Origin: Cellulomonas palmilytica
Lineage (GTDB): Bacteria > Actinomycetota > Actinomycetes > Actinomycetales > Cellulomonadaceae
Length of the DNA stretch: 64,000 nt
Assembly: GCF_021590045.1 (NCBI RefSeq)
Contig: NZ_CP062221.1
Span: forward strand, 1,178,001 to 1,242,000
Reading direction: 5' to 3'
Shown here piece after piece: positions 1-64,000 of this stretch (within the stretch, counting starts at the first letter, position 1; each line of letters begins with the position of its first letter). The notes under the pieces were generated by a model. That model was not told where the DNA came from. It saw only the letters and a program-made list of their open reading frames with translations, and made no database searches. The translations under genes and the position numbers were made by a program.

Positions 1-2
1 GG

Positions 3-998
3 GCTCCCGACCGACCCGGTGACGGGGCCGGCGACGACGTCGGCCCGGTCCCGTCCCACGTGTACGCGGTGCTCGAGGACGACGCGGGCCGCGTCGCGGG
101 GCTGCTGCCGCACGACGGCACGCTCGCGCCCGACGCGTTCGTCCCCTCGGGCGGCGCGTACCCGTGCCACGTGCTCGCGACCGAGGACGCGCTGCTGGTC
201 GCCAACTACGGCTCGGGCACGCTCGGCGTGCTCGCGCTCGACGGGTCGGGGGCGTTGCGCAGCGAGCAGCCCGCGGTGCTCGGCCACGCGGGCAGCGGCC
301 CGCGCGAGGACCGGCAGGAGGGGCCGCACGCGCACTTCGTCGCGCTCGCGCCCGGCGGCCGCCACGTGCTCGTCGTCGACCTCGGCACCGACGAGATCCG
401 CCGGTACGCGTGGGACGGGCGCACCGCGACGCCCGACGGCATCGCCGCGACGCTCCCGCCCGGCACCGGCCCGCGGCACCTGGACTTCTCCTCCGACGGG
501 CGGTTCGCGTACGTCGCGGGCGAGCTCGACGTGGCGGTGCACGTGCTCGCGTGGGACACGACCACGGCGACGGGGACGCCGGTGCAGTCGGTCCCGGCGG
601 TCGTCGTCGACGATCCCGACGAGCACGATCCCGACGAGCACGGGCACGACGAGCGCGGGCACGACGAGCGTGCGCCCGGGCAGCCCTCGCACCTCGTCGT
701 CGACTCCGGCGCGGTGCTCGTCGCGGTGCGCGGCACGGACGTGCTCACGGCGTACCGGGTCGGCCCCGACGGGCTGCTCGGTGCCGGGCGGTCCGTGGAC
801 CTCGGGGGGTCCTGGCCGCGGCACTTCGCGGTCGTGGGGCGGTGGGTCGTGGTCGCGCTCGAGCGGGCCGGCGAGCTCGTCGTGCTCGACCGCGTGCTGC
901 TGACCGCCGACGAGGACGCGACCGGGTCGGGCGCGCCCGACCCGGTGCGGGGGCGCGTGCCGCTGCCGTCGCCCACGTGCGTGCTGCCGCACGCGTGA
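3..998 (+). CDS. Lactonase family beta-propeller protein (Pgl-like), 5' partial
   Basis: The frame is open from the window edge, so the true start lies upstream; the first internal start is GTG at 60. The protein shows repeated propeller blades with the lactonase-family signatures H-V-L-A, G-P-H-A-H-F near the middle and G-P-R-H-L-D-F further on, as in the seven-bladed 6-phosphogluconolactonase (Pgl/YbhE) family, which hydrolyses 6-phosphogluconolactone or similar sugar lactones in the cytosol. A run of four 15-bp repeats (612-671) adds an Asp/Glu/His-rich loop between blades. The substrate cannot be told from sequence. The gene is followed by mshA on the same strand after about 120 bp. Confidence 0.8.
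   Translation, partial: APDRPGDGAGDDVGPVPSHVYAVLEDDAGRVAGLLPHDGTLAPDAFVPSGGAYPCHVLATEDALLVANYGSGTLGVLALDGSGALRSEQPAVLGHAGSGPREDRQEGPHAHFVALAPGGRHVLVVDLGTDEIRRYAWDGRTATPDGIAATLPPGTGPRHLDFSSDGRFAYVAGELDVAVHVLAWDTTTATGTPVQSVPAVVVDDPDEHDPDEHGHDERGHDERAPGQPSHLVVDSGAVLVAVRGTDVLTAYRVGPDGLLGAGRSVDLGGSWPRHFAVVGRWVVVALERAGELVVLDRVLLTADEDATGSGAPDPVRGRVPLPSPTCVLPHA
612..671 (+). repeat. Four in-frame 15-bp repeats in the lactonase gene
   Basis: Two copies of GATCCCGACGAGCAC are followed by two copies of GGGCACGACGAGCGC (last base varies). They encode D-P-D-E-H twice and G-H-D-E-R twice, an acidic/His loop that is not part of a normal propeller blade. Confidence 0.8.
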
Positions 999-1121
999 CC
1001 CGCCGACCCGCCCGTCCAGCAGGCGGGACGGGCCGCACGCGCGGCGCACCGGGCCGTCGCAGCGGCGACAATGACTGAGCACTCAGCTACCCACCCAGCC
1101 GGACGACCAGCAGGAGGACCC

Positions 1122-2477
1122 GTGGACCGGGCACCGCGCATCGCGATGCTGTCCGTGCACACCTCGCCGCTGGAGCAGCCGGGCACCGGGGACGCGGGCG
1201 GCATGAACGTCTACGTGCTCGAGCTGTCGCGGGCGCTCGCGGCCCGCGGTGCGCGCGTCGAGATCTTCACGCGCGCGACCTCCTCCGAGCTGCCCGAGAA
1301 CGTCGTGCTGCCCGGCCTCGAGGCCGACGGCACGCCGCTCACGATCGAGGACGCCCCCGAGCGCGTGCGCGAGGTCCTCACCGCGCACGAGGTGCCCGCC
1401 GGTGTCGTCCCGCCCGTCGTCGTGCACCACGTGCCCGCCGGCCCGTTCGAGCGGCTCGACAAGAACGACCTGCCGGGCGTGCTGTGCGGCATGGCCGCGG
1501 GCGTCCTGCGGTGGGAGGCCGCGCGGCGGCCCGGCTGGTACGACGTCGTGCACTCGCACTACTGGCTCTCGGGGCAGGTCGGTGCGATCGCCGCCGACCG
1601 CTGGGAGGTGCCGCTCGTGCACACCGCGCACACCCTGGCCAAGGTCAAGAACGCGTCGCTCGCGCCCGGGGACCAGCCCGAGCCGCCCGCGCGCGTGCTC
1701 GGTGAGGAGCAGGTCGTCGTCGACGCGGACGCGCTCGTCGCGTCGACCCCCGCCGAGGCCGCCGAGCTCGTCGACCTGTACGGCGCCGACCCGGCGCGCG
1801 TGCACGTCGTCGAGCCCGGGGTCGACCTCGAGCGCTTCGCGCCCGTCCCGTCCGACGAGCGTGCGCAGGCCCGGGCGGCGCTCGGGCTGCCCGCGGACCG
1901 CGACGTCGTGCTGTTCGCCGGGCGCGTGCAGCCGCTCAAGGCGCCCGACGTGCTGGTCCGCGCGCTCGGCGTGCTGCGCGAGACCGGCCGGCCCGTGCCC
2001 CTGCTCGTCGTCCTCGGCGGGCCGTCGGGCCGCAGCACCGCGGTGCGCGAGCTCGAGGCGCTCGCCGAGATCACCGGCGTCGGCGACTCGCTCGTCGTGC
2101 GCCCGCCCGCCGCGCGCGACGAGCTCGCGACCTGGTACCACGCGGCGGACCTCGTCGCGATGCCGTCGCGCTCGGAGTCGTTCGGGCTCGTCGCCGCCGA
2201 GGCGCAGGCCGCGGGCGTGCCCGTGGTCGCCGCGGCGGTCGGCGGACTGCGCAGCATCGTCGACGACGGCGTGTCCGGCGTGCTGGTGCGCGGGCACGAC
2301 CCGCGGCGCTGGGCGACCGTCCTGGCGGAGACGCTCGCCGACCGTGAGCGGCTCGCGGCGTTCGGCGTCGCCGCGCGACGCTCCGCCGAGCGGTTCGGCT
2401 GGGAGAGCGCCGCGGACCAGGTGCTCAAGGTCTACGCGGTCGCGCGCGAGGCCCGCGGCGCCCGCGCCCGGGCCTGA
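1122..2477 (+). CDS. mshA: D-inositol-3-phosphate glycosyltransferase MshA
   Basis: MshA transfers N-acetylglucosamine from UDP-GlcNAc to 1D-myo-inositol 3-phosphate, the first step of mycothiol synthesis in the cytosol. The N-terminus has the diagnostic [20 protein letters not shown] stretch, and the GT-B fold ends with [12 protein letters not shown] (EX7E motif). The GTG at 1122 is preferred because GGAGG lies 5 nt upstream and the protein then begins right before the conserved domain (451 aa). An upstream in-frame ATG at 1071 would add 17 poorly conserved residues. The mshA-gpmA-senX3-regX3 order matches mycobacteria. Confidence 0.93.
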
Positions 2478-2600
2478 GCAGCGTCCGTCGCGGGCTTCGT
2501 CGGCTCGTCGTCCGCGCTCGTCGTCGTACCCGTGGTCGTCCGCTGACCGGGGGACGGACGTCCCTGCGACCCCCGCGGCGGGCTGAGGCAGGATGAGCAC

Positions 2601-3338
2601 ATGACGTACACCCTGGTGCTGCTCCGCCACGGCGAGAGCGAGTGGAACGCGAAGAACCTCTTCACCGGCTGGGTCGACGTGGCCCTCTCCGAGAAGGGCG
2701 TCGAGGAGGCGAAGCGCGGCGGTGCGCTCCTCAAGGACGCCGGCATCCTCCCGGACGTCGTCCACACCTCGCTCCTGCGCCGGGCCATCACCACCGCGAA
2801 CCTCGCGCTCGACGCCGCGGACCGCCACTGGATCCCGGTCAAGCGCTCGTGGCGCCTCAACGAGCGCCACTACGGCGCGCTGCAGGGCAAGGACAAGAAG
2901 CAGACGCTCGAGGAGTTCGGCGAGGAGCAGTTCATGCTCTGGCGCCGCTCGTACGACGTCCCGCCGCCCGCCATCGAGGTCGGCTCGGAGTTCTCGCAGG
3001 ACGCCGACCCGCGCTACGCCGGTGAGCCCACCGTGCTGACCGAGTGCCTCAAGGACGTGCTCGAGCGCGAGCTGCCGTACTGGGAGTCGGGCATCGTTCC
3101 GGACCTCCAGCAGGGCAAGACCGTCCTGGTCGCCGCGCACGGCAACTCGATCCGCGCGCTCGTGAAGTTCCTCGACGACATCGACGACGACACGATCTCC
3201 GGCCTCAACATCCCCACGGGCATCCCGCTGGTGTACGAGCTGGACGAGAGCTTCAAGCCGACCCTCAAGGGCGGCCGGTACCTCGACGCCGACGCGGCCG
3301 CCGCCGCGATCGCCGCGGTCGCCAACCAGGGCCGCTGA
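2601..3338 (+). CDS. gpmA: 2,3-bisphosphoglycerate-dependent phosphoglycerate mutase
   Basis: This enzyme interconverts 3- and 2-phosphoglycerate in glycolysis and gluconeogenesis. At 245 aa it has the family's usual length. The phosphohistidine motif [10 protein letters not shown] is at residues 8-17, E-R-H-Y-G-A-L-Q-G follows, and the second catalytic histidine is in A-A-H-G-N-S-I-R. The start is ATG with a GGCAGGA-like site in front. It is monocistronic or cotranscribed with mshA (123 bp gap), and a strong hairpin follows the stop. Confidence 0.96.
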
Positions 3339-3350
3339 CCGACCCACCCC

Positions 3351-3383
3351 GAAGGGTCGCCTCCTCGCCGGAGGCGGCCCTTC
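3351..3383 (+). terminator. Hairpin terminator after gpmA
   Basis: A 14-bp stem (GAAGGGTCGCCTCC with GGAGGCGGCCCTTC, one G-T pair) closes a 5-nt loop 13 bp after the gpmA stop. There is no clear U-tract, as is common in high-GC actinobacteria. Confidence 0.75.
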
Positions 3384-3543
3384 GTCGTCCCCGCACCCGC
3401 CGCGCGTCGCCGACGGGCCCGGGCATCGCCGACGGGCCGGGACGAGTCGGCAAGAACCGGACGGCGCGGGACACAGGGCGGGTGAGACGCACGGCAGGTG
3501 GGACGGCACGGCACGTGGGACGCACCCGAGGAGAGGTCGACGC

Positions 3544-3909
3544 ATGAGCACGACGATCGAGCAGCAGGACGCGGTGCGTCCGGACCGGGTCGGGGCCCCC
3601 GGCTGGGTGCGGGGAGCGTCGCTCGCGGTGGGCGTGGTGCTCGCCGTCGTCGCGTACGTCGCGTTCCTCACCGCCGCCGGCAACGGGCCGTCGTGCCCGG
3701 CGATCTTCCCGCCGCCCGAGGGCTGCGAGCCCGAGCGGGGGCTCGACACGATCGTCGCGATCGCGGTCCCGTTCGGTGCGGTGCTCGGTGCGGGGGTCGC
3801 CACCCTCGCGGCGCGGCGCCTGCCGACGGCGGTCCGCGTCGCGATCCTCGTGGCGCTCGCCGCGGCGGGCGTCGCCGCGGTCGCCTGGACCGCCGCCCTG
3901 CGCGGCTGA
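3544..3909 (+). CDS. Small membrane protein, unknown function
   Basis: A 121-residue protein with three hydrophobic segments (about residues 24-44, 69-88 and 96-117) separated by a Pro/Cys-containing loop C-P-A-I-F-P-P-P-E-G-C, which could form an extracytoplasmic disulfide. GAGGAG lies before the ATG. I do not recognise a family. It is convergent with phoU, whose stop lies 33 bp away. No function is assigned. Confidence 0.7.
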   Translation: MSTTIEQQDAVRPDRVGAPGWVRGASLAVGVVLAVVAYVAFLTAAGNGPSCPAIFPPPEGCEPERGLDTIVAIAVPFGAVLGAGVATLAARRLPTAVRVAILVALAAAGVAAVAWTAALRG

Positions 3910-3942
3910 CCGGGCTCGTCGGGCCGCGGCCCTCGCGACGCG

Positions 3943-4611
3943 TCAGGCGGGGGTGGCGAGGTCGTCGGTGGGGTGCGTCGTGCCCGTGACCAGGTAGGTG
4001 ATGCGGCGCGCGACCGAGACCGCGTGGTCGCCGAAGCGCTCGTAGTAGCGGCCGAGGAGCGTCACGTCGACCGTCTCCTGCGGCGTCCCGGCCCACGCGC
4101 CGCCCAGCAGCGCGGCGAACGTGTCCTCGTGCAGCCGGTCGAGCAGGTCGTCGTCGGCCTCGACGCTGCCCGCGAGCGCGATGTCACGGCTGACCAGCAG
4201 CGTCGTCGTGCGCTGCGCGACGCGCACCGCCGCGTCGTGCAGCTGCGCGAACGTCGGCGCGAGCGCGTCGGGAACGGCCCGGGCGGGGTACCGGCCGCGC
4301 GCGACCTGCGCGACGTGCCGTGCGAGGTCGCCCATGCGCTCGAGCGTCGAGCTCATGCGCAGCGCCGAGACGACGATCCGCAGGTCGGTCGCGACGGGCT
4401 GCTGCTGCGCGAGCAGGAGCACGCAGCGCTCGTCGAGGTCCCGCTCCATCGCGTCGATGCCGAGGTCGTCGGCGATCACGGACTCCGCGAGCGCGAGGTC
4501 GGCCGTCAGCAGCGCCGTGCCGGCGTCCGTGATCGCGCGCTCGACCCGGCGGCTCATCGCCACCAGGTCCTCGCCGAGCAGCGTGAGCTCGGCGTCGAAG
4601 ATCTCCCGCAT
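3943..4611 (-). CDS. phoU: Phosphate signalling protein PhoU
   Basis: PhoU links the PstSCAB transporter to the phosphate sensor kinase and keeps the Pho response off when phosphate is plentiful. The 222-aa protein is all-helical, with two copies of the PhoU bundle signature: E-R-D-L-D-E-R with L-A-Q-Q-Q-P-V-A-T-D-L-R in the first half, and E-A-D-D-D-L-L-D-R-L-H then Y-Y-E-R-F-G-D-H-A in the second. The ATG at 4611 has GGAGGA just upstream; the frame stays open further but that extension is not conserved. It is divergent from the small genes ahead of senX3, and PHO-box-like repeats sit in its promoter region. Confidence 0.95.
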   Translation of the reverse strand: MREIFDAELTLLGEDLVAMSRRVERAITDAGTALLTADLALAESVIADDLGIDAMERDLDERCVLLLAQQQPVATDLRIVVSALRMSSTLERMGDLARHVAQVARGRYPARAVPDALAPTFAQLHDAAVRVAQRTTTLLVSRDIALAGSVEADDDLLDRLHEDTFAALLGGAWAGTPQETVDVTLLGRYYERFGDHAVSVARRITYLVTGTTHPTDDLATPA

Positions 4612-4677
4612 GTCTGTCCTCCCGCGTCGGCGGGCACGACGAGGCCCGTCCGGTCGGCGCCCACCGTGACAGGTGGA

Positions 4678-4706
4678 GGTGAACGGCGGGCGCCGCGGCG
4701 GTGAAC
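4678..4706 (-). promoter_or_regulatory. PHO-box-like repeats upstream of phoU
   Basis: On the minus strand two GTTCACC heptamers lie exactly 22 bp apart (two 11-bp turns), 67-95 bp before the phoU start. GTTCACC repeats in 11-bp steps are the binding unit of PhoP/RegX3-type regulators in Streptomyces and mycobacteria. A more degenerate pair (GTTCGCC and GCTCACC) lies at 4718-4734 on the plus strand. Confidence 0.6.
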
Positions 4707-4815
4707 GCGCGACGGCGGTTCGCCGCGGCTCACCCGTCGTGGGGGATGCACGTCCCGCCCGGATCGCTAGTTTCGGAGCTGACAGCGGTGTCCGACGAGC
4801 GAGCGGGGGTCCGTC

Positions 4816-5220
4816 ATGGCGCAGAAGGTGACCGGTTGGGTCGGCTGGGTGTGGTTCGGCGCGTTCGCGCTGCTGAGCGTGGGGCTGTTCAACGTGATCG
4901 CGGGCTTCATCGCGGTCTTCCAGGACGAGAAGCTGCTCGCGTGGAGCCCGGCGAGCGGTGCGTACGTCCTCGACATCTCGTCGTGGGGGTGGGTGCACCT
5001 GCTCCTCGGGGTCGTGCTGACGGTGGCGGGCTTCGCACTGTTCGGCGGAGCGCTGTGGGCGCGGGTGGTCGCGATCGTCGCGATCGTGCTCACGCTGATC
5101 TGGAACTTCCTGTGGCTGCCGGTGACGCCGTGGTGGTCGCTCGCCGTGATCGTGCTGGGGGCGTTCGTGCTGTGGGCGCTCACGGTGCACGGCGAGGAGG
5201 TCGAGCGCGCCGTGAGCTGA
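4816..5220 (+). CDS. Four-helix membrane protein, DUF7144-like
   Basis: A 134-residue integral membrane protein with four predicted helices and almost no soluble part. Its layout (W-V-W-F-G near the start, F-Q-D-E-K loop, W-G-W-V-H-L-L-L-G in the second helix, N-F-L-W-L-P in the third loop) resembles the DUF7144 family that is common in actinobacteria; the family assignment is from memory and moderate. A TAGTTT -10-like hexamer is at 4768-4773. Divergent from phoU; role unknown. Confidence 0.75.
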   Translation: MAQKVTGWVGWVWFGAFALLSVGLFNVIAGFIAVFQDEKLLAWSPASGAYVLDISSWGWVHLLLGVVLTVAGFALFGGALWARVVAIVAIVLTLIWNFLWLPVTPWWSLAVIVLGAFVLWALTVHGEEVERAVS

Positions 5221-5345
5221 GGCGGCGCCCGACCTGAGACGATGCGTCGGGCGGGTGAGATCAGCGCGTCGACGAGCGTCCACGCACCCGCGGGTACAGC
5301 ATGGGCCTTGCCAGCAGGTCGGGGGCGGAGATTCCGGAGGCGCCG

Positions 5346-5774
5346 ATGACGACGTCGTCGTACGGCACGGTCGAGCTGGTCGTGCTCGAGTTCCCGCACG
5401 ACGCCATCCCGCCGCAGGTGCGCGACGAGATGGCGCTCCTGGTGCACCGGCCGCAGGTGCGGCTCATCGATCTCGTGCACGTCCGGCGTCCGGTGCAGGG
5501 CGAGCTCGAGGTCGCGGAGGCGACGGACGTCGGGACGCAGCTCGGGCTCGAGGGGCTGGACCTCATCGGTGCGGGCCTCGTCGGGCAGGAGGACATCGAC
5601 GAGGTCGGCGAGTCGCTGCAGCCGGGCACCTCGGCGCTGCTCATCGTGCTCGAGCACCTGTGGTCGAAGGGGCTGATCGAGTCGATCCGCGGGGCCGGTG
5701 GGCTGGTCCTGTCGACCGAGCGCATCCCGACCGAGGTGGTCGCCGCGGTGATCGAGGCGCCACGTCGTCCGTGA
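5346..5774 (+). CDS. DUF6325-like cytosolic protein
   Basis: A 142-residue protein without a signal or membrane helix. The pattern Y-G-T-V-E-L-V-V-L-E-F-P, then R-L-I-D-L-V-H-V-R-R and G-T-S-A-L-L-I-V-L-E-H-L-W resembles the DUF6325/DUF1269 proteins, small alpha/beta proteins of unknown role. ATG 5346 is chosen because GGAGG lies 5 nt before it; an earlier in-frame ATG at 5301 has no such site. It lies directly before the senX3 promoter. Confidence 0.75.
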   Translation: MTTSSYGTVELVVLEFPHDAIPPQVRDEMALLVHRPQVRLIDLVHVRRPVQGELEVAEATDVGTQLGLEGLDLIGAGLVGQEDIDEVGESLQPGTSALLIVLEHLWSKGLIESIRGAGGLVLSTERIPTEVVAAVIEAPRRP

Positions 5775-5800
5775 CGCACCCGGCACCTCGCGAGCCTCGC

Positions 5801-5818
5801 GGTGAACGCACGGTGAAC
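5801..5818 (-). promoter_or_regulatory. PHO-box-like repeat upstream of senX3
   Basis: GGTGAAC occurs at 5801 and 5812, i.e. GTTCACC twice in 11-bp register on the minus strand, about 70 bp before the senX3 -10 hexamer. This fits autoregulation of the two-component system. Confidence 0.65.
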
Positions 5819-5890
5819 GCTGGGCGAGCGTCCGGCCACGAGCGTGCCGCACGGCGGTGCCGGGCGCCGGGCGCCGCCTAGGGTGACGGT

Positions 5891-7165
5891 GTGGACGACG
5901 GGACGGGGCTCACGCCGCTCGTGATCGGGCTGCTCGGCGTGCTCGTCGGGCTCGCGTCCGTGCTCGCGTTCCGCTGGAGCGAGCGCGTCGAGCGGCAGGC
6001 CGCGCCGCCGCCCGAGCCCGAGGTCGACGAGGGGCTCGTGCGGACGCTCGCGGTGCTGCGCTCCGCGGCGGTCGTGCTCGACGCCGCCGACGACGTGGTC
6101 CGCGCGAGCGCGCCGGCGTACGCGCTGGGGCTCGTGCGCGAGGGCCGCATCGCCCCTCCCGCGATCCGGGACCTCGTCGCGCAGGTCCGCCGCGACGGCG
6201 TGATCCGCGACGAGGAGCTCGAGGTCGACCGGCCTGTGGGCCGCGGCACGTCGCTGGTGCAGGTGCGCGTCGCGCAGGTCAGCGACCGCCACCTCGTCGT
6301 GCTCGCGGAGGACCTCACGCAGGCCCGCCGGCTCGAGGCGGTGCGCCGCGACTTCGTCGTGAACGTGTCCCACGAGCTCAAGACGCCCGTCGGTGCGCTG
6401 TCGCTGCTCGCGGAGACCGTGCAGGACGCGGCGGACGACCCCGAGGCCGTGCGGCGGTTCGCGGGCCGCATGCAGTCCGAGGCGCAGCGGCTGTCGTCGC
6501 TCGTGCACGAGATCATCGAGCTGTCGCGGCTGCAGGTCGCGGGCGCGCTCGGGCCGCTCGCGCCGGTCGACCTGGACGCGGTGGTCGCGGAGGCCGTGGA
6601 CCGGGCACGCACCGCGGCCGCCGCGAAGCGCGTGCACCTCGAGGTCGGCGGGGACACGGGCGTGCGGCTGTTCGGGAACCACGACCTGCTCGTCACCGCG
6701 GTGCGCAACCTCGTCGACAACGCGGTCGCGTACTCGGGCGAGGCGTCGCGCGTGGGCATCGGTGTGCGGGAGGCGGGCGACCTCGTCGAGATCGCGGTCG
6801 TCGACCAGGGCATCGGCATCTCGGCGGAGGACGCCGAGCGGGTGTTCGAGCGGTTCTACCGCGTGGACGCGGCGCGCTCGCGGGCCACCGGCGGCACGGG
6901 GCTGGGGCTGTCGATCGTCAAGCACGTCGCGGCGGACCACGGCGGCGACGTGACCGTGTGGTCGCAGCCGGGGCGGGGCTCGACGTTCACGCTGCGCCTG
7001 CCGCGCGTGCCGGGCGAGGAGGCCGCGCCCGATCCCACAGCCTCGCCCGACGTCCCGCCCGACGTCCGGCTCGACGTCCGGCCCGACGTCCGGCCCGACG
7101 TCCCGACCGACCCCCACGACCGTCCCGACGAGGGAGAGCACGTGCCGCACCGGAGCGCCTCATGA
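5891..7165 (+). CDS. senX3: Phosphate-sensing histidine kinase SenX3
   Basis: Membrane sensor kinase that partners RegX3 in the phosphate starvation response. The 424-aa protein has one N-terminal helix (residues about 8-27), a PAS-like domain, the HisKA H-box V-S-H-E-L-K-T-P near residue 160, and a HATPase_c domain with N-box D-N-A-V-A-Y-S and G-boxes G-I-G-I and G-T-G-L-G-L-S. The tail carries five 12-bp repeats coding P-D-V-R units. The GTG start is preceded by TAGGGT at 5879-5884 with only 6 nt between, so the mRNA is probably leaderless. It overlaps regX3 by ATGA. Confidence 0.92.
   Translation: MDDGTGLTPLVIGLLGVLVGLASVLAFRWSERVERQAAPPPEPEVDEGLVRTLAVLRSAAVVLDAADDVVRASAPAYALGLVREGRIAPPAIRDLVAQVRRDGVIRDEELEVDRPVGRGTSLVQVRVAQVSDRHLVVLAEDLTQARRLEAVRRDFVVNVSHELKTPVGALSLLAETVQDAADDPEAVRRFAGRMQSEAQRLSSLVHEIIELSRLQVAGALGPLAPVDLDAVVAEAVDRARTAAAAKRVHLEVGGDTGVRLFGNHDLLVTAVRNLVDNAVAYSGEASRVGIGVREAGDLVEIAVVDQGIGISAEDAERVFERFYRVDAARSRATGGTGLGLSIVKHVAADHGGDVTVWSQPGRGSTFTLRLPRVPGEEAAPDPTASPDVPPDVRLDVRPDVRPDVPTDPHDRPDEGEHVPHRSAS
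7046..7105 (+). repeat. Five 12-bp repeats in the senX3 tail
   Basis: Units of CCCGACGTCCGG (with small changes) repeat five times and encode P-D-V-P/R in the C-terminal tail of the kinase, just before regX3. Confidence 0.8.
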
Positions 7166-7878
7166 CCCGCATCCTCGTGGTCGAGGACGAGGAGTCCTAC
7201 CGCGACCCCCTGACGTACGCGCTGCGCCGCGAGGGCTTCGACGTCGTCGAGGCCGCGACGGGGCCCGACGCGCTCACGCAGTTCGCGGCGCACGGCGCGG
7301 ACCTCGTGCTGCTCGACCTCATGCTCCCCGGCCTGCCCGGCACCGAGGTCTGCCGCGCGCTGCGCACGACGAGCGACGTGCCCGTCATCATGCTGACCGC
7401 CAAGGACGACGAGATCGACAAGGTCGTCGGCCTGGAGCTCGGCGCCGACGACTACGTGACGAAGCCGTACTCGCTGCGCGAGCTGGTGGCGCGCATCCGC
7501 GCGGTGCTGCGCCGCCGCTCGTCGCCGACCGCCGCCCCCGCCCCGGGGCCGGACGTCGACGACGACGTGCTCGTCTCCGGACCCGTGCGGCTCGACGTCG
7601 ACCGGCACACCGTCCACGTGCACGGCGAGCTCGTCGCGTTCCCGCTCAAGGAGTTCGAGCTGCTCGAGCTGCTCCTGCGCAACGCGGGACGGGTGCTCAC
7701 GCGCGGCCAGCTCATCGACCGCATCTGGGGCGCGGACTACGTGGGCGACACCAAGACGCTCGACGTCCACGTCAAGCGTGTGCGCGCGAAGATCGAGCAG
7801 GACCCGGGCGACCCGCGCCTGCTCGTCACGGTCCGCGGGCTCGGCTACAAGCTCGAGGACGTCCCGCCCGGGCCCTGA
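7162..7878 (+). CDS. regX3: Response regulator RegX3 (OmpR/PhoB class)
   Basis: DNA-binding response regulator of the phosphate regulon. The 238-aa protein has a receiver domain with acidic pocket V-E-D-E-E, phospho-Asp in L-L-D-L-M-L-P (about residue 52) and Lys in T-K-P-Y, then a winged helix ending in D-V-H-V-K-R-V-R-A-K-I and T-V-R-G-L-G-Y-K. It starts at the ATGA overlap with senX3, so both are translated together. A PHO box separates it from pstS, whose operon it presumably activates. Confidence 0.95.
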   Translation: MTRILVVEDEESYRDPLTYALRREGFDVVEAATGPDALTQFAAHGADLVLLDLMLPGLPGTEVCRALRTTSDVPVIMLTAKDDEIDKVVGLELGADDYVTKPYSLRELVARIRAVLRRRSSPTAAPAPGPDVDDDVLVSGPVRLDVDRHTVHVHGELVAFPLKEFELLELLLRNAGRVLTRGQLIDRIWGADYVGDTKTLDVHVKRVRAKIEQDPGDPRLLVTVRGLGYKLEDVPPGP

Positions 7879-7897
7879 GCAGGGATCGTCGAGCAGC

Positions 7898-7919
7898 GTT
7901 CACCCAGGGTTCACCCGCT
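7898..7919 (+). promoter_or_regulatory. PHO box upstream of pstS
   Basis: GTTCACCCAGG and GTTCACCCGCT are direct 11-bp repeats about 85 bp before the pstS start. This is a near-perfect match to the tandem GTTCACC unit bound by PhoP/RegX3 regulators, and a match to the repeats before phoU and senX3. Confidence 0.8.
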
Positions 7920-8002
7920 GCCCGGGGCGCGGTCACGTCCAGCGGTCAGCCTTCCGTCGTGCGCACACCCCGGTGCGCTCCCGAACGAAGGACGGACCCA
8001 CA

Positions 8003-9127
8003 GTGAAGCTCTCCCTCCACGGCCGCGTGGGCGCGGTCGCCCTCGTCGGCGCCCTCGCCCTGTCGCTCGCGGCCTGCGGATCGGACGACCCGCTCGGCAC
8101 CGCCGCCTCGGGCGCGCCGGGCGCCGGCGAGACGACGTCCGGCGAGACGAGCACCCTGTCCGGCGAGCTCGACGGCGCGGGTGCGTCGTCGCAGGAGAAG
8201 GCCATGGACGCCTGGCGCGCCGGCTTCCAGAACGCGCACCCGGACGTCACCGTCAACTACGACCCGGTGGGATCGTCGGGCGGCCGTCAGCAGTTCATCG
8301 ACGGCGGGGTGGACTGGGCGGGCTCGGACTCGGCGCTCAAGCCCGAGGAGATCGAGGCCGCGGCCGGGCGCTGCGAGGCCATCGACATCCCCGTGTACAT
8401 CTCGCCGATCGCGATCGCGTTCAACCTCGAGGGCGTCACCGAGCTCGACCTCACGCCTGCGACGGTCGCGAAGCTCTTCCGCGGCGACATCACGTCGTGG
8501 GACGACCCCGCGATCAAGGCCGACAACCCCGACGTGGCGCTGCCTGCCCTGGCGGTCACGCCCGTGCACCGCGCGGACGGCTCCGGCACCACCAAGAACT
8601 TCACCGACTACCTCAACAAGACGGCCGGTGACGTGTGGACCGACGAAGGTGCCGACGACTGGCCGGTCGCCGGCGGCGAGTCCGGCACGGGCACGTCGGG
8701 CCTGGTGCAGGCGGTCCAGGCCGCGCAGGGCACGATCGGCTACGCCGACGAGTCCGCCGTGCCGGCCGAGCTCGGCAAGGTCAGCGTCAAGGTCGGCGAC
8801 GCGTTCGTCGCCCCGTCCGCCGAGTCGGCCGCCGCGGCGCTCGCGGCCTCCCCGCGTGACGAGGAGCGCGGTGAGCACGACATCGCGGTGAAGGTCGACC
8901 GCACGACGACCGCCGCGGGCGCCTACCCCGTGATCCTCGTGTCGTACGCGGTCGCGTGCCTCACCTACGACGACCAGGAGACGGCCGACCTCGTCAAGGG
9001 TCTGCTCGGGTACGTCGTGAGCGACGAGGGCCAGGCGGCCGCGCAGACCGCCGCGGGCTCCGCGCCGCTGCCCGCCGAGCTCGCCGCCGAGGCGAAGGCC
9101 GCGGTCGACGCGATCGGCGTCGGCTGA
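8003..9127 (+). CDS. pstS: Phosphate ABC transporter substrate-binding lipoprotein PstS
   Basis: High-affinity phosphate-binding protein anchored outside the membrane. The 374-aa precursor begins with a signal peptide and the lipobox L-A-A-C at about residues 21-24. Phosphate-site motifs G-A-G-A-S-S, the V-D-W-A-G-S-D-S segment, R-A-D-G-S-G-T-T and S-G-T-G-T-S-G are present. GTG 8003 is chosen because the signal peptide begins there. It is the first gene of pstSCAB and a large hairpin follows the stop. Confidence 0.95.
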   Translation: MKLSLHGRVGAVALVGALALSLAACGSDDPLGTAASGAPGAGETTSGETSTLSGELDGAGASSQEKAMDAWRAGFQNAHPDVTVNYDPVGSSGGRQQFIDGGVDWAGSDSALKPEEIEAAAGRCEAIDIPVYISPIAIAFNLEGVTELDLTPATVAKLFRGDITSWDDPAIKADNPDVALPALAVTPVHRADGSGTTKNFTDYLNKTAGDVWTDEGADDWPVAGGESGTGTSGLVQAVQAAQGTIGYADESAVPAELGKVSVKVGDAFVAPSAESAAAALAASPRDEERGEHDIAVKVDRTTTAAGAYPVILVSYAVACLTYDDQETADLVKGLLGYVVSDEGQAAAQTAAGSAPLPAELAAEAKAAVDAIGVG

Positions 9128-9134
9128 CGAAGCG

Positions 9135-9180
9135 GTCGGTGGCCGGCCCGTCCCGGGGGGGACGCGGGCCGGCCACCGAC
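9135..9180 (+). other. Intercistronic hairpin between pstS and pstC
   Basis: A perfect 16-bp stem (GTCGGTGGCCGGCCCG with its complement) and a 14-nt loop start 8 bp after pstS. Such a structure can partly terminate or protect the pstS message, giving more binding protein than permease. This role is inferred. Confidence 0.7.
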
Positions 9181-9241
9181 GACCGCCGGGAGCGAGCCTC
9201 CCGGTCCCCCCACCCAGTCCTCCCGCGACCAGGAGTCTCAC

Positions 9242-10270
9242 GTGACCGCCACCACCAGCCCCGCACCGCCGGGCATCGATCAGGACGACGTCGCAGGCGC
9301 CGCGCCGCGCCCCCCGCGGCGCCGTGGGCGCGCGCCGCGCGTCGTGGAGCGCGGCGCGAGCCGGGTGTTCCGGTGGACCGCGACGAGCGCGGGCGCGCTG
9401 ATCCTCCTCGTCCTCGCGGCGGTCGCCGTGTTCCTCGTCGTGAAGGCGATGCCGGCGGTGACGGCCTCGTCCGACGAGCTCGTCGACGGCGTGAGCTTCA
9501 TGCGCGGCTCGTCGTCGCTGCTCGACCACGTCGGGCCGCTCGTGTTCGGCACCGTGCTCGCCGCGCTGCTCGCGCTGCTGCTCGCGGTGCCGGTGTCCAT
9601 CGCGATCGCGCTGTTCATCTCGCACTACGCGCCGCGTCGGCTGGCCGCGGGGCTCGGGTACGTCGTCGACTTGCTGGCCGCCGTGCCGTCCGTCGTCTAC
9701 GGGCTGTGGGGCGCGATCGTGCTCGCGCCCGCCGTGCAGCCGATCTGGGCGTGGCTCGGGGAGAACCTCGGCTGGGTGCCGCTCTTCGGCGGGACCGTCT
9801 CGCCGACCGGCCGCGTCATCGCGACCGTGGCCGTCGTGCTCGCGGTGATGATCCTGCCGATCATCACCGCCGTGAGCCGCGAGGTCTTCCTGCAGACGCC
9901 GCGCCTGCACGAGGAGGCGGCGCTCGCGCTCGGCGCGACGCGCTGGGAGATGATCCGCATGACCGTCCTGCCGTTCGGACGCTCGGGCGTGGTGTCCGCC
10001 GCCATGCTCGGGCTGGGCCGCGCGCTCGGGGAGACCATGGCGGTGCTCATGATCATCTCGCAGGGGTTCCTGTACAGCTTCCTGCTGCTCGCCGCGGGCC
10101 AGCAGCAGACGATCGCGGCGAACATCGCCGCGCAGTTCCCCGAGGCGAGCGACCTGGGGATGTCCGTGCTCATCGCCACGGGGCTCGCGCTGTTCGTCAT
10201 CACGCTCGTCGTCAACATGTCCGCCCGTGCGATCGTCGCGCGGCGCAAGGACTTCTCGGGAGCCAACTGA
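9242..10270 (+). CDS. pstC: Phosphate ABC transporter permease PstC
   Basis: One of two membrane subunits of the Pst importer. At 342 aa it has a charged N-terminal cytosolic stretch, then six helices and the permease loop E-E-A-A-L-A-L-G-A-T-R-W-E-M that contacts PstB. AGGAG precedes the GTG start. The stop overlaps the pstA start by one base (TGATG). Confidence 0.95.
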   Translation: MTATTSPAPPGIDQDDVAGAAPRPPRRRGRAPRVVERGASRVFRWTATSAGALILLVLAAVAVFLVVKAMPAVTASSDELVDGVSFMRGSSSLLDHVGPLVFGTVLAALLALLLAVPVSIAIALFISHYAPRRLAAGLGYVVDLLAAVPSVVYGLWGAIVLAPAVQPIWAWLGENLGWVPLFGGTVSPTGRVIATVAVVLAVMILPIITAVSREVFLQTPRLHEEAALALGATRWEMIRMTVLPFGRSGVVSAAMLGLGRALGETMAVLMIISQGFLYSFLLLAAGQQQTIAANIAAQFPEASDLGMSVLIATGLALFVITLVVNMSARAIVARRKDFSGAN

Positions 10271-11211
10271 TGGCCACGACCACCTCGTCGACCTCCGACC
10301 TCGCGACCCTGCTGCGGCAGGTCGACCCGCGCCGCCGCCGCACCGACCTGCTCATGCGGGTGGTCATCACGGGCGCGTTCGCGCTCGCGATGGTCCCGCT
10401 CGTGTCGGTCGCGTGGACGGTCGTCGCCCACGGCGTCGAACGGTTCGACGCGTACTTCCTCACGCACTCCATGCGCGGCGTGTACGGCGGCGTCGACGCG
10501 GGCGGGATCTACCACGCGATCGTCGGGACCGTCGAGATCACCGCGCTCGCGGCGCTCATCTCCGTGCCGATCGGCCTGCTCACCGCGATCTACCTCGTGG
10601 AGTACGGGCGCGGACCCCTGGCGCGGGCGGTCACGTTCTTCGTCGACGTCATGACGGGCATCCCGTCGATCGTCGCGGGCCTGTTCGCGTACGCGCTGTT
10701 CGCGGTGATCCTCGGCCCGGGCGTGCGGATGGGCGTCGTCGGGTCCGTCGCGCTGTCGGTGCTGATGATCCCCGTGGTCGTGCGGTCGAGCGAGGAGATG
10801 CTGCGCCTCGTGCCCAACGAGCTGCGCGAGGCCGCGCTCGCGCTCGGGGTGCCGCGCTGGCTCGTCGTCGTCAAGGTGGTGCTGCGCACCGCCGTCGCGG
10901 GGATCGTCACGGGCGTGATGATCGCGGTCGCCCGTGTGATCGGCGAGACCGCGCCGCTGCTCATCACGGTCGGCGTCGCCGACTCGATCAACCTCAACCT
11001 CTTCGAGGGCCGCATGATGACGCTGCCGGTGTACGTGTACCGGCAGTTCCAGCAGGGCCTCATCCCGTGCTCGGCGGACGACACCGCCTGCATCGCGACC
11101 ATCACCTACGACCGCGCGTGGGCCGCGGCGCTGACGCTGATCCTCGTCGTCATGCTGCTCAACCTCGTCGCGCGCCTCGTCACCCGACTCTTCGCCCCCA
11201 AGACCGTCTGA
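10270..11211 (+). CDS. pstA: Phosphate ABC transporter permease PstA
   Basis: Second membrane subunit of the phosphate importer (313 aa, six helices). It has the PstA features E-Y-G-R-G in a cytosolic loop, M-T-G-I-P-S-I-V-A-G-L-F and the coupling loop E-A-A-L-A-L-G-V-P-R-W. It is fused by translation to pstC (TGATG) and followed after 9 bp by pstB. Confidence 0.95.
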   Translation: MATTTSSTSDLATLLRQVDPRRRRTDLLMRVVITGAFALAMVPLVSVAWTVVAHGVERFDAYFLTHSMRGVYGGVDAGGIYHAIVGTVEITALAALISVPIGLLTAIYLVEYGRGPLARAVTFFVDVMTGIPSIVAGLFAYALFAVILGPGVRMGVVGSVALSVLMIPVVVRSSEEMLRLVPNELREAALALGVPRWLVVVKVVLRTAVAGIVTGVMIAVARVIGETAPLLITVGVADSINLNLFEGRMMTLPVYVYRQFQQGLIPCSADDTACIATITYDRAWAAALTLILVVMLLNLVARLVTRLFAPKTV

Positions 11212-11220
11212 GGACCCCCC

Positions 11221-12000
11221 ATGGCACAGCGCATCGACGTCAAGGACCTGAACATCTACTACGGCGACTTCCGCGCCGTGTCCGACGTGGCGATGAGCGT
11301 CGAGCCGCGCTCGGTCACCGCGTTCATCGGCCCGTCCGGCTGCGGCAAGTCCACGTTCCTGCGGACCCTGAACCGTATGCACGAGGTGATCCCCGGTGCG
11401 CGCGTCGAGGGCCGCGTCGAGATCGACGGCGTGGACCTGTACGCGCCCGACGTCGACCCCGTCGCGGTGCGCCGGCAGGTCGGCATGGTGTTCCAGCGCC
11501 CCAACCCGTTCCCGACGATGTCGATCGCCGAGAACGTGCTCGCGGGCGTGCGGCTCAACAACCGCCGGCTGTCCAAGGGCGACGCGCAGGACCTGGTCGA
11601 GGAGTCGCTGCGCGGCGCGAACCTGTGGAACGAGGTCAAGGACAGGCTCGACCGGCCGGGCTCCGGGCTCTCGGGCGGTCAGCAGCAGCGCCTGTGCATC
11701 GCGCGCGCGATCGCTGTCCGGCCGCAGGTGCTCCTCATGGACGAGCCGTGCTCCGCGCTCGACCCCATCTCGACGCTCGCGATCGAGGACCTGATCGCCG
11801 AGCTCAAGGCGGACTACACGATCGTCATCGTCACGCACAACATGCAGCAGGCCGCGCGCGTGTCCGACCGCACCGCGTTCTTCAACCTGGCCGGGCAGGG
11901 CCAGCCCGGCCGCCTCGTGGAGGTCGACGACACGTCGGTGATCTTCTCGACCCCCCGTGAGCAGGCCACGGAGGACTACATCTCGGGCCGCTTCGGCTGA
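11221..12000 (+). CDS. pstB: Phosphate ABC transporter ATPase PstB
   Basis: ATPase that powers phosphate import. The 259-aa protein has Walker [10 protein letters not shown] (about residues 36-44), the Pst-specific Q-R-P-N-P-F-P Q-loop, signature L-S-G-G-Q-Q-Q-R, Walker [12 protein letters not shown] and the switch His in V-T-H-N-M-Q-Q-A. It ends the pst operon and is followed by inverted and tandem repeats. Confidence 0.96.
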
Positions 12001-12049
12001 CACCCCCCGCCCCTGGACCTCCCACCCCCTCCGGCACCCCACCCCATCG

Positions 12050-12120
12050 CCGAGTGCGGACGTCACTGCGCGAGTGCGGACGCAGAGCGGGCGCACTCGA
12101 CCCGTACCGTCCGCACTCGG
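12050..12120 (+). terminator. Nested inverted repeats after pstB
   Basis: CCGAGTGCGGACG (12050) pairs with CGTCCGCACTCGG (12108-12120), and inside it CGAGTGCG (12071) pairs with CGCACTCG (12092). The core CGAGTGCGGAC occurs twice directly and once inverted. It probably folds as the pst operon terminator, but the repeated core may also be a protein site or a scattered genomic repeat. Confidence 0.5.
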
Positions 12121-12155
12121 GGGATGGGGGTGGGTACGGGAGACGGACCCGGGGT

Positions 12156-12225
12156 GGGACGGCGCGGGTGGGACGGCGCGGGTGGGACGGCGCGGGTGGG
12201 ACGGCGCGGGTGGGACGGCGCGGGT
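12156..12225. repeat. Five exact copies of a 14-bp tandem repeat
   Basis: GGGACGGCGCGGGT repeats five times without change and ends on the first base of the stop codon of the convergent lipoprotein gene. No reading frame uses it. Confidence 0.9.
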
Positions 12226-12770
12226 CAGGGGGCCGTCGGGAGGAGGGGCGCGTAGTCCGGGAGGGTGCCGTCGAGGACGGGGACCTGGACCGTCTGCGAG
12301 CCCGCGATGTCGACGTCGACGCCCACGACCGCGACGCCGCCCGGTGCGGCCGGGGTCTGCGCGACGCGCACGTCGACGGTCGTGTCGTCGGCCTCGCTGC
12401 CCGCGGACCCGGTGAGCAGGACCGTGCTGCGCGCCGGGACGTCGATCGTCGTCGGGTCTGCCGCGGGCGCGGCGTCGGCACCCTCGCCCGGGGCGGCGAA
12501 CGTCACGGTCACCGTGGCGTCCTCCTTGCCCGTGTTGGTGAGCCCGCCGAGCAGCACGCCCTCCTCGCCCTCGCCCGCCGACACGATCAGCAGGTTCGAG
12601 GCGCGCACGTCGCCCAGGCGGACCGAGACGCCGTCGGACGCGTCGTACTGGTCCTGCGTCTGGATCGGGTTCGTCGCGGAGCAGCCCGCCAGCACGAGCG
12701 CGGCGGCGAGGCCGGTCGCGGCGACGGCGGCGCGGGTCCGGCGGGACCGGAGGGGGCGGTGCGAGGTCAC
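12225..12770 (-). CDS. LpqE-like lipoprotein
   Basis: A 181-aa secreted lipoprotein of unknown role. After a twin-Arg-like basic N-terminus and hydrophobic stretch comes the lipobox L-A-G-C (about residue 30), then one beta-sandwich-like domain rich in Val/Thr. In mycobacteria lpqE lies divergently beside carD, as here, which supports the identity. AGGAG precedes the GTG start. A TAGGCT -10-like hexamer is at 12861-12866 on the minus strand. Confidence 0.8.
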   Translation of the reverse strand: MTSHRPLRSRRTRAAVAATGLAAALVLAGCSATNPIQTQDQYDASDGVSVRLGDVRASNLLIVSAGEGEEGVLLGGLTNTGKEDATVTVTFAAPGEGADAAPAADPTTIDVPARSTVLLTGSAGSEADDTTVDVRVAQTPAAPGGVAVVGVDVDIAGSQTVQVPVLDGTLPDYAPLLPTAP

Positions 12771-13217
12771 GGTGACTCCTGGCGACGGGACGGTCGGTGC
12801 GGGGCGCCCGCGTGTCCCGGCGTCGCGGCGGCGCTCGCGGGACGGTCGTGGGGCGGGCCCAGCCTATCGGGCGGACCCGCCCGCGAGGTCGTCAGGAGGC
12901 CCCGGACGGGACCTTCGGCCCTCGCGCGGGCGTGAGTCCGGCCACACGATCGGGGGCGGAGGTCTCGTCGGCCGGGTGCCTGGGCCCTTCGGTACGGGGG
13001 AAGGCGGCCGGGCCCGACGGAGGACGGTCCCGGCCGCGCCGACCTGGGCGGTCGTCCGGCATCGCGCGCGGGCCCACGCGCACGTCCCTGCGCGATCTGA
13101 CAGTCCTCTGACCTGCGACGACGTGCGTCCGGGTGATGGTCCGGCGGCCGTCGGGGCCGCAAGGGGCGGAAATATACCGTGCTAGGATGGGCCGCCTGCG
13201 AAAGGGGACACCTGCAG
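12771..13217. other. Intergenic region lpqE-like/carD
   Basis: I see no convincing gene in these 447 bp; the open frames here lack codon bias and ribosome sites. It holds the two divergent promoters. For carD, TAGGAT at 13183-13188 is a likely -10 element with no good -35, followed by a short leader and AAGGGGA before the start. Confidence 0.6.
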
Positions 13218-13700
13218 ATGACTTTCACGGTTGGGGAGACTGTCGTCTACCCGCACCACGGTGCAGCGTTGATCGAAGAGATCAAGACCCGGACCATCCG
13301 CGGCGAGGACAAGATCTACCTCAAGCTCAAGGTCGCCCAGGGCGACCTGACCATCGAGGTCCCTGCCGAGAACGTCGATCTCGTGGGTGTTCGCGACGTC
13401 GTCGGCCAGGAGGGCCTGGACCGCGTGTTCGAGGTCCTGCGCGCTCCGTACACGGAGGAGCCGACCAACTGGTCGCGCCGGTACAAGGCGAACCTCGAGA
13501 AGCTCGCGTCGGGTGACGTCATCCGCGTCGCGGAGGTCGTCCGCGACCTGTCGCGTCGTGACGCCGACCGCGGTCTGTCCGCGGGCGAGAAGCGCATGCT
13601 GGCCAAGGCCCGCCAGATCCTCGTCTCGGAGCTCGCGCTCGCGGAGCACACCGAGGAGGAGAAGGCCGAGGCCATCCTCGACGAGGTCCTCGCCTCCTGA
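13218..13700 (+). CDS. carD: RNA polymerase-binding transcription factor CarD
   Basis: CarD binds the RNA polymerase beta subunit and stabilises open promoter complexes, strongly affecting rRNA promoters. The 160-aa length is exactly that of actinobacterial CarD. The Tudor-like RNAP-interaction domain begins [13 protein letters not shown], and the helical DNA-binding domain carries N-W-S-R-R-Y-K-A-N and [13 protein letters not shown] 13218 gives the canonical N-terminus. ispD follows after 64 bp. Confidence 0.97.
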
Positions 13701-13764
13701 CGCCGTCGGGCGTCCAGGGCGGCGTTCTCACGCGCGGGTGCGCGCGGATCTGCTCGGCGGGCGC

Positions 13765-14571
13765 GTGAGCGTCGCCGCCGTCCTCACCGCTGCCGGCAGC
13801 GGCTCGCGGCTCGGTCACGTGCTGCCCAAGGCGCTCGTGCCGGTGCGCGGCGAGCCGCTCGTCGTGCACGCCGCGCGTCGGCTGCTCGACGCCCGCGACG
13901 GGCGCGGTGCTCTCGTCGACGCGCTCGTCGTGACCGCGCCCGCGGACCACCTCGACGCGTTCGTCGCGGCGCTCGCGCCGCTCGACGCCGGTCCCGGGTC
14001 AGGGCGCGTGCGTGTCGTCGTCGGTGGTGCCACGCGGCAGGCGTCGGTCGCCGCCGGGCTCGCGGCGCTGGGCGCCGGGGACGCCTCGTCCGACGACACC
14101 TCGTCCGACGACACCTCGTCCGCCGACACCTCGTCCGACGACACCTCGTCCGACGACACCGTGGTGCTGGTGCACGACGCCGCGCGGCCGTTCGTGCCGC
14201 CCGAGCTCGTCGCGCGTGTCGTCGCGGCCGTCGAGGCGGGCCACGACGCGGTGGTGCCGGGGCTGCCGGTGACGGACACGGTCAAGCGCGTGGGCCCGGA
14301 GACGACGGGCGCGGCGCCCGTGGTCGGCACGGTCGAGCGCGCCGAGCTGCGCGCGGTCCAGACACCGCAGGGGTTCCGCCTCGGGCTGCTGCGCCGCGCG
14401 CACGACGAGGCCGCGCGCCACGCGCACGACGAGTCGCTCGCCGCGACCGACGACGCCGGGCTCGTCGAGCGCCTGGGGGCGACGGTCGTCGTCGTGCCGG
14501 GCGACGAGCGGGCCGCCAAGATCACCACCGCACGCGACCTGCGGGTCGCCGAGCTGCTGGGGGACGCATGA
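13765..14571 (+). CDS. ispD: 2-C-methyl-D-erythritol 4-phosphate cytidylyltransferase
   Basis: IspD joins CTP and MEP to CDP-ME in the non-mevalonate isoprenoid pathway. The nucleotide-binding loop A-A-G-S-G-S-R-L-G opens the protein, followed by [26 protein letters not shown] and T-P-Q-G-F. GTG 13765 directly precedes the conserved strand; GTG 13738 is an alternative. An odd feature is a 25-residue Ser/Asp/Thr insert made of five 15-bp repeats just before the V-H-D-A-A-R motif. It overlaps ispF by ATGA. Confidence 0.93.
14086..14160 (+). repeat. Five 15-bp repeats inside ispD
   Basis: TCGTCCGACGACACC repeats five times (one copy has GCC for GAC), coding S-S-D-D-T units inserted in the enzyme core between the R-Q-A-S-V helix and the V-H-D-A-A-R-P strand. 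Confidence 0.9.
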
Positions 14572-15110
14572 CGACAGGGTCCGGGAGACGGTCCGGCGGG
14601 TCCGGCTCGGGTGCGGTCCCGCTGCCCCGCACGGGCATCGGCGTGGACGTGCACGCGTACGAGGAGGACCCCGCGCCGGACGCGGTGCTGCACCTCGCGG
14701 GGCTCGAGTGGCCGGGGGAGCGTCCGCTCGCGGGTCACTCCGACGCGGACGTCGCCGCGCACGCCGCGGCCGACGCGCTGTTCTCCGCGGCCGCGCAGGG
14801 GGATTTGGGCTCGAACTTCGGCACGGCCGACCCGCGGTGGGCCGGCGCGTCGGGCGTCTCGCTGCTCGCCGAGGCGTCGCGGCGCGTGCGCGCGGCGGGC
14901 TACCTGATCGGCAACGTGTCCGTGCAGGTCATCGGTAACCGGCCGAAGCTCGGGCCGCGTCGCGCGGAGGCTCAGGCGGTCCTGTCGATGGCGGTCGGCG
15001 CGCCGGTCACGGTGTCCGCGACGACGACCGACGGGCTCGGGCTCACCGGTCGGGGGGAGGGGGTCGCGGCGATCGCGACGGCGCTCGTCGTGCCCGCGCC
15101 GGAGGCCTGA
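14568..15110 (+). CDS. ispF: 2-C-methyl-D-erythritol 2,4-cyclodiphosphate synthase
   Basis: IspF cyclises CDP-ME 2-phosphate in the MEP pathway. The 180-aa protein has the metal-binding D-V-H near residue 26, L-A-G-H-S-D-A-D-V with [16 protein letters not shown] and the final [14 protein letters not shown]. About 20 flexible residues precede the domain. Start overlaps ispD. The last 139 bp are also read on the other strand by the EamA gene. Confidence 0.95.
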
Positions 15111-16018
15111 GGGGTCGCGTCCGCGGGGGCCGGGCGCCGTCTCGTCGTGCTGCCCAGCAGGACTCCCGTGACGACGAGCGCGCCCCACGCGAGCTCGGCG
15201 GGCTCGGTGGCCTCACGCAGCAGGAGCCACGACGAGCCGATGCCGACGACGGGCACGAGCATCGAGAACGGGGCGACGACCCCGGCGGGGTGGCGCGACA
15301 TGAGCGCGGTCCACAGCCCCGACCCGCCGACCGTGGCGACGAGCGACGTGAACGCGAGCCCGCCGAGCGCGGCGAGGCCCGTGGGCGTGGTCAGCCCGCC
15401 GAACGACGCGGCGATCCGGTCGGGGCCCTCGACCGTGAGCGACAGCGTCAGCATCGGCAGCGGCGGGACCACGGACATCCACAGCATGAGCCGGAACGAC
15501 TCACGGGGTGCCGCGCGGGTCGCGAGCCGGTTGCCGAGGTTGCCGACGGCCCAGCCGAGGCCGCCGCACAGCGTGAGCAGCACGGGGACGAGCGTGGCGC
15601 CGCCCTCGAGCCCGGCCCGGTGCAGCGCGATGCCGCTGAGCCCGACGACCGCGACGAGCACGCCCAGCGCCTGCCGCCCGGAGACGCGCTCGCGCAGGAA
15701 CGCGGCGGCCAGCACGACCGTGAACGGCGCCGACGACTGCAGCACGAGCGACGCGAGCCCGGTGGGCATGCCGGCGTCCATCGCCGCGTACAGGAACACG
15801 AACTGCAGGACGCCGAACCCGGCGCCGTAGAGCAGCAGCCAGCGCACGGGGACGCGGGGGCGGGGGACGAGCAGCAGGGTCGGGACGGCGATGAGGGCGA
15901 AGCGCAGCGCGACCGCGAGGAACGGCGGGAACTGCTGGAGCGTGAGGTGGATGGCCGGGAAGTTCAGGCCCCACGTCACGGCGACGAGCATGGCGAGCAG
16001 GCGGTCGCGGGTGGGCAT
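14972..16018 (-). CDS. EamA/DMT-family permease
   Basis: Inner-membrane transporter of the drug/metabolite superfamily; substrate unknown, often an amino acid or metabolite exporter. The 348-aa protein has ten helices in two EamA halves ([10 protein letters not shown] at the start; [12 protein letters not shown] in the second half). The normal protein would end near residue 300; the last 46 residues are Pro/Ser/Thr-rich and are encoded antisense to the end of ispF, apparently because no stop codon occurs sooner. It is divergent from the LysR gene with a palindromic site between. Confidence 0.88.
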
Positions 16019-16044
16019 ACGACGAGCCTGCGGGCACGTGATGA

Positions 16045-16069
16045 TTCAGGACAAGCGAAAAGTCCTGAA
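16045..16069. promoter_or_regulatory. Palindromic operator between EamA and LysR genes
   Basis: TTCAGGAC-N9-GTCCTGAA is a perfect 8-bp inverted repeat centred between the divergent starts, with the size and spacing of LysR-type recognition sites. It lies just before the TAGCGT -10 element (16079-16084) of the regulator gene. Confidence 0.7.
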
Positions 16070-16090
16070 CGGACGATGTAGCGTCGCTGC

Positions 16091-17017
16091 ATGGATGTGC
16101 GAGCCCTGCTGACGCTGCGCGCGGTGGGCACCCAGGGTGGCGTGACCGCCGCTGCGCGCGTCCTGCACCTGACGCCGTCCGCCGTGTCGCAGCAGGTCGC
16201 GCAGCTCGAGCGCAGCATGGGGGTCGCGCTCACCGAGCGCGTCGGGCGCGGGGTGCGGCTCACCGTCGCGGGGCGTGCGCTCGCCGACGCGGCGGTCGAC
16301 GTCGCCGTCGCGCTCGAGCGCGCGGAGGCCGCCGTCGACCGGCTGCGCGCGCACCCGGTCGGGACCGTGCGCGTGAGCGCGTTCGCGAGCGGCGCGCAGC
16401 TGCTGCTGCCCGGGCTCCTCGCGCGCGTCGCCGCGCTGCCCGGCGTCGTCGTCGAGTGCTCCGAGGGCGACGTCGAGCAGGACGCGTTCGTCGCGCTCAC
16501 CGACGAGATCGACGTGGTCCTCGCGCACCGCGGCGACGACGCCCCGGGCTGGGGCCCCGGCGTGGTGGCGCGGCACCTGCTGCGCGAGCCGCTCGACGTC
16601 GCGCTGGCGCCCACGCACCCGCTCGCGGGCCGGGCCGCGCTCGAGCCGCACGACCTCGCCGACGAGGACTGGGTCGCGGTGCGCGCGGGGTTCCCCGTCG
16701 CGCGCGTGCTCGACGCGGTCGGTGCCCGGGCGGGCGTCACGCCGCGCGTGCGGCACCGGATCAACGACTTCCACGTCGCGGCCGCGCTCGTCGGCGCCGG
16801 GCACGGTGTGTGCCTGCTGCCGCGCTACACGTTCGGCACCGACCCGCGCGTGCGGCTGGTCCCGCTGGCGGGGGTGCGCGCGGCGCGGCACATCGAGGCG
16901 CTGGCGCGTCCGGACCGGGCCGAGCGGCTCGTCGTCCAGCGCGTGCTGGCCGAGCTCGAGGCGCTCGCCGCGAGCCTCACGGCCCCCGCGGGTCCCACGG
17001 CCCCCGCAGCGCGCTGA
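16091..17017 (+). CDS. LysR-family transcriptional regulator
   Basis: A 308-aa LysR-type regulator: N-terminal winged helix (V-T-A-A-A-R-V-L-H-L-T-P-S-A-V-S-Q-Q, about residues 18-35), linker helix, and a periplasmic-binding-like effector domain. It probably controls the divergent EamA permease through the palindrome between them. TAGCGT lies 6 nt before the ATG, so a leaderless mRNA is likely. The effector cannot be deduced. Confidence 0.9.
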   Translation: MDVRALLTLRAVGTQGGVTAAARVLHLTPSAVSQQVAQLERSMGVALTERVGRGVRLTVAGRALADAAVDVAVALERAEAAVDRLRAHPVGTVRVSAFASGAQLLLPGLLARVAALPGVVVECSEGDVEQDAFVALTDEIDVVLAHRGDDAPGWGPGVVARHLLREPLDVALAPTHPLAGRAALEPHDLADEDWVAVRAGFPVARVLDAVGARAGVTPRVRHRINDFHVAAALVGAGHGVCLLPRYTFGTDPRVRLVPLAGVRAARHIEALARPDRAERLVVQRVLAELEALAASLTAPAGPTAPAAR

Positions 17018-17038
17018 CCCGGGGCGGGTCCCGGTGCG

Positions 17039-17998
17039 TCAGGGGATGAGGACGAGCTTGCCGCGCGCGTGGCCCGCGCGGGAGTCGGCGTGCGCCTGCG
17101 CGACGTCCTCGAGCGCGTACGTGCGGGTGACGTGCACGTCCAGCGTGCCGTCCGTCGCGAGCTCGACGAGCTGGGCGCGCGCCGCCTCGCGGATCTCGGT
17201 GCCGGGGTCCGCGCCCGGCCCACCGCCGAGCAGCTGGATGCCGAGCTCGGGCGCGCGCGCGAAGCCCGCGATGGTCGCGATGCGCGTGCGGTCCTCGACG
17301 AGCTCGACCGACGTGTCCAGCGCCTCGTCGGACCCGACCGCGTCGATCGCGACCGTCACCGGACCGAGCTCGGCGGTCGCGGCGCGCACCCGGTCGACGA
17401 GCGAGCCCTCGTCGGTGGCGCCGTAGGTGACGGTGACGGCGCCGAGGGAGCGCAGGTCGTCGTGGCTCGCGGGGGACGCGGTCGCGACGACGCGCGCGCC
17501 GCGCAGCTCCGCGAGCTGCACGATCATGCGCCCCACCGACCCGGAGCCACCGTGCACGAGCACCACGTCGCCGTGGCCCGTGCGCGTCGCGGTGAGCGCG
17601 TGCACCGCCGTGGTGCCCGCGACGAGCAGCGCGGCGGCGGGCGCCCAGTCGAGCGCGCGCGGCTTGCGGACGGTCGCGAGCTCGGGGACGACGAGCCGGC
17701 GCGCGTACCCGCCGCGCACGGGCCAGGCGATGACCTCGTCGCCGACCGCGAGCCAGCGCACGTTGGGTCCCACCGCGGCGACGACGCCCGCGACCTCCGC
17801 GCCGAGCCGCAGGGGCAGGCGGTCCGGGTCCGCGCCCATGCGCCCGGAGTAGACCTTCCAGTCGATCGGGTTGACCGCCGCGGCGCGCACGTCGAGCAGG
17901 ACCTCACCGGGTCCGGGCTCGCCGGCGTCGACGTCGATCAGGCGGAGGGACTCGGGGCCGCCGTAGGAGAACGCGGCGACGGCAGTGGTCGTGTGCAC
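17039..17998 (-). CDS. Zinc-free quinone oxidoreductase/NADP-dependent alcohol dehydrogenase-like
   Basis: Medium-chain dehydrogenase/reductase of the zeta-crystallin/QOR type, expected to reduce quinones or enones with NADPH. The 319-aa protein has the GroES-like half (A-A-V-N-P-I-D-W-K, G-A-E-V-A-G-V-V) and a Rossmann half with V-H-G-G-S-G-S-V-G. It lacks the zinc-ligand Cys/His pattern of true alcohol dehydrogenases. The GTG at 17998 gives the usual N-terminus (A-V-A-A-F-S-Y-G-G-P-E); an earlier GTG at 18016 adds six residues. Convergent with the LysR gene. Confidence 0.85.
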   Translation of the reverse strand: MHTTTAVAAFSYGGPESLRLIDVDAGEPGPGEVLLDVRAAAVNPIDWKVYSGRMGADPDRLPLRLGAEVAGVVAAVGPNVRWLAVGDEVIAWPVRGGYARRLVVPELATVRKPRALDWAPAAALLVAGTTAVHALTATRTGHGDVVLVHGGSGSVGRMIVQLAELRGARVVATASPASHDDLRSLGAVTVTYGATDEGSLVDRVRAATAELGPVTVAIDAVGSDEALDTSVELVEDRTRIATIAGFARAPELGIQLLGGGPGADPGTEIREAARAQLVELATDGTLDVHVTRTYALEDVAQAHADSRAGHARGKLVLIP

Positions 17999-18092
17999 GG
18001 AGGCAGCGTGCCCCACCCGGCGGGGCGGTACCAGAGACAGGATCGCCCGAAACGGGTCAGAATCCTCTTACCACCCGTCCGGGTGACACGCG

Positions 18093-19418
18093 TCAGGAGC
18101 GTGGACCGAAGACGCGCGTGAGGTAGTCGTTGTCGAACACGCCCGTCGGGTCCGCGGCCGCGCGCACGCGCTGCGCGTCGGCGAACCGCGGGTACAGCTC
18201 ACCGAGGCGGTGCGCGTCGAGCCAGTGGAGCTTGCCCCAGTGCGGGCGGCCCTCGTGGTCGGCCATGATCCGCTCGACCGCCGAGAAGTAGCGCTGGTAC
18301 GGCAGGCGCCAGTACTGGTGCACGGCCACGTACGCGGACTCGCGCCCGTGCGCCGTCGAGAGCCACACGTCGTCGGCCGCGGCGAACCGCACCTCGCCCG
18401 GGAACGGCAGGTGCTCGCCCGACGACTCGACCCAGCGGTCGATCTCTGCCAGCACGTCCCGCAGCGCGGCGCGCGGCACGGCGTACTCCATCTCGCGGAA
18501 CCGCACGCGGCGCGGCGAGGCGAACACCTGCGGCGACGGCGCGACGTAGCGGCGCGCCGAGAGCGTGCGCGCGGCGATCTGGTTGATGCGGCGCGTCGCG
18601 CCCGGCACCGCGGTGGCGATGCGGTTGGTCACCTCGAACACGGAGTTCGACAGCAGCTCGTCGTCGACCCACCGGCGCACGGGGTGCAGCCCGGGGCCGT
18701 CCTCGACGCGGTTGTTGCGCTTGGTCAGCGCGCGACGCGTGTGCGGGAACCAGTAGAACTCGTAGTGGTCGTTGCCCTCCACCAGCCCGTCCGGGCCGTC
18801 GAGCTGCTCGAGCACGTCGTCGAGCGGCCAGGGCTCCTCGACGGCCTCCAGCAGGAACGCCGGGACCACCTCGAGCGTGACCGCCGCGAGCACGCCGACC
18901 GAGCCGAGCCCGAGCCGGGCGAGCTCGAACAGCTCGGGGTGCTGCGTGGGGGAAGTCTCGACGACGTCGCCCGTGGCGGTCACGAGCCGGACGCCGACCA
19001 CCTGCGTGGCGAGCCCGCCGAGCCGCACGCCGGTGCCGTGGGTGCCCGTGGAGATCGCGCCCGCGATCGACTGCTGGTCGATGTCGCCGAGGTTGCGCAT
19101 CGCGAGGCCGAGCGCGCCGAGCGCGCCGTTGAGCGCCGCGAGCCGGATCCCGGCTCCCACGGTCACGAGCGACGTGCCGTCGGCGCGTCGCTCGACGCGC
19201 TCCACCTGGTCGATCGCGTCGAGGTCGAGCAGCACGCCGTCGGTCACGGCGGCGGGCGTGAAGGAGTGGCCCGCGCCGACCGCCCGGACGTGAAGTCCCT
19301 GGTCAGCGGCGCGCGCGACCGCACGCACCAGCTCGTCGACGTCCCGCGGACGCTCGAGGCGCCGTGGCGTGGACGAGGCGGTGCGCGCCCAGTTGACCCA
19401 GCGCGTCGTCGACTCCAT
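18093..19418 (-). CDS. D-arabinono-1,4-lactone oxidase family FAD oxidoreductase
   Basis: Flavin-dependent oxidase of sugar lactones or alditols. The 441-aa protein has an FAD_binding_4 domain with G-A-G-H-S-F (His for covalent FAD in this family), then the ALO domain ending in the typical H-W-G-K-L-H-W and D-P-T-G-V-F-D-N-D-Y motifs. TTGACT and CACAGT are 17 bp apart and CACAGT ends 7 nt before ATG 19418, pointing to a leaderless start. It is divergent from the TetR gene; an MFS transporter and a PLP enzyme follow that regulator, so the four genes may form one catabolic locus. Confidence 0.88.
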   Translation of the reverse strand: MESTTRWVNWARTASSTPRRLERPRDVDELVRAVARAADQGLHVRAVGAGHSFTPAAVTDGVLLDLDAIDQVERVERRADGTSLVTVGAGIRLAALNGALGALGLAMRNLGDIDQQSIAGAISTGTHGTGVRLGGLATQVVGVRLVTATGDVVETSPTQHPELFELARLGLGSVGVLAAVTLEVVPAFLLEAVEEPWPLDDVLEQLDGPDGLVEGNDHYEFYWFPHTRRALTKRNNRVEDGPGLHPVRRWVDDELLSNSVFEVTNRIATAVPGATRRINQIAARTLSARRYVAPSPQVFASPRRVRFREMEYAVPRAALRDVLAEIDRWVESSGEHLPFPGEVRFAAADDVWLSTAHGRESAYVAVHQYWRLPYQRYFSAVERIMADHEGRPHWGKLHWLDAHRLGELYPRFADAQRVRAAADPTGVFDNDYLTRVFGPRS

Positions 19419-19439
19419 CACTGCGACTGTGGACTGAAC

Positions 19440-19451
19440 ACTTGTCCAAGT
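19440..19451. promoter_or_regulatory. Possible TetR operator
   Basis: ACTTGTCCAAGT is an inverted repeat (ACTTG-N2-CAAGT) located over the -35/spacer region of the oxidase promoter, between the divergent oxidase and TetR genes. Confidence 0.45.
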
Positions 19452-19548
19452 CAAGCGCGACGGTCATGCTTGGCTATCGTTGTCGCACGGTGACACACCG
19501 GTCGCGGGCGGGGGCCCGGGCCCTGGCCGGTGCAGTGGAGGGGACCGC

Positions 19549-20166
19549 ATGAACCGCATGCCGGTGGCCGAGCGGCGCGAGCAGCTCATCGAGGCCGCGA
19601 TGACGGTCGCGAGCAGGGACGGGATCGAGGCAGCGACCGTTCGGGCGGTCGCCGCGGAGGCCGGCGTCTCGCTCGGGGTCGTGCACTACTGCTTCCAGGA
19701 CAAGTCGGAGCTCATGCGTGCGATGGCGCACGCCATCACCGCGCAGAACACGCAGGCCGACCTGTCCGACGTGCCCGAGGGCGCACCCACCGAGGCGGTG
19801 ATCGAGGCCGTCGTCACGGCGCTCTGGACGCAGATCTCCGCCGCGCGCGGGCCGCAGCTGCTCTCCTACGAGCTGACGACGTCGTCGCTGCGGCACGCCG
19901 AGCTGCGCGAGGTCGCGATCGAGCAGTACCGCGGGCAGTGGTCGGCCGCCGAGGCCGTGCTCGAGGAGATCGCCCGCATCTCGCGCGTCCAGTGGGTCGC
20001 GCCCGTCCCGCGGCTCGCGCGCGCGACCGTCGCGATGGTCGACGGGCTGTCGCTCGCGTGGCTCGTCGACGGCGACGAGGAGATCGCGCGGCAGACCATC
20101 GAGGGGTTCGGGAAGTTCCTCGCGACGCAGACCGAGCCGCTCGAGCCGGCGGGCGTCGAGGAGTGA
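19549..20166 (+). CDS. TetR-family transcriptional regulator
   Basis: A 205-aa TetR repressor. The N-terminal HTH is clear (A-T-V-R-A-V-A-A-E-A-G-V-S-L-G-V-V-H-Y-C-F-Q-D-K-S-E-L, residues about 27-53), followed by an all-helical ligand domain with a TetR_C_6-like layout. GGAGGGG precedes the ATG. The stop overlaps the MFS start (GTGA), so both are co-translated. Its operator may be the palindrome before the oxidase gene. Confidence 0.9.
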   Translation: MNRMPVAERREQLIEAAMTVASRDGIEAATVRAVAAEAGVSLGVVHYCFQDKSELMRAMAHAITAQNTQADLSDVPEGAPTEAVIEAVVTALWTQISAARGPQLLSYELTTSSLRHAELREVAIEQYRGQWSAAEAVLEEIARISRVQWVAPVPRLARATVAMVDGLSLAWLVDGDEEIARQTIEGFGKFLATQTEPLEPAGVEE

Positions 20167-21473
20167 CGGGCGCGCTCACGCGTTCCCGCGTCGCCGGGTC
20201 CGTCGCGTTCGGCGCCCAGGGGTTCGTGCTCGTCACGATCCTCGCGAGCCTGCCCGACGTGAAGGACCGCTACGGCATCGGCGACGACAAGATCACCGCC
20301 GCGGTGCTGGGCGTGCTCGTCGCCGCCGCGATCGGCACCGGCGTCGCCGACTACCTGAGCCGACGCTCCGGCAGCCGCGTCGCGCTCGCGACCGGGCTCG
20401 CGGGCATCGGGGTGACCGTCGCGCTCGTCGCGCTCGCCCCCACCTACGCGCTCGCCGTGCCCGCGTTCGCGCTGTACGGCCTCGCGCTCGGGATGGTCGA
20501 CGCGGGCACCAACATGCAGGCCGTCGCGATCCAGCGCGCCTACGGGCGCCCCCTCATCTCGAGCTTCTACGCGTCCTGGTCCGTCGGCGCGATCATCGCG
20601 ACGCTCGTGTGCTCCGCGACCGTCGGACGCTGGTCCGTCGACCCCGTCATGCTCGTGTTCCTGCCCGGCCTGCCCGTGGGGCTCGTCGCGGCCGCGCTCG
20701 TGCGCCGCGACGGCCTGCGCGTGCACGACGCGGTCGACCCCGCCGACACCGACCACGTGCGGATCGTCGGGACGACGCCCGTGCCGTGGCGTGCGATCTC
20801 CCTGCTCGGCGTCGCGCTCGTCGCGTTCTACGTCGCCGACAACGCCGCGCAGACCTGGGGCAGCCTCTACGTGCGCGACACGCTCGGCGCCGCCGACTGG
20901 CTCGGCCCGCTCGCGCTCGGCGCCTACCTCGCGACGACCCTCGGGTCGCGGCTGTTCGGCGACGGCGCCGTGCACCGGTGGGGGCGCGTGCTCGTCGTCC
21001 GCGTCGCCGGCTCCGTCGCGGCGGTCGGGATCCTGCTCGTCGTCGTCGCACCCGGGGCGCCCGTCGCGATCGTCGGGTTCGCCGTGACCGGCGCGGGGCT
21101 CGGGCTCGTCGCGCCGCTCGCGTTCGCCGCGGCCGGCGAGCTCGCGCCCGACCACGCCGACGCGGTCGTCGCGCGGCTCAACGTCTTCAACTACGTCGGC
21201 ACGCTGCTCGGCGCGGTGCTCGTCGGCGCGATCGGCTCGACCTCCACGTTCCGCTACGCGTTCCTGGTGCCGCTGGGCGTCGTGCTCCTCATCGTCGCGC
21301 TGTCCGGCCGGTTCGACTCGCCCGAGCACGAGGCCGCACGCCGGGCCGCCGCGCGCACGCTCCCGCCGCACCCGCAGCAGGACCCGCACCCGCAGCAGGG
21401 CCCGCATCCCCGGCCGAATCCGCACGACGCCGGCACCCCGACCAGCGGAGGGACGTCGCATGACGCTCGGTGA
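20163..21473 (+). CDS. MFS transporter
   Basis: A 436-aa major facilitator with twelve predicted helices and the loop R-R-S-G-S-R-V-A-L-A between helices 2 and 3. Substrate unknown; the position between a TetR regulator and an amino-acid-type PLP enzyme suggests a metabolite linked to them. The C-terminal tail has P-H-P-Q-Q repeats from 15-bp-type duplications. It overlaps the next gene by 14 bp. Confidence 0.85.
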   Translation: MTGALTRSRVAGSVAFGAQGFVLVTILASLPDVKDRYGIGDDKITAAVLGVLVAAAIGTGVADYLSRRSGSRVALATGLAGIGVTVALVALAPTYALAVPAFALYGLALGMVDAGTNMQAVAIQRAYGRPLISSFYASWSVGAIIATLVCSATVGRWSVDPVMLVFLPGLPVGLVAAALVRRDGLRVHDAVDPADTDHVRIVGTTPVPWRAISLLGVALVAFYVADNAAQTWGSLYVRDTLGAADWLGPLALGAYLATTLGSRLFGDGAVHRWGRVLVVRVAGSVAAVGILLVVVAPGAPVAIVGFAVTGAGLGLVAPLAFAAAGELAPDHADAVVARLNVFNYVGTLLGAVLVGAIGSTSTFRYAFLVPLGVVLLIVALSGRFDSPEHEAARRAAARTLPPHPQQDPHPQQGPHPRPNPHDAGTPTSGGTSHDAR

Positions 21474-22638
21474 ACGGCTCGACGCCGCCACGGGTCACCT
21501 GCCCGCGCCGCTCGCGGTCGTCGACCTCGACGCGCTCGAGGCCAACGCGACCGACCTGGTGACCCGCGCGGCGGGGACGCCCGTGCGTGTCGCGTCGAAG
21601 TCGGTGCGCGTGCGCGCCGTGCTCGACGCGGTGCTCGCGCGCCCCGGGTTCGCGGGCGTCATGGCGTACTCCGTGCGCGAGGCCGTGTGGCTCGCGCAGC
21701 AGGGGGTGACCGACGTGCTCGTCGGGTACCCGAGCATCGACACCGCGGGTCTCGACGAGCTCGCGGCCGACCCGGTCGCCGCCGCGGCCGTCACGCTGAT
21801 GGTCGACGACGTCGTGCAGGCCGACCTGGCCGCGAAGGCCGCGGCCGCGCACGGCTCCGCGCTGGCCGTCTGCCTCGACGTCGACGCGTCGCTGCGCGTC
21901 GGGATCGGTCCGCTGCGAGCGCACCTCGGCGTGCGCCGCTCGCCCGTGCACACGCCCGACGAGGCCGCGGCGCTCGCGCACGCCGTCGTGCAGCGCGACG
22001 GGCTGACCGTGCGCGGCGTCATGTTCTACGAGGCGCAGGTCGCGGGCATGCCCGACTCGAGCGCTGCGGTCCGCGCGGTCAAGCGCCTGTCGGTGCGGGA
22101 TCTCGCCCGGCGGCGCGGGCTCGTCGTCGATGCGGTCTCGCAGGTCACGGGCGAGCGGCTGACGCTCGTGAACTCGGGCGGGTCGGGCTCGGTCGAGACG
22201 TCGGTGTCCGACCCGACCGTCACCGAGGTCACCGCGGGCTCGGGGCTGTTCGTGCCCACGCTGTTCGACCACTACCGGTCGTTCGAGCCGCGACCCGCGG
22301 CGTTCTTCGGGCTCGACGTGGTGCGCGTGCCCGCGCCGGGGTTCGCGACGACGTTCGGCGGCGGGTACATCGCGTCCGGCCCGCCGACCGCGTCGCGCCA
22401 GCCGCGACCGGTGTGGCCCGCCGGCCTGGCGCTCACGCCGCGCGAGGGTGCGGGCGAGGTGCAGACCCCGCTGCGGGTGCCCGCGCGCGCGGACCTGCGC
22501 ATCGGGGACCGCGTCTGGTTCCGGCACGCGAAGTCCGGCGAGGTCATGGAGCGGTTCGCCCACGTGCACCTCGTGCGCGGCGAGGCCGTCGAGCGCACCG
22601 TGCCCACCTACCGCGGCGAGGGCCGATCGTTCGGCTGA
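21460..22638 (+). CDS. PLP-dependent amino acid deaminase/aldolase (D-threonine aldolase-like)
   Basis: Fold-type III PLP enzyme: alanine-racemase-type N-terminal barrel with the cofactor Lys in V-A-S-K-S-V (about residue 47) and a C-terminal D-serine-dehydratase-like domain with metal-type residues H-A-K and H-V-H. The family includes D-threonine aldolases and D-serine dehydratases. The 392-aa length fits. Translation is coupled to the upstream MFS gene by a 14-bp overlap. Which D-amino acid it uses is not visible. Confidence 0.83.
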
Positions 22639-22666
22639 CGAGCGGGCCGCCGGTAGCCTTGCCGAC

Positions 22667-24100
22667 GTGAGCCTTCGCCTGTACGACACCGCCACCCGCA
22701 CGGTGCGCGACTTCGTCCCCCGGGTCACGGGCGAGGTCGGCATCTACCTGTGCGGGGCGACCGTGCAGGCACCCCCGCACGTCGGGCACGTCCGCTCGGG
22801 CGTCGCGTTCGACGTGCTCGTGCGCTGGCTGCGCCGGCAGGGCTCGCGCGTGACCCTCGTGCGCAACGTGACGGACGTCGACGACAAGATCCTCGCGAAG
22901 TCCGCCGACGCGGGCGTCGAGTGGTGGGCGTGGGCCATGACGAACGAGCGCGCGTTCACCGCCGCGTACGACGCGCTCGGCGTGCTGCCCCCCACGTACG
23001 AGCCGCGCGCGACCGGGCACGTGCCCGCGATGGTCGAGCTCATGAGCACGCTCGTCGAGAAGGGTCACGCCTACCAGGCCGCGCCGGGCGACGTGTACTT
23101 CGACGTGCGCTCGTTCCCCGAGTACGGCGCGCTCACCAAGCAGCCCGTCGACGACATGGTGCCCGCCCCCGACGACGCCCCCACGGGCGGCGCGAAGCGC
23201 GACCCGCACGACTTCGCGCTGTGGAAGGCCCCCAAGCCGGGCGAGCCCGAGACCGCGTCGTGGGACACGCCGTTCGGCCGCGGTCGGCCGGGCTGGCACC
23301 TCGAGTGCTCCGCGATGGCCGCGCGCTACCTCGGCCCCGAGTTCGACATCCACGGCGGCGGTCTCGACCTGCGCTTCCCGCACCACGAGAACGAGCTCGC
23401 GCAGTCGCGCGCCGCCGGGCAGGGGTTCGCGCGGTACTGGCTGCACAACGGCTGGGTCACGCAGGGCGGCGCCAAGATGAGCAAGTCGCTCGGCAACGGC
23501 CTGCTCGTGTCCGTGGTGCTGCAGACCGTGCGGCCCGTCGTGCTGCGCTGGGCGCTCACCGCCGTCCAGTACCGCTCGATGCTCGAGTGGACCGACGACA
23601 CGCTGCGCGAGGCCGAGGCCACGTGGGACCGCGTCGCCGGGTTCGTCGAGCGCGCCGCCGAGCGCACGGGCACCGCGACGGACGACGAGGTCGCCGCCGC
23701 GCCGCTGCCGGAGGAGTTCGTCGCCGCGATGGACGACGACCTCAACGTGCCCGCCGCGCTCGCCGTCGTGCACGAGACCGTGCGCACCGGCAACACCGCG
23801 CTCGCCGCGGGCGACACGCTCGCCACGCGCGACGCCATGGTCACCGTGCGCTCCATGCTCGACGTCCTGGGCCTCGACCCCGGCTCGCCGCAGTGGCGCT
23901 CGCACGGCGCCGACGAGCGGTACGCGCGCGCGCTCGACGAGCTCGTCGAGGCGCAGCTCGAGGCGCGCGCCGCGGCGCGTGCCGCACGCGACTTCGCCAC
24001 CGCCGACGCGATCCGGGACCGGCTCACCGCCGCCGGCGTCGTCGTCGAGGACTCACCCGCGGGCGCCCGGTGGACGCTCGCACCCCGATCGGAGGACTGA
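22667..24100 (+). CDS. cysS: Cysteinyl-tRNA synthetase
   Basis: Class I synthetase charging tRNA-Cys (477 aa). HIGH-type motif P-P-H-V-G-H-V near residue 36, zinc ligands at C29, in H-L-E-C-S-A-M and H-H-E-N, and K-M-S-K-S-L-G-N are present. This form (annotated CysS, not the MshC ligase) lacks MshC features. TAGCCT ends 7 nt before the GTG, indicating a leaderless promoter. The stop overlaps the rlmB start (TGATG). Confidence 0.96.
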
Positions 24101-25095
24101 TGGCCGGCAACTCCTCGCGTCGCGGCGCGACGCGCAAGGGCGGCAAGAAGGGCTCGACCGTCGGGACCGGCGGTCACAGCCGCAAGGCGCTCGAGGGCAA
24201 GGGGCCCACCCCGAAGGCCGAGGACCGCGTCTACCACGTGGCCCACAAGCGCAAGGTCGCCGCCGAGCGCGTCGCGGGCGGGCGCGGCACGTCCGGGCGC
24301 CCCGCGGCCTCCGCGTCGCGGTCCGCCGCGGGCGGCAAGGGCGGGCGCAAGTCGTCGACGCACGAGATCGTCTCCGGGCGGAACTCGGTGCTCGAGGCGC
24401 TGCGCACCGGCGTGCCTGTCACCACCGTGTACCTCGCGGCGCGGCTCGAGTCCGACGACCGCACGCGCGAGATCATCTCGATCGTCGCCGACGCCGGCTA
24501 CCCGCTGCTCGAGGCGTCGCGGCTCGAGCTCGACCGCCTCACCGACGGCGCCGTGCACCAGGGCGTCGCGATCCAGGTGCCGCCGTACCCGTACCGGGAC
24601 GACGAGGACCTGCTCGACATCGCGGCGTCGAAGGGCGCCCCGGTGCTCGCGGTCGCGCTCGACGGTGTCACCGACCCCCGCAACCTCGGCGCCGTGCTGC
24701 GGTCGGCGGGCGCGTTCGGCGCGCACGGCGTGATCGTGCCCGAGCGTCGGGCCGCGGGCGTCACGGCGTCCGCGTGGAAGGTGTCCGCCGGTGCGGCGGC
24801 GCGCGTGCCCGTCGCGCGCGTCACCAACCTCGCGCGGACCCTGCAGGAGTGGAAGAAGTCCGGCGTGTTCGTCGTCGGGCTCGACGGCGGCGGGGACGTG
24901 GCCGTCGCCGACCTGCCGTACGCGGGCGACCCGCTCGTGCTCGTCGTCGGCTCCGAGGGCAAGGGGCTGTCCCGGCTGGTGCGCGAGCAGTGCGACGCGA
25001 TCGCGTCGATCCCGATCACCTCGGACGTCGAGTCGCTGAACGCCGGCGTCGCCGCGGGCATCGCGCTGTACGAGGTCGCACGCCAGCGCGCCTGA
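24100..25095 (+). CDS. rlmB: 23S rRNA (guanosine-2'-O-)-methyltransferase RlmB
   Basis: SpoU-family methyltransferase expected to methylate G2251 of 23S rRNA. The 331-aa protein starts with about 85 basic, Gly/Lys-rich residues, then a substrate-binding domain ([10 protein letters not shown]) and the knotted SPOUT domain with [20 protein letters not shown] and [14 protein letters not shown] lies within the end of cysS. The cysS-rlmB pair is conserved in actinobacteria. Confidence 0.94.
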
Positions 25096-25114
25096 CCGCG
25101 TTCGCACCGGCGCG

Positions 25115-26404
25115 TCAGCCGATCAGCGTGTCCCCGTCGACCGTCGGGATCGACTCCGTCTGGTCCCGCAGGTCGCCCGGCTGCACACCCAGGATCGACT
25201 GCTCGTCGGGCCTGTTCGGCAGGATGTTCTTCACGTAGCTGCGCGCGACCTCCTGCAGCGGCACGTCACGGTGCTGCTGCTGCGACAGGAACCAGCGGTG
25301 GTCGAGCAGCTCGTGGAACACCTGCGCGGGCTCGAGCTTGCCGCGCATCTCCTTGGGCACCATGCGCACCGCGGGCTCGAAGATCTCCGTCAACCAGTCG
25401 TGCGCGACGAACGCCTCGTCCTCCATCTGACGGTCCGTGGCGGCGCGGTACTCGTCGAGGTCGTTCAGCAGGCGGCGCGCTTGGTTCTCCTGCACGTCCA
25501 GACCCGTGAGGCGCATGAGCCGACGCGAGTAGTGGCCCGACTCCACGACCTTCGGCTGGATGCGCACCGTCGTGCCGTCCACGTCCGTCGTGATGTCCAG
25601 CTCGCCCACGTCGAAGCCCAGGTCGTTGAGCCGGTCGATGCGCGCCTGCACGCGCCACCGCTCGCCGTAGCTGAACGACTCGACCTCGGTCAGCGCACGC
25701 CACAGGTCGGTGTACCGCACCGCGAGCGCGTCGCCGATCGCGACCGCGTCCACGTCCTCGTCGAGGAACTCGCCCGCCTGCAGGTCCATGAGCTCGCCGA
25801 TGATGTTCACGCGCGCGACCTCCAGGTCGTACGCGCGCTGGCCGTCCGTGAGGCGCTCGTGCAGGTCGCCCGTCTCCGCGTCCACGAGGTACGCCGCGAA
25901 CGTCTCCGCGTCCCGCCGGAACAGCGTGTTCGACAGCGACACGTCGCCCCAGTAGAAGCCCGCGAGGTGCAGGCGGACGAGCAGCACCGCGAGCGCGTCG
26001 ATCAGCCGCGTCGCGGTGTCCGGGCGCAGCGACTGGCTGAACAGCGAGCGGTACGGCAGCGAGAACTGCAGGTGCTGCGTGATGAGCACCGCCTCGAGCG
26101 GCTCGCCCTCGGGCGACCGCCGGCCCGTGATGACGCCGACCGGCTCGACCGACGGCACGTCCAGGCGGCGCAGCTGACGCAGCAGCTCGTACTCCCGGTA
26201 CGCGACGGTCTCACCGATCTCCTTGATCGCGATGACCCGGCCCGACAGGCGCGCGAACCGCACGATGTGCCGCGAGATGCCGCGCGGCAGCGCCGCGAGC
26301 GTCTCCGCGGGCCACTCCTCGAGCGGGATGTGCCACGGCAGGTCGAGCAGCGCCGGGTCCGGGTTGGCCGCCGTGATCTGCAGGCGCTGCGGCGTGGTGC
26401 TCAT
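25115..26404 (-). CDS. DUF4032 domain protein
   Basis: A 429-aa soluble protein typical of actinobacteria, resembling a lipopolysaccharide-kinase-like fold: V-I-A-I-K-E-I-G (kinase-like Lys), [13 protein letters not shown] (reminiscent of H-G-D-x-x-x-x-N) and Y-L-V-D-A-E-T-G (D-x-E). The C-terminal half is the DUF4032 part with F-L-S-Q-Q-Q-H. ATG 26404 is preferred since the preceding ATGGAG supplies GGAG. Function unknown. It is convergent with rlmB with a gap of 19 bp. Confidence 0.85.
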
Positions 26405-26546
26405 GGGCTCCATCCTGCCAGCGGGCTCCGACGGCGCGGTCGTCGGAACCCCACAACAGACGAGGGGACGGCGTGAAGATCCCCGTCGGTCCCCGCGCGG
26501 AACGGACGGGTCGCCCGGAGTCGGACTCGCGGACGCCGCGGACGCA

Positions 26547-26585
26547 GCAGGGGCGGCCGGGCCCGAAGGCCACGACCGCCCCTGC
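26547..26585 (-). terminator. Hairpin terminator after the sugar-ABC ATPase gene
   Basis: GCAGGGGCGG (26547-26556) pairs perfectly with CCGCCCCTGC (26576-26585) around a 19-nt loop with further pairing, 17 bp past the stop codon on the minus strand. Confidence 0.65.
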
Positions 26586-26602
26586 CGAGGTGCGTGCGAA
26601 GG

Positions 26603-27730
<1,128 letters not shown>

Positions 27731-27789
27731 GGGTGCTACCAATCCCTTCACCGGCAGGTACGTGCCGGACGATCCGTCGTGGAGGGTGT

Positions 27790-27805
27790 TCAGTGTCTTC
27801 ACTGA
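27790..27805. promoter_or_regulatory. Inverted repeat upstream of the ABC ATPase gene
   Basis: TCAGTG-N4-CACTGA is a perfect 6-bp inverted repeat in the promoter region of the ATPase gene and could be a repressor operator. Confidence 0.4.
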
Positions 27806-27854
27806 CACGGCCGACGCGGGGGACCCGCACCGGCCTTCGCACATCCTGCCACAC

Positions 27855-27878
27855 CCGGATGTGACCTCGGTCATCCGG
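27855..27878 (-). terminator. Weak hairpin after the first PQQ-propeller gene
   Basis: CCGGATG and CATCCGG pair across a 10-nt loop, 20 bp beyond the stop of the minus-strand propeller gene. Confidence 0.4.
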
Positions 27879-27897
27879 AGGTCCCTGGTTCATCCGT

Positions 27898-29436
27898 TCA
27901 GGGGCGTGGTACGACGAGCGTCGGATCGGCGCCGTCCTGGTCGGTCGCGAGCAGCACGCCCTGCACCGCGACGACCTGCGGGAACGCGGCCGGCAACGTG
28001 CCCTCCCAGACGACCGAGCCGTCGTCCCGCGCGAACGCGCGCAGCAGTCCGCCGAACCCGGGCAGGGCCAGCAACCGCCGCCCGTCGGTCGCGAGCGACG
28101 TCACCTCGTCCCCCGCGGGAGCCGACCACCGTTCGTCGCCCGTGCGGGCGTCGAGCGCGAGGACCTTGGCCCGGTCGAGCACGTGGACGGTCCCGTCGAG
28201 CAGGATCGGCTCGGCCCCGGACGTCGGGTGCTCCCACAGCAGCGCGCCGGTCCGCACGTCGCGCGCCCGCAGCACGTCGTCGGGCATGCGGGTGAACGTC
28301 ACCTCCGGGGCGCTGCCGTCGTCCACCGCGAGCACGGCCGGGAAGCCCTCCTCGCCCGACACCGGCGTGTACGCGACGGACCCGTCCTCGAACGTCTCCG
28401 ACTCGTACGTGCCGGACACGAGCGCTCCGCCCCGGCCGAGCGCCACCCACTCGTCCTCGGCCTGGTCACCCTCGTTCACGACCGCTCCGTCGGCGGCGGC
28501 GAGCAGCCACCAGTGCCCCGGGACCCGCACCAGGACGTGCTCGCCCGACGTCTCGAGCAGCGCGCCGCCGACGTGGTGCTGGTCGTGCGGCACCGTCGTC
28601 CGCGCGGTCCACATCCAGCGGGTCAGGCCGTCGGCGGGCGAGCGTGCCTCGACCGACCACCTCGCCACACCCTCGCCGTCCGCCCCAGCGGCTTCGTCGT
28701 CCTCCGCGTCGGACACGGCGACGCGGACCTCGCTCGGCCCGAGCGTCAGCACCGACTCCCCGAGCACGGCCCAGTCCTCGGCCGTCAGCGGCTGCCGGTC
28801 GAGCACGGCGCCGTCGGCCGCGTCCAGCGCGACGAGCAGGTCCGGCACCCCGGAGCCGAGCGCCGTGACCGTCGGCCGCAGGGCGCACACCGCCACGTCC
28901 GTGCCCGCCGCGCGGCAGCGAAGGTCGTACGGGTCCGGGTCGTCCTCCGCGAGCGCGCGCAGGTCCGCCGGGACCGCGACGTCCTGCGTCCAGACCGTGG
29001 CACCCGTCGCGCGGTCCAGGGCCTCGACGCGCACGGTCGCCGCATCGCCCTCGCGCTGGACGAGCACGACGTCACCCACCTGCGCGAGCGCGTGCTGCGA
29101 GGGCACCTCGACGCCGTCGTGGAGGACCGGGAACGCGTCGAGCGGCGCGAGCACGCCCGGCACGTCGTCGAACCGGGCGACGTGCGCCTCGCGGCGGGCC
29201 TCCACGACGTCCTGCACGACGAACGCGCCGACGACCAGCACCACCGCGCCGCCCACGAGGAACCACCGACCGCGCGAGCGCCCCGCCCGGTCGGTCCCAC
29301 CCGCGCCACGGGGCTTGCCGGGAACGAGCGGCGCGTCGGGGACCGCGAGGACGCCCGGCTCGTCGCGGGTCTCCGCCACGTCCTCGTCGTCCGGCCCGTC
29401 CCCCTCGTGCAGCTCGACGGGACGCATCCGCGTCAT
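27898..29436 (-). CDS. Membrane-anchored PQQ-type beta-propeller protein (copy 1)
   Basis: A 512-aa protein with about 55 cytosolic residues, one membrane helix (about residues 62-80) and a large extracytoplasmic domain of PQQ_2-like blades: repeated A-x-D-x-x-T-G-x-x-W motifs ([22 protein letters not shown]). Such propellers bind ligands or act as assembly scaffolds; none of this shows enzymatic residues. GGGAGG precedes the ATG. It is a tandem paralogue of the next gene: both begin with M-R-P-V-E-L, share F-D-D-V-P-G-V-L after the helix and end V-V-P-R-P. Confidence 0.82.
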   Translation of the reverse strand: MTRMRPVELHEGDGPDDEDVAETRDEPGVLAVPDAPLVPGKPRGAGGTDRAGRSRGRWFLVGGAVVLVVGAFVVQDVVEARREAHVARFDDVPGVLAPLDAFPVLHDGVEVPSQHALAQVGDVVLVQREGDAATVRVEALDRATGATVWTQDVAVPADLRALAEDDPDPYDLRCRAAGTDVAVCALRPTVTALGSGVPDLLVALDAADGAVLDRQPLTAEDWAVLGESVLTLGPSEVRVAVSDAEDDEAAGADGEGVARWSVEARSPADGLTRWMWTARTTVPHDQHHVGGALLETSGEHVLVRVPGHWWLLAAADGAVVNEGDQAEDEWVALGRGGALVSGTYESETFEDGSVAYTPVSGEEGFPAVLAVDDGSAPEVTFTRMPDDVLRARDVRTGALLWEHPTSGAEPILLDGTVHVLDRAKVLALDARTGDERWSAPAGDEVTSLATDGRRLLALPGFGGLLRAFARDDGSVVWEGTLPAAFPQVVAVQGVLLATDQDGADPTLVVPRP

Positions 29437-29598
29437 GCCGCCTCCCGTCTCCCCGTCGCTCCGGTGAACCGTCCACCGGCGGTCAGCCAACCACGCCGCC
29501 CCGTCGACCGTCGGCCGACGCGTCCGGCGTCACCCGACGGGGTGCCCGGCTGCACCGAGCGCCCCGAGCAGCGTCCGTCGAGCCGTCCGGTGTCGCCG

Positions 29599-31320
29599 TC
29601 AGGGGCGTGGTACGACGAGCCGCGGGTTCTCCAGGTTGCCCTCGGGTGCCATGAGCAGGCCCTGGAACGCCCACAAGCCGGTGGTCGCGCCCGCGACGCT
29701 GCTGTCCCAGACCACCTCGCCGCTGTCGAGGTCGAGCGCCCGTGCGTGGGCGGACGAGCCGAGGCACAGCACCCGACGCCCGTCCGTCGCGAGCCAGGAC
29801 GCCTGGTCGCCGGCCCCAGCCGTCCAGATCTCGTCGCCCGTGCGTGCGTCCACCGCGGCGACCTCCCCGCTCCCGAGCAGGTACACGCGCCCGTCGAGCA
29901 GGAGCGGCTCGCTCAGCACACGACGGTCCCACAGCCGCGTCCCCGTGGTCGCGTCCCACGCTTCCAGGACGGTGACCGCGTCCTCGAACCGGAACGTGAA
30001 CGCGACCTCCGGCGCCGAGCCGTCGTCGACCGTCGGGTCCAGCGGCATCCCGGCGTCGACACGCGCGCCCCCGACGAGCAGGTACGAGTCGTCCAACGTG
30101 CTCGACAGCGGGTCCGTGACCGAGAGCGCGCCCCCGCGCGCCAGGCTCACGAAGTCGTCGTCCTCCCGCTGCCCGTCCTGCACGAGCGCGCCCCGCCCGT
30201 CGAGCAGGTACCAGTGGTCCGACGCGGTGACCAGCACGCGGTCGCCGCTCACGGAGAGCCACGACCCGCCCGCGTGGTCCATCCCGTCCTCGTGCACGAT
30301 CGGCTCGTCGGCGGTCCACGTCCACTCCACGGCACCGGGCGCCAGGCCCGGGCGCGACTCGACCGACCAGTGCTCCCGCCCCGGACGCGACTCGTCGCGG
30401 CCCGCGTCCGAGGTGAGGATCGACGTCCCGGACGTCGTCCACGCCTCGGCGTCGAAGCTGCGGCGGTCGAGGACCGTCCCGTCCGAGGCGTCCAGGACGA
30501 CGAGCAGGTCGCTGACGCCGCCGCCGAACATCAGCGTGCCCGTCGTCACCACGCACGCGGCCGCCACGGTCCCGAGGGGCTTGCAGGTCACGGCGGCAGG
30601 CTCCGTGTCCGTGCGCACCAGCTCGAGCAGGTCGGGCGGGAGGTCGATGTCGCGGCGCCACGCCACGTCGCCGGTCGCGCGGTCGATCGCCTCGACCCGC
30701 ACCGACGCGTCGGTGCCGGGGACCTCGCGCGACACGACCGCCACCGCGCCGACCTGCACCGGGTCGTACACCCAGCGGAACGTCACGCCCTCGCGCACGA
30801 CCGGCGGGGAGTCGAGCGGCACCAGCACCCCCGGCACGTCGTCGAACCTCCTGTCGTGCGCGTCGCGTCGCGCGTCCAGCACCTGCTGGCCGATCACGGC
30901 ACCGACGACGAGCACCGCGGCACCACCGACGACGAACCAGCGCCCCAGGCGTCGTCGGGCCGGCCCTGCGGCCTCGACCCCCGTCGGGTCGCCGGCCGCG
31001 ACGTCCTCCGGCGCGAGGTCGTCGCTCAGGTCGACGAGGGTCGTCCGCGCCCCGCGCCCGCCCTTCGCGCCCCCACGCCACCTGCTCGCTCGTCGCACGC
31101 CGACGGTCGTGGTCGTCCCGGTCGTGGTCGTCTCCGCGGGGGACGTTGCGGTCGTGGTCGTCCCCGCGGGGGACGATTCGGTCGTGGTCGTGCGTGGCGG
31201 GTTCGCCCCGGCCGACGCCCTTCCGGGAGCTGCTCCGGGAGTGATCGCTGCTGGAGCCGGCGTCCCCTGGGAGGTGCCGGGGTCGTCGTCCTCGAGCTCG
31301 ACGGGCCGCATCGGGGCCAC
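29599..31320 (-). CDS. Membrane-anchored PQQ-type beta-propeller protein (copy 2)
   Basis: A 573-aa paralogue of the downstream neighbour. It has a longer cytosolic N-terminus with a Thr-rich stretch (T-T-T-T-E, T-T-T-T-A, T-T-T-T-G repeats), one helix near residue 138 and a blade-rich outer domain (A-W-D-A-T-T-G-T-R-L-W, A-V-D-A-R-T-G-D-E-I-W). GTG 31320 is chosen because AAGGAGG lies 5 nt before it, and because M-R-P-V-E-L then falls at residue 4, exactly as in copy 1. Function unknown; the pair arose by local duplication. Confidence 0.8.
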   Translation of the reverse strand: MAPMRPVELEDDDPGTSQGTPAPAAITPGAAPGRASAGANPPRTTTTESSPAGTTTTATSPAETTTTGTTTTVGVRRASRWRGGAKGGRGARTTLVDLSDDLAPEDVAAGDPTGVEAAGPARRRLGRWFVVGGAAVLVVGAVIGQQVLDARRDAHDRRFDDVPGVLVPLDSPPVVREGVTFRWVYDPVQVGAVAVVSREVPGTDASVRVEAIDRATGDVAWRRDIDLPPDLLELVRTDTEPAAVTCKPLGTVAAACVVTTGTLMFGGGVSDLLVVLDASDGTVLDRRSFDAEAWTTSGTSILTSDAGRDESRPGREHWSVESRPGLAPGAVEWTWTADEPIVHEDGMDHAGGSWLSVSGDRVLVTASDHWYLLDGRGALVQDGQREDDDFVSLARGGALSVTDPLSSTLDDSYLLVGGARVDAGMPLDPTVDDGSAPEVAFTFRFEDAVTVLEAWDATTGTRLWDRRVLSEPLLLDGRVYLLGSGEVAAVDARTGDEIWTAGAGDQASWLATDGRRVLCLGSSAHARALDLDSGEVVWDSSVAGATTGLWAFQGLLMAPEGNLENPRLVVPRP

Positions 31321-31559
31321 CCACGCCTCCTTCGTCCGAAGCCGCTGGCCCGGAGTCCGTGTCGGGCCCCATGCCCGACGCGCCCGACCGGGCGTCCCCG
31401 GTCCGGGCTCAGCCAACCACGCGGAACCTGGAGATCCGTCGGATCGGCGCCGCCCCTCGTCGCCACCACCCGGGTGGACCCGGTCGGGTCGCTGTCCGCC
31501 CGCTCGCACGCCCCCGACCCGCCGCGGGACGGGCGGGTCGGCCGACGTGCGGGGTGGCG

Positions 31560-32474
31560 TCAGCCGTCGAGGGCGGCGGCGAGCGCCGCGAGTGCCGCGG
31601 TCATCTCGGCCGGGTCGGCGAGGCGCAGGCGCGCCACGGTGGCGCCCTCGCCGACCTTGACCGTGACGTCGTCGTCACCGAGGGCCTCGAAGGCGTGCTC
31701 GTCGGTCACGTCGTCGCCCGCGTAGACGACGACGCGCGCCCCGAGCTCGTCGCGCAGCGCGCCGAGCGCCTCGCCCTTGCTCGCGTGCAGCACCGAGATC
31801 TCGACGACGTCCTTGCCGTGCAGCACCCCCGAGCCCAGCTCGTCGCCGAGCGCGAGCGCCTGCTCCTCGGCGGCGGCCGCGTCGTCGCGCTCCGCCAGGC
31901 GGGTGTGCACGACGACCGCGGTGGGCTTCGTCTCGACCCAGACCCCGTCGCGTCCGCGCGCGATCGCGGACGCCTGCGCGCCGAGTGCGGCGAGCCGGTC
32001 GGCCTGCTCGTCGGTGAGCTGCACGACGTCGCGGTCGAGCCCGTGGCGGGCCACGCGTGCGCGCTCGGCGCCGTGCGAGCCGATGAGGTACGTCCCGACC
32101 GGGACCTCGGCGAGCCCGTGCAGGTCGTGCAGCGCGCGCCCGGACACGAGCGCGAGCGCGACGCCCTCGGCCTGCGCGATGCGCCGCAGCGGCTCGACGC
32201 CCTCGGGCAGGACGCGCGACATCGTCGGATCGTCCTGCAGCGGCGCGAGCGTGCCGTCGAAGTCGAGCGCGACCAGCAGCGGCCTCGCGTCGGCGTCGCG
32301 CGCGACCCTGACGAGCGCGTCGACCACGCGCGCCGGGTCCGGCTCCACGGGAGCCGAGGCCCGCGCCATGACGGCCTCGCTGGACCTCGGTGACGTGGTG
32401 TGGTCGCGCGGGATGGACGCCGGTGAGGTGGCGCTGTCGGACTGCGGCGGGATGTCGGGTCGCGGGTCAGACAT
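31560..32474 (-). CDS. otsB: Trehalose-6-phosphate phosphatase
   Basis: HAD-family phosphatase that removes phosphate from trehalose 6-phosphate, completing trehalose synthesis. In 304 aa: catalytic D-F-D-G-T-L-A-P near residue 70, G-S-H-G-A-E, and G-D-D-V-T-D-E-H-A-F for magnesium binding. About 55 flexible residues precede the domain. The ATG lies inside the end of otsA (8-bp overlap), so the two are translationally coupled. Confidence 0.94.
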   Translation of the reverse strand: MSDPRPDIPPQSDSATSPASIPRDHTTSPRSSEAVMARASAPVEPDPARVVDALVRVARDADARPLLVALDFDGTLAPLQDDPTMSRVLPEGVEPLRRIAQAEGVALALVSGRALHDLHGLAEVPVGTYLIGSHGAERARVARHGLDRDVVQLTDEQADRLAALGAQASAIARGRDGVWVETKPTAVVVHTRLAERDDAAAAEEQALALGDELGSGVLHGKDVVEISVLHASKGEALGALRDELGARVVVYAGDDVTDEHAFEALGDDDVTVKVGEGATVARLRLADPAEMTAALAALAAALDG

Positions 32475-33906
32475 GGCTGTCTCGATGGGGGACGGCGGTG
32501 AGGACGGCGAGGAACTCGCGTGACCAGGCGTTGACGTCGTGCCCCAGCACGCGGCGCCGCAGGCGGCGCATGCGCTTGCGGGCCTCGCGCGGGTCGAGGT
32601 GCGCGGCGTACGTGATCGCGTCCTTCATGCCGTCGATGTCGTGCGGGTTGACGAGGATCGCGCCGGAGAGCTCGTCGGCCGCGCCCGTGAACTCGCTCAG
32701 GACGAGCGCACCGCGGTCGTCGGACCGGGCCGCGGCGTACTCCTTCGCCACGAGGTTCATGCCGTCGCGCAGCGCGGTGACGAGCATGACGTCCGCCGCG
32801 AGGTAGAGGGCGGCCATCTCCTCCATGGGGAACGACTGGTGCAGGTACTGCACGGGCGCGTGCCCCACCTGGCCGTAGTCGCCGTTGATGCGTCCGACGA
32901 GCAGCTCGACCTCGTCGCGCAGCTGCGCGTACGCACCGACGTTCTCCCGGCTGGGGGAGGCGACCTGCACGAGCGTGGTCTCGCTGGGTGACAGGCGTCC
33001 GTCCGCGAGGAGCTCGCCGTACGCCTTGATGCGGTGGCGGATGCCCTTGGTGTAGTCGAGCCGGTCGACGCCGAGCAGCAGGATCTTGGGGTCCCCGAGC
33101 TCGTGGCGGATGTCGACGGCGCGCTTCTGGACCGCGTCGGTGCGCGCGAGCTCGTCGAACGCCTGCGAGTCGATCGAGATCGGGAAGGCGGCGGCGCGCA
33201 CGTGCCGCGCGGTGCGTCCGTGCTCGTCGGAGATGGTGATGACCTGGCCGCGCGTCGTCAGGTCGGTGAGCCGCCGCACGACGCGCACGAAGTTCGCCGC
33301 GTCCCCGCCGCGCTGGAAGCCGACCAGGTCCGCGCCGAGCAGCCCCTCGACGACGGCCTTGCGCCACGGCAGCTGCGCGAAGATCTCCAGCGGCGGGAAC
33401 GGGATGTGGTGGAAGTACCCGATGCGCAGGTCGGGCCGCAGCTCGCGCAGCAGCGCGGGGACGAGCTGGAGCTGGTAGTCGTGCACCCAGACCGTGGCGC
33501 CGCGGGCGGCCTGTGCGGCGGCGGCCTCGGCGAACCGCCGGTTCACGCGTCGGTAGGCCTCCCACCACTGCCGGTGGAACGCGGGCGGCGCGATGACGTC
33601 GTGGTACAGCGGCCACAGCGTGTCGTTCGAGAAGCCCTCGTAGTAGCGCTCGACGTCGTCCGCCGACAGCGTGACCGGGACGAGCTGGGTGCCGTCCACC
33701 TCGAACGGGTCGAGCGTGAGGTCGGGCGAGCCGCCCCAGCCGACCCATGCGCCGTCCGCCTGGGCCATGACGGGCGCGAGGGCGGTCACCAGTCCTCCGG
33801 GCGACCGGGTCCAGGTGGGCTCACCGTCCTCGCCGAGGGACACATCGACGGGCAGTCGGTTCGCGACGACCACGAGGTCGTAGCCATCTTCGGGCACAGC
33901 AGGCAC
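32467..33906 (-). CDS. otsA: Trehalose-6-phosphate synthase
   Basis: GT20 glycosyltransferase making trehalose 6-phosphate from UDP- or GDP-glucose and glucose 6-phosphate. The 479-aa protein shows V-V-A-N-R-L-P-V, W-V-G-W-G-G, W-V-H-D-Y-Q-L-Q-L-V-P, G-Y-F-H-H-I-P-F-P, V-D-R-L-D-Y-T-K-G-I and D-G-M-N-L-V-A-K-E. The GTG start has AGGAGA 4 nt upstream. A TAGGGT -10-like element lies at 33934-33939 (minus strand). First gene of the otsAB operon. Confidence 0.95.
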   Translation of the reverse strand: MPAVPEDGYDLVVVANRLPVDVSLGEDGEPTWTRSPGGLVTALAPVMAQADGAWVGWGGSPDLTLDPFEVDGTQLVPVTLSADDVERYYEGFSNDTLWPLYHDVIAPPAFHRQWWEAYRRVNRRFAEAAAAQAARGATVWVHDYQLQLVPALLRELRPDLRIGYFHHIPFPPLEIFAQLPWRKAVVEGLLGADLVGFQRGGDAANFVRVVRRLTDLTTRGQVITISDEHGRTARHVRAAAFPISIDSQAFDELARTDAVQKRAVDIRHELGDPKILLLGVDRLDYTKGIRHRIKAYGELLADGRLSPSETTLVQVASPSRENVGAYAQLRDEVELLVGRINGDYGQVGHAPVQYLHQSFPMEEMAALYLAADVMLVTALRDGMNLVAKEYAAARSDDRGALVLSEFTGAADELSGAILVNPHDIDGMKDAITYAAHLDPREARKRMRRLRRRVLGHDVNAWSREFLAVLTAVPHRDSHV

Positions 33907-34221
33907 TGCATCTCCTGGGTTGACTGAATCTTGACCCTAGTCGCTGCCCGGGCCACCCCGCCCGCCGAACGACGCACGTCACACGCGCAATCGAGCCGCT
34001 TCGCGCCACGGCTCCTCGCCGGACCCCCGCGCGGCCTCGTCAGTCGCGCGGCTCGTCGGTCGCGCCGCTCGTCAGTCGCGTCCCCCGTCAGTCGCGCCGC
34101 TCGTCAGCGGGGCGGCTCCCGTCAGTCGCGCCGCTCGTCAGCGGGGCGGCTCCCGGCTCGGGCCGTCGTGGACGGCACCTCCCCGCCCGCCGGATCCGTC
34201 GGCCTCGGCCGCCCGGCTCGG
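33907..34221. other. Intergenic region otsA/HNH nuclease gene
   Basis: No gene is seen in these 315 bp. The left end is the otsA promoter; the rest is built of short GTCAGTCGCG-type repeats, including a perfect 34-bp duplication, which may serve as the terminator of the HNH gene. Confidence 0.6.
34087..34154. repeat. Perfect tandem duplication of 34 bp
   Basis: Two exact copies of a 34-bp unit starting GTCAGTCGCGCCGCTCG and ending GGGGCGGCTCCC. Degenerate partial copies precede it from 34038. Each unit contains the self-complementary part GCCGC-N6-GCGGGGC. Confidence 0.85.
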
Positions 34222-35907
34222 TCAGCCGAGTGGTTCGCGGCTGGGACCGTTGTGCACCCTGCCCGTGCGCCCTCGGAACACGTACCTGGCGCCGAGCGCG
34301 GTGGCGCCCGAGAGCCCATCCTCTCCGGTCCCACCACCGCCTCCGCCGTGCGGCGGACCGACGTCGTCCTGGGTCGCTCGTCCTCGCTCGCCCGGTCGCC
34401 CGGGACTCGTGCCGGCCGGCATCGCACCGTCCTTCGCGCGCGGCGGGGGAACGACCCGCTCGACGTCCAGGTCGAGCGCGTGGACCAGGTGGTGGTGGTG
34501 CGAGCACAGCAGCACCGCGTTGTCGAGGTCGGAACGCCCGCGGTCCCGGTGCCACCAGCGGATGTGGTGGACGTGGCAGTACCGCGCCGCGACCGAGCAG
34601 CCGTTCCACGCGCACTGCCGGTCCCGCGCGACGACCGCGAGCCGCTGCGCGGGCGTGAACATCCGCCGCGCCCGCCCGACGTCGAGCGGCAGACCCTGCG
34701 CGTCCATCACGACGCGCGTCATCGCACAGTCGCACAGCGCGGCCGCGAGCTCGGTGCGTGTCAGTACGGTCCCGTCGTCGCTGACCGCCGGTGGCACGCG
34801 GTGCCCCGCGCCCTCCGTCCCGTCGTCGGTGACTACCGGTGGCACGTGGTGCCCCGCGTCCTCGGCCCGGCCTCCGCGTCGGCGCGCCTGCGCCTCCCGC
34901 ACCGCGACCCACGTCTCGGCCGGCACGAGGAGGCTCACGTGCGCGGCGGGCGCGCTCACCGCGCCGTCCGGCGCGGCCTCGCCATCGTGACCATGGCGCC
35001 CGTCCACGACCGCGTCGCCGCCGGTGCGGCGGGTTCCGTCCACGATCCCCTCGCTGCCGCTGCGGCGGGTTCCGTCGCCGACCTCGACGCCGGCGTGTGC
35101 GGGCCGGGGCGCGCGGAGTCCGCCCGTGAGCGTGTGCTGGGCGAGCGCCGTGAGCGCGTCGGCGCGTGCCTGGTCGCGCGTGCGGTCCTCGTCCTCGCGG
35201 TGGCCCGTCGCGTCGAGGGCGCGCGCGAGCACCTGACCGGCGAGCGGGTCGAGGAAGCCCTTGAGCGACGTGCCGCGCGGGCCGTGGCTCAGCGTGAGGT
35301 GGCGCGCCCGACGGGCGTCCTCGCGCGCGCCCTCCGCGCGGTCCGGGTCGTGCTCCGCGACCAGCGCCGCGACCTGGCGGGAGAACTGCCGAGCATCCGT
35401 CTGCTGCGCGAGCTCGACGAGCTGCTCCTGCGTCCGCTCGTCGGAGAGCACGCGCGCGACCTGGTCGCTCGCCCCGGCGAGCGCCTGGCCCAGCACGTCG
35501 AGGTGCCCCGACGGCACCGCGTGCTCCGCCACGGCCGCGCCGACCAGCGGCATCCGGTCCATCGCGTGCGCCGCGGCGACCTCTCGGGCGGCCGCGAACC
35601 TCGTCGTCCCCGACAGCCGTGCGCGGGTGTCCACGAACGCCCGCTCGCCCCCTGCGCGAGCGGCCGCCGTGTGCTGCGCGAGGAGGACAGGACCTCGCGC
35701 AGCGGTCACGAGGCTCGCCACCTGGTCGAGCGCTCGCACGACGCGTGCGCTCGTCGCACCGCCCCACCCGGACGCACCACGCGCGCGCTCGACGACAGCG
35801 CGCAGACGTTCAGCGACGTCGGTCAGCTCGTCGAGCACGTCCGTCCCCGGCGCCGCGGCACGCGCGAACGCACCACCCGACACCACGGCGACCGACGACT
35901 CGAACAC
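34222..35907 (-). CDS. DUF222/13E12-type HNH endonuclease, SOS-linked
   Basis: A 561-aa protein of the DUF222-HNH (REP13E12) family. The N-terminal two thirds are helical DUF222; the C-terminal HNH site reads C-A-W-N-G-C, then C-H-V-H-H-I-R-W-W and C-S-H-H-H-H, giving the metal Cys/His set and catalytic His. A repetitive loop (G-T-R-R-S-G, G-T-R-R-T-G, V-P-P-V units) lies between. The GTG start follows TAGGAT by 7 nt (leaderless), and a perfect LexA-type box overlaps it. Mycobacterial 13E12 genes are known to be in the SOS regulon. Substrate DNA is unknown. Confidence 0.86.
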   Translation of the reverse strand: MFESSVAVVSGGAFARAAAPGTDVLDELTDVAERLRAVVERARGASGWGGATSARVVRALDQVASLVTAARGPVLLAQHTAAARAGGERAFVDTRARLSGTTRFAAAREVAAAHAMDRMPLVGAAVAEHAVPSGHLDVLGQALAGASDQVARVLSDERTQEQLVELAQQTDARQFSRQVAALVAEHDPDRAEGAREDARRARHLTLSHGPRGTSLKGFLDPLAGQVLARALDATGHREDEDRTRDQARADALTALAQHTLTGGLRAPRPAHAGVEVGDGTRRSGSEGIVDGTRRTGGDAVVDGRHGHDGEAAPDGAVSAPAAHVSLLVPAETWVAVREAQARRRGGRAEDAGHHVPPVVTDDGTEGAGHRVPPAVSDDGTVLTRTELAAALCDCAMTRVVMDAQGLPLDVGRARRMFTPAQRLAVVARDRQCAWNGCSVAARYCHVHHIRWWHRDRGRSDLDNAVLLCSHHHHLVHALDLDVERVVPPPRAKDGAMPAGTSPGRPGERGRATQDDVGPPHGGGGGGTGEDGLSGATALGARYVFRGRTGRVHNGPSREPLG

Positions 35908-35915
35908 GTGTTCGA
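35900..35915. promoter_or_regulatory. LexA (SOS) box on the HNH gene start
   Basis: TCGAACACGTGTTCGA is a perfect 16-bp palindrome fitting the mycobacterial/Gram-positive SOS consensus TCGAAC-N4-GTTCGA. It sits between the -10 TAGGAT (35915-35920, minus strand) and covers the GTG start codon, where bound LexA would block initiation. Confidence 0.85.
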
Positions 35916-36058
35916 TCCTACGCAACCCGGACGTACCGCACCAGCACGTGTCCACCCCTCGGGCAGCCGGCCGCGCGGGGCCTGGAGCCCGCGCGCACCC
36001 CACCGGAGCCAGCGCGCCTGTTCGCCCCCGCGCCCACCTCCGCCTACCGTGACCTGGC

Positions 36059-38845
36059 ATGGAACGGATCGGCCTCGCGCCGGGGTCGCAGATCGGCGGG
36101 TACACGGTCGTCGCGCCCCTCGGCTCCGGGGGCATGGGCACGGTGTACCGAGCCGTCGACGACGGCGGCACGGCGGTCGCGCTCAAGCTCCTCCACCCGC
36201 AGATCGGCGCCGACGCGGAGGGCCGTGACCGGCTGCGCCGCGAGGTCGTCGCGCTCCAACGCCTGCGGCACCGGTCCGTCGCGTCCGTCCTCGACGCCGA
36301 GGCCGACTCGACCGAGGCGTTCATCGTCACCGAGCTCGTCGCGGGTGCGAACCTCGAGGACCACGTCCGCGAGCACGGCGCGTTCCCGCTCGACGACCTG
36401 CGCGACCTCGCGCGCGACCTCACCGACGCGCTCACCGCGGTGCACACGGCGGGCGTCGTGCACCGCGACCTCAAGCCGACGAACGTCGTCGTCGGCGAGG
36501 ACGGGCCCGTCCTCATCGACTTCGGGATCGCGCAGGCCGCGGGCGACCGTTCCGCGCGGGTGACCACCGCGGGCCTCGTCGTCGGCACGCCCGGCTACAT
36601 CGCGCCCGAGCTGCTCGACGGCGCGGAGCCCTCGCCCGAGACCGACCTGTGGGGTCTCGCGGCGGTGCTCGCGTTCGCCGCGACCGGCCGGCCCCCGTTC
36701 GGCACGCGCCCGCTCGAGGCGGTCCTCGCGCGCGCCCGCGCGGGCGACGCGGACCTCGACGGCCTCGGGCCTCTCACGCGCGACGCGCTGCGGCGCGCGC
36801 TCGACCCTGACCCGACCGCGCGCCTCGGTGCCGACGAGCTCGTCGTCGCGCTCGCGGTCGCGGCGGTGGACGGCGACCCGGCGGACGGCGACCCGGCGGA
36901 CGGCGAGCAGGCGGACGGCGACCAGGTCGGCGGCGAGCAGGTCGACGGAGACGCGGTCGGCGACGTGTCGGACGACGACGCGCGCGGCGGCGCGGGAGCT
37001 GGGGCTGTCTCCGCGGTCGCGGCGGTCGTCGCGTCGCCGACGGTCTCCGTCGCCTCGACGGGCGACGACGAGCCTGCGGACGACGAGCCCGCACCGGACG
37101 AGCCTGCACCGGACGGGCCTGCGGAGGACGAGCCTGCGGAGGACGAGCCTGCGGACGACGAGCCTGCGGACGACGAGCCTGCGGACGACGAGCTCGCGTC
37201 GGAGGCCGCAGAGGACGACGACCCCGACGCGCGCGACGGTGAGGACCTGTCTGAGGACGGGGACGAGCCCGCCGACGGCGAGACTCCGACGGAGACCGCC
37301 GCTGATGCAGGTTCCGCCGAGCCGGCCGACGACGAGCCGGCCGACGACGAGCCTGGCGACGACGGCGCAGCCGACGACGAGGCGGTCGGCGACCGGTCAG
37401 CCGACGACGAGGCGGCCGACGACGAGGCGGCCGACGACGAGGCGGCCGACGACCAGGCGGCCGACGACCAGGCGGCCGACGACGGAGACGCACAGCAGGC
37501 GCGGGAGGCCGAGGTCGTCGCCGAGCCGGGTCACGTCGGCGTCGACCGTGAGGAGGCGGACAGCGCGGACGAGCGCTCCGAGGCGGACGAGGTGGCCGCG
37601 GTCGATGCCGCGGACGACGAGCACGGCGCCGGCGACCCCAATGACGACGCTGACGCTGACGACGACGCTGACGCTGACGACGACGCTGACGACGACGCTG
37701 ACTACGACGCCGAGGATGACCGCGACTCGGCGCACACGGTGGCGCTGACCGCCACGGCGCTCGCGGGTGCGGTCGCCAACCCGACGAAGGACCCGGGCAC
37801 GGTCGTGATCGACACCCGCGCCCTCCCGGCGCAGGACGGCGACACGCGGGTCATGCCGGTGGGGGAGCCGACGACGGTCCTCCCGACGGGCGCTCCCGCG
37901 TCGACGGCGCACCCCGACGAGCGCGCGAGCGTCACGCCGGCCGAGACCGCGCCTGGGAGCGTTGACGACGAGCGCGCCGACGACGAGAGGGCGTACGACG
38001 AGAGGGCGTACGACGAGAAGGCGTACGACGACACGGCGCTCGCCAACCCGGACCTGGGTGAGCTGGACGACCTCGCGCTGGACCCGCGGTACGGCCAGCA
38101 CCTCGCGGACGACGGTTTTGGCCGCGGCGAGCCGGAGGCGGGGGACCCGGACGGCTGGGAGCCGCAGGAGGGCGTCGACTGGATCGAGGACGACCTGGAC
38201 GCGTCCGAGTACGTCCCGGACGGCTCGGGGTACGAGCGTCCGCCGGCGCTGCGGCGCTGGGGGTCGTTGCTGTCGCTGGCCGCGCTCGTGGGGGCGCTGG
38301 GTGCGCTCGCGCCGGTGATCACGGTGGGCGTGCTCGTCGTGCTGCTGGTCCTGGTGCGGACGGCGGGGACGGCGGTCGAGGCGATGTACGGGCGGCGTGA
38401 GCAGCGGGGCGTGCGCGCGTCGGACGTGCCGCGCACGGTCGTCGCGACCCCGTGGTACCTGGTGCGCGCGGTGGTCGCGCTGGTCCCGTCGCTCGTCGTC
38501 GCGTCGTGCGTGACGGTGCTGGTGGGCGGTGCGGTCGCGTGGCTCGTCGACAACGGGACGTGGACGATCGGGGACCTGCGCTCGGGTGACCCGGTGGACG
38601 GGGGGACGGCGGCGCTCGTCGTGGCGTCGGCGGTGCTGCTGTGGCTGGTGGTGGTGTGGTGGGGGCCGTTGTCGCGGATGACGCGCACGGGTGCGCGGCG
38701 GGTGCTCGCGGTCGTCGCGCCGGGCCGGCTGGGTGCGGCGGTGCTCGTCGTCGCGTGCGTGCTCGCGGCGGTCGTCGTCGCGTCGCTGGTCTCGAACGGT
38801 GCCGGGATCGTGTGGTCGCCGGCCCCGACACCGACCGTCCCGTGA
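36059..38845 (+). CDS. Membrane Ser/Thr protein kinase with long acidic repeat linker
   Basis: Hanks-type kinase of 928 aa. Kinase domain residues 1-265: G-loop L-G-S-G-G-M-G-T-V-Y, Lys43 in A-L-K, H135-R-D-L-K-P-T-N, D154-F-G, G-T-P-G-Y-I-A-P-E and D-L-W-G-L. Residues about 268-480 are acidic low-complexity repeats (A-D-D-E-P, A-D-D-E-A), more acidic sequence and A-Y-D-E-R repeats follow, and from about 735 come four or five membrane helices. PASTA domains typical of PknB are absent. TACCGT lies 8 nt before the ATG (leaderless). Targets unknown. Confidence 0.87.
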   Translation: MERIGLAPGSQIGGYTVVAPLGSGGMGTVYRAVDDGGTAVALKLLHPQIGADAEGRDRLRREVVALQRLRHRSVASVLDAEADSTEAFIVTELVAGANLEDHVREHGAFPLDDLRDLARDLTDALTAVHTAGVVHRDLKPTNVVVGEDGPVLIDFGIAQAAGDRSARVTTAGLVVGTPGYIAPELLDGAEPSPETDLWGLAAVLAFAATGRPPFGTRPLEAVLARARAGDADLDGLGPLTRDALRRALDPDPTARLGADELVVALAVAAVDGDPADGDPADGEQADGDQVGGEQVDGDAVGDVSDDDARGGAGAGAVSAVAAVVASPTVSVASTGDDEPADDEPAPDEPAPDGPAEDEPAEDEPADDEPADDEPADDELASEAAEDDDPDARDGEDLSEDGDEPADGETPTETAADAGSAEPADDEPADDEPGDDGAADDEAVGDRSADDEAADDEAADDEAADDQAADDQAADDGDAQQAREAEVVAEPGHVGVDREEADSADERSEADEVAAVDAADDEHGAGDPNDDADADDDADADDDADDDADYDAEDDRDSAHTVALTATALAGAVANPTKDPGTVVIDTRALPAQDGDTRVMPVGEPTTVLPTGAPASTAHPDERASVTPAETAPGSVDDERADDERAYDERAYDEKAYDDTALANPDLGELDDLALDPRYGQHLADDGFGRGEPEAGDPDGWEPQEGVDWIEDDLDASEYVPDGSGYERPPALRRWGSLLSLAALVGALGALAPVITVGVLVVLLVLVRTAGTAVEAMYGRREQRGVRASDVPRTVVATPWYLVRAVVALVPSLVVASCVTVLVGGAVAWLVDNGTWTIGDLRSGDPVDGGTAALVVASAVLLWLVVVWWGPLSRMTRTGARRVLAVVAPGRLGAAVLVVACVLAAVVVASLVSNGAGIVWSPAPTPTVP
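36868..37490 (+). repeat. Acidic repeat tract in the kinase gene
   Basis: Successive families of 15-bp units, such as GACGGCGACCCGGCG, GACGAGCCTGCGGAC and GCCGACGACGAGGCG, code for Asp/Glu/Ala/Pro pentapeptides. A further 6/9-bp GACGCTGAC repeat lies at about 37647-37701. Confidence 0.8.
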
Positions 38846-38967
38846 CCGTCGGCGGGTCCGTGCGGGCCTGCTGAACCGTGCCACCGGCGAACCCGGAACC
38901 GCAGGTCCGCCCGCGGGCAAAGGTTCGACCCGTACCCTGTGCGTGTCCCACCGACCGAGGAGAACCC

Positions 38968-39900
38968 GTGCCGACGAACGACCCCAGGCCGACCAAGGCG
39001 CAACGACGCGACGAGGCGCGCGCCAAGGCCCTGCAGATGCGTCAGGAGCAGGAGCGTCGTGCGCGGCGCACGAAGATCCTCACGGCGAGCCTGCTCGTCG
39101 TGGTGGTCGCGGCGGTGGCCGTGGTCGTGGGCATCACGATCAGGAACAACGCCGAGACCGAGGCGAAGTACGGCAACGTGGTCTACGGCGGCAACGAGTC
39201 GCAGGTCGTCGCTCCGAAGCTCGCGGACGTGACCGCGCCGTCGACGGCGAACGACAAGGGCGGCATCCCGGTCAGTGCGGCGGGCGTGGGCGAGCAGGGT
39301 GAGGACGACGTCGTCGTCACCGTGTTCTTCGACTTCATGTGCCCGTACTGCGGCATGTTCGACACGGCGAACGCGGCGGACCTCAAGGAGCTCGCGGCCA
39401 CCGACGGCGTCACGATCGACTACCGCGTGGTGTCGTTCCTCGACGGCCAGTCGAAGGGCACGTCGTTCTCGACGCGTGCGGCGAACGCGCTCGCGGTCGT
39501 CGCCGACAAGTCGCCGGAGCAGGTGCAGGACTTCATCACGGCGCTGTACGAGAAGCAGCCCAAGGAGGGCACGACGGGTCTGACGGACGACGAGATCGCG
39601 GACCTCGCGGTCGGTGTCGGCGTCCCGCAGGACGTCGCGGACACGTTCACGGACACGGTCGACGGCACGTTCGAGGTCGGCGAGGACGCCGTGGAGAAGA
39701 CCGGCGAGTGGCGGACATTCGCCCCGTGGGTCTCGGCAGCCACGCACAAGGCCCAGACGGACCGCGGTGCCAAGTTCGGTACCCCGACGGTGCTCATCGA
39801 CGGCCAGGAGTGGCCTGGCGAGGGCGAGGACAAGGGCGGTCTCTACCAGCAGGGCCCGCTGCGCGCCGCGGTCGAGGCTGCGCTCGCCGCGAAGGGCTGA
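38968..39900 (+). CDS. Membrane-anchored DsbA-like thioredoxin-fold protein
   Basis: A 310-aa protein with a Lys/Arg-rich cytosolic N-terminus, one membrane helix (about residues 36-54) and an extracytoplasmic DsbA/thioredoxin_4 domain. The active site is F-F-D-F-M-C-P-Y-C-G, and the cis-Pro motif is G-T-P-T-V-L-I-D-G. Such proteins oxidise or isomerise disulfides in exported proteins. GAGGAG precedes the GTG start, and TACCCT (38933-38938) is a likely -10. Nearby secreted proteins with several cysteines could be clients; that is inference. Confidence 0.9.
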   Translation: MPTNDPRPTKAQRRDEARAKALQMRQEQERRARRTKILTASLLVVVVAAVAVVVGITIRNNAETEAKYGNVVYGGNESQVVAPKLADVTAPSTANDKGGIPVSAAGVGEQGEDDVVVTVFFDFMCPYCGMFDTANAADLKELAATDGVTIDYRVVSFLDGQSKGTSFSTRAANALAVVADKSPEQVQDFITALYEKQPKEGTTGLTDDEIADLAVGVGVPQDVADTFTDTVDGTFEVGEDAVEKTGEWRTFAPWVSAATHKAQTDRGAKFGTPTVLIDGQEWPGEGEDKGGLYQQGPLRAAVEAALAAKG

Positions 39901-39908
39901 CGCTGCTC

Positions 39909-39950
39909 ATGAGCGAGGGGGTGGGCCAACCGGCCCACCCCCTCGCTCAT
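39909..39950. terminator. Perfect bidirectional terminator
   Basis: A perfect 19-bp stem with a 4-nt AACC loop lies between the convergent DsbA-like gene and the small secreted protein gene, 8 bp after one stop and 20 bp from the other, so it can end transcription from both sides. Confidence 0.85.
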
Positions 39951-39969
39951 TGAGGTTGGGACGTCCCTG

Positions 39970-40350
39970 TCACGGCACCTTGAACGATGCCACCGAGCTG
40001 CACGACTTGGCGGTCGCGTTCTTGTTGCAGATGTAGTACGAGATCGTGTCGCCCTTCTTCGCGATGGCGCTGATGACCTGCTCCTTGGAGCGGTTGCAGC
40101 CATCCGGGACCGGGACGGGGTAGTAGCCCATGTTGGCCACCTTGACGTAGCCGATCGGCCCGCGTCCGTCGCACTTGATGTCCTCGACGACCGCGACGGG
40201 CGTCTTCCCGGCGACCGCTGAGACCGTCAACCTGGCTCCGCCGTCCGGCGACCAGATCGACGCGGTCTGTGCAGTCGCCGACGACGATGCCGCGATCCCG
40301 CCGGTGACTACCAGGGTCGCGACCAGAGCGGCCCGCGTGAACTTCCGCAT
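39970..40350 (-). CDS. Small secreted protein with four cysteines, unknown family
   Basis: A 126-aa protein with a clear Sec signal peptide (R-K-F-T-R then hydrophobic, cleavage near A-T-A-Q). The mature part, about 98 aa, has four cysteines in I-K-C-D-G, D-G-C-N-R, Y-I-C-N-K and K-S-C-S-S, suggesting two disulfides. AAGGGGGA precedes the ATG. It is less GC-rich than its neighbours and lies next to a tRNA gene, which hints at transfer. I do not recognise the family. Confidence 0.78.
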   Translation of the reverse strand: MRKFTRAALVATLVVTGGIAASSSATAQTASIWSPDGGARLTVSAVAGKTPVAVVEDIKCDGRGPIGYVKVANMGYYPVPVPDGCNRSKEQVISAIAKKGDTISYYICNKNATAKSCSSVASFKVP

Positions 40351-40528
40351 TAATCCCCCTTGGATGAGACGTGCGTCATGCGCACTTTGCGCGCGTGATC
40401 TTCGCAAGAAGGCGATGAATACGTCAAGACAGAGGCAAGGACTGGTCAGGGAGTCGGGTTGCGTCAACGCAGCGTCGCTCCATCGTCCGATCGCTACGGC
40501 GTGCGCGGCGCGCCGATCCTTTCGTGTG

Positions 40529-40605
40529 TGGAGCCCCCTGTCGGATTCGAACCGACGACCTGCTGTTTACAAGACAGCTGCTCTGGCCAGCTGAGCTAAG
40601 GAGGC
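40529..40605 (-). tRNA. tRNA-Thr (anticodon TGT)
   Basis: Read on the minus strand: acceptor stem GCCTCCT with AGGGGGC (one T-G pair), D-arm TAGCTCAGCTGG, anticodon loop CTTGTAA with TGT at 34-36, T-arm GGTTCGAATCC, and an encoded CCA end. Without CCA it spans 40532-40605. TGT reads Thr ACA codons. Confidence 0.95.
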
Positions 40606-40638
40606 GAGGGCGGTCAGCCTACCGGGCCGGGCGTGGGC

Positions 40639-41310
40639 TCAGGTGCCCGTGCCCGTCTCCTCGAGCAGCCGCAGCGCCGCGCTGACGCGCGGGTTGCGCG
40701 AGGGGTCGGCGTCGATGCCGAGCGTCGCGTAGAGCGCGTTGACGTGGTTCTGGACCGACTTCTCGGTGATCCCGAGCTGTTCGCCGATGCCGGCGTTGGA
40801 CAGCCCCGAGGCCAGCAGCCGCAGCACCTCGTACTGCCGGTGGGTGAGGCGCGCGACGTCGGACCCGGCGCGGGGGGTCGCGCGCGCGAGCAGCTGGGGG
40901 TCGAGCACGGTCACGCCGACGGCGGCGGAGCGCACGGCGGACAGGAGCCGCTCCTCGCTCGTGGAGCTGTTCTTCGACAGGTAGCCCCACCCGTGACCGA
41001 CGTCGGGTGGCAGGTCGAGCAGCAGGTCCATGGCGTCGTGCGCGGACAGCAGCAGGATCCCGATGTCGGGCTGCTCCCGGCGCAGCATGACGCCGAGCGC
41101 GATGCCGTTGCCGTCGGGCAGGTCGATGTCGAGCAGCGCGACGTCGGCGACGCCGGGCCGCAGCGCGGCGCGGGCCTCGGCGAACGTCCCGACGGACGCG
41201 ACGACCTCGAGGCCGGGCATCTGCGCGAGCGTGCGCTCGAGCATCGAACGGAACAGCGGCTGGTCCTCGACCACCGCCACTCGGACGACCTCGGGTGCGG
41301 GTGTGCTCAT
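40639..41310 (-). CDS. NarL/LuxR-family response regulator
   Basis: A 223-aa regulator with a receiver domain (V-E-D-Q near residue 15, phospho-Asp in L-L-D-I-D-L-P-D-G, L-S-A-H-D) and a C-terminal LuxR HTH (L-T-H-R-Q-Y-E-V-L-R-L-L-A-S-G-L-S-N-A then I-G-E-Q-L-G-I-T-E-K-S-V-Q-N-H). It is divergent from a histidine kinase gene, its probable partner. It is the nearest DNA-binding protein to the two SipW clusters and so a candidate for binding their shared palindrome. Confidence 0.9.
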   Translation of the reverse strand: MSTPAPEVVRVAVVEDQPLFRSMLERTLAQMPGLEVVASVGTFAEARAALRPGVADVALLDIDLPDGNGIALGVMLRREQPDIGILLLSAHDAMDLLLDLPPDVGHGWGYLSKNSSTSEERLLSAVRSAAVGVTVLDPQLLARATPRAGSDVARLTHRQYEVLRLLASGLSNAGIGEQLGITEKSVQNHVNALYATLGIDADPSRNPRVSAALRLLEETGTGT

Positions 41311-41383
41311 CGGGTTCAGTATCGTCGGCGGGGGCCGCGCGCGCGTGCGGACACGGCGGGATCACCCCACTGGCAGGAGGACG

Positions 41384-42520
41384 ATGGCCGAGGCGACCCC
41401 GACGAGGCGCGGTGACGTCGCGGCGGACCGCAGGGTCCTGCTGCGGCTCACGGGGGTCGTCGCGCTGGGTTACGGGCTGGGCGCGTCGGTGCAGGCCGCG
41501 TACGTCTACTCGAACCTCATCCCGGCGTGGCGGGACGTGAGCGTGTGGTCGCGCGTGGGTGCGAACGTGCTCGCGGTCGTGCTGCTGGTGGGTGCGCTGT
41601 GGGCGATGGGCGTGCACCGCTGGGTGTCCCGCGTGCGGATCCTGGGCGGGCTCCTGCTCGCGTCGGTGGTCGCGGCGGGCGGGCGCACGGCGGCGCAGGA
41701 GCTGCTGAGCGTGTACACGAACCCGGAGCGCGCGACCATCGAGGCGGAGTTCCTCGCGGGGATGGTGCTCGCGTTCGCGTCGGGCTGCATCGGGGTGTGG
41801 GGGCTGCTCGCGCGGCGGCGCAGCCGGGCGCACCTGCGCCGTGCGGAGCGTGAGGCGCTCGAGGTGGAGCACGTGCTGGAGGCGCTCGAGGCCGAGGAGG
41901 TCCGGGTGCGTCGGGAGGTCGCGGAGGGGCTGCACGGGTCGTTGCAGGGCAAGCTCGTGGTGGTGAACGCGCATCTCGACGAGGTCCTGGGCCGGATCGA
42001 GGGGAGCGCGGATCCCGACGACGTCGCGACGTTGCGTCGGGTGCGCGACGAGCTGGACGTGGTGCGGGAGCTGGACGTGCGGCAGATGAGCCGACTGCTG
42101 TACCCGGAGCGCCTGGAGCTGGGGCTCGTGCCGGCGGTGCGTGCGTTGCTGGGGCGTCTGCCGACGGCGATCGCGACGCGTCTGACGGTCTCGCCCGAGG
42201 TGCGCACGGTCGACGACCCGGTGCAGGGGACGTTGTCGACGGCGCAGCGGCTGCTGGCGGTGCGGGTGGTCGAGGAGGGCGTCACCAACGCGTTGAAGAA
42301 CGGCCCGGCGGCGACGATCGTCGTCGTGCTGGACGTGGTGGACCGTGAGCTCGTCGTGGCGGTGGAGAACGACGGTCCGGCGCCCGACCCGGCGCGTGGC
42401 AGCGACCCGGACGGGGGGACGGCACGGCTCGCGTCCCGGCTGCACCTGGTGCGGGGGACGGTGCGGCTGGAGGCGCTGCGGCCGCGGGGCGCGCGGCTGG
42501 AGGCGCGTCTCCCACTCTGA
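41384..42520 (+). CDS. Membrane sensor histidine kinase, NarX/DesK-like
   Basis: A 378-aa kinase with four N-terminal helices (to about residue 145), a coiled-coil linker, a HisKA_3-type dimer helix and a HATPase domain. The H-box reads E-E-V-R-V-R-R-E-V-A-E-G-L-H-G-S-L-Q, slightly unlike the usual R-E-L-H-D; the N-box V-V-E-E-G-V-T-N-A-L-K-N-G and a short G-box E-N-D-G-P follow. GGAGG precedes ATG 41384. It lies 73 bp from the divergent regulator and 240 bp before SipW cluster A. Confidence 0.85.
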   Translation: MAEATPTRRGDVAADRRVLLRLTGVVALGYGLGASVQAAYVYSNLIPAWRDVSVWSRVGANVLAVVLLVGALWAMGVHRWVSRVRILGGLLLASVVAAGGRTAAQELLSVYTNPERATIEAEFLAGMVLAFASGCIGVWGLLARRRSRAHLRRAEREALEVEHVLEALEAEEVRVRREVAEGLHGSLQGKLVVVNAHLDEVLGRIEGSADPDDVATLRRVRDELDVVRELDVRQMSRLLYPERLELGLVPAVRALLGRLPTAIATRLTVSPEVRTVDDPVQGTLSTAQRLLAVRVVEEGVTNALKNGPAATIVVVLDVVDRELVVAVENDGPAPDPARGSDPDGGTARLASRLHLVRGTVRLEALRPRGARLEARLPL

Positions 42521-42582
42521 GACGTTCACCCGGACGGCCGAGCCGCTGCTCAAGTCCGATTGATCGGGCGGTGTCGTTTTGT

Positions 42583-42596
42583 TGGACAGATGTCCA
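42583..42596. promoter_or_regulatory. Palindrome TGGACA-N2-TGTCCA before SipW cluster A
   Basis: TGGACAGATGTCCA, a perfect 6-bp inverted repeat with a 2-bp centre, lies about 165 bp before the first gene of cluster A. The same palindrome with TT in the centre precedes cluster B. Confidence 0.65.
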
Positions 42597-42759
42597 GGGT
42601 GAAAGAAGTCGGCATACCCGGCGCGCTGGGTGGCAGCACCTCAGCCCCCTCTCGGAGCGCTTCTGCCGGCGGCCTAGCGTCGGCGTCGTCCGCGCGAGCG
42701 GACCGCGCGGCACCCACCCCCGGGGCGACCGTCGACCTCCCCCCTCCAGGAGACCCGTC

Positions 42760-43176
42760 ATGAGCACCAAGAAGAACAACCGCCGCAAGGCCCTCGCCGT
42801 CGGCTTCGCGATCGTCGGTGTCGCGGGCCTGTCGCTCGCGTCCGCGTCGCAGCTCAACCTCAGCTGGGCCGGCCAGTACCAGGCCGGCAACGTGACGGTG
42901 GAGGGCGAGTGCCAGGAGTCGCCCATCTCGGTCGCCTTCAGCGCCCCGACGTTCGCGTCCGGCACGACGAACCCGTGGACCGTCCAGAGCGTGACGTTCA
43001 GCTCGATCGACGCCGACTGCGACGGCAAGCAGTACCGCGTCGCGTACAAGACGAACGGCGCCTGGGTCGCGCTCGCGGACGGCGCCGCCGCCACGGGCGT
43101 CCTCACGGTCTCCGCGCCCGCGGGCGTCGACCCGTCGACGATCACGGGCTTCGCGCTCTCGATCGCCAACGCCTGA
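42760..43176 (+). CDS. Small exported protein, first gene of SipW cluster A
   Basis: A 138-aa protein with a basic N-terminus (K-K-N-N-R-R-K), one hydrophobic segment and a mature part of about 105 residues that looks all-beta, with two cysteines (G-E-C-Q-E, D-A-D-C-D-G). The signal region ends S-A-S-Q-L-N-L-S-W instead of a textbook A-X-A plus charge pattern, consistent with cleavage by the peptidase encoded 11 bp downstream. AGGAGA precedes the ATG. It resembles the small TasA/camelysin-type surface proteins in layout only. Confidence 0.75.
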   Translation: MSTKKNNRRKALAVGFAIVGVAGLSLASASQLNLSWAGQYQAGNVTVEGECQESPISVAFSAPTFASGTTNPWTVQSVTFSSIDADCDGKQYRVAYKTNGAWVALADGAAATGVLTVSAPAGVDPSTITGFALSIANA

Positions 43177-43187
43177 CCCCGGGCGCG

Positions 43188-43835
43188 ATGCCCCGAACGG
43201 TCGTCACCGCAGCACCCGACGCGCCACCCGCGCGCCGGGTGCTGCCTGGCGTCCGGACGATCCTGCTCTACGCGGCGGCGCTCGTCGCCGTGTGGTTCGT
43301 CTGGCCGACGAGCCTCGGCGGCTGCACGACCCTGACCTACGTCAACGGCCACTCGATGGAGCCGACCTACCACACGGGCGACATCGTGGTCTCGCGCTGC
43401 GGCGAGCCGCAGGTGGGCGACGTGATCGTGTACGCCCCCGCGTCCGAGGGCGGCGCGCGCATCATCCACCGCGTGATCGGCGGCGACGCCGACGGGTGGG
43501 TCGTGCGCGGTGACAACAACTCGTTCACGGACCCCTTCGAGCCCGCGGGCGACGAGGTGCTCGGCGTCGCGCAGCTACACGTCCCGAAGGTCGGCCTCGC
43601 GCTGAGGTTCGTGACGAACACGTACGTGTGGCTCGGGGTGCTGTTCCTCGCGCTCGCGCTGTGGGCGTGGCCCCCGCGCGACGACGAGGTCGACGAGCCC
43701 GACGACGCGTCCGGCGAGCCCCTCGACGAGCCCGACGAGGACGACGAGGACGACGAGGACGCGGCCGGGGACGACGAGTCCGACGACGAGCGGGACCGGA
43801 CCGCCCGCCCCGACGCGGCCCTGGCCGGGGTCTGA
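43188..43835 (+). CDS. Signal peptidase I, SipW/ER type (cluster A)
   Basis: A 215-aa S26 peptidase. Box B reads N-G-H-S-M-E-P-T-Y (nucleophile Ser), box D reads I-I-H-R-V-I-G-G-D with His in the place of the bacterial-type Lys, and V-R-G-D-N-N follows; this Ser-His set defines the ER/archaeal/SipW type. One helix lies at each end of the catalytic domain. The C-terminal cytosolic tail of about 50 residues is almost wholly Asp/Glu. It lies 11 bp after the first and 10 bp before the next exported-protein gene. Confidence 0.88.
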   Translation: MPRTVVTAAPDAPPARRVLPGVRTILLYAAALVAVWFVWPTSLGGCTTLTYVNGHSMEPTYHTGDIVVSRCGEPQVGDVIVYAPASEGGARIIHRVIGGDADGWVVRGDNNSFTDPFEPAGDEVLGVAQLHVPKVGLALRFVTNTYVWLGVLFLALALWAWPPRDDEVDEPDDASGEPLDEPDEDDEDDEDAAGDDESDDERDRTARPDAALAGV

Positions 43836-43845
43836 GAGGACGGAC

Positions 43846-44958
43846 ATGCCCACGCGAGCGCGAGCCGTGCGACGCCACCCGGTGGTGGCGCTGCTCGTCG
43901 TGCTCGCGGTCGCGGTGATGTCCGTCGCCGGCGCGCAGGCCGCCGGCCTGTCGCTGCTCGCACCGACCCGGCCCACGGCGCAGCAGCTCGCGCGCTGCGC
44001 GCCCGGCCCGGTGACCGTCAGCCCGACGGGCACGGCGACCGCGGGCCAGTTCACGCAGGTCGCCGTGTCGGGTGTCTCGGGCTCGTGCACGGTCGGCGCG
44101 GTCCGGGTCGCGTCGGGTGCCGCAGGCGCGTGGACGCAGTCGTTCGTCTCGTCGTCGTCCGCGATCTCGGGCGGCACGTTCACCGCGACGGGTGCGGCGT
44201 TCACGCCGCCGGTCACGGCGAACGGCCGCGCGTGGGTCACGGTCAACGGCTGGCCGGTCCCCGCGACGTGGACGTACGCGCCGCCGGCGGGTCCCGTGAG
44301 CCCGGGCAACGACAGCACCGTGATGCCGAGCATCGAGTGGACGCTGGTGACCAACAACCCGGTCCAGGTCTGCTTCATCGCGACCGTGTCCACCACGTCG
44401 ACGACCCCCGTGCCCTGGCAGCTCAGGCTGGACCTCGCGCAGGCGCCGTTCAACGGCGCGACGAGCGGCTTCACCATCGTGAACGCGCCCGGCGGCGGCG
44501 ACATCTCGTGGAAGCTCGGCATCACGTACGACCAGGCCGCGATGACCGCGCGGATCGCCGGCAAGCCCGACGTCAACGCGCCGATCACGACGATCACGAG
44601 CGCGACGACCCTGCGCTTCCAGGTCTGCCACTACGGCCTGCCGCCGGGTGTGCAGACGCCCTCGGCGTACACCGTGACCTACACGAACAGCCCCGCGTGG
44701 ACGGCGACGCGTGCGTGCGTGACCGCCACCGTCACGGGCAACGGCTCGTCGCGCTTCTACTTCGGGTGGACCGTCGAGCTCGACATGTCGGCGGCGCGCG
44801 CGGCGGTCGGCGCGGGTGGCTGGACGGACCTCACGGGCAACCTGTGGCAGCTCACGCGCACCGACCTGGGTGGCAACAGGTTCCGGTTCACGAGCAACAC
44901 CGCGGCGAACATCTCCGGCACGCAGTCGTACGTGTTCACGTACTGCGCGACCCGCTGA
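43846..44958 (+). CDS. Secreted beta-rich protein of SipW cluster A
   Basis: A 370-aa exported protein: basic start, hydrophobic segment and a conventional A-Q-A cleavage site near residue 32, then Ser/Thr/Gly-rich beta-type sequence in two parts. The first holds a C-x(29)-C-type pair; the second has G-W-T, V-C-F-I, V-C-H-Y, A-C-V-T and Y-C-A-T cysteines. No anchor or LPXTG motif is seen. GAGAGGAC precedes the ATG. Probably a major cell-surface or fibre component; that is inferred from the cluster. Confidence 0.75.
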   Translation: MPTRARAVRRHPVVALLVVLAVAVMSVAGAQAAGLSLLAPTRPTAQQLARCAPGPVTVSPTGTATAGQFTQVAVSGVSGSCTVGAVRVASGAAGAWTQSFVSSSSAISGGTFTATGAAFTPPVTANGRAWVTVNGWPVPATWTYAPPAGPVSPGNDSTVMPSIEWTLVTNNPVQVCFIATVSTTSTTPVPWQLRLDLAQAPFNGATSGFTIVNAPGGGDISWKLGITYDQAAMTARIAGKPDVNAPITTITSATTLRFQVCHYGLPPGVQTPSAYTVTYTNSPAWTATRACVTATVTGNGSSRFYFGWTVELDMSAARAAVGAGGWTDLTGNLWQLTRTDLGGNRFRFTSNTAANISGTQSYVFTYCATR

Positions 44959-44967
44959 CCGTCGGGC

Positions 44968-45804
44968 TCAGCCCGCGTCGGTCGTGACGGGCGCGGGCGC
45001 CGGTCGCTTGGGCGCGCGGGTGTCGCCCGACGAGCGTCCGCGCAGCCGGCGCGTGGCCCACGGGTAGACGTGCTCACGCGCCCAGCGTGCGTCGCCGCGC
45101 AGCCGGTCGAGCCGCGGCGTCGGGGGCTGGGGCGCGAGCGGGTCGTCCCAGCGCTCCTCGTCGGGCGGCAGGCCGAGCGCGACGAGCGCGGCCTGCGCGA
45201 CGCGTGCGTGGCCGTCGGTCGTCAGATGGATCCGGTCCTCGGCCCACATGCGCCAGTCGCGCAGCGAGCGCATGCCCCACAGGTCGAGCACGTGCGCGCC
45301 GTGGCGGTGGGCGATGGACCAGATGTGCGTGTTGTACGTCGCGACCCGCGCGCGCGTCGCGCGCAGCAGCCCGCTGTCGACGGTGTCGACGCCCGTCCCG
45401 AGCAGCACGTCGACGCCGGCCTCGCGCAGCCGGACGACCGCGGACTCGAGGTCGCGCGCGAGCCGGTCGACGTCCGCGGCCGGGCGCAGGATGTCGTTCC
45501 CGCCGCCGATGAGGCTCACGAGGTCGGGCTTCAGGCCGAGCGCCGCGGGCACCTGCTCCGTGAGGATCGGGCGCAGCAGGCGGCCGCGGATCGCGAGGTT
45601 CGCGTACTCGAGCGGCTCGTCGCCCGCGGCGACGCGGCGCGCGGACAGGCGCGCCGCGAGCACGTCCGCCCACCCGCGCAGGGGAGCCGACGGGTCCGCC
45701 GGAGCGGCCCCGTCGGGGGAGTCCCACAGGCCTTCGGTGAACGAGTCACCCACGGCCACGTACCGGGTCCAGCGCACGCCCTCATCCGTCGACACGACCG
45801 ACAT
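44968..45804 (-). CDS. SGNH/GDSL-type hydrolase
   Basis: A 278-aa esterase/lipase-like enzyme without a signal peptide. The blocks are V-G-D-S-F-T-E-G (Ser nucleophile, about residue 20), N-L-A-I-R-G-R, G-G-G-N-D-I-L and D-R-I-H-L-T-T-D-G-H (catalytic Asp/His). ATG 45804 has GGAGG 4 nt upstream. It sits on the opposite strand between the two SipW clusters, and its stop is 9 bp from the end of cluster A. Substrate unknown; a role in modifying envelope material would be speculation. Confidence 0.88.
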   Translation of the reverse strand: MSVVSTDEGVRWTRYVAVGDSFTEGLWDSPDGAAPADPSAPLRGWADVLAARLSARRVAAGDEPLEYANLAIRGRLLRPILTEQVPAALGLKPDLVSLIGGGNDILRPAADVDRLARDLESAVVRLREAGVDVLLGTGVDTVDSGLLRATRARVATYNTHIWSIAHRHGAHVLDLWGMRSLRDWRMWAEDRIHLTTDGHARVAQAALVALGLPPDEERWDDPLAPQPPTPRLDRLRGDARWAREHVYPWATRRLRGRSSGDTRAPKRPAPAPVTTDAG

Positions 45805-45902
45805 TGTGCCTCCGGACGGGTGAGATCGCGGCCACCGGTGGGGGAGCGGTGTGGCGCGTGCGAGTGAGCCTCGACGGCCCTGTGAAGGGGTCGTGAACGA
45901 GC

Positions 45903-45916
45903 TGGACATTTGTCCA
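45903..45916. promoter_or_regulatory. Palindrome TGGACA-N2-TGTCCA before SipW cluster B
   Basis: TGGACATTTGTCCA (extended to CTGGACA-N2-TGTCCAG) lies 126 bp before the first gene of cluster B and 99 bp from the divergent SGNH start. It is the second copy of the site before cluster A. Confidence 0.65.
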
Positions 45917-46041
45917 GTTCGGGACGGAGGGCCCCGGGACCTGCCCCATTCGCTCCGCACAGTTGATAACGCTCGTGAGAATCACTCGCACGGAGATGGC
46001 GTGACACCAGTCCCCGGCCGTGCACCGAAGGAGGGAAAGAC

Positions 46042-46632
46042 ATGACCGCTCAGACCACCAACGCCACCACCGCGACCGTCGCCGACGAGCGCGAGGAGCG
46101 CCGCCGCAAGCGGGCCGCCATCGTCAAGTTCTCGCTCGCCGGCGCGGCCGTCCTCGGCATCGGCGCGGCCGCCACCTCGGCGACCTGGACCGACGACGCG
46201 TGGTTCAGCGCCGCGGGCTCGGCGGCCGGCGACAGCGAGGACTTCATCGAGCTGCGGGCATCGGTCGACGGCGGCACCTGGCACGACGCGGACACCGGTA
46301 CGGTCGCCGTCCCGCTGCCCGCTGCGGTCTTCGCCGAGATGTTCCCGGGCGAGACGCGGACGACCACGGTCCACATCCAGAACGAGGACCTGAACGGGAT
46401 CGACCTCGCGGTGACCGAGGAGATCACGGTCGCGGACGGCCTGTTCGCGGGCGCCATCGTGACGACCGACTTCACCAACGGCACGGTCGTCGGCGCCGGC
46501 GACGACATGGACATCGCGGTGACCGTGACGGCACCGCGGGACGCGTGGATCGACAACCCGAGCCTCGGCTCCGAGGCCGCGGAGGGTGACATCGCCACGC
46601 TCCGCTACACCGGCACCGCGATCTCGGGCTGA
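46042..46632 (+). CDS. SipW-dependent exported protein (cluster B, first gene)
   Basis: A 196-aa TasA/camelysin-like exported protein. The alternate signal peptide has a long basic start (R-E-E-R-R-R-K-R), a hydrophobic core and the hallmark A-T-S-A-T-W-T-D-D-A-W-F at its end. The mature domain is acidic, all-beta in appearance and without cysteines. GAAGGAGGG is a strong ribosome site. The cognate peptidase gene follows after 44 bp. Likely a surface or fibre subunit. Confidence 0.82.
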   Translation: MTAQTTNATTATVADEREERRRKRAAIVKFSLAGAAVLGIGAAATSATWTDDAWFSAAGSAAGDSEDFIELRASVDGGTWHDADTGTVAVPLPAAVFAEMFPGETRTTTVHIQNEDLNGIDLAVTEEITVADGLFAGAIVTTDFTNGTVVGAGDDMDIAVTVTAPRDAWIDNPSLGSEAAEGDIATLRYTGTAISG

Positions 46633-46676
46633 CGCCCGACTCGCTCCACCCGCACCGAGGAAGAGGAAGGCTCCCC

Positions 46677-47219
46677 ATGCGTGCACTCAAGGTGATCGGC
46701 AACACCGTGCTGTGGCTCGTCGCCGCGCTCGGGCTCGCCAGCGTGCTCGTGTGGGGGGCCACCCAGGCAGGGTGGATCAAGCCGCTCGTCGTGATCTCGG
46801 GCTCGATGGAGCCCGAGATCATGACCGGCGACCTCGTCGTCGCCGTCCCGCGCCCGACCGCCGACCTGCGGGTCGGTGACGTCGCGTCCATCCACTCGGA
46901 CGTCACGGGCAACCTCGTCTCCCACCGGGTCGTCGGCGTCGAGCAGGTCGCCGACGACCGGTGGGAGATCCGGATGAAGGGCGACGCGAACGACTCCGAG
47001 GACAGCGGCGCGTACGTCGTCGGCGACTCGGTGTGGCGGCCCGCGGTGCAGATCAGCGGCGGCGGGTACGCCCTGACGACGCTCACGCGGCCGTCGGTCG
47101 CGATCCCGCTCGGCGTCGCCCTGCTCTCGCTCCTGGGCCTGAGCCTGCTGCCCCGGTCCGCGCCTCGCGCACCGGCCGGCGACCGCATGCGCACGGAGGT
47201 TGTCGAGGCGGCGCGATGA
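46677..47219 (+). CDS. Signal peptidase I, SipW type (cluster B)
   Basis: A 180-aa S26B peptidase with one helix at each end. Catalytic Ser in V-I-S-G-S-M-E-P-E (about residue 42), His in L-V-S-H-R-V-V-G, and Asp in M-K-G-D-A-N-D; there is no Lys general base, so it is of the SipW/ER type. It should cleave the W-T-D-D-type signals of the neighbouring proteins. It overlaps the next gene by ATGA. It differs clearly from the cluster A enzyme, so the two are not a recent duplication. Confidence 0.9.
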   Translation: MRALKVIGNTVLWLVAALGLASVLVWGATQAGWIKPLVVISGSMEPEIMTGDLVVAVPRPTADLRVGDVASIHSDVTGNLVSHRVVGVEQVADDRWEIRMKGDANDSEDSGAYVVGDSVWRPAVQISGGGYALTTLTRPSVAIPLGVALLSLLGLSLLPRSAPRAPAGDRMRTEVVEAAR

Positions 47220-47809
47220 GGCGGGCTCGACGCAGCCGCGCCGCGGCCGCCGCGCTCGTCCTCTCGGTCGCGCTCGCGGCCGCGGCAGTCCTCGGCGCGG
47301 TCACGACACCGCTGCGGTGGGAGCGCGAGGAGCTCCTCGCGCTCGACCTGGGACGGATCGCCGTGGACGACTCGACGCACGTCCTGCGCACGATTCGCGT
47401 CCCCGTGGCCGCGCACGTCGAGGACGTCGTCGTGGCCACGCACGGGCCCGACGGCCTGACGTGGACGGTCGAGCTGTGCGACCCGACCGGGGACACGTGC
47501 CACCCGGTCTCCGAGGCGCTCGTCGGACGTGAGCTGACCGCCGGCGAGCACGAGCTGCGCGTGAGCGTCGAGCCCGCCGAGCTCGCCGCCGGCGCGGCGG
47601 CCCGGCTCGACGGGCACATCCGGCTCGTCGAGGCGCGCGACGCACAAGACGTCGCACTCGTCGTCGTCCTCCTGCTCGCCGCGACCGTCGCAGCCGTCGT
47701 CGGATCGCTCCTGAACCGCTCGGTGCCGCCCCGCGGGGCCGCACCGAGCGCGGGCCCGCTCGCCGCGACCGCACCCATCCCCGTCCTGTCCCACTCCGAG
47801 GAGGTCTGA
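47216..47809 (+). CDS. Membrane protein of SipW cluster B, unknown
   Basis: A 197-aa protein with an N-terminal helix (about residues 9-29), an extracytoplasmic beta-rich domain of about 110 residues containing one Cys pair (L-C-D-P-T-G-D-T-C), and a C-terminal helix (about 147-168) with a short cytosolic tail. This topology suits an anchor or assembly factor for the exported subunits. It overlaps the peptidase gene and is followed 2 bp later by a SipW-type substrate gene, so all are one operon. Confidence 0.72.
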   Translation: MRRARRSRAAAAALVLSVALAAAAVLGAVTTPLRWEREELLALDLGRIAVDDSTHVLRTIRVPVAAHVEDVVVATHGPDGLTWTVELCDPTGDTCHPVSEALVGRELTAGEHELRVSVEPAELAAGAAARLDGHIRLVEARDAQDVALVVVLLLAATVAAVVGSLLNRSVPPRGAAPSAGPLAATAPIPVLSHSEEV

Positions 47810-47811
47810 CC

Positions 47812-48333
47812 ATGCAGCTGCGTCACCCACGCGTCGCGCTGCCCGCGCTGCTCGGCCTGGGCGTCCTGGGCGTCCTGGGCGGATTCGGCGTCGCGACGAC
47901 CAGCGCCGCCTGGACCGACGACGCGTACTTCACCGCCCAGGGGTCGACGGGAACCGTCGACCTTCGAGGCTCGAGCGACGGCGTGGACTTCACGGAGGCG
48001 GACTCCACCGGGACCGCGGTCACGCTCGCCGCGGTCAGCGGTCTGACGCCCGACACCCCGGTCACCCGCACCATCCACCTGTGGAACGCGTCGACCGTCC
48101 CGCTCGCGCTCTCGTGGGCCACCGCGCCGACGGCGCTGCTCGACGGCTGCGTCGAGGTCGACTACCAGTCCCTCGCGGGCGTGACGCTCGCATCCGGACC
48201 CGACCAGCCCGTCGGCGCCGCGGTCACCACCGCGACCGTCACGTTCCGCGTCGCCGACGACGCGCCCGCCGCCACGTGCAGCGGGAAGTCGCTCGACGCC
48301 GTCCAGATCGTCGTCCAGGGGAGCCCCGCATGA
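47812..48333 (+). CDS. SipW-dependent exported protein (cluster B, second)
   Basis: A 173-aa exported protein: signal peptide with hydrophobic G-L-G-V-L-G-V-L-G-G core ending T-T-S-A-A-W-T-D-D-A-Y-F, the SipW-type hallmark. The mature part is beta-rich with two cysteines (G-C-V-E, A-T-C-S-G). GAGGAGG precedes the ATG. It shares the Y-F-T-A/W-F-S-A plus G-S pattern after the motif with the first substrate of the cluster. It overlaps the next gene by ATGA. Confidence 0.8.
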   Translation: MQLRHPRVALPALLGLGVLGVLGGFGVATTSAAWTDDAYFTAQGSTGTVDLRGSSDGVDFTEADSTGTAVTLAAVSGLTPDTPVTRTIHLWNASTVPLALSWATAPTALLDGCVEVDYQSLAGVTLASGPDQPVGAAVTTATVTFRVADDAPAATCSGKSLDAVQIVVQGSPA

Positions 48334-48911
48334 CCACGACGCACCGCCCCACGCATCGACGGATGAGCCGGCCCCGCGCGCTCGCGGCCGTCCTGGCCGC
48401 CGCCGCCCTCCTCGTCGGCGGCGCGCGCCTCGCGTCCGACGCGACGGACCGCACCACCGCCGCCTGGACGGACGACGTCCACGTCACCAGCCGCGTGGCG
48501 CTCGGCACGTGGACCGATGTGTTCGAGAACTCGTGCCAGGTCATCAAGCCCGACGGCTCTGTGCAGCCCAACGCGACCTGCTCCGTCACCACGATCGAGT
48601 ACTTGAACTCCTGGAGCGTGGGGACGGGCAGCGGCGGAGTCCGGTTCAACATCCACGGCTCGGCCACGAACGCGGTGGCCGACTCGGACCGCTTCCGGGT
48701 CACTGTCGACCTCTCGCAAGCGCAGGGCGTGCCCGCCGACTTCCAGTGGGCGAGGGCCGGGATCACCTGGACGAACTTCGAGTCGGCCCACGCGGACTGC
48801 TCACGCAAGCCGATCGTCACCGCGAACACCTACAGCTGGGCGGCGAACGCCGGGACCTTCAAGCTCGAGGTCCAAGCGCACGAGAACGCGACGCAAGGAG
48901 GCTGCGTCTAG
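48330..48911 (+). CDS. SipW-dependent exported protein (cluster B, third)
   Basis: A 193-aa exported protein with basic start, hydrophobic segment and D-R-T-T-A-A-W-T-D-D-V-H-V at the signal end. The mature part resembles the C-terminal part of the large secreted protein of cluster A in style, with four cysteines (N-S-C-Q, A-T-C-S, A-D-C-S, G-G-C-V). It ends the operon, and its stop is 3 bp from the end of the convergent ung gene with no room for a separate terminator. Confidence 0.78.
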   Translation: MTTTHRPTHRRMSRPRALAAVLAAAALLVGGARLASDATDRTTAAWTDDVHVTSRVALGTWTDVFENSCQVIKPDGSVQPNATCSVTTIEYLNSWSVGTGSGGVRFNIHGSATNAVADSDRFRVTVDLSQAQGVPADFQWARAGITWTNFESAHADCSRKPIVTANTYSWAANAGTFKLEVQAHENATQGGCV

Positions 48912-48914
48912 ACG

Positions 48915-49592
48915 TCAGGGCAGGCGCCAGTCGACCGGGGTGCCGCCCTGGGCGACGAGCAGGTCGTTGACGCGCGAGAACGGGCGCGACCCGAAGAACC
49001 CGCGTGACGCGGACAGCGGGCTCGGGTGCACGGACTCGACGGTCGGCACCGAGCCCAGCGCGGGCCTGAGGGTCTGCGCGTCGCGCCCCCACAGGATCGC
49101 GACGAGCGGCCCGCCGCGCTCGACGAGCGCCGCGATGGCCCGGTCGGTCACGGCCTCCCACCCCTTGCCGCGGTGGGAGGCCGGTGCGCCGGGCCGCACG
49201 GTGAGGACCCTGTTGAGCAGCATGACGCCCTGGTCGGCCCACGGCGTGAGGTCCCCGCTCGTGGGGGCGGGTACGCCGAGGTCGTCGACGAGCTCGCGGA
49301 AGATGTTGGCGAGCGAGCGCGGCACGGGTCGCACGTCGGGCTGCACGGAGAACGACAGGCCCATGGGGTGCCCGGGCGTGGGGTAGGGGTCCTGCCCGAC
49401 GACGAGCACGCGCACGTCGGCGAGCGGGCGGTGGAACGCGCGCAGGATCGCGTCGGGCGCGGGCAGGTACGCGCGCCCGGCGGCGACCTCGTCGCGCAGG
49501 AACCGGCCGGCGACGTGCACGTGGTGCTCGACGGGCGCGAGGGCGGCGGCCCAGTCGGGGGCCACGAGGTCGGCGAGCGGTGCGGGAACCAC
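48915..49592 (-). CDS. ung: Uracil-DNA glycosylase
   Basis: Family 1 UDG, which excises uracil from DNA. The 225-aa length is typical. Motifs: [11 protein letters not shown] (catalytic water-activating Asp), [14 protein letters not shown] and [13 protein letters not shown] for the minor-groove loop and catalytic His. The GTG at 49592 gives the expected N-terminus; the open frame continues upstream without homology. Confidence 0.95.
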
Positions 49593-49694
49593 GCGCTGGA
49601 CCCTACCGGCGAGCGGGTGAACCGTGGCAGGGCGGGCCGACGAGCCGCGGCGGGCGAATGACACCGGTGTGGTTCGCGGCCTATCCTGGCGCGC

Positions 49695-50000
49695 ATGGAC
49701 GCCGCACTCTCGACCGCGCAGCTCGAGCCGATGCCGACCGGCACGGTCGACGGGCTGAGCGAGCGGGACGCGCAGATCCTGGCGTTCGAGCGCCAGTGGT
49801 GGAAGTACGCGGGTGCCAAGGAGCAGGCGATCCGGGAGCTGTTCGACCTGTCGGCCACGCGGTACTACCAGATCCTCAACGCGCTGATCGACGACCCGGC
49901 GGCCCTCGCGCACGACCCGATGCTCGTCAAGCGCCTGCGTCGCATGCGTCAGTCCCGCCAGCGCGCGCGGACGGCGCGTCGTCTCGGCGTCGACGCCTGA
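49695..50000 (+). CDS. DUF3263 protein
   Basis: A 101-aa helical protein typical of actinobacteria: [23 protein letters not shown] and a helix-turn-helix-like [13 protein letters not shown], ending in a basic stretch. Probably a small DNA-binding protein. TATCCT lies 7 nt before the ATG (leaderless). The DUF3263-LytR_C pairing is common in this phylum. Confidence 0.9.
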
Positions 50001-50199
50001 CGTCGCCTCCCCGTCCGGCTCCGCTGCGCCGGGACCAGCGGCGACGCGCTGACCTGGGTCTCGACCTGGACGCCTGACCGCGAACCGGACGATCCGGCCC
50101 CGCGAGCCGCGCGGCTCGCCCGCGTGTCGTCACCGGCGCGTGCGCGTGTCCGACGCGCCGGTGCATGCGCACGGCGTCCGGCCGGATAGCCTTCCTGCC

Positions 50200-50817
50200 G
50201 TGAGCAAGGCCGACTACCCGTACCCGGACGACGAGTTCGACGCGCCCCCGGACCCCACCGCACCCCGTGGGGTCCACCGTGCGCCCCGTTCGGCCTGGAG
50301 CCGTTGGTGGCCGTTCCTCGCGGTGCTGGTGCTCGCACCGGCCCTCGCGTACGGGATCGTCGCGTTCGCGACGCGCGGCGGCGACCTGCCGGTCTCCCCG
50401 GGTGGGAGCGACGCGGACGAGACCCCGTCGGCGACCGCCACCGCGCCCGCGACGCCGGGCGGCGAGGCGACGGCGGACGAGTCGGAGCCCGCGGGTGAGG
50501 AGGAGCCGACGCAGGACCCGACGACCGAGGCTCCCGCGCCGGACTTCTCGACGAACGTGACGGTCTACAACGCGGCCGGCATCCAGGGCCTGGCGGCCAA
50601 GGGCGCGGAGCGTCTCGGGCAGGCCGGGTTCACGGACGCCGTCGCGGCGAACTTCTCGGGCACCAAGCCCGCGGAGTCGACCGTGTACTACGGCTCCGAC
50701 GAGGACGCGACGACCGCCTCGGTGGTCGCGGCGGCGCTCGGGATCTCCTCGGTGCAGCTCGACCCGGCGCAGGCGCCGTCGGGTGTCGTCGTGGTGCTCG
50801 TCTCCGCCCTGCCCTGA
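50200..50817 (+). CDS. LytR C-terminal domain membrane protein
   Basis: A 205-aa protein with an acidic start, one helix (about residues 38-58), a Thr/Pro/Ala-rich acidic spacer and a LytR_C domain (V-T-V-Y-N-A-A-G-I-Q-G-L-A and V-Y-Y-G at the end) outside the membrane. The family accompanies LytR-CpsA-Psr cell-wall ligases and related envelope functions, but the exact role is unknown. TAGCCT lies 7 nt before the GTG (leaderless). Confidence 0.85.
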   Translation: MSKADYPYPDDEFDAPPDPTAPRGVHRAPRSAWSRWWPFLAVLVLAPALAYGIVAFATRGGDLPVSPGGSDADETPSATATAPATPGGEATADESEPAGEEEPTQDPTTEAPAPDFSTNVTVYNAAGIQGLAAKGAERLGQAGFTDAVAANFSGTKPAESTVYYGSDEDATTASVVAAALGISSVQLDPAQAPSGVVVVLVSALP

Positions 50818-50977
50818 CCTGCCCTTCCTCGACCTGCGCGTGTCCCGCACGTCCGGGTGACGCCTCGTCGTGCACAGGTCGCGGGACAACCCTGTTCGCG
50901 GCGGGTGCGCTCCCACTAGGCTTCGGCGCACCCCGCGCAGCGGCGTGGGGGGTTCTCCCCAGCAAGGAGCTGACGGT

Positions 50978-51181
50978 ATGGCGCACGGCACGGTGAAGTG
51001 GTTCAACGCGGAGAAGGGCTACGGCTTCATCACGCCGGACGCGGGAGGCGCGGACCTGTTCGTGCACTTCTCCGCGATCCAGGTCGACGGGTACCGGACC
51101 CTCGAGGAGGGCCAGCAGGTCGAGTTCGAGGTCGGGCAGGGCGCCAAGGGCCCGCAGGCCGACCAGGTCCGCCCGCTCTGA
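50978..51181 (+). CDS. cspA: Cold-shock protein
   Basis: A 67-aa CSD protein that binds single-stranded RNA/DNA. RNP1 reads K-G-Y-G-F-I and RNP2 reads L-F-V-H-F, after [13 protein letters not shown] precedes the ATG. A TAGGCT -10-like element lies about 40 bp upstream, giving a short leader with a C/G-rich hairpin. Confidence 0.96.
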
Positions 51182-51190
51182 GCCACGCGC

Positions 51191-51210
51191 GCCAGCCCGA
51201 CGAGGCTGGC
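51191..51210 (+). terminator. Hairpin after the cold-shock gene
   Basis: GCCAGCC and GGCTGGC pair over a 6-nt loop 10 bp after the cspA stop and 11 bp before the end of the convergent GH15-like gene. Confidence 0.55.
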
Positions 51211-51220
51211 GGCGGCGGGG

Positions 51221-52621
51221 TCAGCGGTCGAGCGCGTCGATCGCCAGGAGTGCGCACGCCGCGCTCCAGGTGAGGGGCGCGACGGCCGCGGGCCTGCCGT
51301 CCGCGAGGATCTTCTCCGGGACGGAGCCGGTCGAGGTGCGGTGGGTGTCGATCGCCGCGAGCCAGGCGTGCGCGCGGTCGTCCTCGCCGTTCTCGGCGGC
51401 GACCCACGCGTAGAGGGTGGTCTGCGGCGTCCACGTGACACCGTCGCGCCGCCACTCGCCCGCGGGTGCGACGCCGAGCGGTCGGCTCATCTCGGTGACC
51501 GAGGTGAGCCACGCGTCGCGTCCACCCGCCGCGGGAGCGCGCCAGAACGGCGCGAGGACGAACGCCGAGGCGGCGTCGTGGTCGGCGCCGTCGGTGTAGC
51601 GGGTCCAGCCCGCGGGCCCGAACGCGTCGACGGCCGCCGCGCGCGCGGTGCTCGCCGTGCGGTGCGCGAGGGTCGCGCGCTCGTCGTCGCCGGCCTCGCG
51701 GAGCACGCCGACGGCCTGCTCGAGCCCGGCGACGAGCGGCGCGACCGTCCCGAGCGTCAGTCGCGTCTCGTCGCGCTCCCAGTAGTCGGGGGACGCGGGC
51801 GGCAGCCCGTCCGCGCCGAGCAGCGTGGCGGTGCCGTCGACCGCGCGCGCCACGAGCGGAGCGAGCCGCTGCGCCGCCGCGGTCCGGGCCTCGCCCGCCG
51901 GCACCTCGTCGAGCACGAGGCCCGCGGCCCACATGGCCCAGCCCTGGCCGTCGGTCTGGGGCGTGCGGGCGTCGGGCGGGCCCGAGCCGTCGGGCAGGTA
52001 GCGCGCCTCGAACCCGCCGTCGTCGCCCTGCACGTCCGCGAGGAAGCCCAGGACGTCCAGCGCGTCGTCGGTGTGCCCGGTGCGGGCGAGCGCGACCGCG
52101 ACGAACGACGCGTCGCGCGGCCACACGTACCGCCAGGCGTGCGACCAGCCCGCGACGGCGGCGCCGCCCGGCAGGAGGAGCGTCCGCAGGTCGAGCAGCG
52201 CGTCGCGCGCGAGGTCCTCGTACGGACCGCCCTCGCCCGGGACCGTGCCCTGGGCGAGCCACGCGGCCTGCTCGTCGGCGAGCGTCTGCGCCGCGGCGAA
52301 CCCGGGGGCACCAGCGTCGCCGCGCAGCACCGACTCCAGGTGGCCGACGCGCGGGTCGAGCACGCGCGTGCCGTCGAGGTACGCGACGTCCGCGTCCGTG
52401 GGGAGCTCGACGACCGACCCGTCGGGTGCGAGCGCGACGCCCGTCTGGTGCAGCCCGATCACCGCGTACCGGAGCGCGGCGGGCTCGGTCGTGGCGGCGG
52501 CGGGTCGGGCCGTGGACACCGGGAGCACCGCGGCGGCCACCGCACCGGCGGCCGTCAGCGCACCGGCGACGAGGCGCGTTCGTCGTCGGCTGCGTGAGGT
52601 GCGGGCGTCGTCACCGGGCAC
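51221..52621 (-). CDS. Secreted GH15-like (glucoamylase-type) protein
   Basis: A 466-aa exported protein with a Sec/Tat-like signal (R-S-R-R-R-T-R-L-V-A-G, cleavage near A-A-A) and a six-hairpin alpha/alpha barrel of the GH15 type: W-R-Y-V-W-P-R-D-A-S-F, G-Q-G-W-A-M-W, Y-W-E-R-D-E (candidate acid Glu), V-P-E-K (candidate base Glu) and W-S-A-A. It lacks a starch-binding domain. Expected to release glucose from alpha-glucans or similar; activity is unproven. GTG start without a strong ribosome site. Confidence 0.82.
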   Translation of the reverse strand: MPGDDARTSRSRRRTRLVAGALTAAGAVAAAVLPVSTARPAAATTEPAALRYAVIGLHQTGVALAPDGSVVELPTDADVAYLDGTRVLDPRVGHLESVLRGDAGAPGFAAAQTLADEQAAWLAQGTVPGEGGPYEDLARDALLDLRTLLLPGGAAVAGWSHAWRYVWPRDASFVAVALARTGHTDDALDVLGFLADVQGDDGGFEARYLPDGSGPPDARTPQTDGQGWAMWAAGLVLDEVPAGEARTAAAQRLAPLVARAVDGTATLLGADGLPPASPDYWERDETRLTLGTVAPLVAGLEQAVGVLREAGDDERATLAHRTASTARAAAVDAFGPAGWTRYTDGADHDAASAFVLAPFWRAPAAGGRDAWLTSVTEMSRPLGVAPAGEWRRDGVTWTPQTTLYAWVAAENGEDDRAHAWLAAIDTHRTSTGSVPEKILADGRPAAVAPLTWSAACALLAIDALDR

Positions 52622-52813
52622 GTCCCGGACCTTAGCCGAGCAGAGGTCGGCGGTCTGCCCCCTTCGCGCAGGTCACCGCGGCGCCGCCGCGGGTTCGGCG
52701 TGCGCCCGCCGTCCGTTCGTCGTCCGCTCGCCGTCCCTACGCGCACGCGCGCGTGTTCGCGGAGCGTGAAGGGGACGTGCGGACCGCCGCCCGTGCTTGC
52801 ACTCGCAGGGGTC

Positions 52814-54602
<1,789 letters not shown>

Positions 54603-54796
54603 GCCGACCGCTGAGCCTGCCTCAGCAGGGCGCCTCGCGCGCCTGACGTCTACGACCGGACGGGTCGGTCGCCTTCGGGCGGCCGACCCGTCCGGCGTTC
54701 CCGTGGTTCGCGGGGCTCGCCCGCGCCCGACTTCACCCGATAGTGTCGGTTCGCCGTCGGGGGAGGCGGCCTGACGCGACGGGGCGGGGGGCTTCC

Positions 54797-55375
54797 GTGA
54801 CAGGGCTGTGGCGTGACGTGTCGGATCTCGGGACCGTGGCGACCGTGCTGGGCGTGGTCGTCGGCGGTGGTGTGTTCCTCGGGTCGTGGGCGTACCGGGG
54901 GGTGGAGCGGACGTCGTCCGCGGTGTGGCGGTCGGTCGGTGAGGCGTTGTTCGTCGCGTGGGGGATCGCGCTCCTCGCGGTGATGCTGCGGCCGCTGCCG
55001 TACCCCACGGACCCCGGGCCGGACCTCGCGCCGTTCGCGGACGTGCCCGCCTACCTGGGGGCCGCCTCCTGGGAGGTGCCCGCGCTGCAGCTCGGCGGGC
55101 TCGCGCTGCTGTTCGCCGCGGGCGGTGCGCTGCTGACCGCGCGGATGCGGTGGGGCGTGCTGCGCCCCGCGCTCGCGATGGCGGGGGTCTCGGTCGTGGT
55201 CGAGTGCCTGCAGCACGTCCTGGCCACCGGGCGGCACGTGGCGTCCGACGACGTGCTCGTCGCCGGCGTCGCGGGCGCGGTGGGCGCGGCGGTCGTCGTC
55301 GCGCTGCGCGGGCGCGTGGGGCGCGTGCGCGCGCGGCGCACGGACCGGGTGGTGGCCGCCGAGGCGTTGGGCTGA
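54797..55375 (+). CDS. VanZ-family membrane protein
   Basis: A 192-aa protein with five predicted helices and the VanZ-like pattern W-G-I-A-L-L-A-V-M-L-R-P then P-F-A-D-V and V-S-V-V-V-E-C-L-Q-H-V-L-A-T-G-R with D-D-V-L-V-A-G. VanZ homologues are linked to glycopeptide tolerance or envelope functions, mostly undefined. GTG 54797 has a G-rich site in front. TAGTGT (54741-54746) could be the -10. Confidence 0.75.
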   Translation: MTGLWRDVSDLGTVATVLGVVVGGGVFLGSWAYRGVERTSSAVWRSVGEALFVAWGIALLAVMLRPLPYPTDPGPDLAPFADVPAYLGAASWEVPALQLGGLALLFAAGGALLTARMRWGVLRPALAMAGVSVVVECLQHVLATGRHVASDDVLVAGVAGAVGAAVVVALRGRVGRVRARRTDRVVAAEALG

Positions 55376-55447
55376 CCGGGCTACCTGAACGGTGTGGCCT
55401 GCGGTTTCACCCGCTGCGGTGAGGTCGGCCGCGGTTAGCCTCGCCGT

Positions 55448-56125
55448 GTGCAGGACACCGTCGTCACCGTCGAGGGCCGGTTCGAGCACCGGCACGCCGC
55501 CGAGCGGGGGACCGTGTCCCTCGACGTCGGGTTCGCGTGCGACGTGCGCGACGACGCGGTCCGCCGCACCACGCACGCGCACGCGCGGCTCGTCGACCAG
55601 GTCCGGTCCATGTACGACGAGGCTGCGGGTCCCGTCACGCGATGGGCGTCGCAGCGGCTCGCGGTGTGGGCGCAGCGGCCGTGGAACGACCAGGGCGTGC
55701 AGCTCCCGCTCGTGCACCACGCGTCGGTCGCGCTGGACGCGACGTTCAGCGACCTGGCCCGCCTCGCGGCGTGGGTCGAGCAGGTCGCGGTGCTCGACGG
55801 CGTGACGGTGCTGGGCGTGCAGTGGTCGCTCACGGACGCGACCCGCACCCGGCTGCTGGAGGACGCGCGCGAGCGTGCGGTCGCGGACGCGGACGCCCGG
55901 GCGCGCACGTACGCCCGTGCGCTCGGGCTGCGGGACGTGCGGCCGGTCGCGGTCGCCGAGCCCGGCATGCTGGGTGACCCCGGTCCGGGGTCGCCGGGCG
56001 AGGAGGCCCCGATGCTCGCCGCGGCGCGCGGCATGGTCGCGGACTCCGCGGACGCGCGCCTGGACCTCAAGCCCGAGGAGCTGACGGTCGCGGTGCGGGT
56101 GCACGCGCGCTTCCGGGCGAGCTGA
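55448..56125 (+). CDS. SIMPL-domain (DUF541) protein, copy 1
   Basis: A 225-aa protein of the SIMPL/DUF541 family, with V-T-V-E-G-R-F-E-H, later Y-A-R-A-L-G-L-R-D-V-R-P and a final L-K-P-E-E-L-T-V-A-V-R-V-H-A-R-F. Family members are often periplasmic, but this one lacks a signal peptide, so it acts in the cytosol. TAGCCT ends 6 nt before the GTG (leaderless). It is a tandem paralogue of the next gene. Confidence 0.85.
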   Translation: MQDTVVTVEGRFEHRHAAERGTVSLDVGFACDVRDDAVRRTTHAHARLVDQVRSMYDEAAGPVTRWASQRLAVWAQRPWNDQGVQLPLVHHASVALDATFSDLARLAAWVEQVAVLDGVTVLGVQWSLTDATRTRLLEDARERAVADADARARTYARALGLRDVRPVAVAEPGMLGDPGPGSPGEEAPMLAAARGMVADSADARLDLKPEELTVAVRVHARFRAS

Positions 56126-56182
56126 CCGACCACCGACGCGGAACGGTCACCGGGGCGCCCGCCGCGCCGTTAGCCTCGGCGC

Positions 56183-56854
56183 ATGCAGCAGACCGTCGTC
56201 ACCGTCGAAGGCCGTTTCGAGCACCATCGCCCCGCCGAGCGCGGCACCGTCACGCTCGCCGTGGGGTTCGAGGGCCCAGCGCGTGACGACGTGGTGCGCC
56301 GCACCACGGAGCTGCACGCGCGCGTCGTCGAGCAGGTCCGCGCGATGCACGCCCCGTCGTCCGGACCGGTCACCTGGTGGTCGTCGGACCGGATGAGCGT
56401 CGGGTCCCGGCGGCCGTGGAACAACGAGGGCAAGCAGCTGCCGCTGGTCCACCACGCGGCCGTGCGGCTGGAGGTGAAGTTCTCCGACCTGGGGCGGCTC
56501 GCCGCGTGGGTCGAGCAGGTCTCGGCGCTCGACGGCGTGACGATGCAGGGCGTGCGCTGGACGCTGACGGAGGCCACGCGCCGCACGCTGACCCTCGACG
56601 CGCGCAGGCGTGCCGTGGCCGACGCGCTCGACCGCGCCCGCGTGTACGCGGGCGCACTGGGGCTGACGGACGTGCGCGCGGTCGCGGTCGCGGAGCCCGG
56701 GATGCTGAGCGACGCGGGCCGGCCGACCGGGGTGGGCGAGTCGGTCGCCGCGGCGCGCACGGGCAAGGCGGCGGGCGACGGCGCGGGCCTCGAGCTCAAG
56801 CCGGAGGACATCACGGTCGCCGCCGCGGTCCACGCCCGCTTCGCGGCGTCCTGA
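56183..56854 (+). CDS. SIMPL-domain (DUF541) protein, copy 2
   Basis: A 223-aa paralogue of the gene 57 bp upstream: same start Q-x-T-V-V-T-V-E-G-R-F-E-H, same R-P-W-N-(D/N) segment and the same C-terminal L-K-P-E-D-I-T-V-A-A-A-V-H-A-R-F. No signal peptide. Its own leaderless promoter (TAGCCT, 6 nt gap) nearly copies that of copy 1, so promoter and gene were duplicated together. Confidence 0.85.
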   Translation: MQQTVVTVEGRFEHHRPAERGTVTLAVGFEGPARDDVVRRTTELHARVVEQVRAMHAPSSGPVTWWSSDRMSVGSRRPWNNEGKQLPLVHHAAVRLEVKFSDLGRLAAWVEQVSALDGVTMQGVRWTLTEATRRTLTLDARRRAVADALDRARVYAGALGLTDVRAVAVAEPGMLSDAGRPTGVGESVAAARTGKAAGDGAGLELKPEDITVAAAVHARFAAS

Positions 56855-56866
56855 CCGCGGGCCGCG

Positions 56867-58090
56867 CTACTGCCGGTAGGAGGAGAGGAAGTTGCCGAGG
56901 CGCTCGACGGCCTCGCCGAGGACGCGCGCCTCGGGGAGCGTGACGATGCGCAGGTGGTCCGGGTCGGGCCAGTTGAAGCCCGTGCCCTGCACCAGCAGGA
57001 TGTGCTCGCTCACGAGCAGGTCGTAGACGAGCTTCGCGTCGTCGCGGATCTCGTGGACCTCGGGGTCGAGGCGCGGGAACAGGTACAGCGCGCCGTCGGG
57101 ACGCACGCACGTGACGCCGGGGATCGAGGTGAGCCCGCGCCACGCGACGTCGCGCTGCTCGTGCAGGCGTCCGCCGGGTGCGACGAGCGCCTCGATCGAC
57201 TGGATGCCGCCGAGCGCGGCCTGCAGCGCGTGCTGCGCGGGGACGTTCGCGCACAGGCGCGTCGACGCGAGCAGCTGGATGCCCTCGAGGAACCCCGCGG
57301 CGTGCTCGCGCGGGCCCGTGATGACCATCCACCCCGACCGGTACCCGGCGACGCGGTACGTCTTCGACAGCCCGTTGAACGTCAGGCAGAGCAGGTCGGG
57401 GGCGAGCGACGCGAGCGGGGTGTGGACCGCGTCGTCGTACAGGATCCGGTCGTAGATCTCGTCTGCGAGCAGCAGCAGCGAGTGCCGGCGCGCGATGTCG
57501 GCGAGCGCCGTGAGCGTCTCGCGTGAGTACACCGCGCCGGTGGGGTTGTTGGGGTTGATGACGACGAGCGCCTTGGTGCGCGGCGTGATGAGCGACTCGA
57601 GGTGCTCGAGGTCCGGCTGCCAGCCGGTGGACTCGTCGCAGCGGTAGTGCACGGGCCTGCCGTCGGACAGCGACGTCATCGCGGTCCACAGCGGGTAGTC
57701 GGGCGAGGGGATGAGCACCTCGTCGCCCTCGTCGAGCAGCGCCTGCATGACCATGGTGATGAGCTCGGAGACGCCGTTGCCGAGGTAGACGTCCTCGACG
57801 TCGAACTCCGGGAAGCCGGGCTCGGTCTCGTACCGGGTGACCACGGCGCGGCGCGCGGACAGGATGCCCTGGGACTCGCTGTAGCCGTGGGCGGTGGGGA
57901 TCGCGGCGATCATGTCGCGCACGATCTGGTGCGGTGCCTCGAAGCCGAACGCGGCGGGGTTGCCCGTGTTGAGCTTGAGGATCGAGTGCCCCTCGGCCTC
58001 GAGCCGTGCCGCCTCCATGAGGGTCGCCCCGCGGATCTCGTACAGGACGTGCTGCAGCTTCGCGGACTGGTCGAGGGGACGCAGGTGCAT
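56867..58090 (-). CDS. AlaA-type pyridoxal-phosphate aminotransferase
   Basis: Class I aminotransferase of 407 aa, most like the glutamate-pyruvate (alanine) transaminase AlaA. Motifs: G-N-P-A-A-F-G-F, N-P-N-N-P-T-G-A-V-Y, L-A-D-E-I-Y-D-R-I-L, the PLP Lys in G-L-S-K-T-Y-R-V-A-G-Y-R-S-G-W and the C-terminal Arg in D-H-L-R-I-V. TACGCT ends 6 nt before ATG 58090 (leaderless). Divergent from the urea transporter, sharing a 260-bp control region. Confidence 0.9.
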   Translation of the reverse strand: MHLRPLDQSAKLQHVLYEIRGATLMEAARLEAEGHSILKLNTGNPAAFGFEAPHQIVRDMIAAIPTAHGYSESQGILSARRAVVTRYETEPGFPEFDVEDVYLGNGVSELITMVMQALLDEGDEVLIPSPDYPLWTAMTSLSDGRPVHYRCDESTGWQPDLEHLESLITPRTKALVVINPNNPTGAVYSRETLTALADIARRHSLLLLADEIYDRILYDDAVHTPLASLAPDLLCLTFNGLSKTYRVAGYRSGWMVITGPREHAAGFLEGIQLLASTRLCANVPAQHALQAALGGIQSIEALVAPGGRLHEQRDVAWRGLTSIPGVTCVRPDGALYLFPRLDPEVHEIRDDAKLVYDLLVSEHILLVQGTGFNWPDPDHLRIVTLPEARVLGEAVERLGNFLSSYRQ

Positions 58091-58158
58091 GAGGGCAGCG
58101 TAGGCCCGCGGCGCCGGCCGGCCGGCCGACGGCCGAGGGCCGGCTCGTCGGAGGGGCG

Positions 58159-58218
58159 TGACCGTATCGGGACAAGTCCGAAACACCCCGTTCACGCCCC
58201 AGGGACTCTGCCCGAAAC
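58159..58218 (+). promoter_or_regulatory. GlnR-like 11-bp phased array upstream of urtA
   Basis: Pentamers in 11-bp steps: GTGAC (58159), GGGAC (58170), GAAAC (58181), TTCAC (58192), a weak step (58203), GAAAC (58214). Actinobacterial GlnR binds GTNAC-N6-GAAAC in tandem. The array lies just before TACCGT (58229-58234), where an activator would sit. Confidence 0.6.
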
Positions 58219-58255
58219 ACCCGGTCCCTACCGTCCTGCGACATGGGCACAGGGA

Positions 58256-58263
58256 TGTATACA
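58256..58263. promoter_or_regulatory. GntR-type operator candidate TGTATACA
   Basis: TGTATACA, a perfect 8-bp palindrome rare in this GC-rich DNA, lies about 15-20 bp after the predicted transcription start of urtA. GntR/FCD regulators bind T-G-T-N-N-A-C-A-type sites, and such a gene ends the urt cluster. Confidence 0.5.
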
Positions 58264-58350
58264 CCCCGGGACACAGCGCGGTGTCGCGCGGTGCCTGAGC
58301 CCGCGTCCGGTTCCGCTCGTGAGCACAGCCCCGACGAAAGGGTCTCCTCC

Positions 58351-59607
58351 GTGACCAGATCGATCCGCACCACCCGCGCGCTCGCACTGTCCTCCGGGGC
58401 GCTCGTCGCCCTCCTCGCGCTGTCCGCCTGCGGCTCCCGCACGGACGACGAGGCGTCGTCCACGTCGGGCGCGTCGTGCGTCAAGACGGACGGCGACAGC
58501 ATCAAGATCGGCTTCCTCAACTCGCTGTCCGGCACGATGGCGATCTCCGAGCAGACCGTGCGTGACGCGCTCGACCTCGCGGCGGAGGAGATCAACGCCG
58601 CGGGCGGCGTGCTCGACAAGAAGCTCGAGATCGTCGCGGAGGACGGCGCGTCCGAGCCCACGGTGTTCGCCGAGAAGGCGGAGAAGCTCATCAAGTCCGA
58701 CTGCGTCGCGGCCGTGTTCGGCGGCTGGACCTCGTCGTCGCGCAAGGCGATGCTGCCGGTCTTCGAGAGCAACAAGAGCCTGCTGTTCTACCCCGTGCAG
58801 TACGAGGGTCTCGAGGCGTCGCCCAACATCTTCTACACGGGTGCGACGACGAACCAGCAGATCATCCCCGCGATGGACTACCTCAAGGAGCAGGGGGTGA
58901 AGAAGGTCTTCCTCGTCGGCTCCGACTACGTGTTCCCGCGGACCGCGAACAAGGAGATCATCGCCTACTCCGAGGCGAACGGGATCGAGATCGTCGGCGA
59001 GGAGTACGCGCCGCTCGGCCACACGGACTTCTCGACGATCGTCACCAAGCTCAAGGGCTCGGGCGCCGAGGCGGTGTTCAACACGCTCAACGGTGACTCC
59101 AACGTCGCGTTCTTCAAGGAGTACAAGAACGTCGGCCTCAAGGCCGAGACGACGCCGGTGGTCTCGGTGTCGATCGCCGAGGAGGAGGTCGGCGGCATCG
59201 GCGTCGACAACATCGTCGGCCAGCTCACCGCCTGGAACTACTACCAGACGGTGGACAGCCCCGAGAACGCGACGTTCGTGAAGGCGTTCAAGGCCAAGTA
59301 CGGCGACGACCGCGTGACGTCCGACCCGATGGAGGCCGCGTACACCTCGCTGTACCTGTGGAAGGGCATGGTCGAGAAGGCGAAGTCGTTCGACGTCGCC
59401 GACGTGCAGGCCGCGGCCGACGGGGTCTCGTTCGACGCCCCCGAGGGCACCGTCACCGTGAACGGCGAGAACCACCACATCGCGAAGACCGCCCTCATCG
59501 GCAAGATCGACGCCGACGGACTGATCTACCCGGTGTGGGAGTCCGACGGCGCGATCGAGCCGGACCCGTTCCTCGAGGGTTACGACTGGGCCGAGGGCCT
59601 GTCCTGA
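58351..59607 (+). CDS. urtA: Urea-type ABC transporter substrate-binding lipoprotein UrtA
   Basis: Binding protein of the branched-chain-amino-acid/urea class (Peripla_BP_5), 418 aa. The signal peptide ends in lipobox L-S-A-C; the mature part has [24 protein letters not shown] and L-F-Y-P-V-Q-Y-E-G, typical of UrtA. GTG 58351 starts the signal peptide. An in-frame ATG at 58243 lies right after TACCGT and would add 36 residues, so the 5' end needs checking. It heads urtABCDE. Confidence 0.92.
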
Positions 59608-59619
59608 CCCACCCCTGAC

Positions 59620-59663
59620 GGGCGGTGGCCCGGCGTTCCTCTCCGTGCGCCGGGTCACCGCCC
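59620..59663 (+). other. Intercistronic hairpin between urtA and urtB
   Basis: A 16-bp stem (GGGCGGTGGCCCGGCG, one G-T pair) with a 12-nt loop begins 12 bp after urtA. Its place and size mirror the hairpin between pstS and pstC, and it probably lowers permease expression relative to the binding protein. Confidence 0.7.
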
Positions 59664-59717
59664 CCTCCCGCGGGAGGTCGGCCGCGTCCCACGCGGGACG
59701 CAGGAAGGACGGGGTGC

Positions 59718-60602
59718 ATGGAAGCCCTGGTCTCCCAGCTCTTCGCCGGGCTGAGCCTCGGGTCGGTGCTGCTGCTCGCGGCGCTCGGCCTCGCGCTCAC
59801 GTTCGGGCAGATGGGCGTCATCAACATGGCGCACGGCGAGTTCATGATGGCCGGCGCCTACACGGCGTTCGTCGTGCAGAAGTCGATCGCCGACGCGGGC
59901 GTCTCGCTGCTCGTGTCCCTCGTCATCGGGTTCCTCGTCGGCGGCCTGCTCGGGCTGGTCCTCGAGGTCACGTTGATCTCCCGCATGTACCACCGGCCGC
60001 TGGACACGCTGCTCGTGACGTTCGGCGTCGCGCTCGTGCTGCAGCAGCTCGCGCGCGACGTGTTCGGCGCCCCGAACGTCGACGTGCGCGCCCCGACATG
60101 GCTGTCCGGCGCGGTCGAGATCCTCGGCGTGGGCGTGCCGAAGACGCGGCTGTTCATCCTCGGTCTCGCGACCCTCGCGGTCGTCGCGCTCGGCCTCGCG
60201 CTCAAGCTCACGCCGCTCGGGCGGCGCATCCGCGCGACGGTCGCCAACCGTGACCTCGCGGAGACCGCGGGCATCTCGACGCGCGCGACCGACCGGCTCA
60301 CGTTCTTCCTGGGCTCCGGGGTCGCGGGCGTCGCCGGCGTCGCGCTCACGCTGCTCGGGTCGATCGGCCCGACGCTCGGCACCAACTACATCGTCGACGC
60401 GTTCCTCGTCGTCGTGGTCGGCGGCATCGGCCAGCTCAAGGGGGCCGTGATCGCGGCGCTCGGGCTCGGGCTGCTGCAGGCCGGCATCGAGTACTCCACC
60501 ACCGCGAGCCTCGCGAAGGTGCTCGTGTTCGTCATCATCGTCGCGTTCCTGCAGGTGCGGCCGCAGGGGCTCGTCGCCGTCCGGACGAGGAGCCTCGCAT
60601 GA
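59718..60602 (+). CDS. urtB: Urea ABC transporter permease UrtB
   Basis: LivH-type membrane subunit, 294 aa, with eight or so helices. Family signatures: G-L-S-L-G-S-V-L-L-L-A-A-L-G-L-A-L-T-F-G, G-V-I-N-M-A-H-G-E-F-M-M and G-G-I-G-Q-L-K-G-A. GGAAGGA precedes ATG 59718. It overlaps urtC by ATGA. Confidence 0.93.
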   Translation: MEALVSQLFAGLSLGSVLLLAALGLALTFGQMGVINMAHGEFMMAGAYTAFVVQKSIADAGVSLLVSLVIGFLVGGLLGLVLEVTLISRMYHRPLDTLLVTFGVALVLQQLARDVFGAPNVDVRAPTWLSGAVEILGVGVPKTRLFILGLATLAVVALGLALKLTPLGRRIRATVANRDLAETAGISTRATDRLTFFLGSGVAGVAGVALTLLGSIGPTLGTNYIVDAFLVVVVGGIGQLKGAVIAALGLGLLQAGIEYSTTASLAKVLVFVIIVAFLQVRPQGLVAVRTRSLA

Positions 60603-61741
60603 GCGCCGTCGCGAAGATCTGGGGGAACGAGCGGGCGCGCCTGCTCGTCGGCGTGGGCGTGGCCGGGTTGCTGCTGTTCGTCGTCGCGCCCGGGGTGCTG
60701 TCGGACTTCCGGCTCAACCTGCTCGCCAAGTTCTGCTGCCTCGCGATGGTCGCGGTCGGCATCGGTCTCGCGTGGGGCCGCGGCGGGATGCTGACGCTCG
60801 GGCAGGGCGTGTTCTTCGGCCTCGGCGGCTACCTCATGGCGATGCACCTCAAGCTCGCGGACGCGGGCCCGGGCGGCGTGCCGGACTTCATGCTGCTGTA
60901 CGGCGACGGCACCGTCCCGGCGTGGTGGGAGCCGTTCCGCAGCCCCGTCGTCACCGTGCTGGCGATCCTGCTGCTGCCCGCGGGGATCGCCGCGCTGCTG
61001 GGCCTGGCGGTGTTCAAGCGGCGCGTGCGCGGCGCGTACTTCGCGATCCTGTCGCAGGCGCTCGCCGCGGCGTTCGCGATCCTGCTCATCGGCCAGCAGA
61101 AGGTCACGGGCGGGACCAACGGGCTCAACGGCTTCCGGTCGTTCTTCGGGTTCGACCTGGCCGACCCGGTGAACAAGCAGATGCTCTACTACATCGCCGC
61201 GGGCACGCTGCTCGTGATGGTGCTGGTCGTGCGGCTCGTCATGCGCTCGCGGTACGGCGAGCTCCTGGTGGCGGTGCGCGACCAGGAGAACCGCGTGCGG
61301 TTCCTCGGCTACGACCCGGCGCTCGTCAAGGTGCTCGCGTACGCGATCGCAGCGGCGTTCGCCGCGATCGGCGGGGCGCTGTTCGCGCCGATCGTCGGGA
61401 TCATCTCGCCCGCAGACGTGGGCGTCGTCCCGTCGATCGCGTTCCTCGTCGGCGTCGCGATCGGTGGCCGCGCCACGCTGCTCGGTCCCGTCGTCGGGTC
61501 GATCGCGGTGTCGTGGGCGGAGACGAGCCTGTCCGAGCGGTTCCCGTCGTTCTGGACGTACTTCCTGGGTGCGCTGTTCATCGTCGTCGTCGCGTTCCTG
61601 CCGGACGGCTTCGCGACGCTCGGCCGGGTGCGGCTGCGGCGTCGTCGGCCCGGTCCCGACGAGCCCGCGGACACCTCCGACGACGAGCCCGCGCACGACG
61701 AGCACGAGCAGGCCACCGCGAGCGCCGGGAGGACGGCATGA
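60599..61741 (+). CDS. urtC: Urea ABC transporter permease UrtC
   Basis: LivM-type second membrane subunit, 380 aa. G-R-G-G-M-L-T-L-G-Q-G-V-F-F-G-L-G-G-Y, G-T-N-G-L-N-G-F and L-V-A-V-R-D-Q-E-N-R-V-R-F-L-G-Y mark UrtC. The C-terminal tail of about 35 residues is acidic and Pro-rich. It overlaps urtB and urtD by 4 bp each. Confidence 0.94.
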   Translation: MSAVAKIWGNERARLLVGVGVAGLLLFVVAPGVLSDFRLNLLAKFCCLAMVAVGIGLAWGRGGMLTLGQGVFFGLGGYLMAMHLKLADAGPGGVPDFMLLYGDGTVPAWWEPFRSPVVTVLAILLLPAGIAALLGLAVFKRRVRGAYFAILSQALAAAFAILLIGQQKVTGGTNGLNGFRSFFGFDLADPVNKQMLYYIAAGTLLVMVLVVRLVMRSRYGELLVAVRDQENRVRFLGYDPALVKVLAYAIAAAFAAIGGALFAPIVGIISPADVGVVPSIAFLVGVAIGGRATLLGPVVGSIAVSWAETSLSERFPSFWTYFLGALFIVVVAFLPDGFATLGRVRLRRRRPGPDEPADTSDDEPAHDEHEQATASAGRTA

Positions 61742-62595
61742 CCGACGACACGACACCCGTGCCCGACGAGGTCGAGGTCCAGCTCGACCCGCAGGCCCTG
61801 GAGGCCGTCATCGCGGCGCCCGAGTCCCGGTTCCGGCACGACTACCTGGAGGTGCGCGGGCTGCGCGTCGAGTTCGACGGGTTCGTCGCCGTCGACGGCG
61901 TGGACCTCACGGTCACGCAGGGCGACCTGCGCTTCCTGATCGGCCCGAACGGCGCGGGCAAGACGACGATCGTCGACGCGATCACCGGGCTGGCGCGGTG
62001 CACCGGCTCGGTGCAGTTCGGCGGCATCGAGCTCGTCGGGAAGCCGTCGCACAAGATCGTGCGCGCCGGCGTGGGGCGCACGTTCCAGACCGCGAGCGTG
62101 TTCGACGAGCTGTCCGTGCTGCAGAACCTCGACATCGCCGCGGGCTCCGGGCGGCGGCTGCCGACCCTGCTGCGGCGCCGGTCCGGGATCCCCGACGAGG
62201 TCGCGCAGGCACTGGAGACCATCGGTCTGACCGCGCTCGCGGACGCCCCCGCGGGCGTGCTCGCGCACGGGCAGAAGCAGTGGCTCGAGATCGGCATGCT
62301 GCTGGTCCAGGACGCGCGCCTGCTGCTGCTCGACGAGCCCGTCGCCGGCATGAGCCACGCCGAGCGCGAGCAGACCGGGCAGCTGCTGCAGCGCATCGGC
62401 GAGCAGCGCACGGTCGTCGTCGTCGAGCACGACATGGAGTTCCTGCGGACGTTCGCGTCGTCCGTGACGGTGCTGCACCAGGGGAAGGTCCTGTCGGAAG
62501 GGACCGTCGCCGAGGTGCAGGCCGACCCGTTGGTCGTCGAGGTGTACCTGGGCCGGGGAGCCGGCGCGCGGGGTGCCGCAGGGGAGGTGGCGTGA
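61738..62595 (+). CDS. urtD: Urea ABC transporter ATPase UrtD
   Basis: LivG-type ATPase, 285 aa, with about 35 extra N-terminal residues. Walker A G-P-N-G-A-G-K-T-T, G-V-G-R-T-F-Q-T-A-S-V-F-D-E-L-S-V Q-loop, Walker B L-L-L-L-D-E-P-V-A-G-M-S, switch His in V-V-E-H-D-M. The ABC signature is L-A-H-G-Q-K-Q-W-L-E-I-G-M, which is the UrtD form. It overlaps urtE by one base. Confidence 0.94.
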   Translation: MTDDTTPVPDEVEVQLDPQALEAVIAAPESRFRHDYLEVRGLRVEFDGFVAVDGVDLTVTQGDLRFLIGPNGAGKTTIVDAITGLARCTGSVQFGGIELVGKPSHKIVRAGVGRTFQTASVFDELSVLQNLDIAAGSGRRLPTLLRRRSGIPDEVAQALETIGLTALADAPAGVLAHGQKQWLEIGMLLVQDARLLLLDEPVAGMSHAEREQTGQLLQRIGEQRTVVVVEHDMEFLRTFASSVTVLHQGKVLSEGTVAEVQADPLVVEVYLGRGAGARGAAGEVA

Positions 62596-63290
62596 TGCTG
62601 GAGCTGACCGGCGTGCATGTCGGGTACGGGCGCACCGCGGTGGTGCACGGCGTGGACGTCGCGGTGGACGCGGACTCGGTCACGGCCGTGATGGGTCACA
62701 ACGGCGCCGGGAAGACGACGCTGCTGCGCGCCGCGGTCGGGCTGCTGCCCGTGCGGTCGGGCACCGTCCGGCTCGACGGCGACGACGTCACGAGGCTGCG
62801 CCCGCACCAGCGCGTGCGGCGCGGGCTCGCGTACGTCCCGCAGGGCCAGCAGTCGTTCGGCACGCTCACCGCGCGCGAGAACCTGCAGCTCGTCGCGGAC
62901 GGCGCGGGAGCGGCGGGACGCAAGCGGCTCGACGAGTCGCTCGACCTGTTCCCCGCGCTGCGCGGCCTGCTGGGACGACGAGCCGGCCTGCTGTCCGGCG
63001 GTCAGCGCCAGCAGCTCGCCATCGCCCGCGCGCTCATCACGGGCCCGAAGGTGCTGATCCTCGACGAGCCGACCGAGGGCATCCAGCCCAACGTCGTGCA
63101 GGAGATCGAGGACGCGATCACGTCCCTCACGGCCGCGGGCGGGCTCGCGGTCCTGCTCGTCGAGCAGCACGTGGGGTTCGCGCTGTCCGCCGCGTCCCGC
63201 TACTACGTGCTCGAGTCCGGGCGCGTCACCAGCGAGGGTGCGGGCGGGCTCGACCAGGAGGAGGACGTGCGTGCGGCGATGGCGATCTGA
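62595..63290 (+). CDS. urtE: Urea ABC transporter ATPase UrtE
   Basis: LivF-type ATPase, 231 aa. Walker A G-H-N-G-A-G-K-T-T, Y-V-P-Q-G-Q-Q-S-F Q-loop, signature L-S-G-G-Q-R-Q-Q-L-A-I-A-R-A-L, Walker B L-I-L-D-E-P-T-E-G-I-Q-P. The ATG overlaps the urtD stop (TGATG). Last gene of the transporter operon; no urease or urea amidolyase genes are visible in the window. Confidence 0.94.
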   Translation: MLELTGVHVGYGRTAVVHGVDVAVDADSVTAVMGHNGAGKTTLLRAAVGLLPVRSGTVRLDGDDVTRLRPHQRVRRGLAYVPQGQQSFGTLTARENLQLVADGAGAAGRKRLDESLDLFPALRGLLGRRAGLLSGGQRQQLAIARALITGPKVLILDEPTEGIQPNVVQEIEDAITSLTAAGGLAVLLVEQHVGFALSAASRYYVLESGRVTSEGAGGLDQEEDVRAAMAI

Positions 63291-63338
63291 CGCGGCCGCC
63301 GCGCTGCGCGGCACGTGTCAGCAGGGGGGATACGCTCC

Positions 63339-64000
63339 ATGTCCATGAGCACCGGACCGGGCTCCGAGCCGGCCGCACGGGAGACCACCAGCACTCCCAC
63401 CGACGGCCTGTCGCTGCGCGAGATCGTCTACCACCGCCTGCGGGACGAGATCCTCAACGGCCGGATCAGCCCGCGCGAGCGCCTCACCGAGCCCAAGCTC
63501 GGCAAGACGTTCGAGGTGTCCCGCACCCCCGTGCGCGAGGCGCTGTCCCGCCTGCTGTCCGACGGGCTGATCGAGCGCACCGACTTCGGGTACGCGGTCG
63601 TCGTGCCGTCCCTGGAGGACCTGCGCAACCTGTACGAGCTGCGGATCACGCTCGAGCTGCGCGGCATCCAGCGGGCGATCGAGAACCCGTCCGTCGTGCA
63701 CGACGAGGCCGCGCTGCGCACCGAGCTCGAGTTCTGGGTGGGGCTGCGCGACGACCCGCCCGCGCCGGACCCGTCGTTCGTCCTGCTCGACGAGCGCTAC
63801 CACCAGGTGCTGTCCGCGTCCTCCGGCAACGCGCAGCTCACCGAGGCGCTCGTCGCGGTGAACCAGAAGATCCGCGCCGTGCGGATGCACGACTTCGTCG
63901 AGACGTCCCGCATCGCCACGACGATCGACGAGCACGTCGAGATCATCGAGCTCGTCCTGGCCCGCCGTCTGCCCGAGGCGCTCACCGCGCTGCACAAGCA
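63339..64000 (+). CDS. GntR-family regulator with FCD domain, 3' partial
   Basis: The protein runs off the window edge (about 220 residues seen). N-terminal winged helix: L-R-E-I-V-Y-H-R-L-R-D-E-I-L-N-G-R-I, E-V-S-R-T-P-V-R-E-A-L-S-R-L; then the helical FCD ligand domain with L-Y-E-L-R and D-E-R-Y-H-Q-V-L. GGGGGGA precedes ATG 63339; ATG 63345 lies 8 nt after TACGCT and is a leaderless alternative. It follows urtE after 48 bp and may control urtABCDE through TGTATACA. Confidence 0.88.
   Translation, partial: MSMSTGPGSEPAARETTSTPTDGLSLREIVYHRLRDEILNGRISPRERLTEPKLGKTFEVSRTPVREALSRLLSDGLIERTDFGYAVVVPSLEDLRNLYELRITLELRGIQRAIENPSVVHDEAALRTELEFWVGLRDDPPAPDPSFVLLDERYHQVLSASSGNAQLTEALVAVNQKIRAVRMHDFVETSRIATTIDEHVEIIELVLARRLPEALTALHK

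Follow-up and report, generated by a model that had tools for sequence, protein, structure and literature searches.

Clusters A (42760-44958) and B (46042-48911) of Cellulomonas palmilytica appear to be two SipW-type export cassettes that share one candidate operator, and on balance we favor the reading that these operator-linked cassettes are under a two-component system and are switched together by the neighboring response regulator and histidine kinase. Each cassette would encode a dedicated Ser-His peptidase together with small β-sandwich surface proteins. The features are listed below in positions of the window, the whole stretch of 64,000 nucleotides that was analyzed.

40639-41310, minus strand: NarL-type response regulator (receiver and GerE/LuxR HTH; PF00072, PF00196), candidate regulator of the operator
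41384-42520, plus strand: histidine kinase, encoded divergently to the response regulator gene, its neighbor in related loci as well; weak UhpB/MctS and HATPase matches; start probably the first plausible in-frame ATG
42583-42596, no strand: palindrome A, TGGACAGATGTCCA, ending 163 bp upstream of the A1 start codon (ATG)
42596-42615, plus strand: conserved block AGGGTGAAAGAAGTCGGCAT, abutting palindrome A
42626-42643, no strand: second conserved palindrome CTGGGTGGCAGCACCTCA (GGGTG-N4-CACC element)
42675-42680, plus strand: possible -10 element TAGCGT (TAnnnT), suggested by alignment of related promoters
42760-43176, plus strand: A1, small exported protein with A-type signal and predicted Fn3/Ig-like mature domain
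43188-43835, plus strand: A2, SipW/archaeal-type (Ser-His) signal peptidase (TIGR02228, 61.7 bits; PF10502)
43846-44958, plus strand: A3, exported protein of 370 aa, signal region not specially conserved
44968-45804, minus strand: product that we take, from its motif, to be an SGNH/GDSL-type hydrolase, usual right-hand neighbor of the cassette locus; start presumably at an internal ATG
45903-45916, no strand: palindrome B, TGGACATTTGTCCA, ending 125 bp upstream of the B1 start codon (ATG)
46042-46632, plus strand: B1, exported, ATWTDD hallmark, predicted Ig-like mature domain
46677-47219, plus strand: B2, SipW/archaeal-type (Ser-His) signal peptidase (TIGR02228, 64.6 bits)
47216-47809, plus strand: B3, probable membrane protein with hydrophobic N- and C-terminal stretches (by eye), no hallmark
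47812-48333, plus strand: B4, exported, AAWTDD hallmark, B4-like matches in related cassettes
48330-48911, plus strand: B5, exported, AAWTDD hallmark, B5-like matches in related cassettes

The sequence-only reading had placed TGGACA-N2-TGTCCA at 42583 and 45903 and nowhere else in the window; this is exact, as are its coordinates and reading frames for both clusters. Moreover, the two sites are the sole exact pair in the genome of 3,834,012 bases (3.83 Mb), one ahead of each SipW cluster, and the reversed pattern of the strict palindrome occurs 0 times in the whole genome. Allowing up to one mismatch yields 9 genome sites versus 3 for the reversed pattern, one of the 9 lying in the window at 19435. 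Palindrome B sits in the gap between B1 and the divergent SGNH hydrolase gene, with one start 98 bp away and the other 125 bp away; going by position alone, it could therefore serve either gene. In promoter A, the block AGGGTGAAAGAAGTCGGCAT is the sole genome match when CGGGTGAAAGAANNCGGCAT is searched with as many as 3 mismatches allowed. A sigma-28-type promoter for a GCCGAT(A)A-like string was dropped, as no -35 was seen by eye. No Rfam family of RNA leader was found near promoter A or B, the two sub-threshold matches falling inside coding sequence or at its end.

A search of related genomes, which the earlier reading had proposed, succeeded for a relaxed palindrome, namely TGGACRNNYGTCCA with at most one mismatch, and failed for the strict form, which lies mostly away from SipW genes. 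The relaxed site is present in 28/53 histidine kinase-side cassette promoters of the genus, this window's included, and absent from 25/53; shuffles predict 0.2, and the count is not independent because the pattern was read off loci L025-L084, mostly within the 53. It also occurs in second-cassette promoters after the SGNH gene (6/9, or 5/9 without counting this window's own), and in 5/16 later-fetched loci (0.08 expected; 11/16 without it), related genomes not being independent events. By contrast, it was found in 0/39 SGNH upstream stretches that lack a second cassette (0.23 expected), in 0/9 cassette-free loci with response regulator, kinase and SGNH hydrolase, and in 0/84 gaps between response regulator and kinase, so no autoregulation is seen. 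The site further precedes cassettes with neither response regulator nor kinase in the fetched stretch (L089, L095, L098 and the CalY-like L103), the first three of which, with L100, were assigned to the "remote" group when their sites had already been seen. Among B-type cassettes located away from the two-component system, at least six lack the site (L043, L047, L211, L229, L238 and L239), versus three with it.

Two broader uses of the palindrome were rejected. As a conserved genus-wide mark, the strict form gave 23 sites in 19/81 genomes (reversed control 7), with SipW genes near 2/18 examined foreign loci. As a marker for SipW genes in general, a site with up to one mismatch was found anywhere in the fetched stretch for only 5/22 further SipW-type loci (20 plus L086 and L215; three are B-type), the nearest upstream site being ~1.3 kb away (L235). 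In 12 genomes picked as cassette carriers, 47/56 relaxed sites lie away from identified A/B cassettes (reversed control 18).

Directly upstream of cluster A lie the response regulator and histidine kinase genes, which the sequence-only reading had overlooked. The response regulator matches PF00072 with 56.6 bits (cut-off 30.2) and PF00196 with 45.3 bits (cut-off 23.5), its best solved relative is DevR/DosR (3c3w, E 3.8e-21), and its identity is 73-94% in other loci of the genus, the L132 copy being split into pieces of 80% and 64%. The SGNH hydrolase occurs in 48/53 genus loci, with 61-93% identity in others. Together, the regulator-kinase pair and the hydrolase usually frame an exchangeable SipW cassette, which may be of type A, type B, both, divergent or none. 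A cassette adjoins the pair in 53/53 kinase-containing genus loci, A or B type alike, all of these having been fetched for holding a SipW or B1 match; 9 loci fetched later contain the pair and the hydrolase and no cassette, so the two-component system has, or had, other targets. Across the genus, this frame marks one set position at which different cassettes are exchanged.

The HK-side promoter is marked by a second palindrome, GGGTG-N4-CACCC. Its shorter form GGGTG-N4-CACC occurs in 58/60 stretches adjacent to the two-component system, two of which (L207 and L208) lie on contigs too short to show a cassette, and in 9/15 of those in other genera; it is more conserved than the TGGAC site, which was found in 31/60 and 2/15, respectively. 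Where both elements occur (27 loci), the TGGAC site lies 5' of the second palindrome in 14 loci, abuts it in 8 and lies 3' of it in 5, a variable placement that suggests repeated re-creation of the site. The GGGTG element, a possible mark of a SipW regulon, was not found before cluster B; it is also present ahead of a third SipW operon in this genome and in C. uda, and in 2/4 other-genus kinase loci without a peptidase match. Of a further 20 third-type loci, six reach a score of at least 13 for it, and three of these (L262, L272 and L275) have an exported-looking ORF within 320 bp. Shuffles alone give 7.7/53 at one mismatch, and one reversed-sequence control is uninformative because reversing the motif keeps it. 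CTRGGTGNNNNCACCY has 92 matches in 23 genomes (reversed control 24). By inspection, 14 of them have a SipW-type match no more than 4 kb away, while several others are located at the 3' ends of genes and resemble terminator hairpins.

We propose that TGGACRNNYGTCCA acts as a genuine operator ahead of both cassettes, that the NarL-type response regulator beside cluster A most likely binds it, probably as an activator site, and that the adjacent histidine kinase would phosphorylate this regulator. An envelope or surface signal would be what the kinase senses, switching both cassettes jointly, in keeping with a putative surface role. A less probable though serious alternative is that the palindrome is a true cassette operator whose regulator is encoded elsewhere, the two-component system acting through GGGTG-N4-CACCC or being a mere syntenic neighbor. 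The retention of this system in the 9 cassette-free loci, the higher conservation of the GGGTG element and the fact that the pair and the SGNH hydrolase are conserved neighbors anyway, so that adjacency is partly synteny, all agree with it. Against it, B cassettes directly follow the kinase in place of A in other species, the site has a NarL-like layout, and Pfam and NCBIfam gave no match to a regulator family for any of the eight cassette proteins; in addition, G040, one genome only, has no kinase match and its B-type cassette has no site. The recognition helix of the response regulator is nearly invariant with or without the site and hence provides no covariation proof.

Comparison with DosR, limited to excerpts of the cited studies, bears on whether the neighboring response regulator binds the palindrome. 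The DosR test oligo has the core GGGACTAAAGTCCC with GGAC..GTCC half-sites, and the 6-2-6 palindrome here has the same layout, although the half-sites differ in their outer base, T here and G in the oligo (PMC5999986). DosR contacts DNA through K179, K182 and N183, and K182Q abolishes binding to its own site (PMC5999986). Aligned to 3c3w, the response regulator here reads K, Q and N at these positions, which is not the pattern of a DosR orthologue; with Q at the K182 position, DosR specificity is not transferable. The OsdR consensus AGGGCCGATCGGCCCT (PMC5069765, excerpt) is less similar to the palindrome.

A Ser-His rather than a Ser-Lys dyad defines the SipW/archaeal-ER-type signal peptidase I. 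Both A2 and B2 exceed the NCBIfam TIGR02228 cut-off of 51.85; the Ser lies in HSMEP of A2 and GSMEP of B2, the His in IIHRV and VSHRV, respectively, and neither sequence has Lys at the His position, which bears out the earlier assignment of an own Ser-His peptidase to each cluster. An A-W-T-D-D signal hallmark had also been ascribed to three cluster B substrates; it is indeed carried by B1, B4 and B5, but reads A-x-W-T-D-D, and B3 is without it. The A1 signal instead has a different conserved motif, GVAGLSLASASQL. Columns conserved at 90% or more number 21/45 in the signal versus 6/122 in the mature part of B1, and 14/36 versus 7/95 in A1; for A3, the in-cluster control with a poorly conserved, ordinary-looking signal, they number 2/36 versus 49/315.

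Peptidase type and signal-peptide type co-segregate. Loci with only the A peptidase (n=50) have the A hallmark in 32/50 and the B hallmark in 1/50, those with only the B peptidase (n=21) in 0/21 and 13/21, and those with both (n=3) in 2/3 and 3/3; by the patterns used, 18/50 A-only and 8/21 B-only loci have neither. The lone B hallmark among A-only loci belongs to L096, in which the contig end cuts off the B cassette. The SipW-dependent-type signal model TIGR04088 matches 17/44 B1 relatives at E <= 0.01; at E <= 0.1 it matches neither B1 itself nor any of the A1 relatives (0/34). The unusually conserved signal peptides would fit the peptidase of their own cassette, which presumably cleaves them.

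The sequence-only reading had inferred a co-regulated surface-fiber or matrix system, which the results support in part. No relationship to TasA was found, and a fiber role of the exported proteins is conjectural. Bacillus subtilis tapA-sipW-tasA is under SinR control, and TasA adopts a jellyroll fold and forms donor-strand fibers, according to the excerpted account (PMC9674648); going by that account, both systems place a dedicated SipW beside exported substrates, but here a palindrome and a NarL-type regulator are combined with Ig/Fn3-like models. That the cassettes are fiber or matrix operons homologous to TapA-SipW-TasA seems unlikely. The SipW-type peptidase with small exported β-rich proteins and the TIGR04088 matches of B1 relatives would suit such homology; however, the Bacillus SipW equivalog NF046067 gives A2 and B2 only 24.6 and 44.3 bits, far below its cut-off of 190, none of the eight cluster A/B proteins matches a TasA/camelysin family (Pfam and NCBIfam, E <= 0.1), and profile searches gave no TasA chain for A1 or B1 (E <= 1). 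Structure prediction, suggested earlier as a check, gave A1 and B1 models that resemble Ig/Fn3 sandwiches at middling Z; the absence of TasA from their fold matches is an absence only and no evidence. By far the least credible reading is that the palindrome is not regulatory and reflects chance or inherited identity of two promoters: the unconserved strict form and the many relaxed sites away from cassettes would fit it, but the 28/53 against 0.2 expected, the 0/39 controls, the 5/16 later loci, the variable placement and the sites at second and remote cassettes all argue against it.

The cassettes are perhaps best read as a variation on an already known arrangement of SipW with a two-component system, comparable to BsaRS/SipW/BsaA. 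In Clostridium perfringens, sipW-bsaABCRSD comprises a SipW peptidase gene and an exported polymer-forming protein, BsaRS is needed for transcription, and its response regulator binds the sipW promoter, as the excerpted study states (PMC7395162). A two-component system is likewise linked to a SipW operon here by gene neighborhood. Set against that excerpt, the two-component genes lie inside the operon in C. perfringens, whereas here they diverge from each other next to an exchangeable cassette, and one candidate operator is common to two cassettes.

SipW-type export is known mainly from biofilm proteins of Bacillus and Clostridium. Among the matches listed in the open-licence PMC literature, no description of a system such as the present one was found. 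In Cellulomonas, a genus of mostly cellulose-degrading bacteria (PMC4652355, excerpt), the interval between the regulator-kinase pair and the SGNH gene may, tentatively, be a dedicated exchange site, in which whole SipW modules replace one another or stack, each entering the regulon of the resident sensor by carrying or re-evolving one short operator. If so, the operator could serve to locate more SipW modules in a genome, unrelated CalY-like ones included. Altogether, the locus offers an actinobacterial version of SipW export in which two peptidases are each matched to a signal type and candidates exist for both the operator and the sensor. Three questions thereby become open to direct testing: which stimulus the sensor detects, whether the hallmark dictates the cutting peptidase, and how cassettes swap at a fixed locus.

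The genome, a single contig of 3,834,012 bases, belongs to a near relative of C. uda within Cellulomonas, and the histidine kinase (HK) next to cluster A is 92% identical in the C. uda record NZ_BJLP01000031. The sequence-only reading had described two SipW-type clusters, A and B, with two peptidases and two promoter palindromes, all of which were found on checking the sequence; the exact palindrome, TGGACA-N2-TGTCCA, has only two copies genome-wide, each before one SipW cluster, with 0 matches to the reversed-pattern control in the whole genome. The peptidases A2 and B2 are only about a third identical. One product of cluster B, B3 (window 47216-47809), is hydrophobic at both ends, lacks the signal hallmark, and may serve the B system as a membrane anchor or accessory.

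Cluster A adjoins a divergent two-component pair:
40639-41310, minus strand, NarL-type response regulator (RR), divergent from the HK
41384-42520, plus strand, histidine kinase, directly upstream of cluster A

The gene order RR (minus), HK (plus), cassette and SGNH hydrolase gene (minus) recurs across the genus, with SGNH present in 48/53 HK-containing genus loci. By our own reading of 65 sufficiently complete genus loci, 39 carry an A-type cassette only, 14 a B-type cassette after the HK (preceded in L097 and L100 by a weak A-like peptidase), three, including this genome, an A-type cassette plus a B-type one after SGNH, and two a divergent peptidase only, while seven are empty; since it was SipW, B1 or HK matches that led to the loci, these counts are not unbiased frequencies. 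With two more empties in other genera, nine loci (L197-L201, L203, L206, L188 and L196) have RR-HK directly beside SGNH and no cassette, their HK and SGNH frames ending at most about 50 bp apart. Judged by gene order, they are cassette loci that are naturally empty.

The SipW cassettes are matched peptidase/signal modules. Loci with the A peptidase only have an A-type signal (G-V-A-G-L-S-L-A-S-A-like) in 32/50 cases and a B-type signal in 1/50; those with the B peptidase only have 0/21 and 13/21, respectively, and the three loci with both peptidases have two A-type and three B-type. Conservation of the signal stretch greatly exceeds that of the mature protein in A1 and B1, but not in A3.

The strict palindrome gave 23 sites in 19 of 81 genus genomes, versus 7 reversed-control sites. 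On its own it mostly has no connection with SipW in other genomes, because only 2 of the 18 foreign loci examined (21 foreign sites in all) have SipW genes within 1.5 kb. Scanning A- and B-type peptidase neighbourhoods revealed that a less strict version, the relaxed form TGGACRNNYGTCCA, recurs there in a consistent position. Counted at up to one mismatch, with expectations from dinucleotide shuffles, it occurs in 28/53 stretches from the HK to the first cassette gene, the window's included (0.2 predicted), and in 6/9 stretches from SGNH to a second cassette (5/9 as scripted, where a BLAST match spanning an over-long ORF omitted the window's own site). It was found in 0/39 equivalent SGNH stretches lacking a second cassette (0.23 predicted), and within 300 bp in three of four hand-picked remote or internal B promoters. 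Since this form was read off loci overlapping the counted set, the later-fetched loci are the cleaner test: the site is in 5/16 of those bearing a cassette (0.08 predicted) and in 0/9 empty loci. As background, 12 chosen genomes hold 56 sites against 18 for the reversed control, and nine of the 56 are at known A/B cassettes; this genome holds seven, two at cassettes (reversed control 3). We consider the palindrome very probably an operator.

A one-mismatch copy, TGAACACTTGTCCA, lies at window 19435-19448 and is probably due to chance. It sits at the divergent starts of two genes:
18093-19454, minus strand, oxidase-like gene
19480-20166, plus strand, TetR-like gene

In three second-cassette promoters (L107 at 5954, L109 at 7527 and L112 at 1712) the site is followed by a GGGAC-N4-GTCC palindrome, 21 bp centre to centre; this spacing of two helical turns suggests that paired regulator dimers may bind there.

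Away from the locus, the site precedes cassettes whose fetched stretch contains no RR or HK (L089, L095, L098 and L103); the divergent L103 cassette, which we take to be CalY-like, carries the exact palindrome. B-type cassettes off the locus in L043, L047, L211, L229, L238 and L239 have no such site. A third SipW-type operon (G000:C1:3601540-3605200; loci L086 and L309) lies outside the window after a ribosomal L15-like gene, and encodes a 739-aa exported protein, a small, presumably camelysin-like protein, a peptidase and further exported proteins; no site at up to one mismatch precedes its first gene.

A de novo palindrome search of the 53 HK-side promoters gave as its top result tGGGTG-ctag-CACCCa, not the palindrome of the sequence-only reading; its log-likelihood at width 16 was 376.5, against 20-24 in four shuffles, and it lies inside a conserved block CGGGTGAAAGAA...GGGTGNNNNCACCC...CCTACGTTC. 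In the window this block (CGGGTGAAAGAA...GGGTGNNNNCACC...TAGCGT, 42596-42690) is conserved more than the first palindrome, and a genome search with its first part, allowing up to three mismatches, gave one match. Comparison of promoters places the element before cluster A and finds none before cluster B:
42626-42643, GGGTG-N4-CACC before cluster A

At up to one mismatch it occurs in 58/60 genus stretches after the HK, two of the 60 being contig ends with no visible cassette (shuffles predict 7.7/53), in 9/15 loci of other genera (7/11 with a peptidase match, 2/4 without) and in 0/9 empty loci. An identical 14-mer precedes the third SipW operon (3,605,184) and the matching C. uda operon, and six of 20 further third-type loci score 13 or more. 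Where both elements occur, the first lies upstream in 14 cases, abutting in eight and downstream in five, varying between species, which fits retention through function rather than through descent alone. The near-complete GGGTG form has 92 matches in 23 genomes (reversed control 24); because, by our own reading, only 14 are 4 kb or less from a SipW-type match, and some of the rest lie at gene 3' ends, it may act as a promoter element, as a terminator-like hairpin or in both roles. Copies of GGGTG-N4-CACCC close behind gene ends in L281, L282 and L294 (in L294, just after a gcvH-like gene) look like terminator hairpins.

Whether the RR would bind the palindrome is evenly balanced. It is a candidate because it adjoins whichever cassette is present, because it is a NarL-family protein whose nearest relative of solved structure is DevR/DosR, and because the 6-2-6 palindrome resembles the test oligo given for DosR in PMC5999986. 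Counting against it, the two-component pair is retained where cassettes are missing, 25/53 promoters have no site, the RR recognition helix shows no covariation, and a Q replaces a DosR contact lysine. Published work on related regulators covers OsdR (PMC5069765), DevR (PMC3029386) and DosR (PMC5999986).

The literature matches listed contained no description of an actinobacterial counterpart. The nearest known system is sipW-bsaABCRSD of Clostridium perfringens, where sipW transcription requires BsaRS and the promoter is bound by BsaR (PMC7395162); in Bacillus subtilis, tapA-sipW-tasA is under SinR control (PMC9674648). The Cellulomonas case differs from these known systems in its shared putative operator, in the divergent RR/HK beside the cassette, in the different cassettes that occupy one locus, and in the exported protein types.
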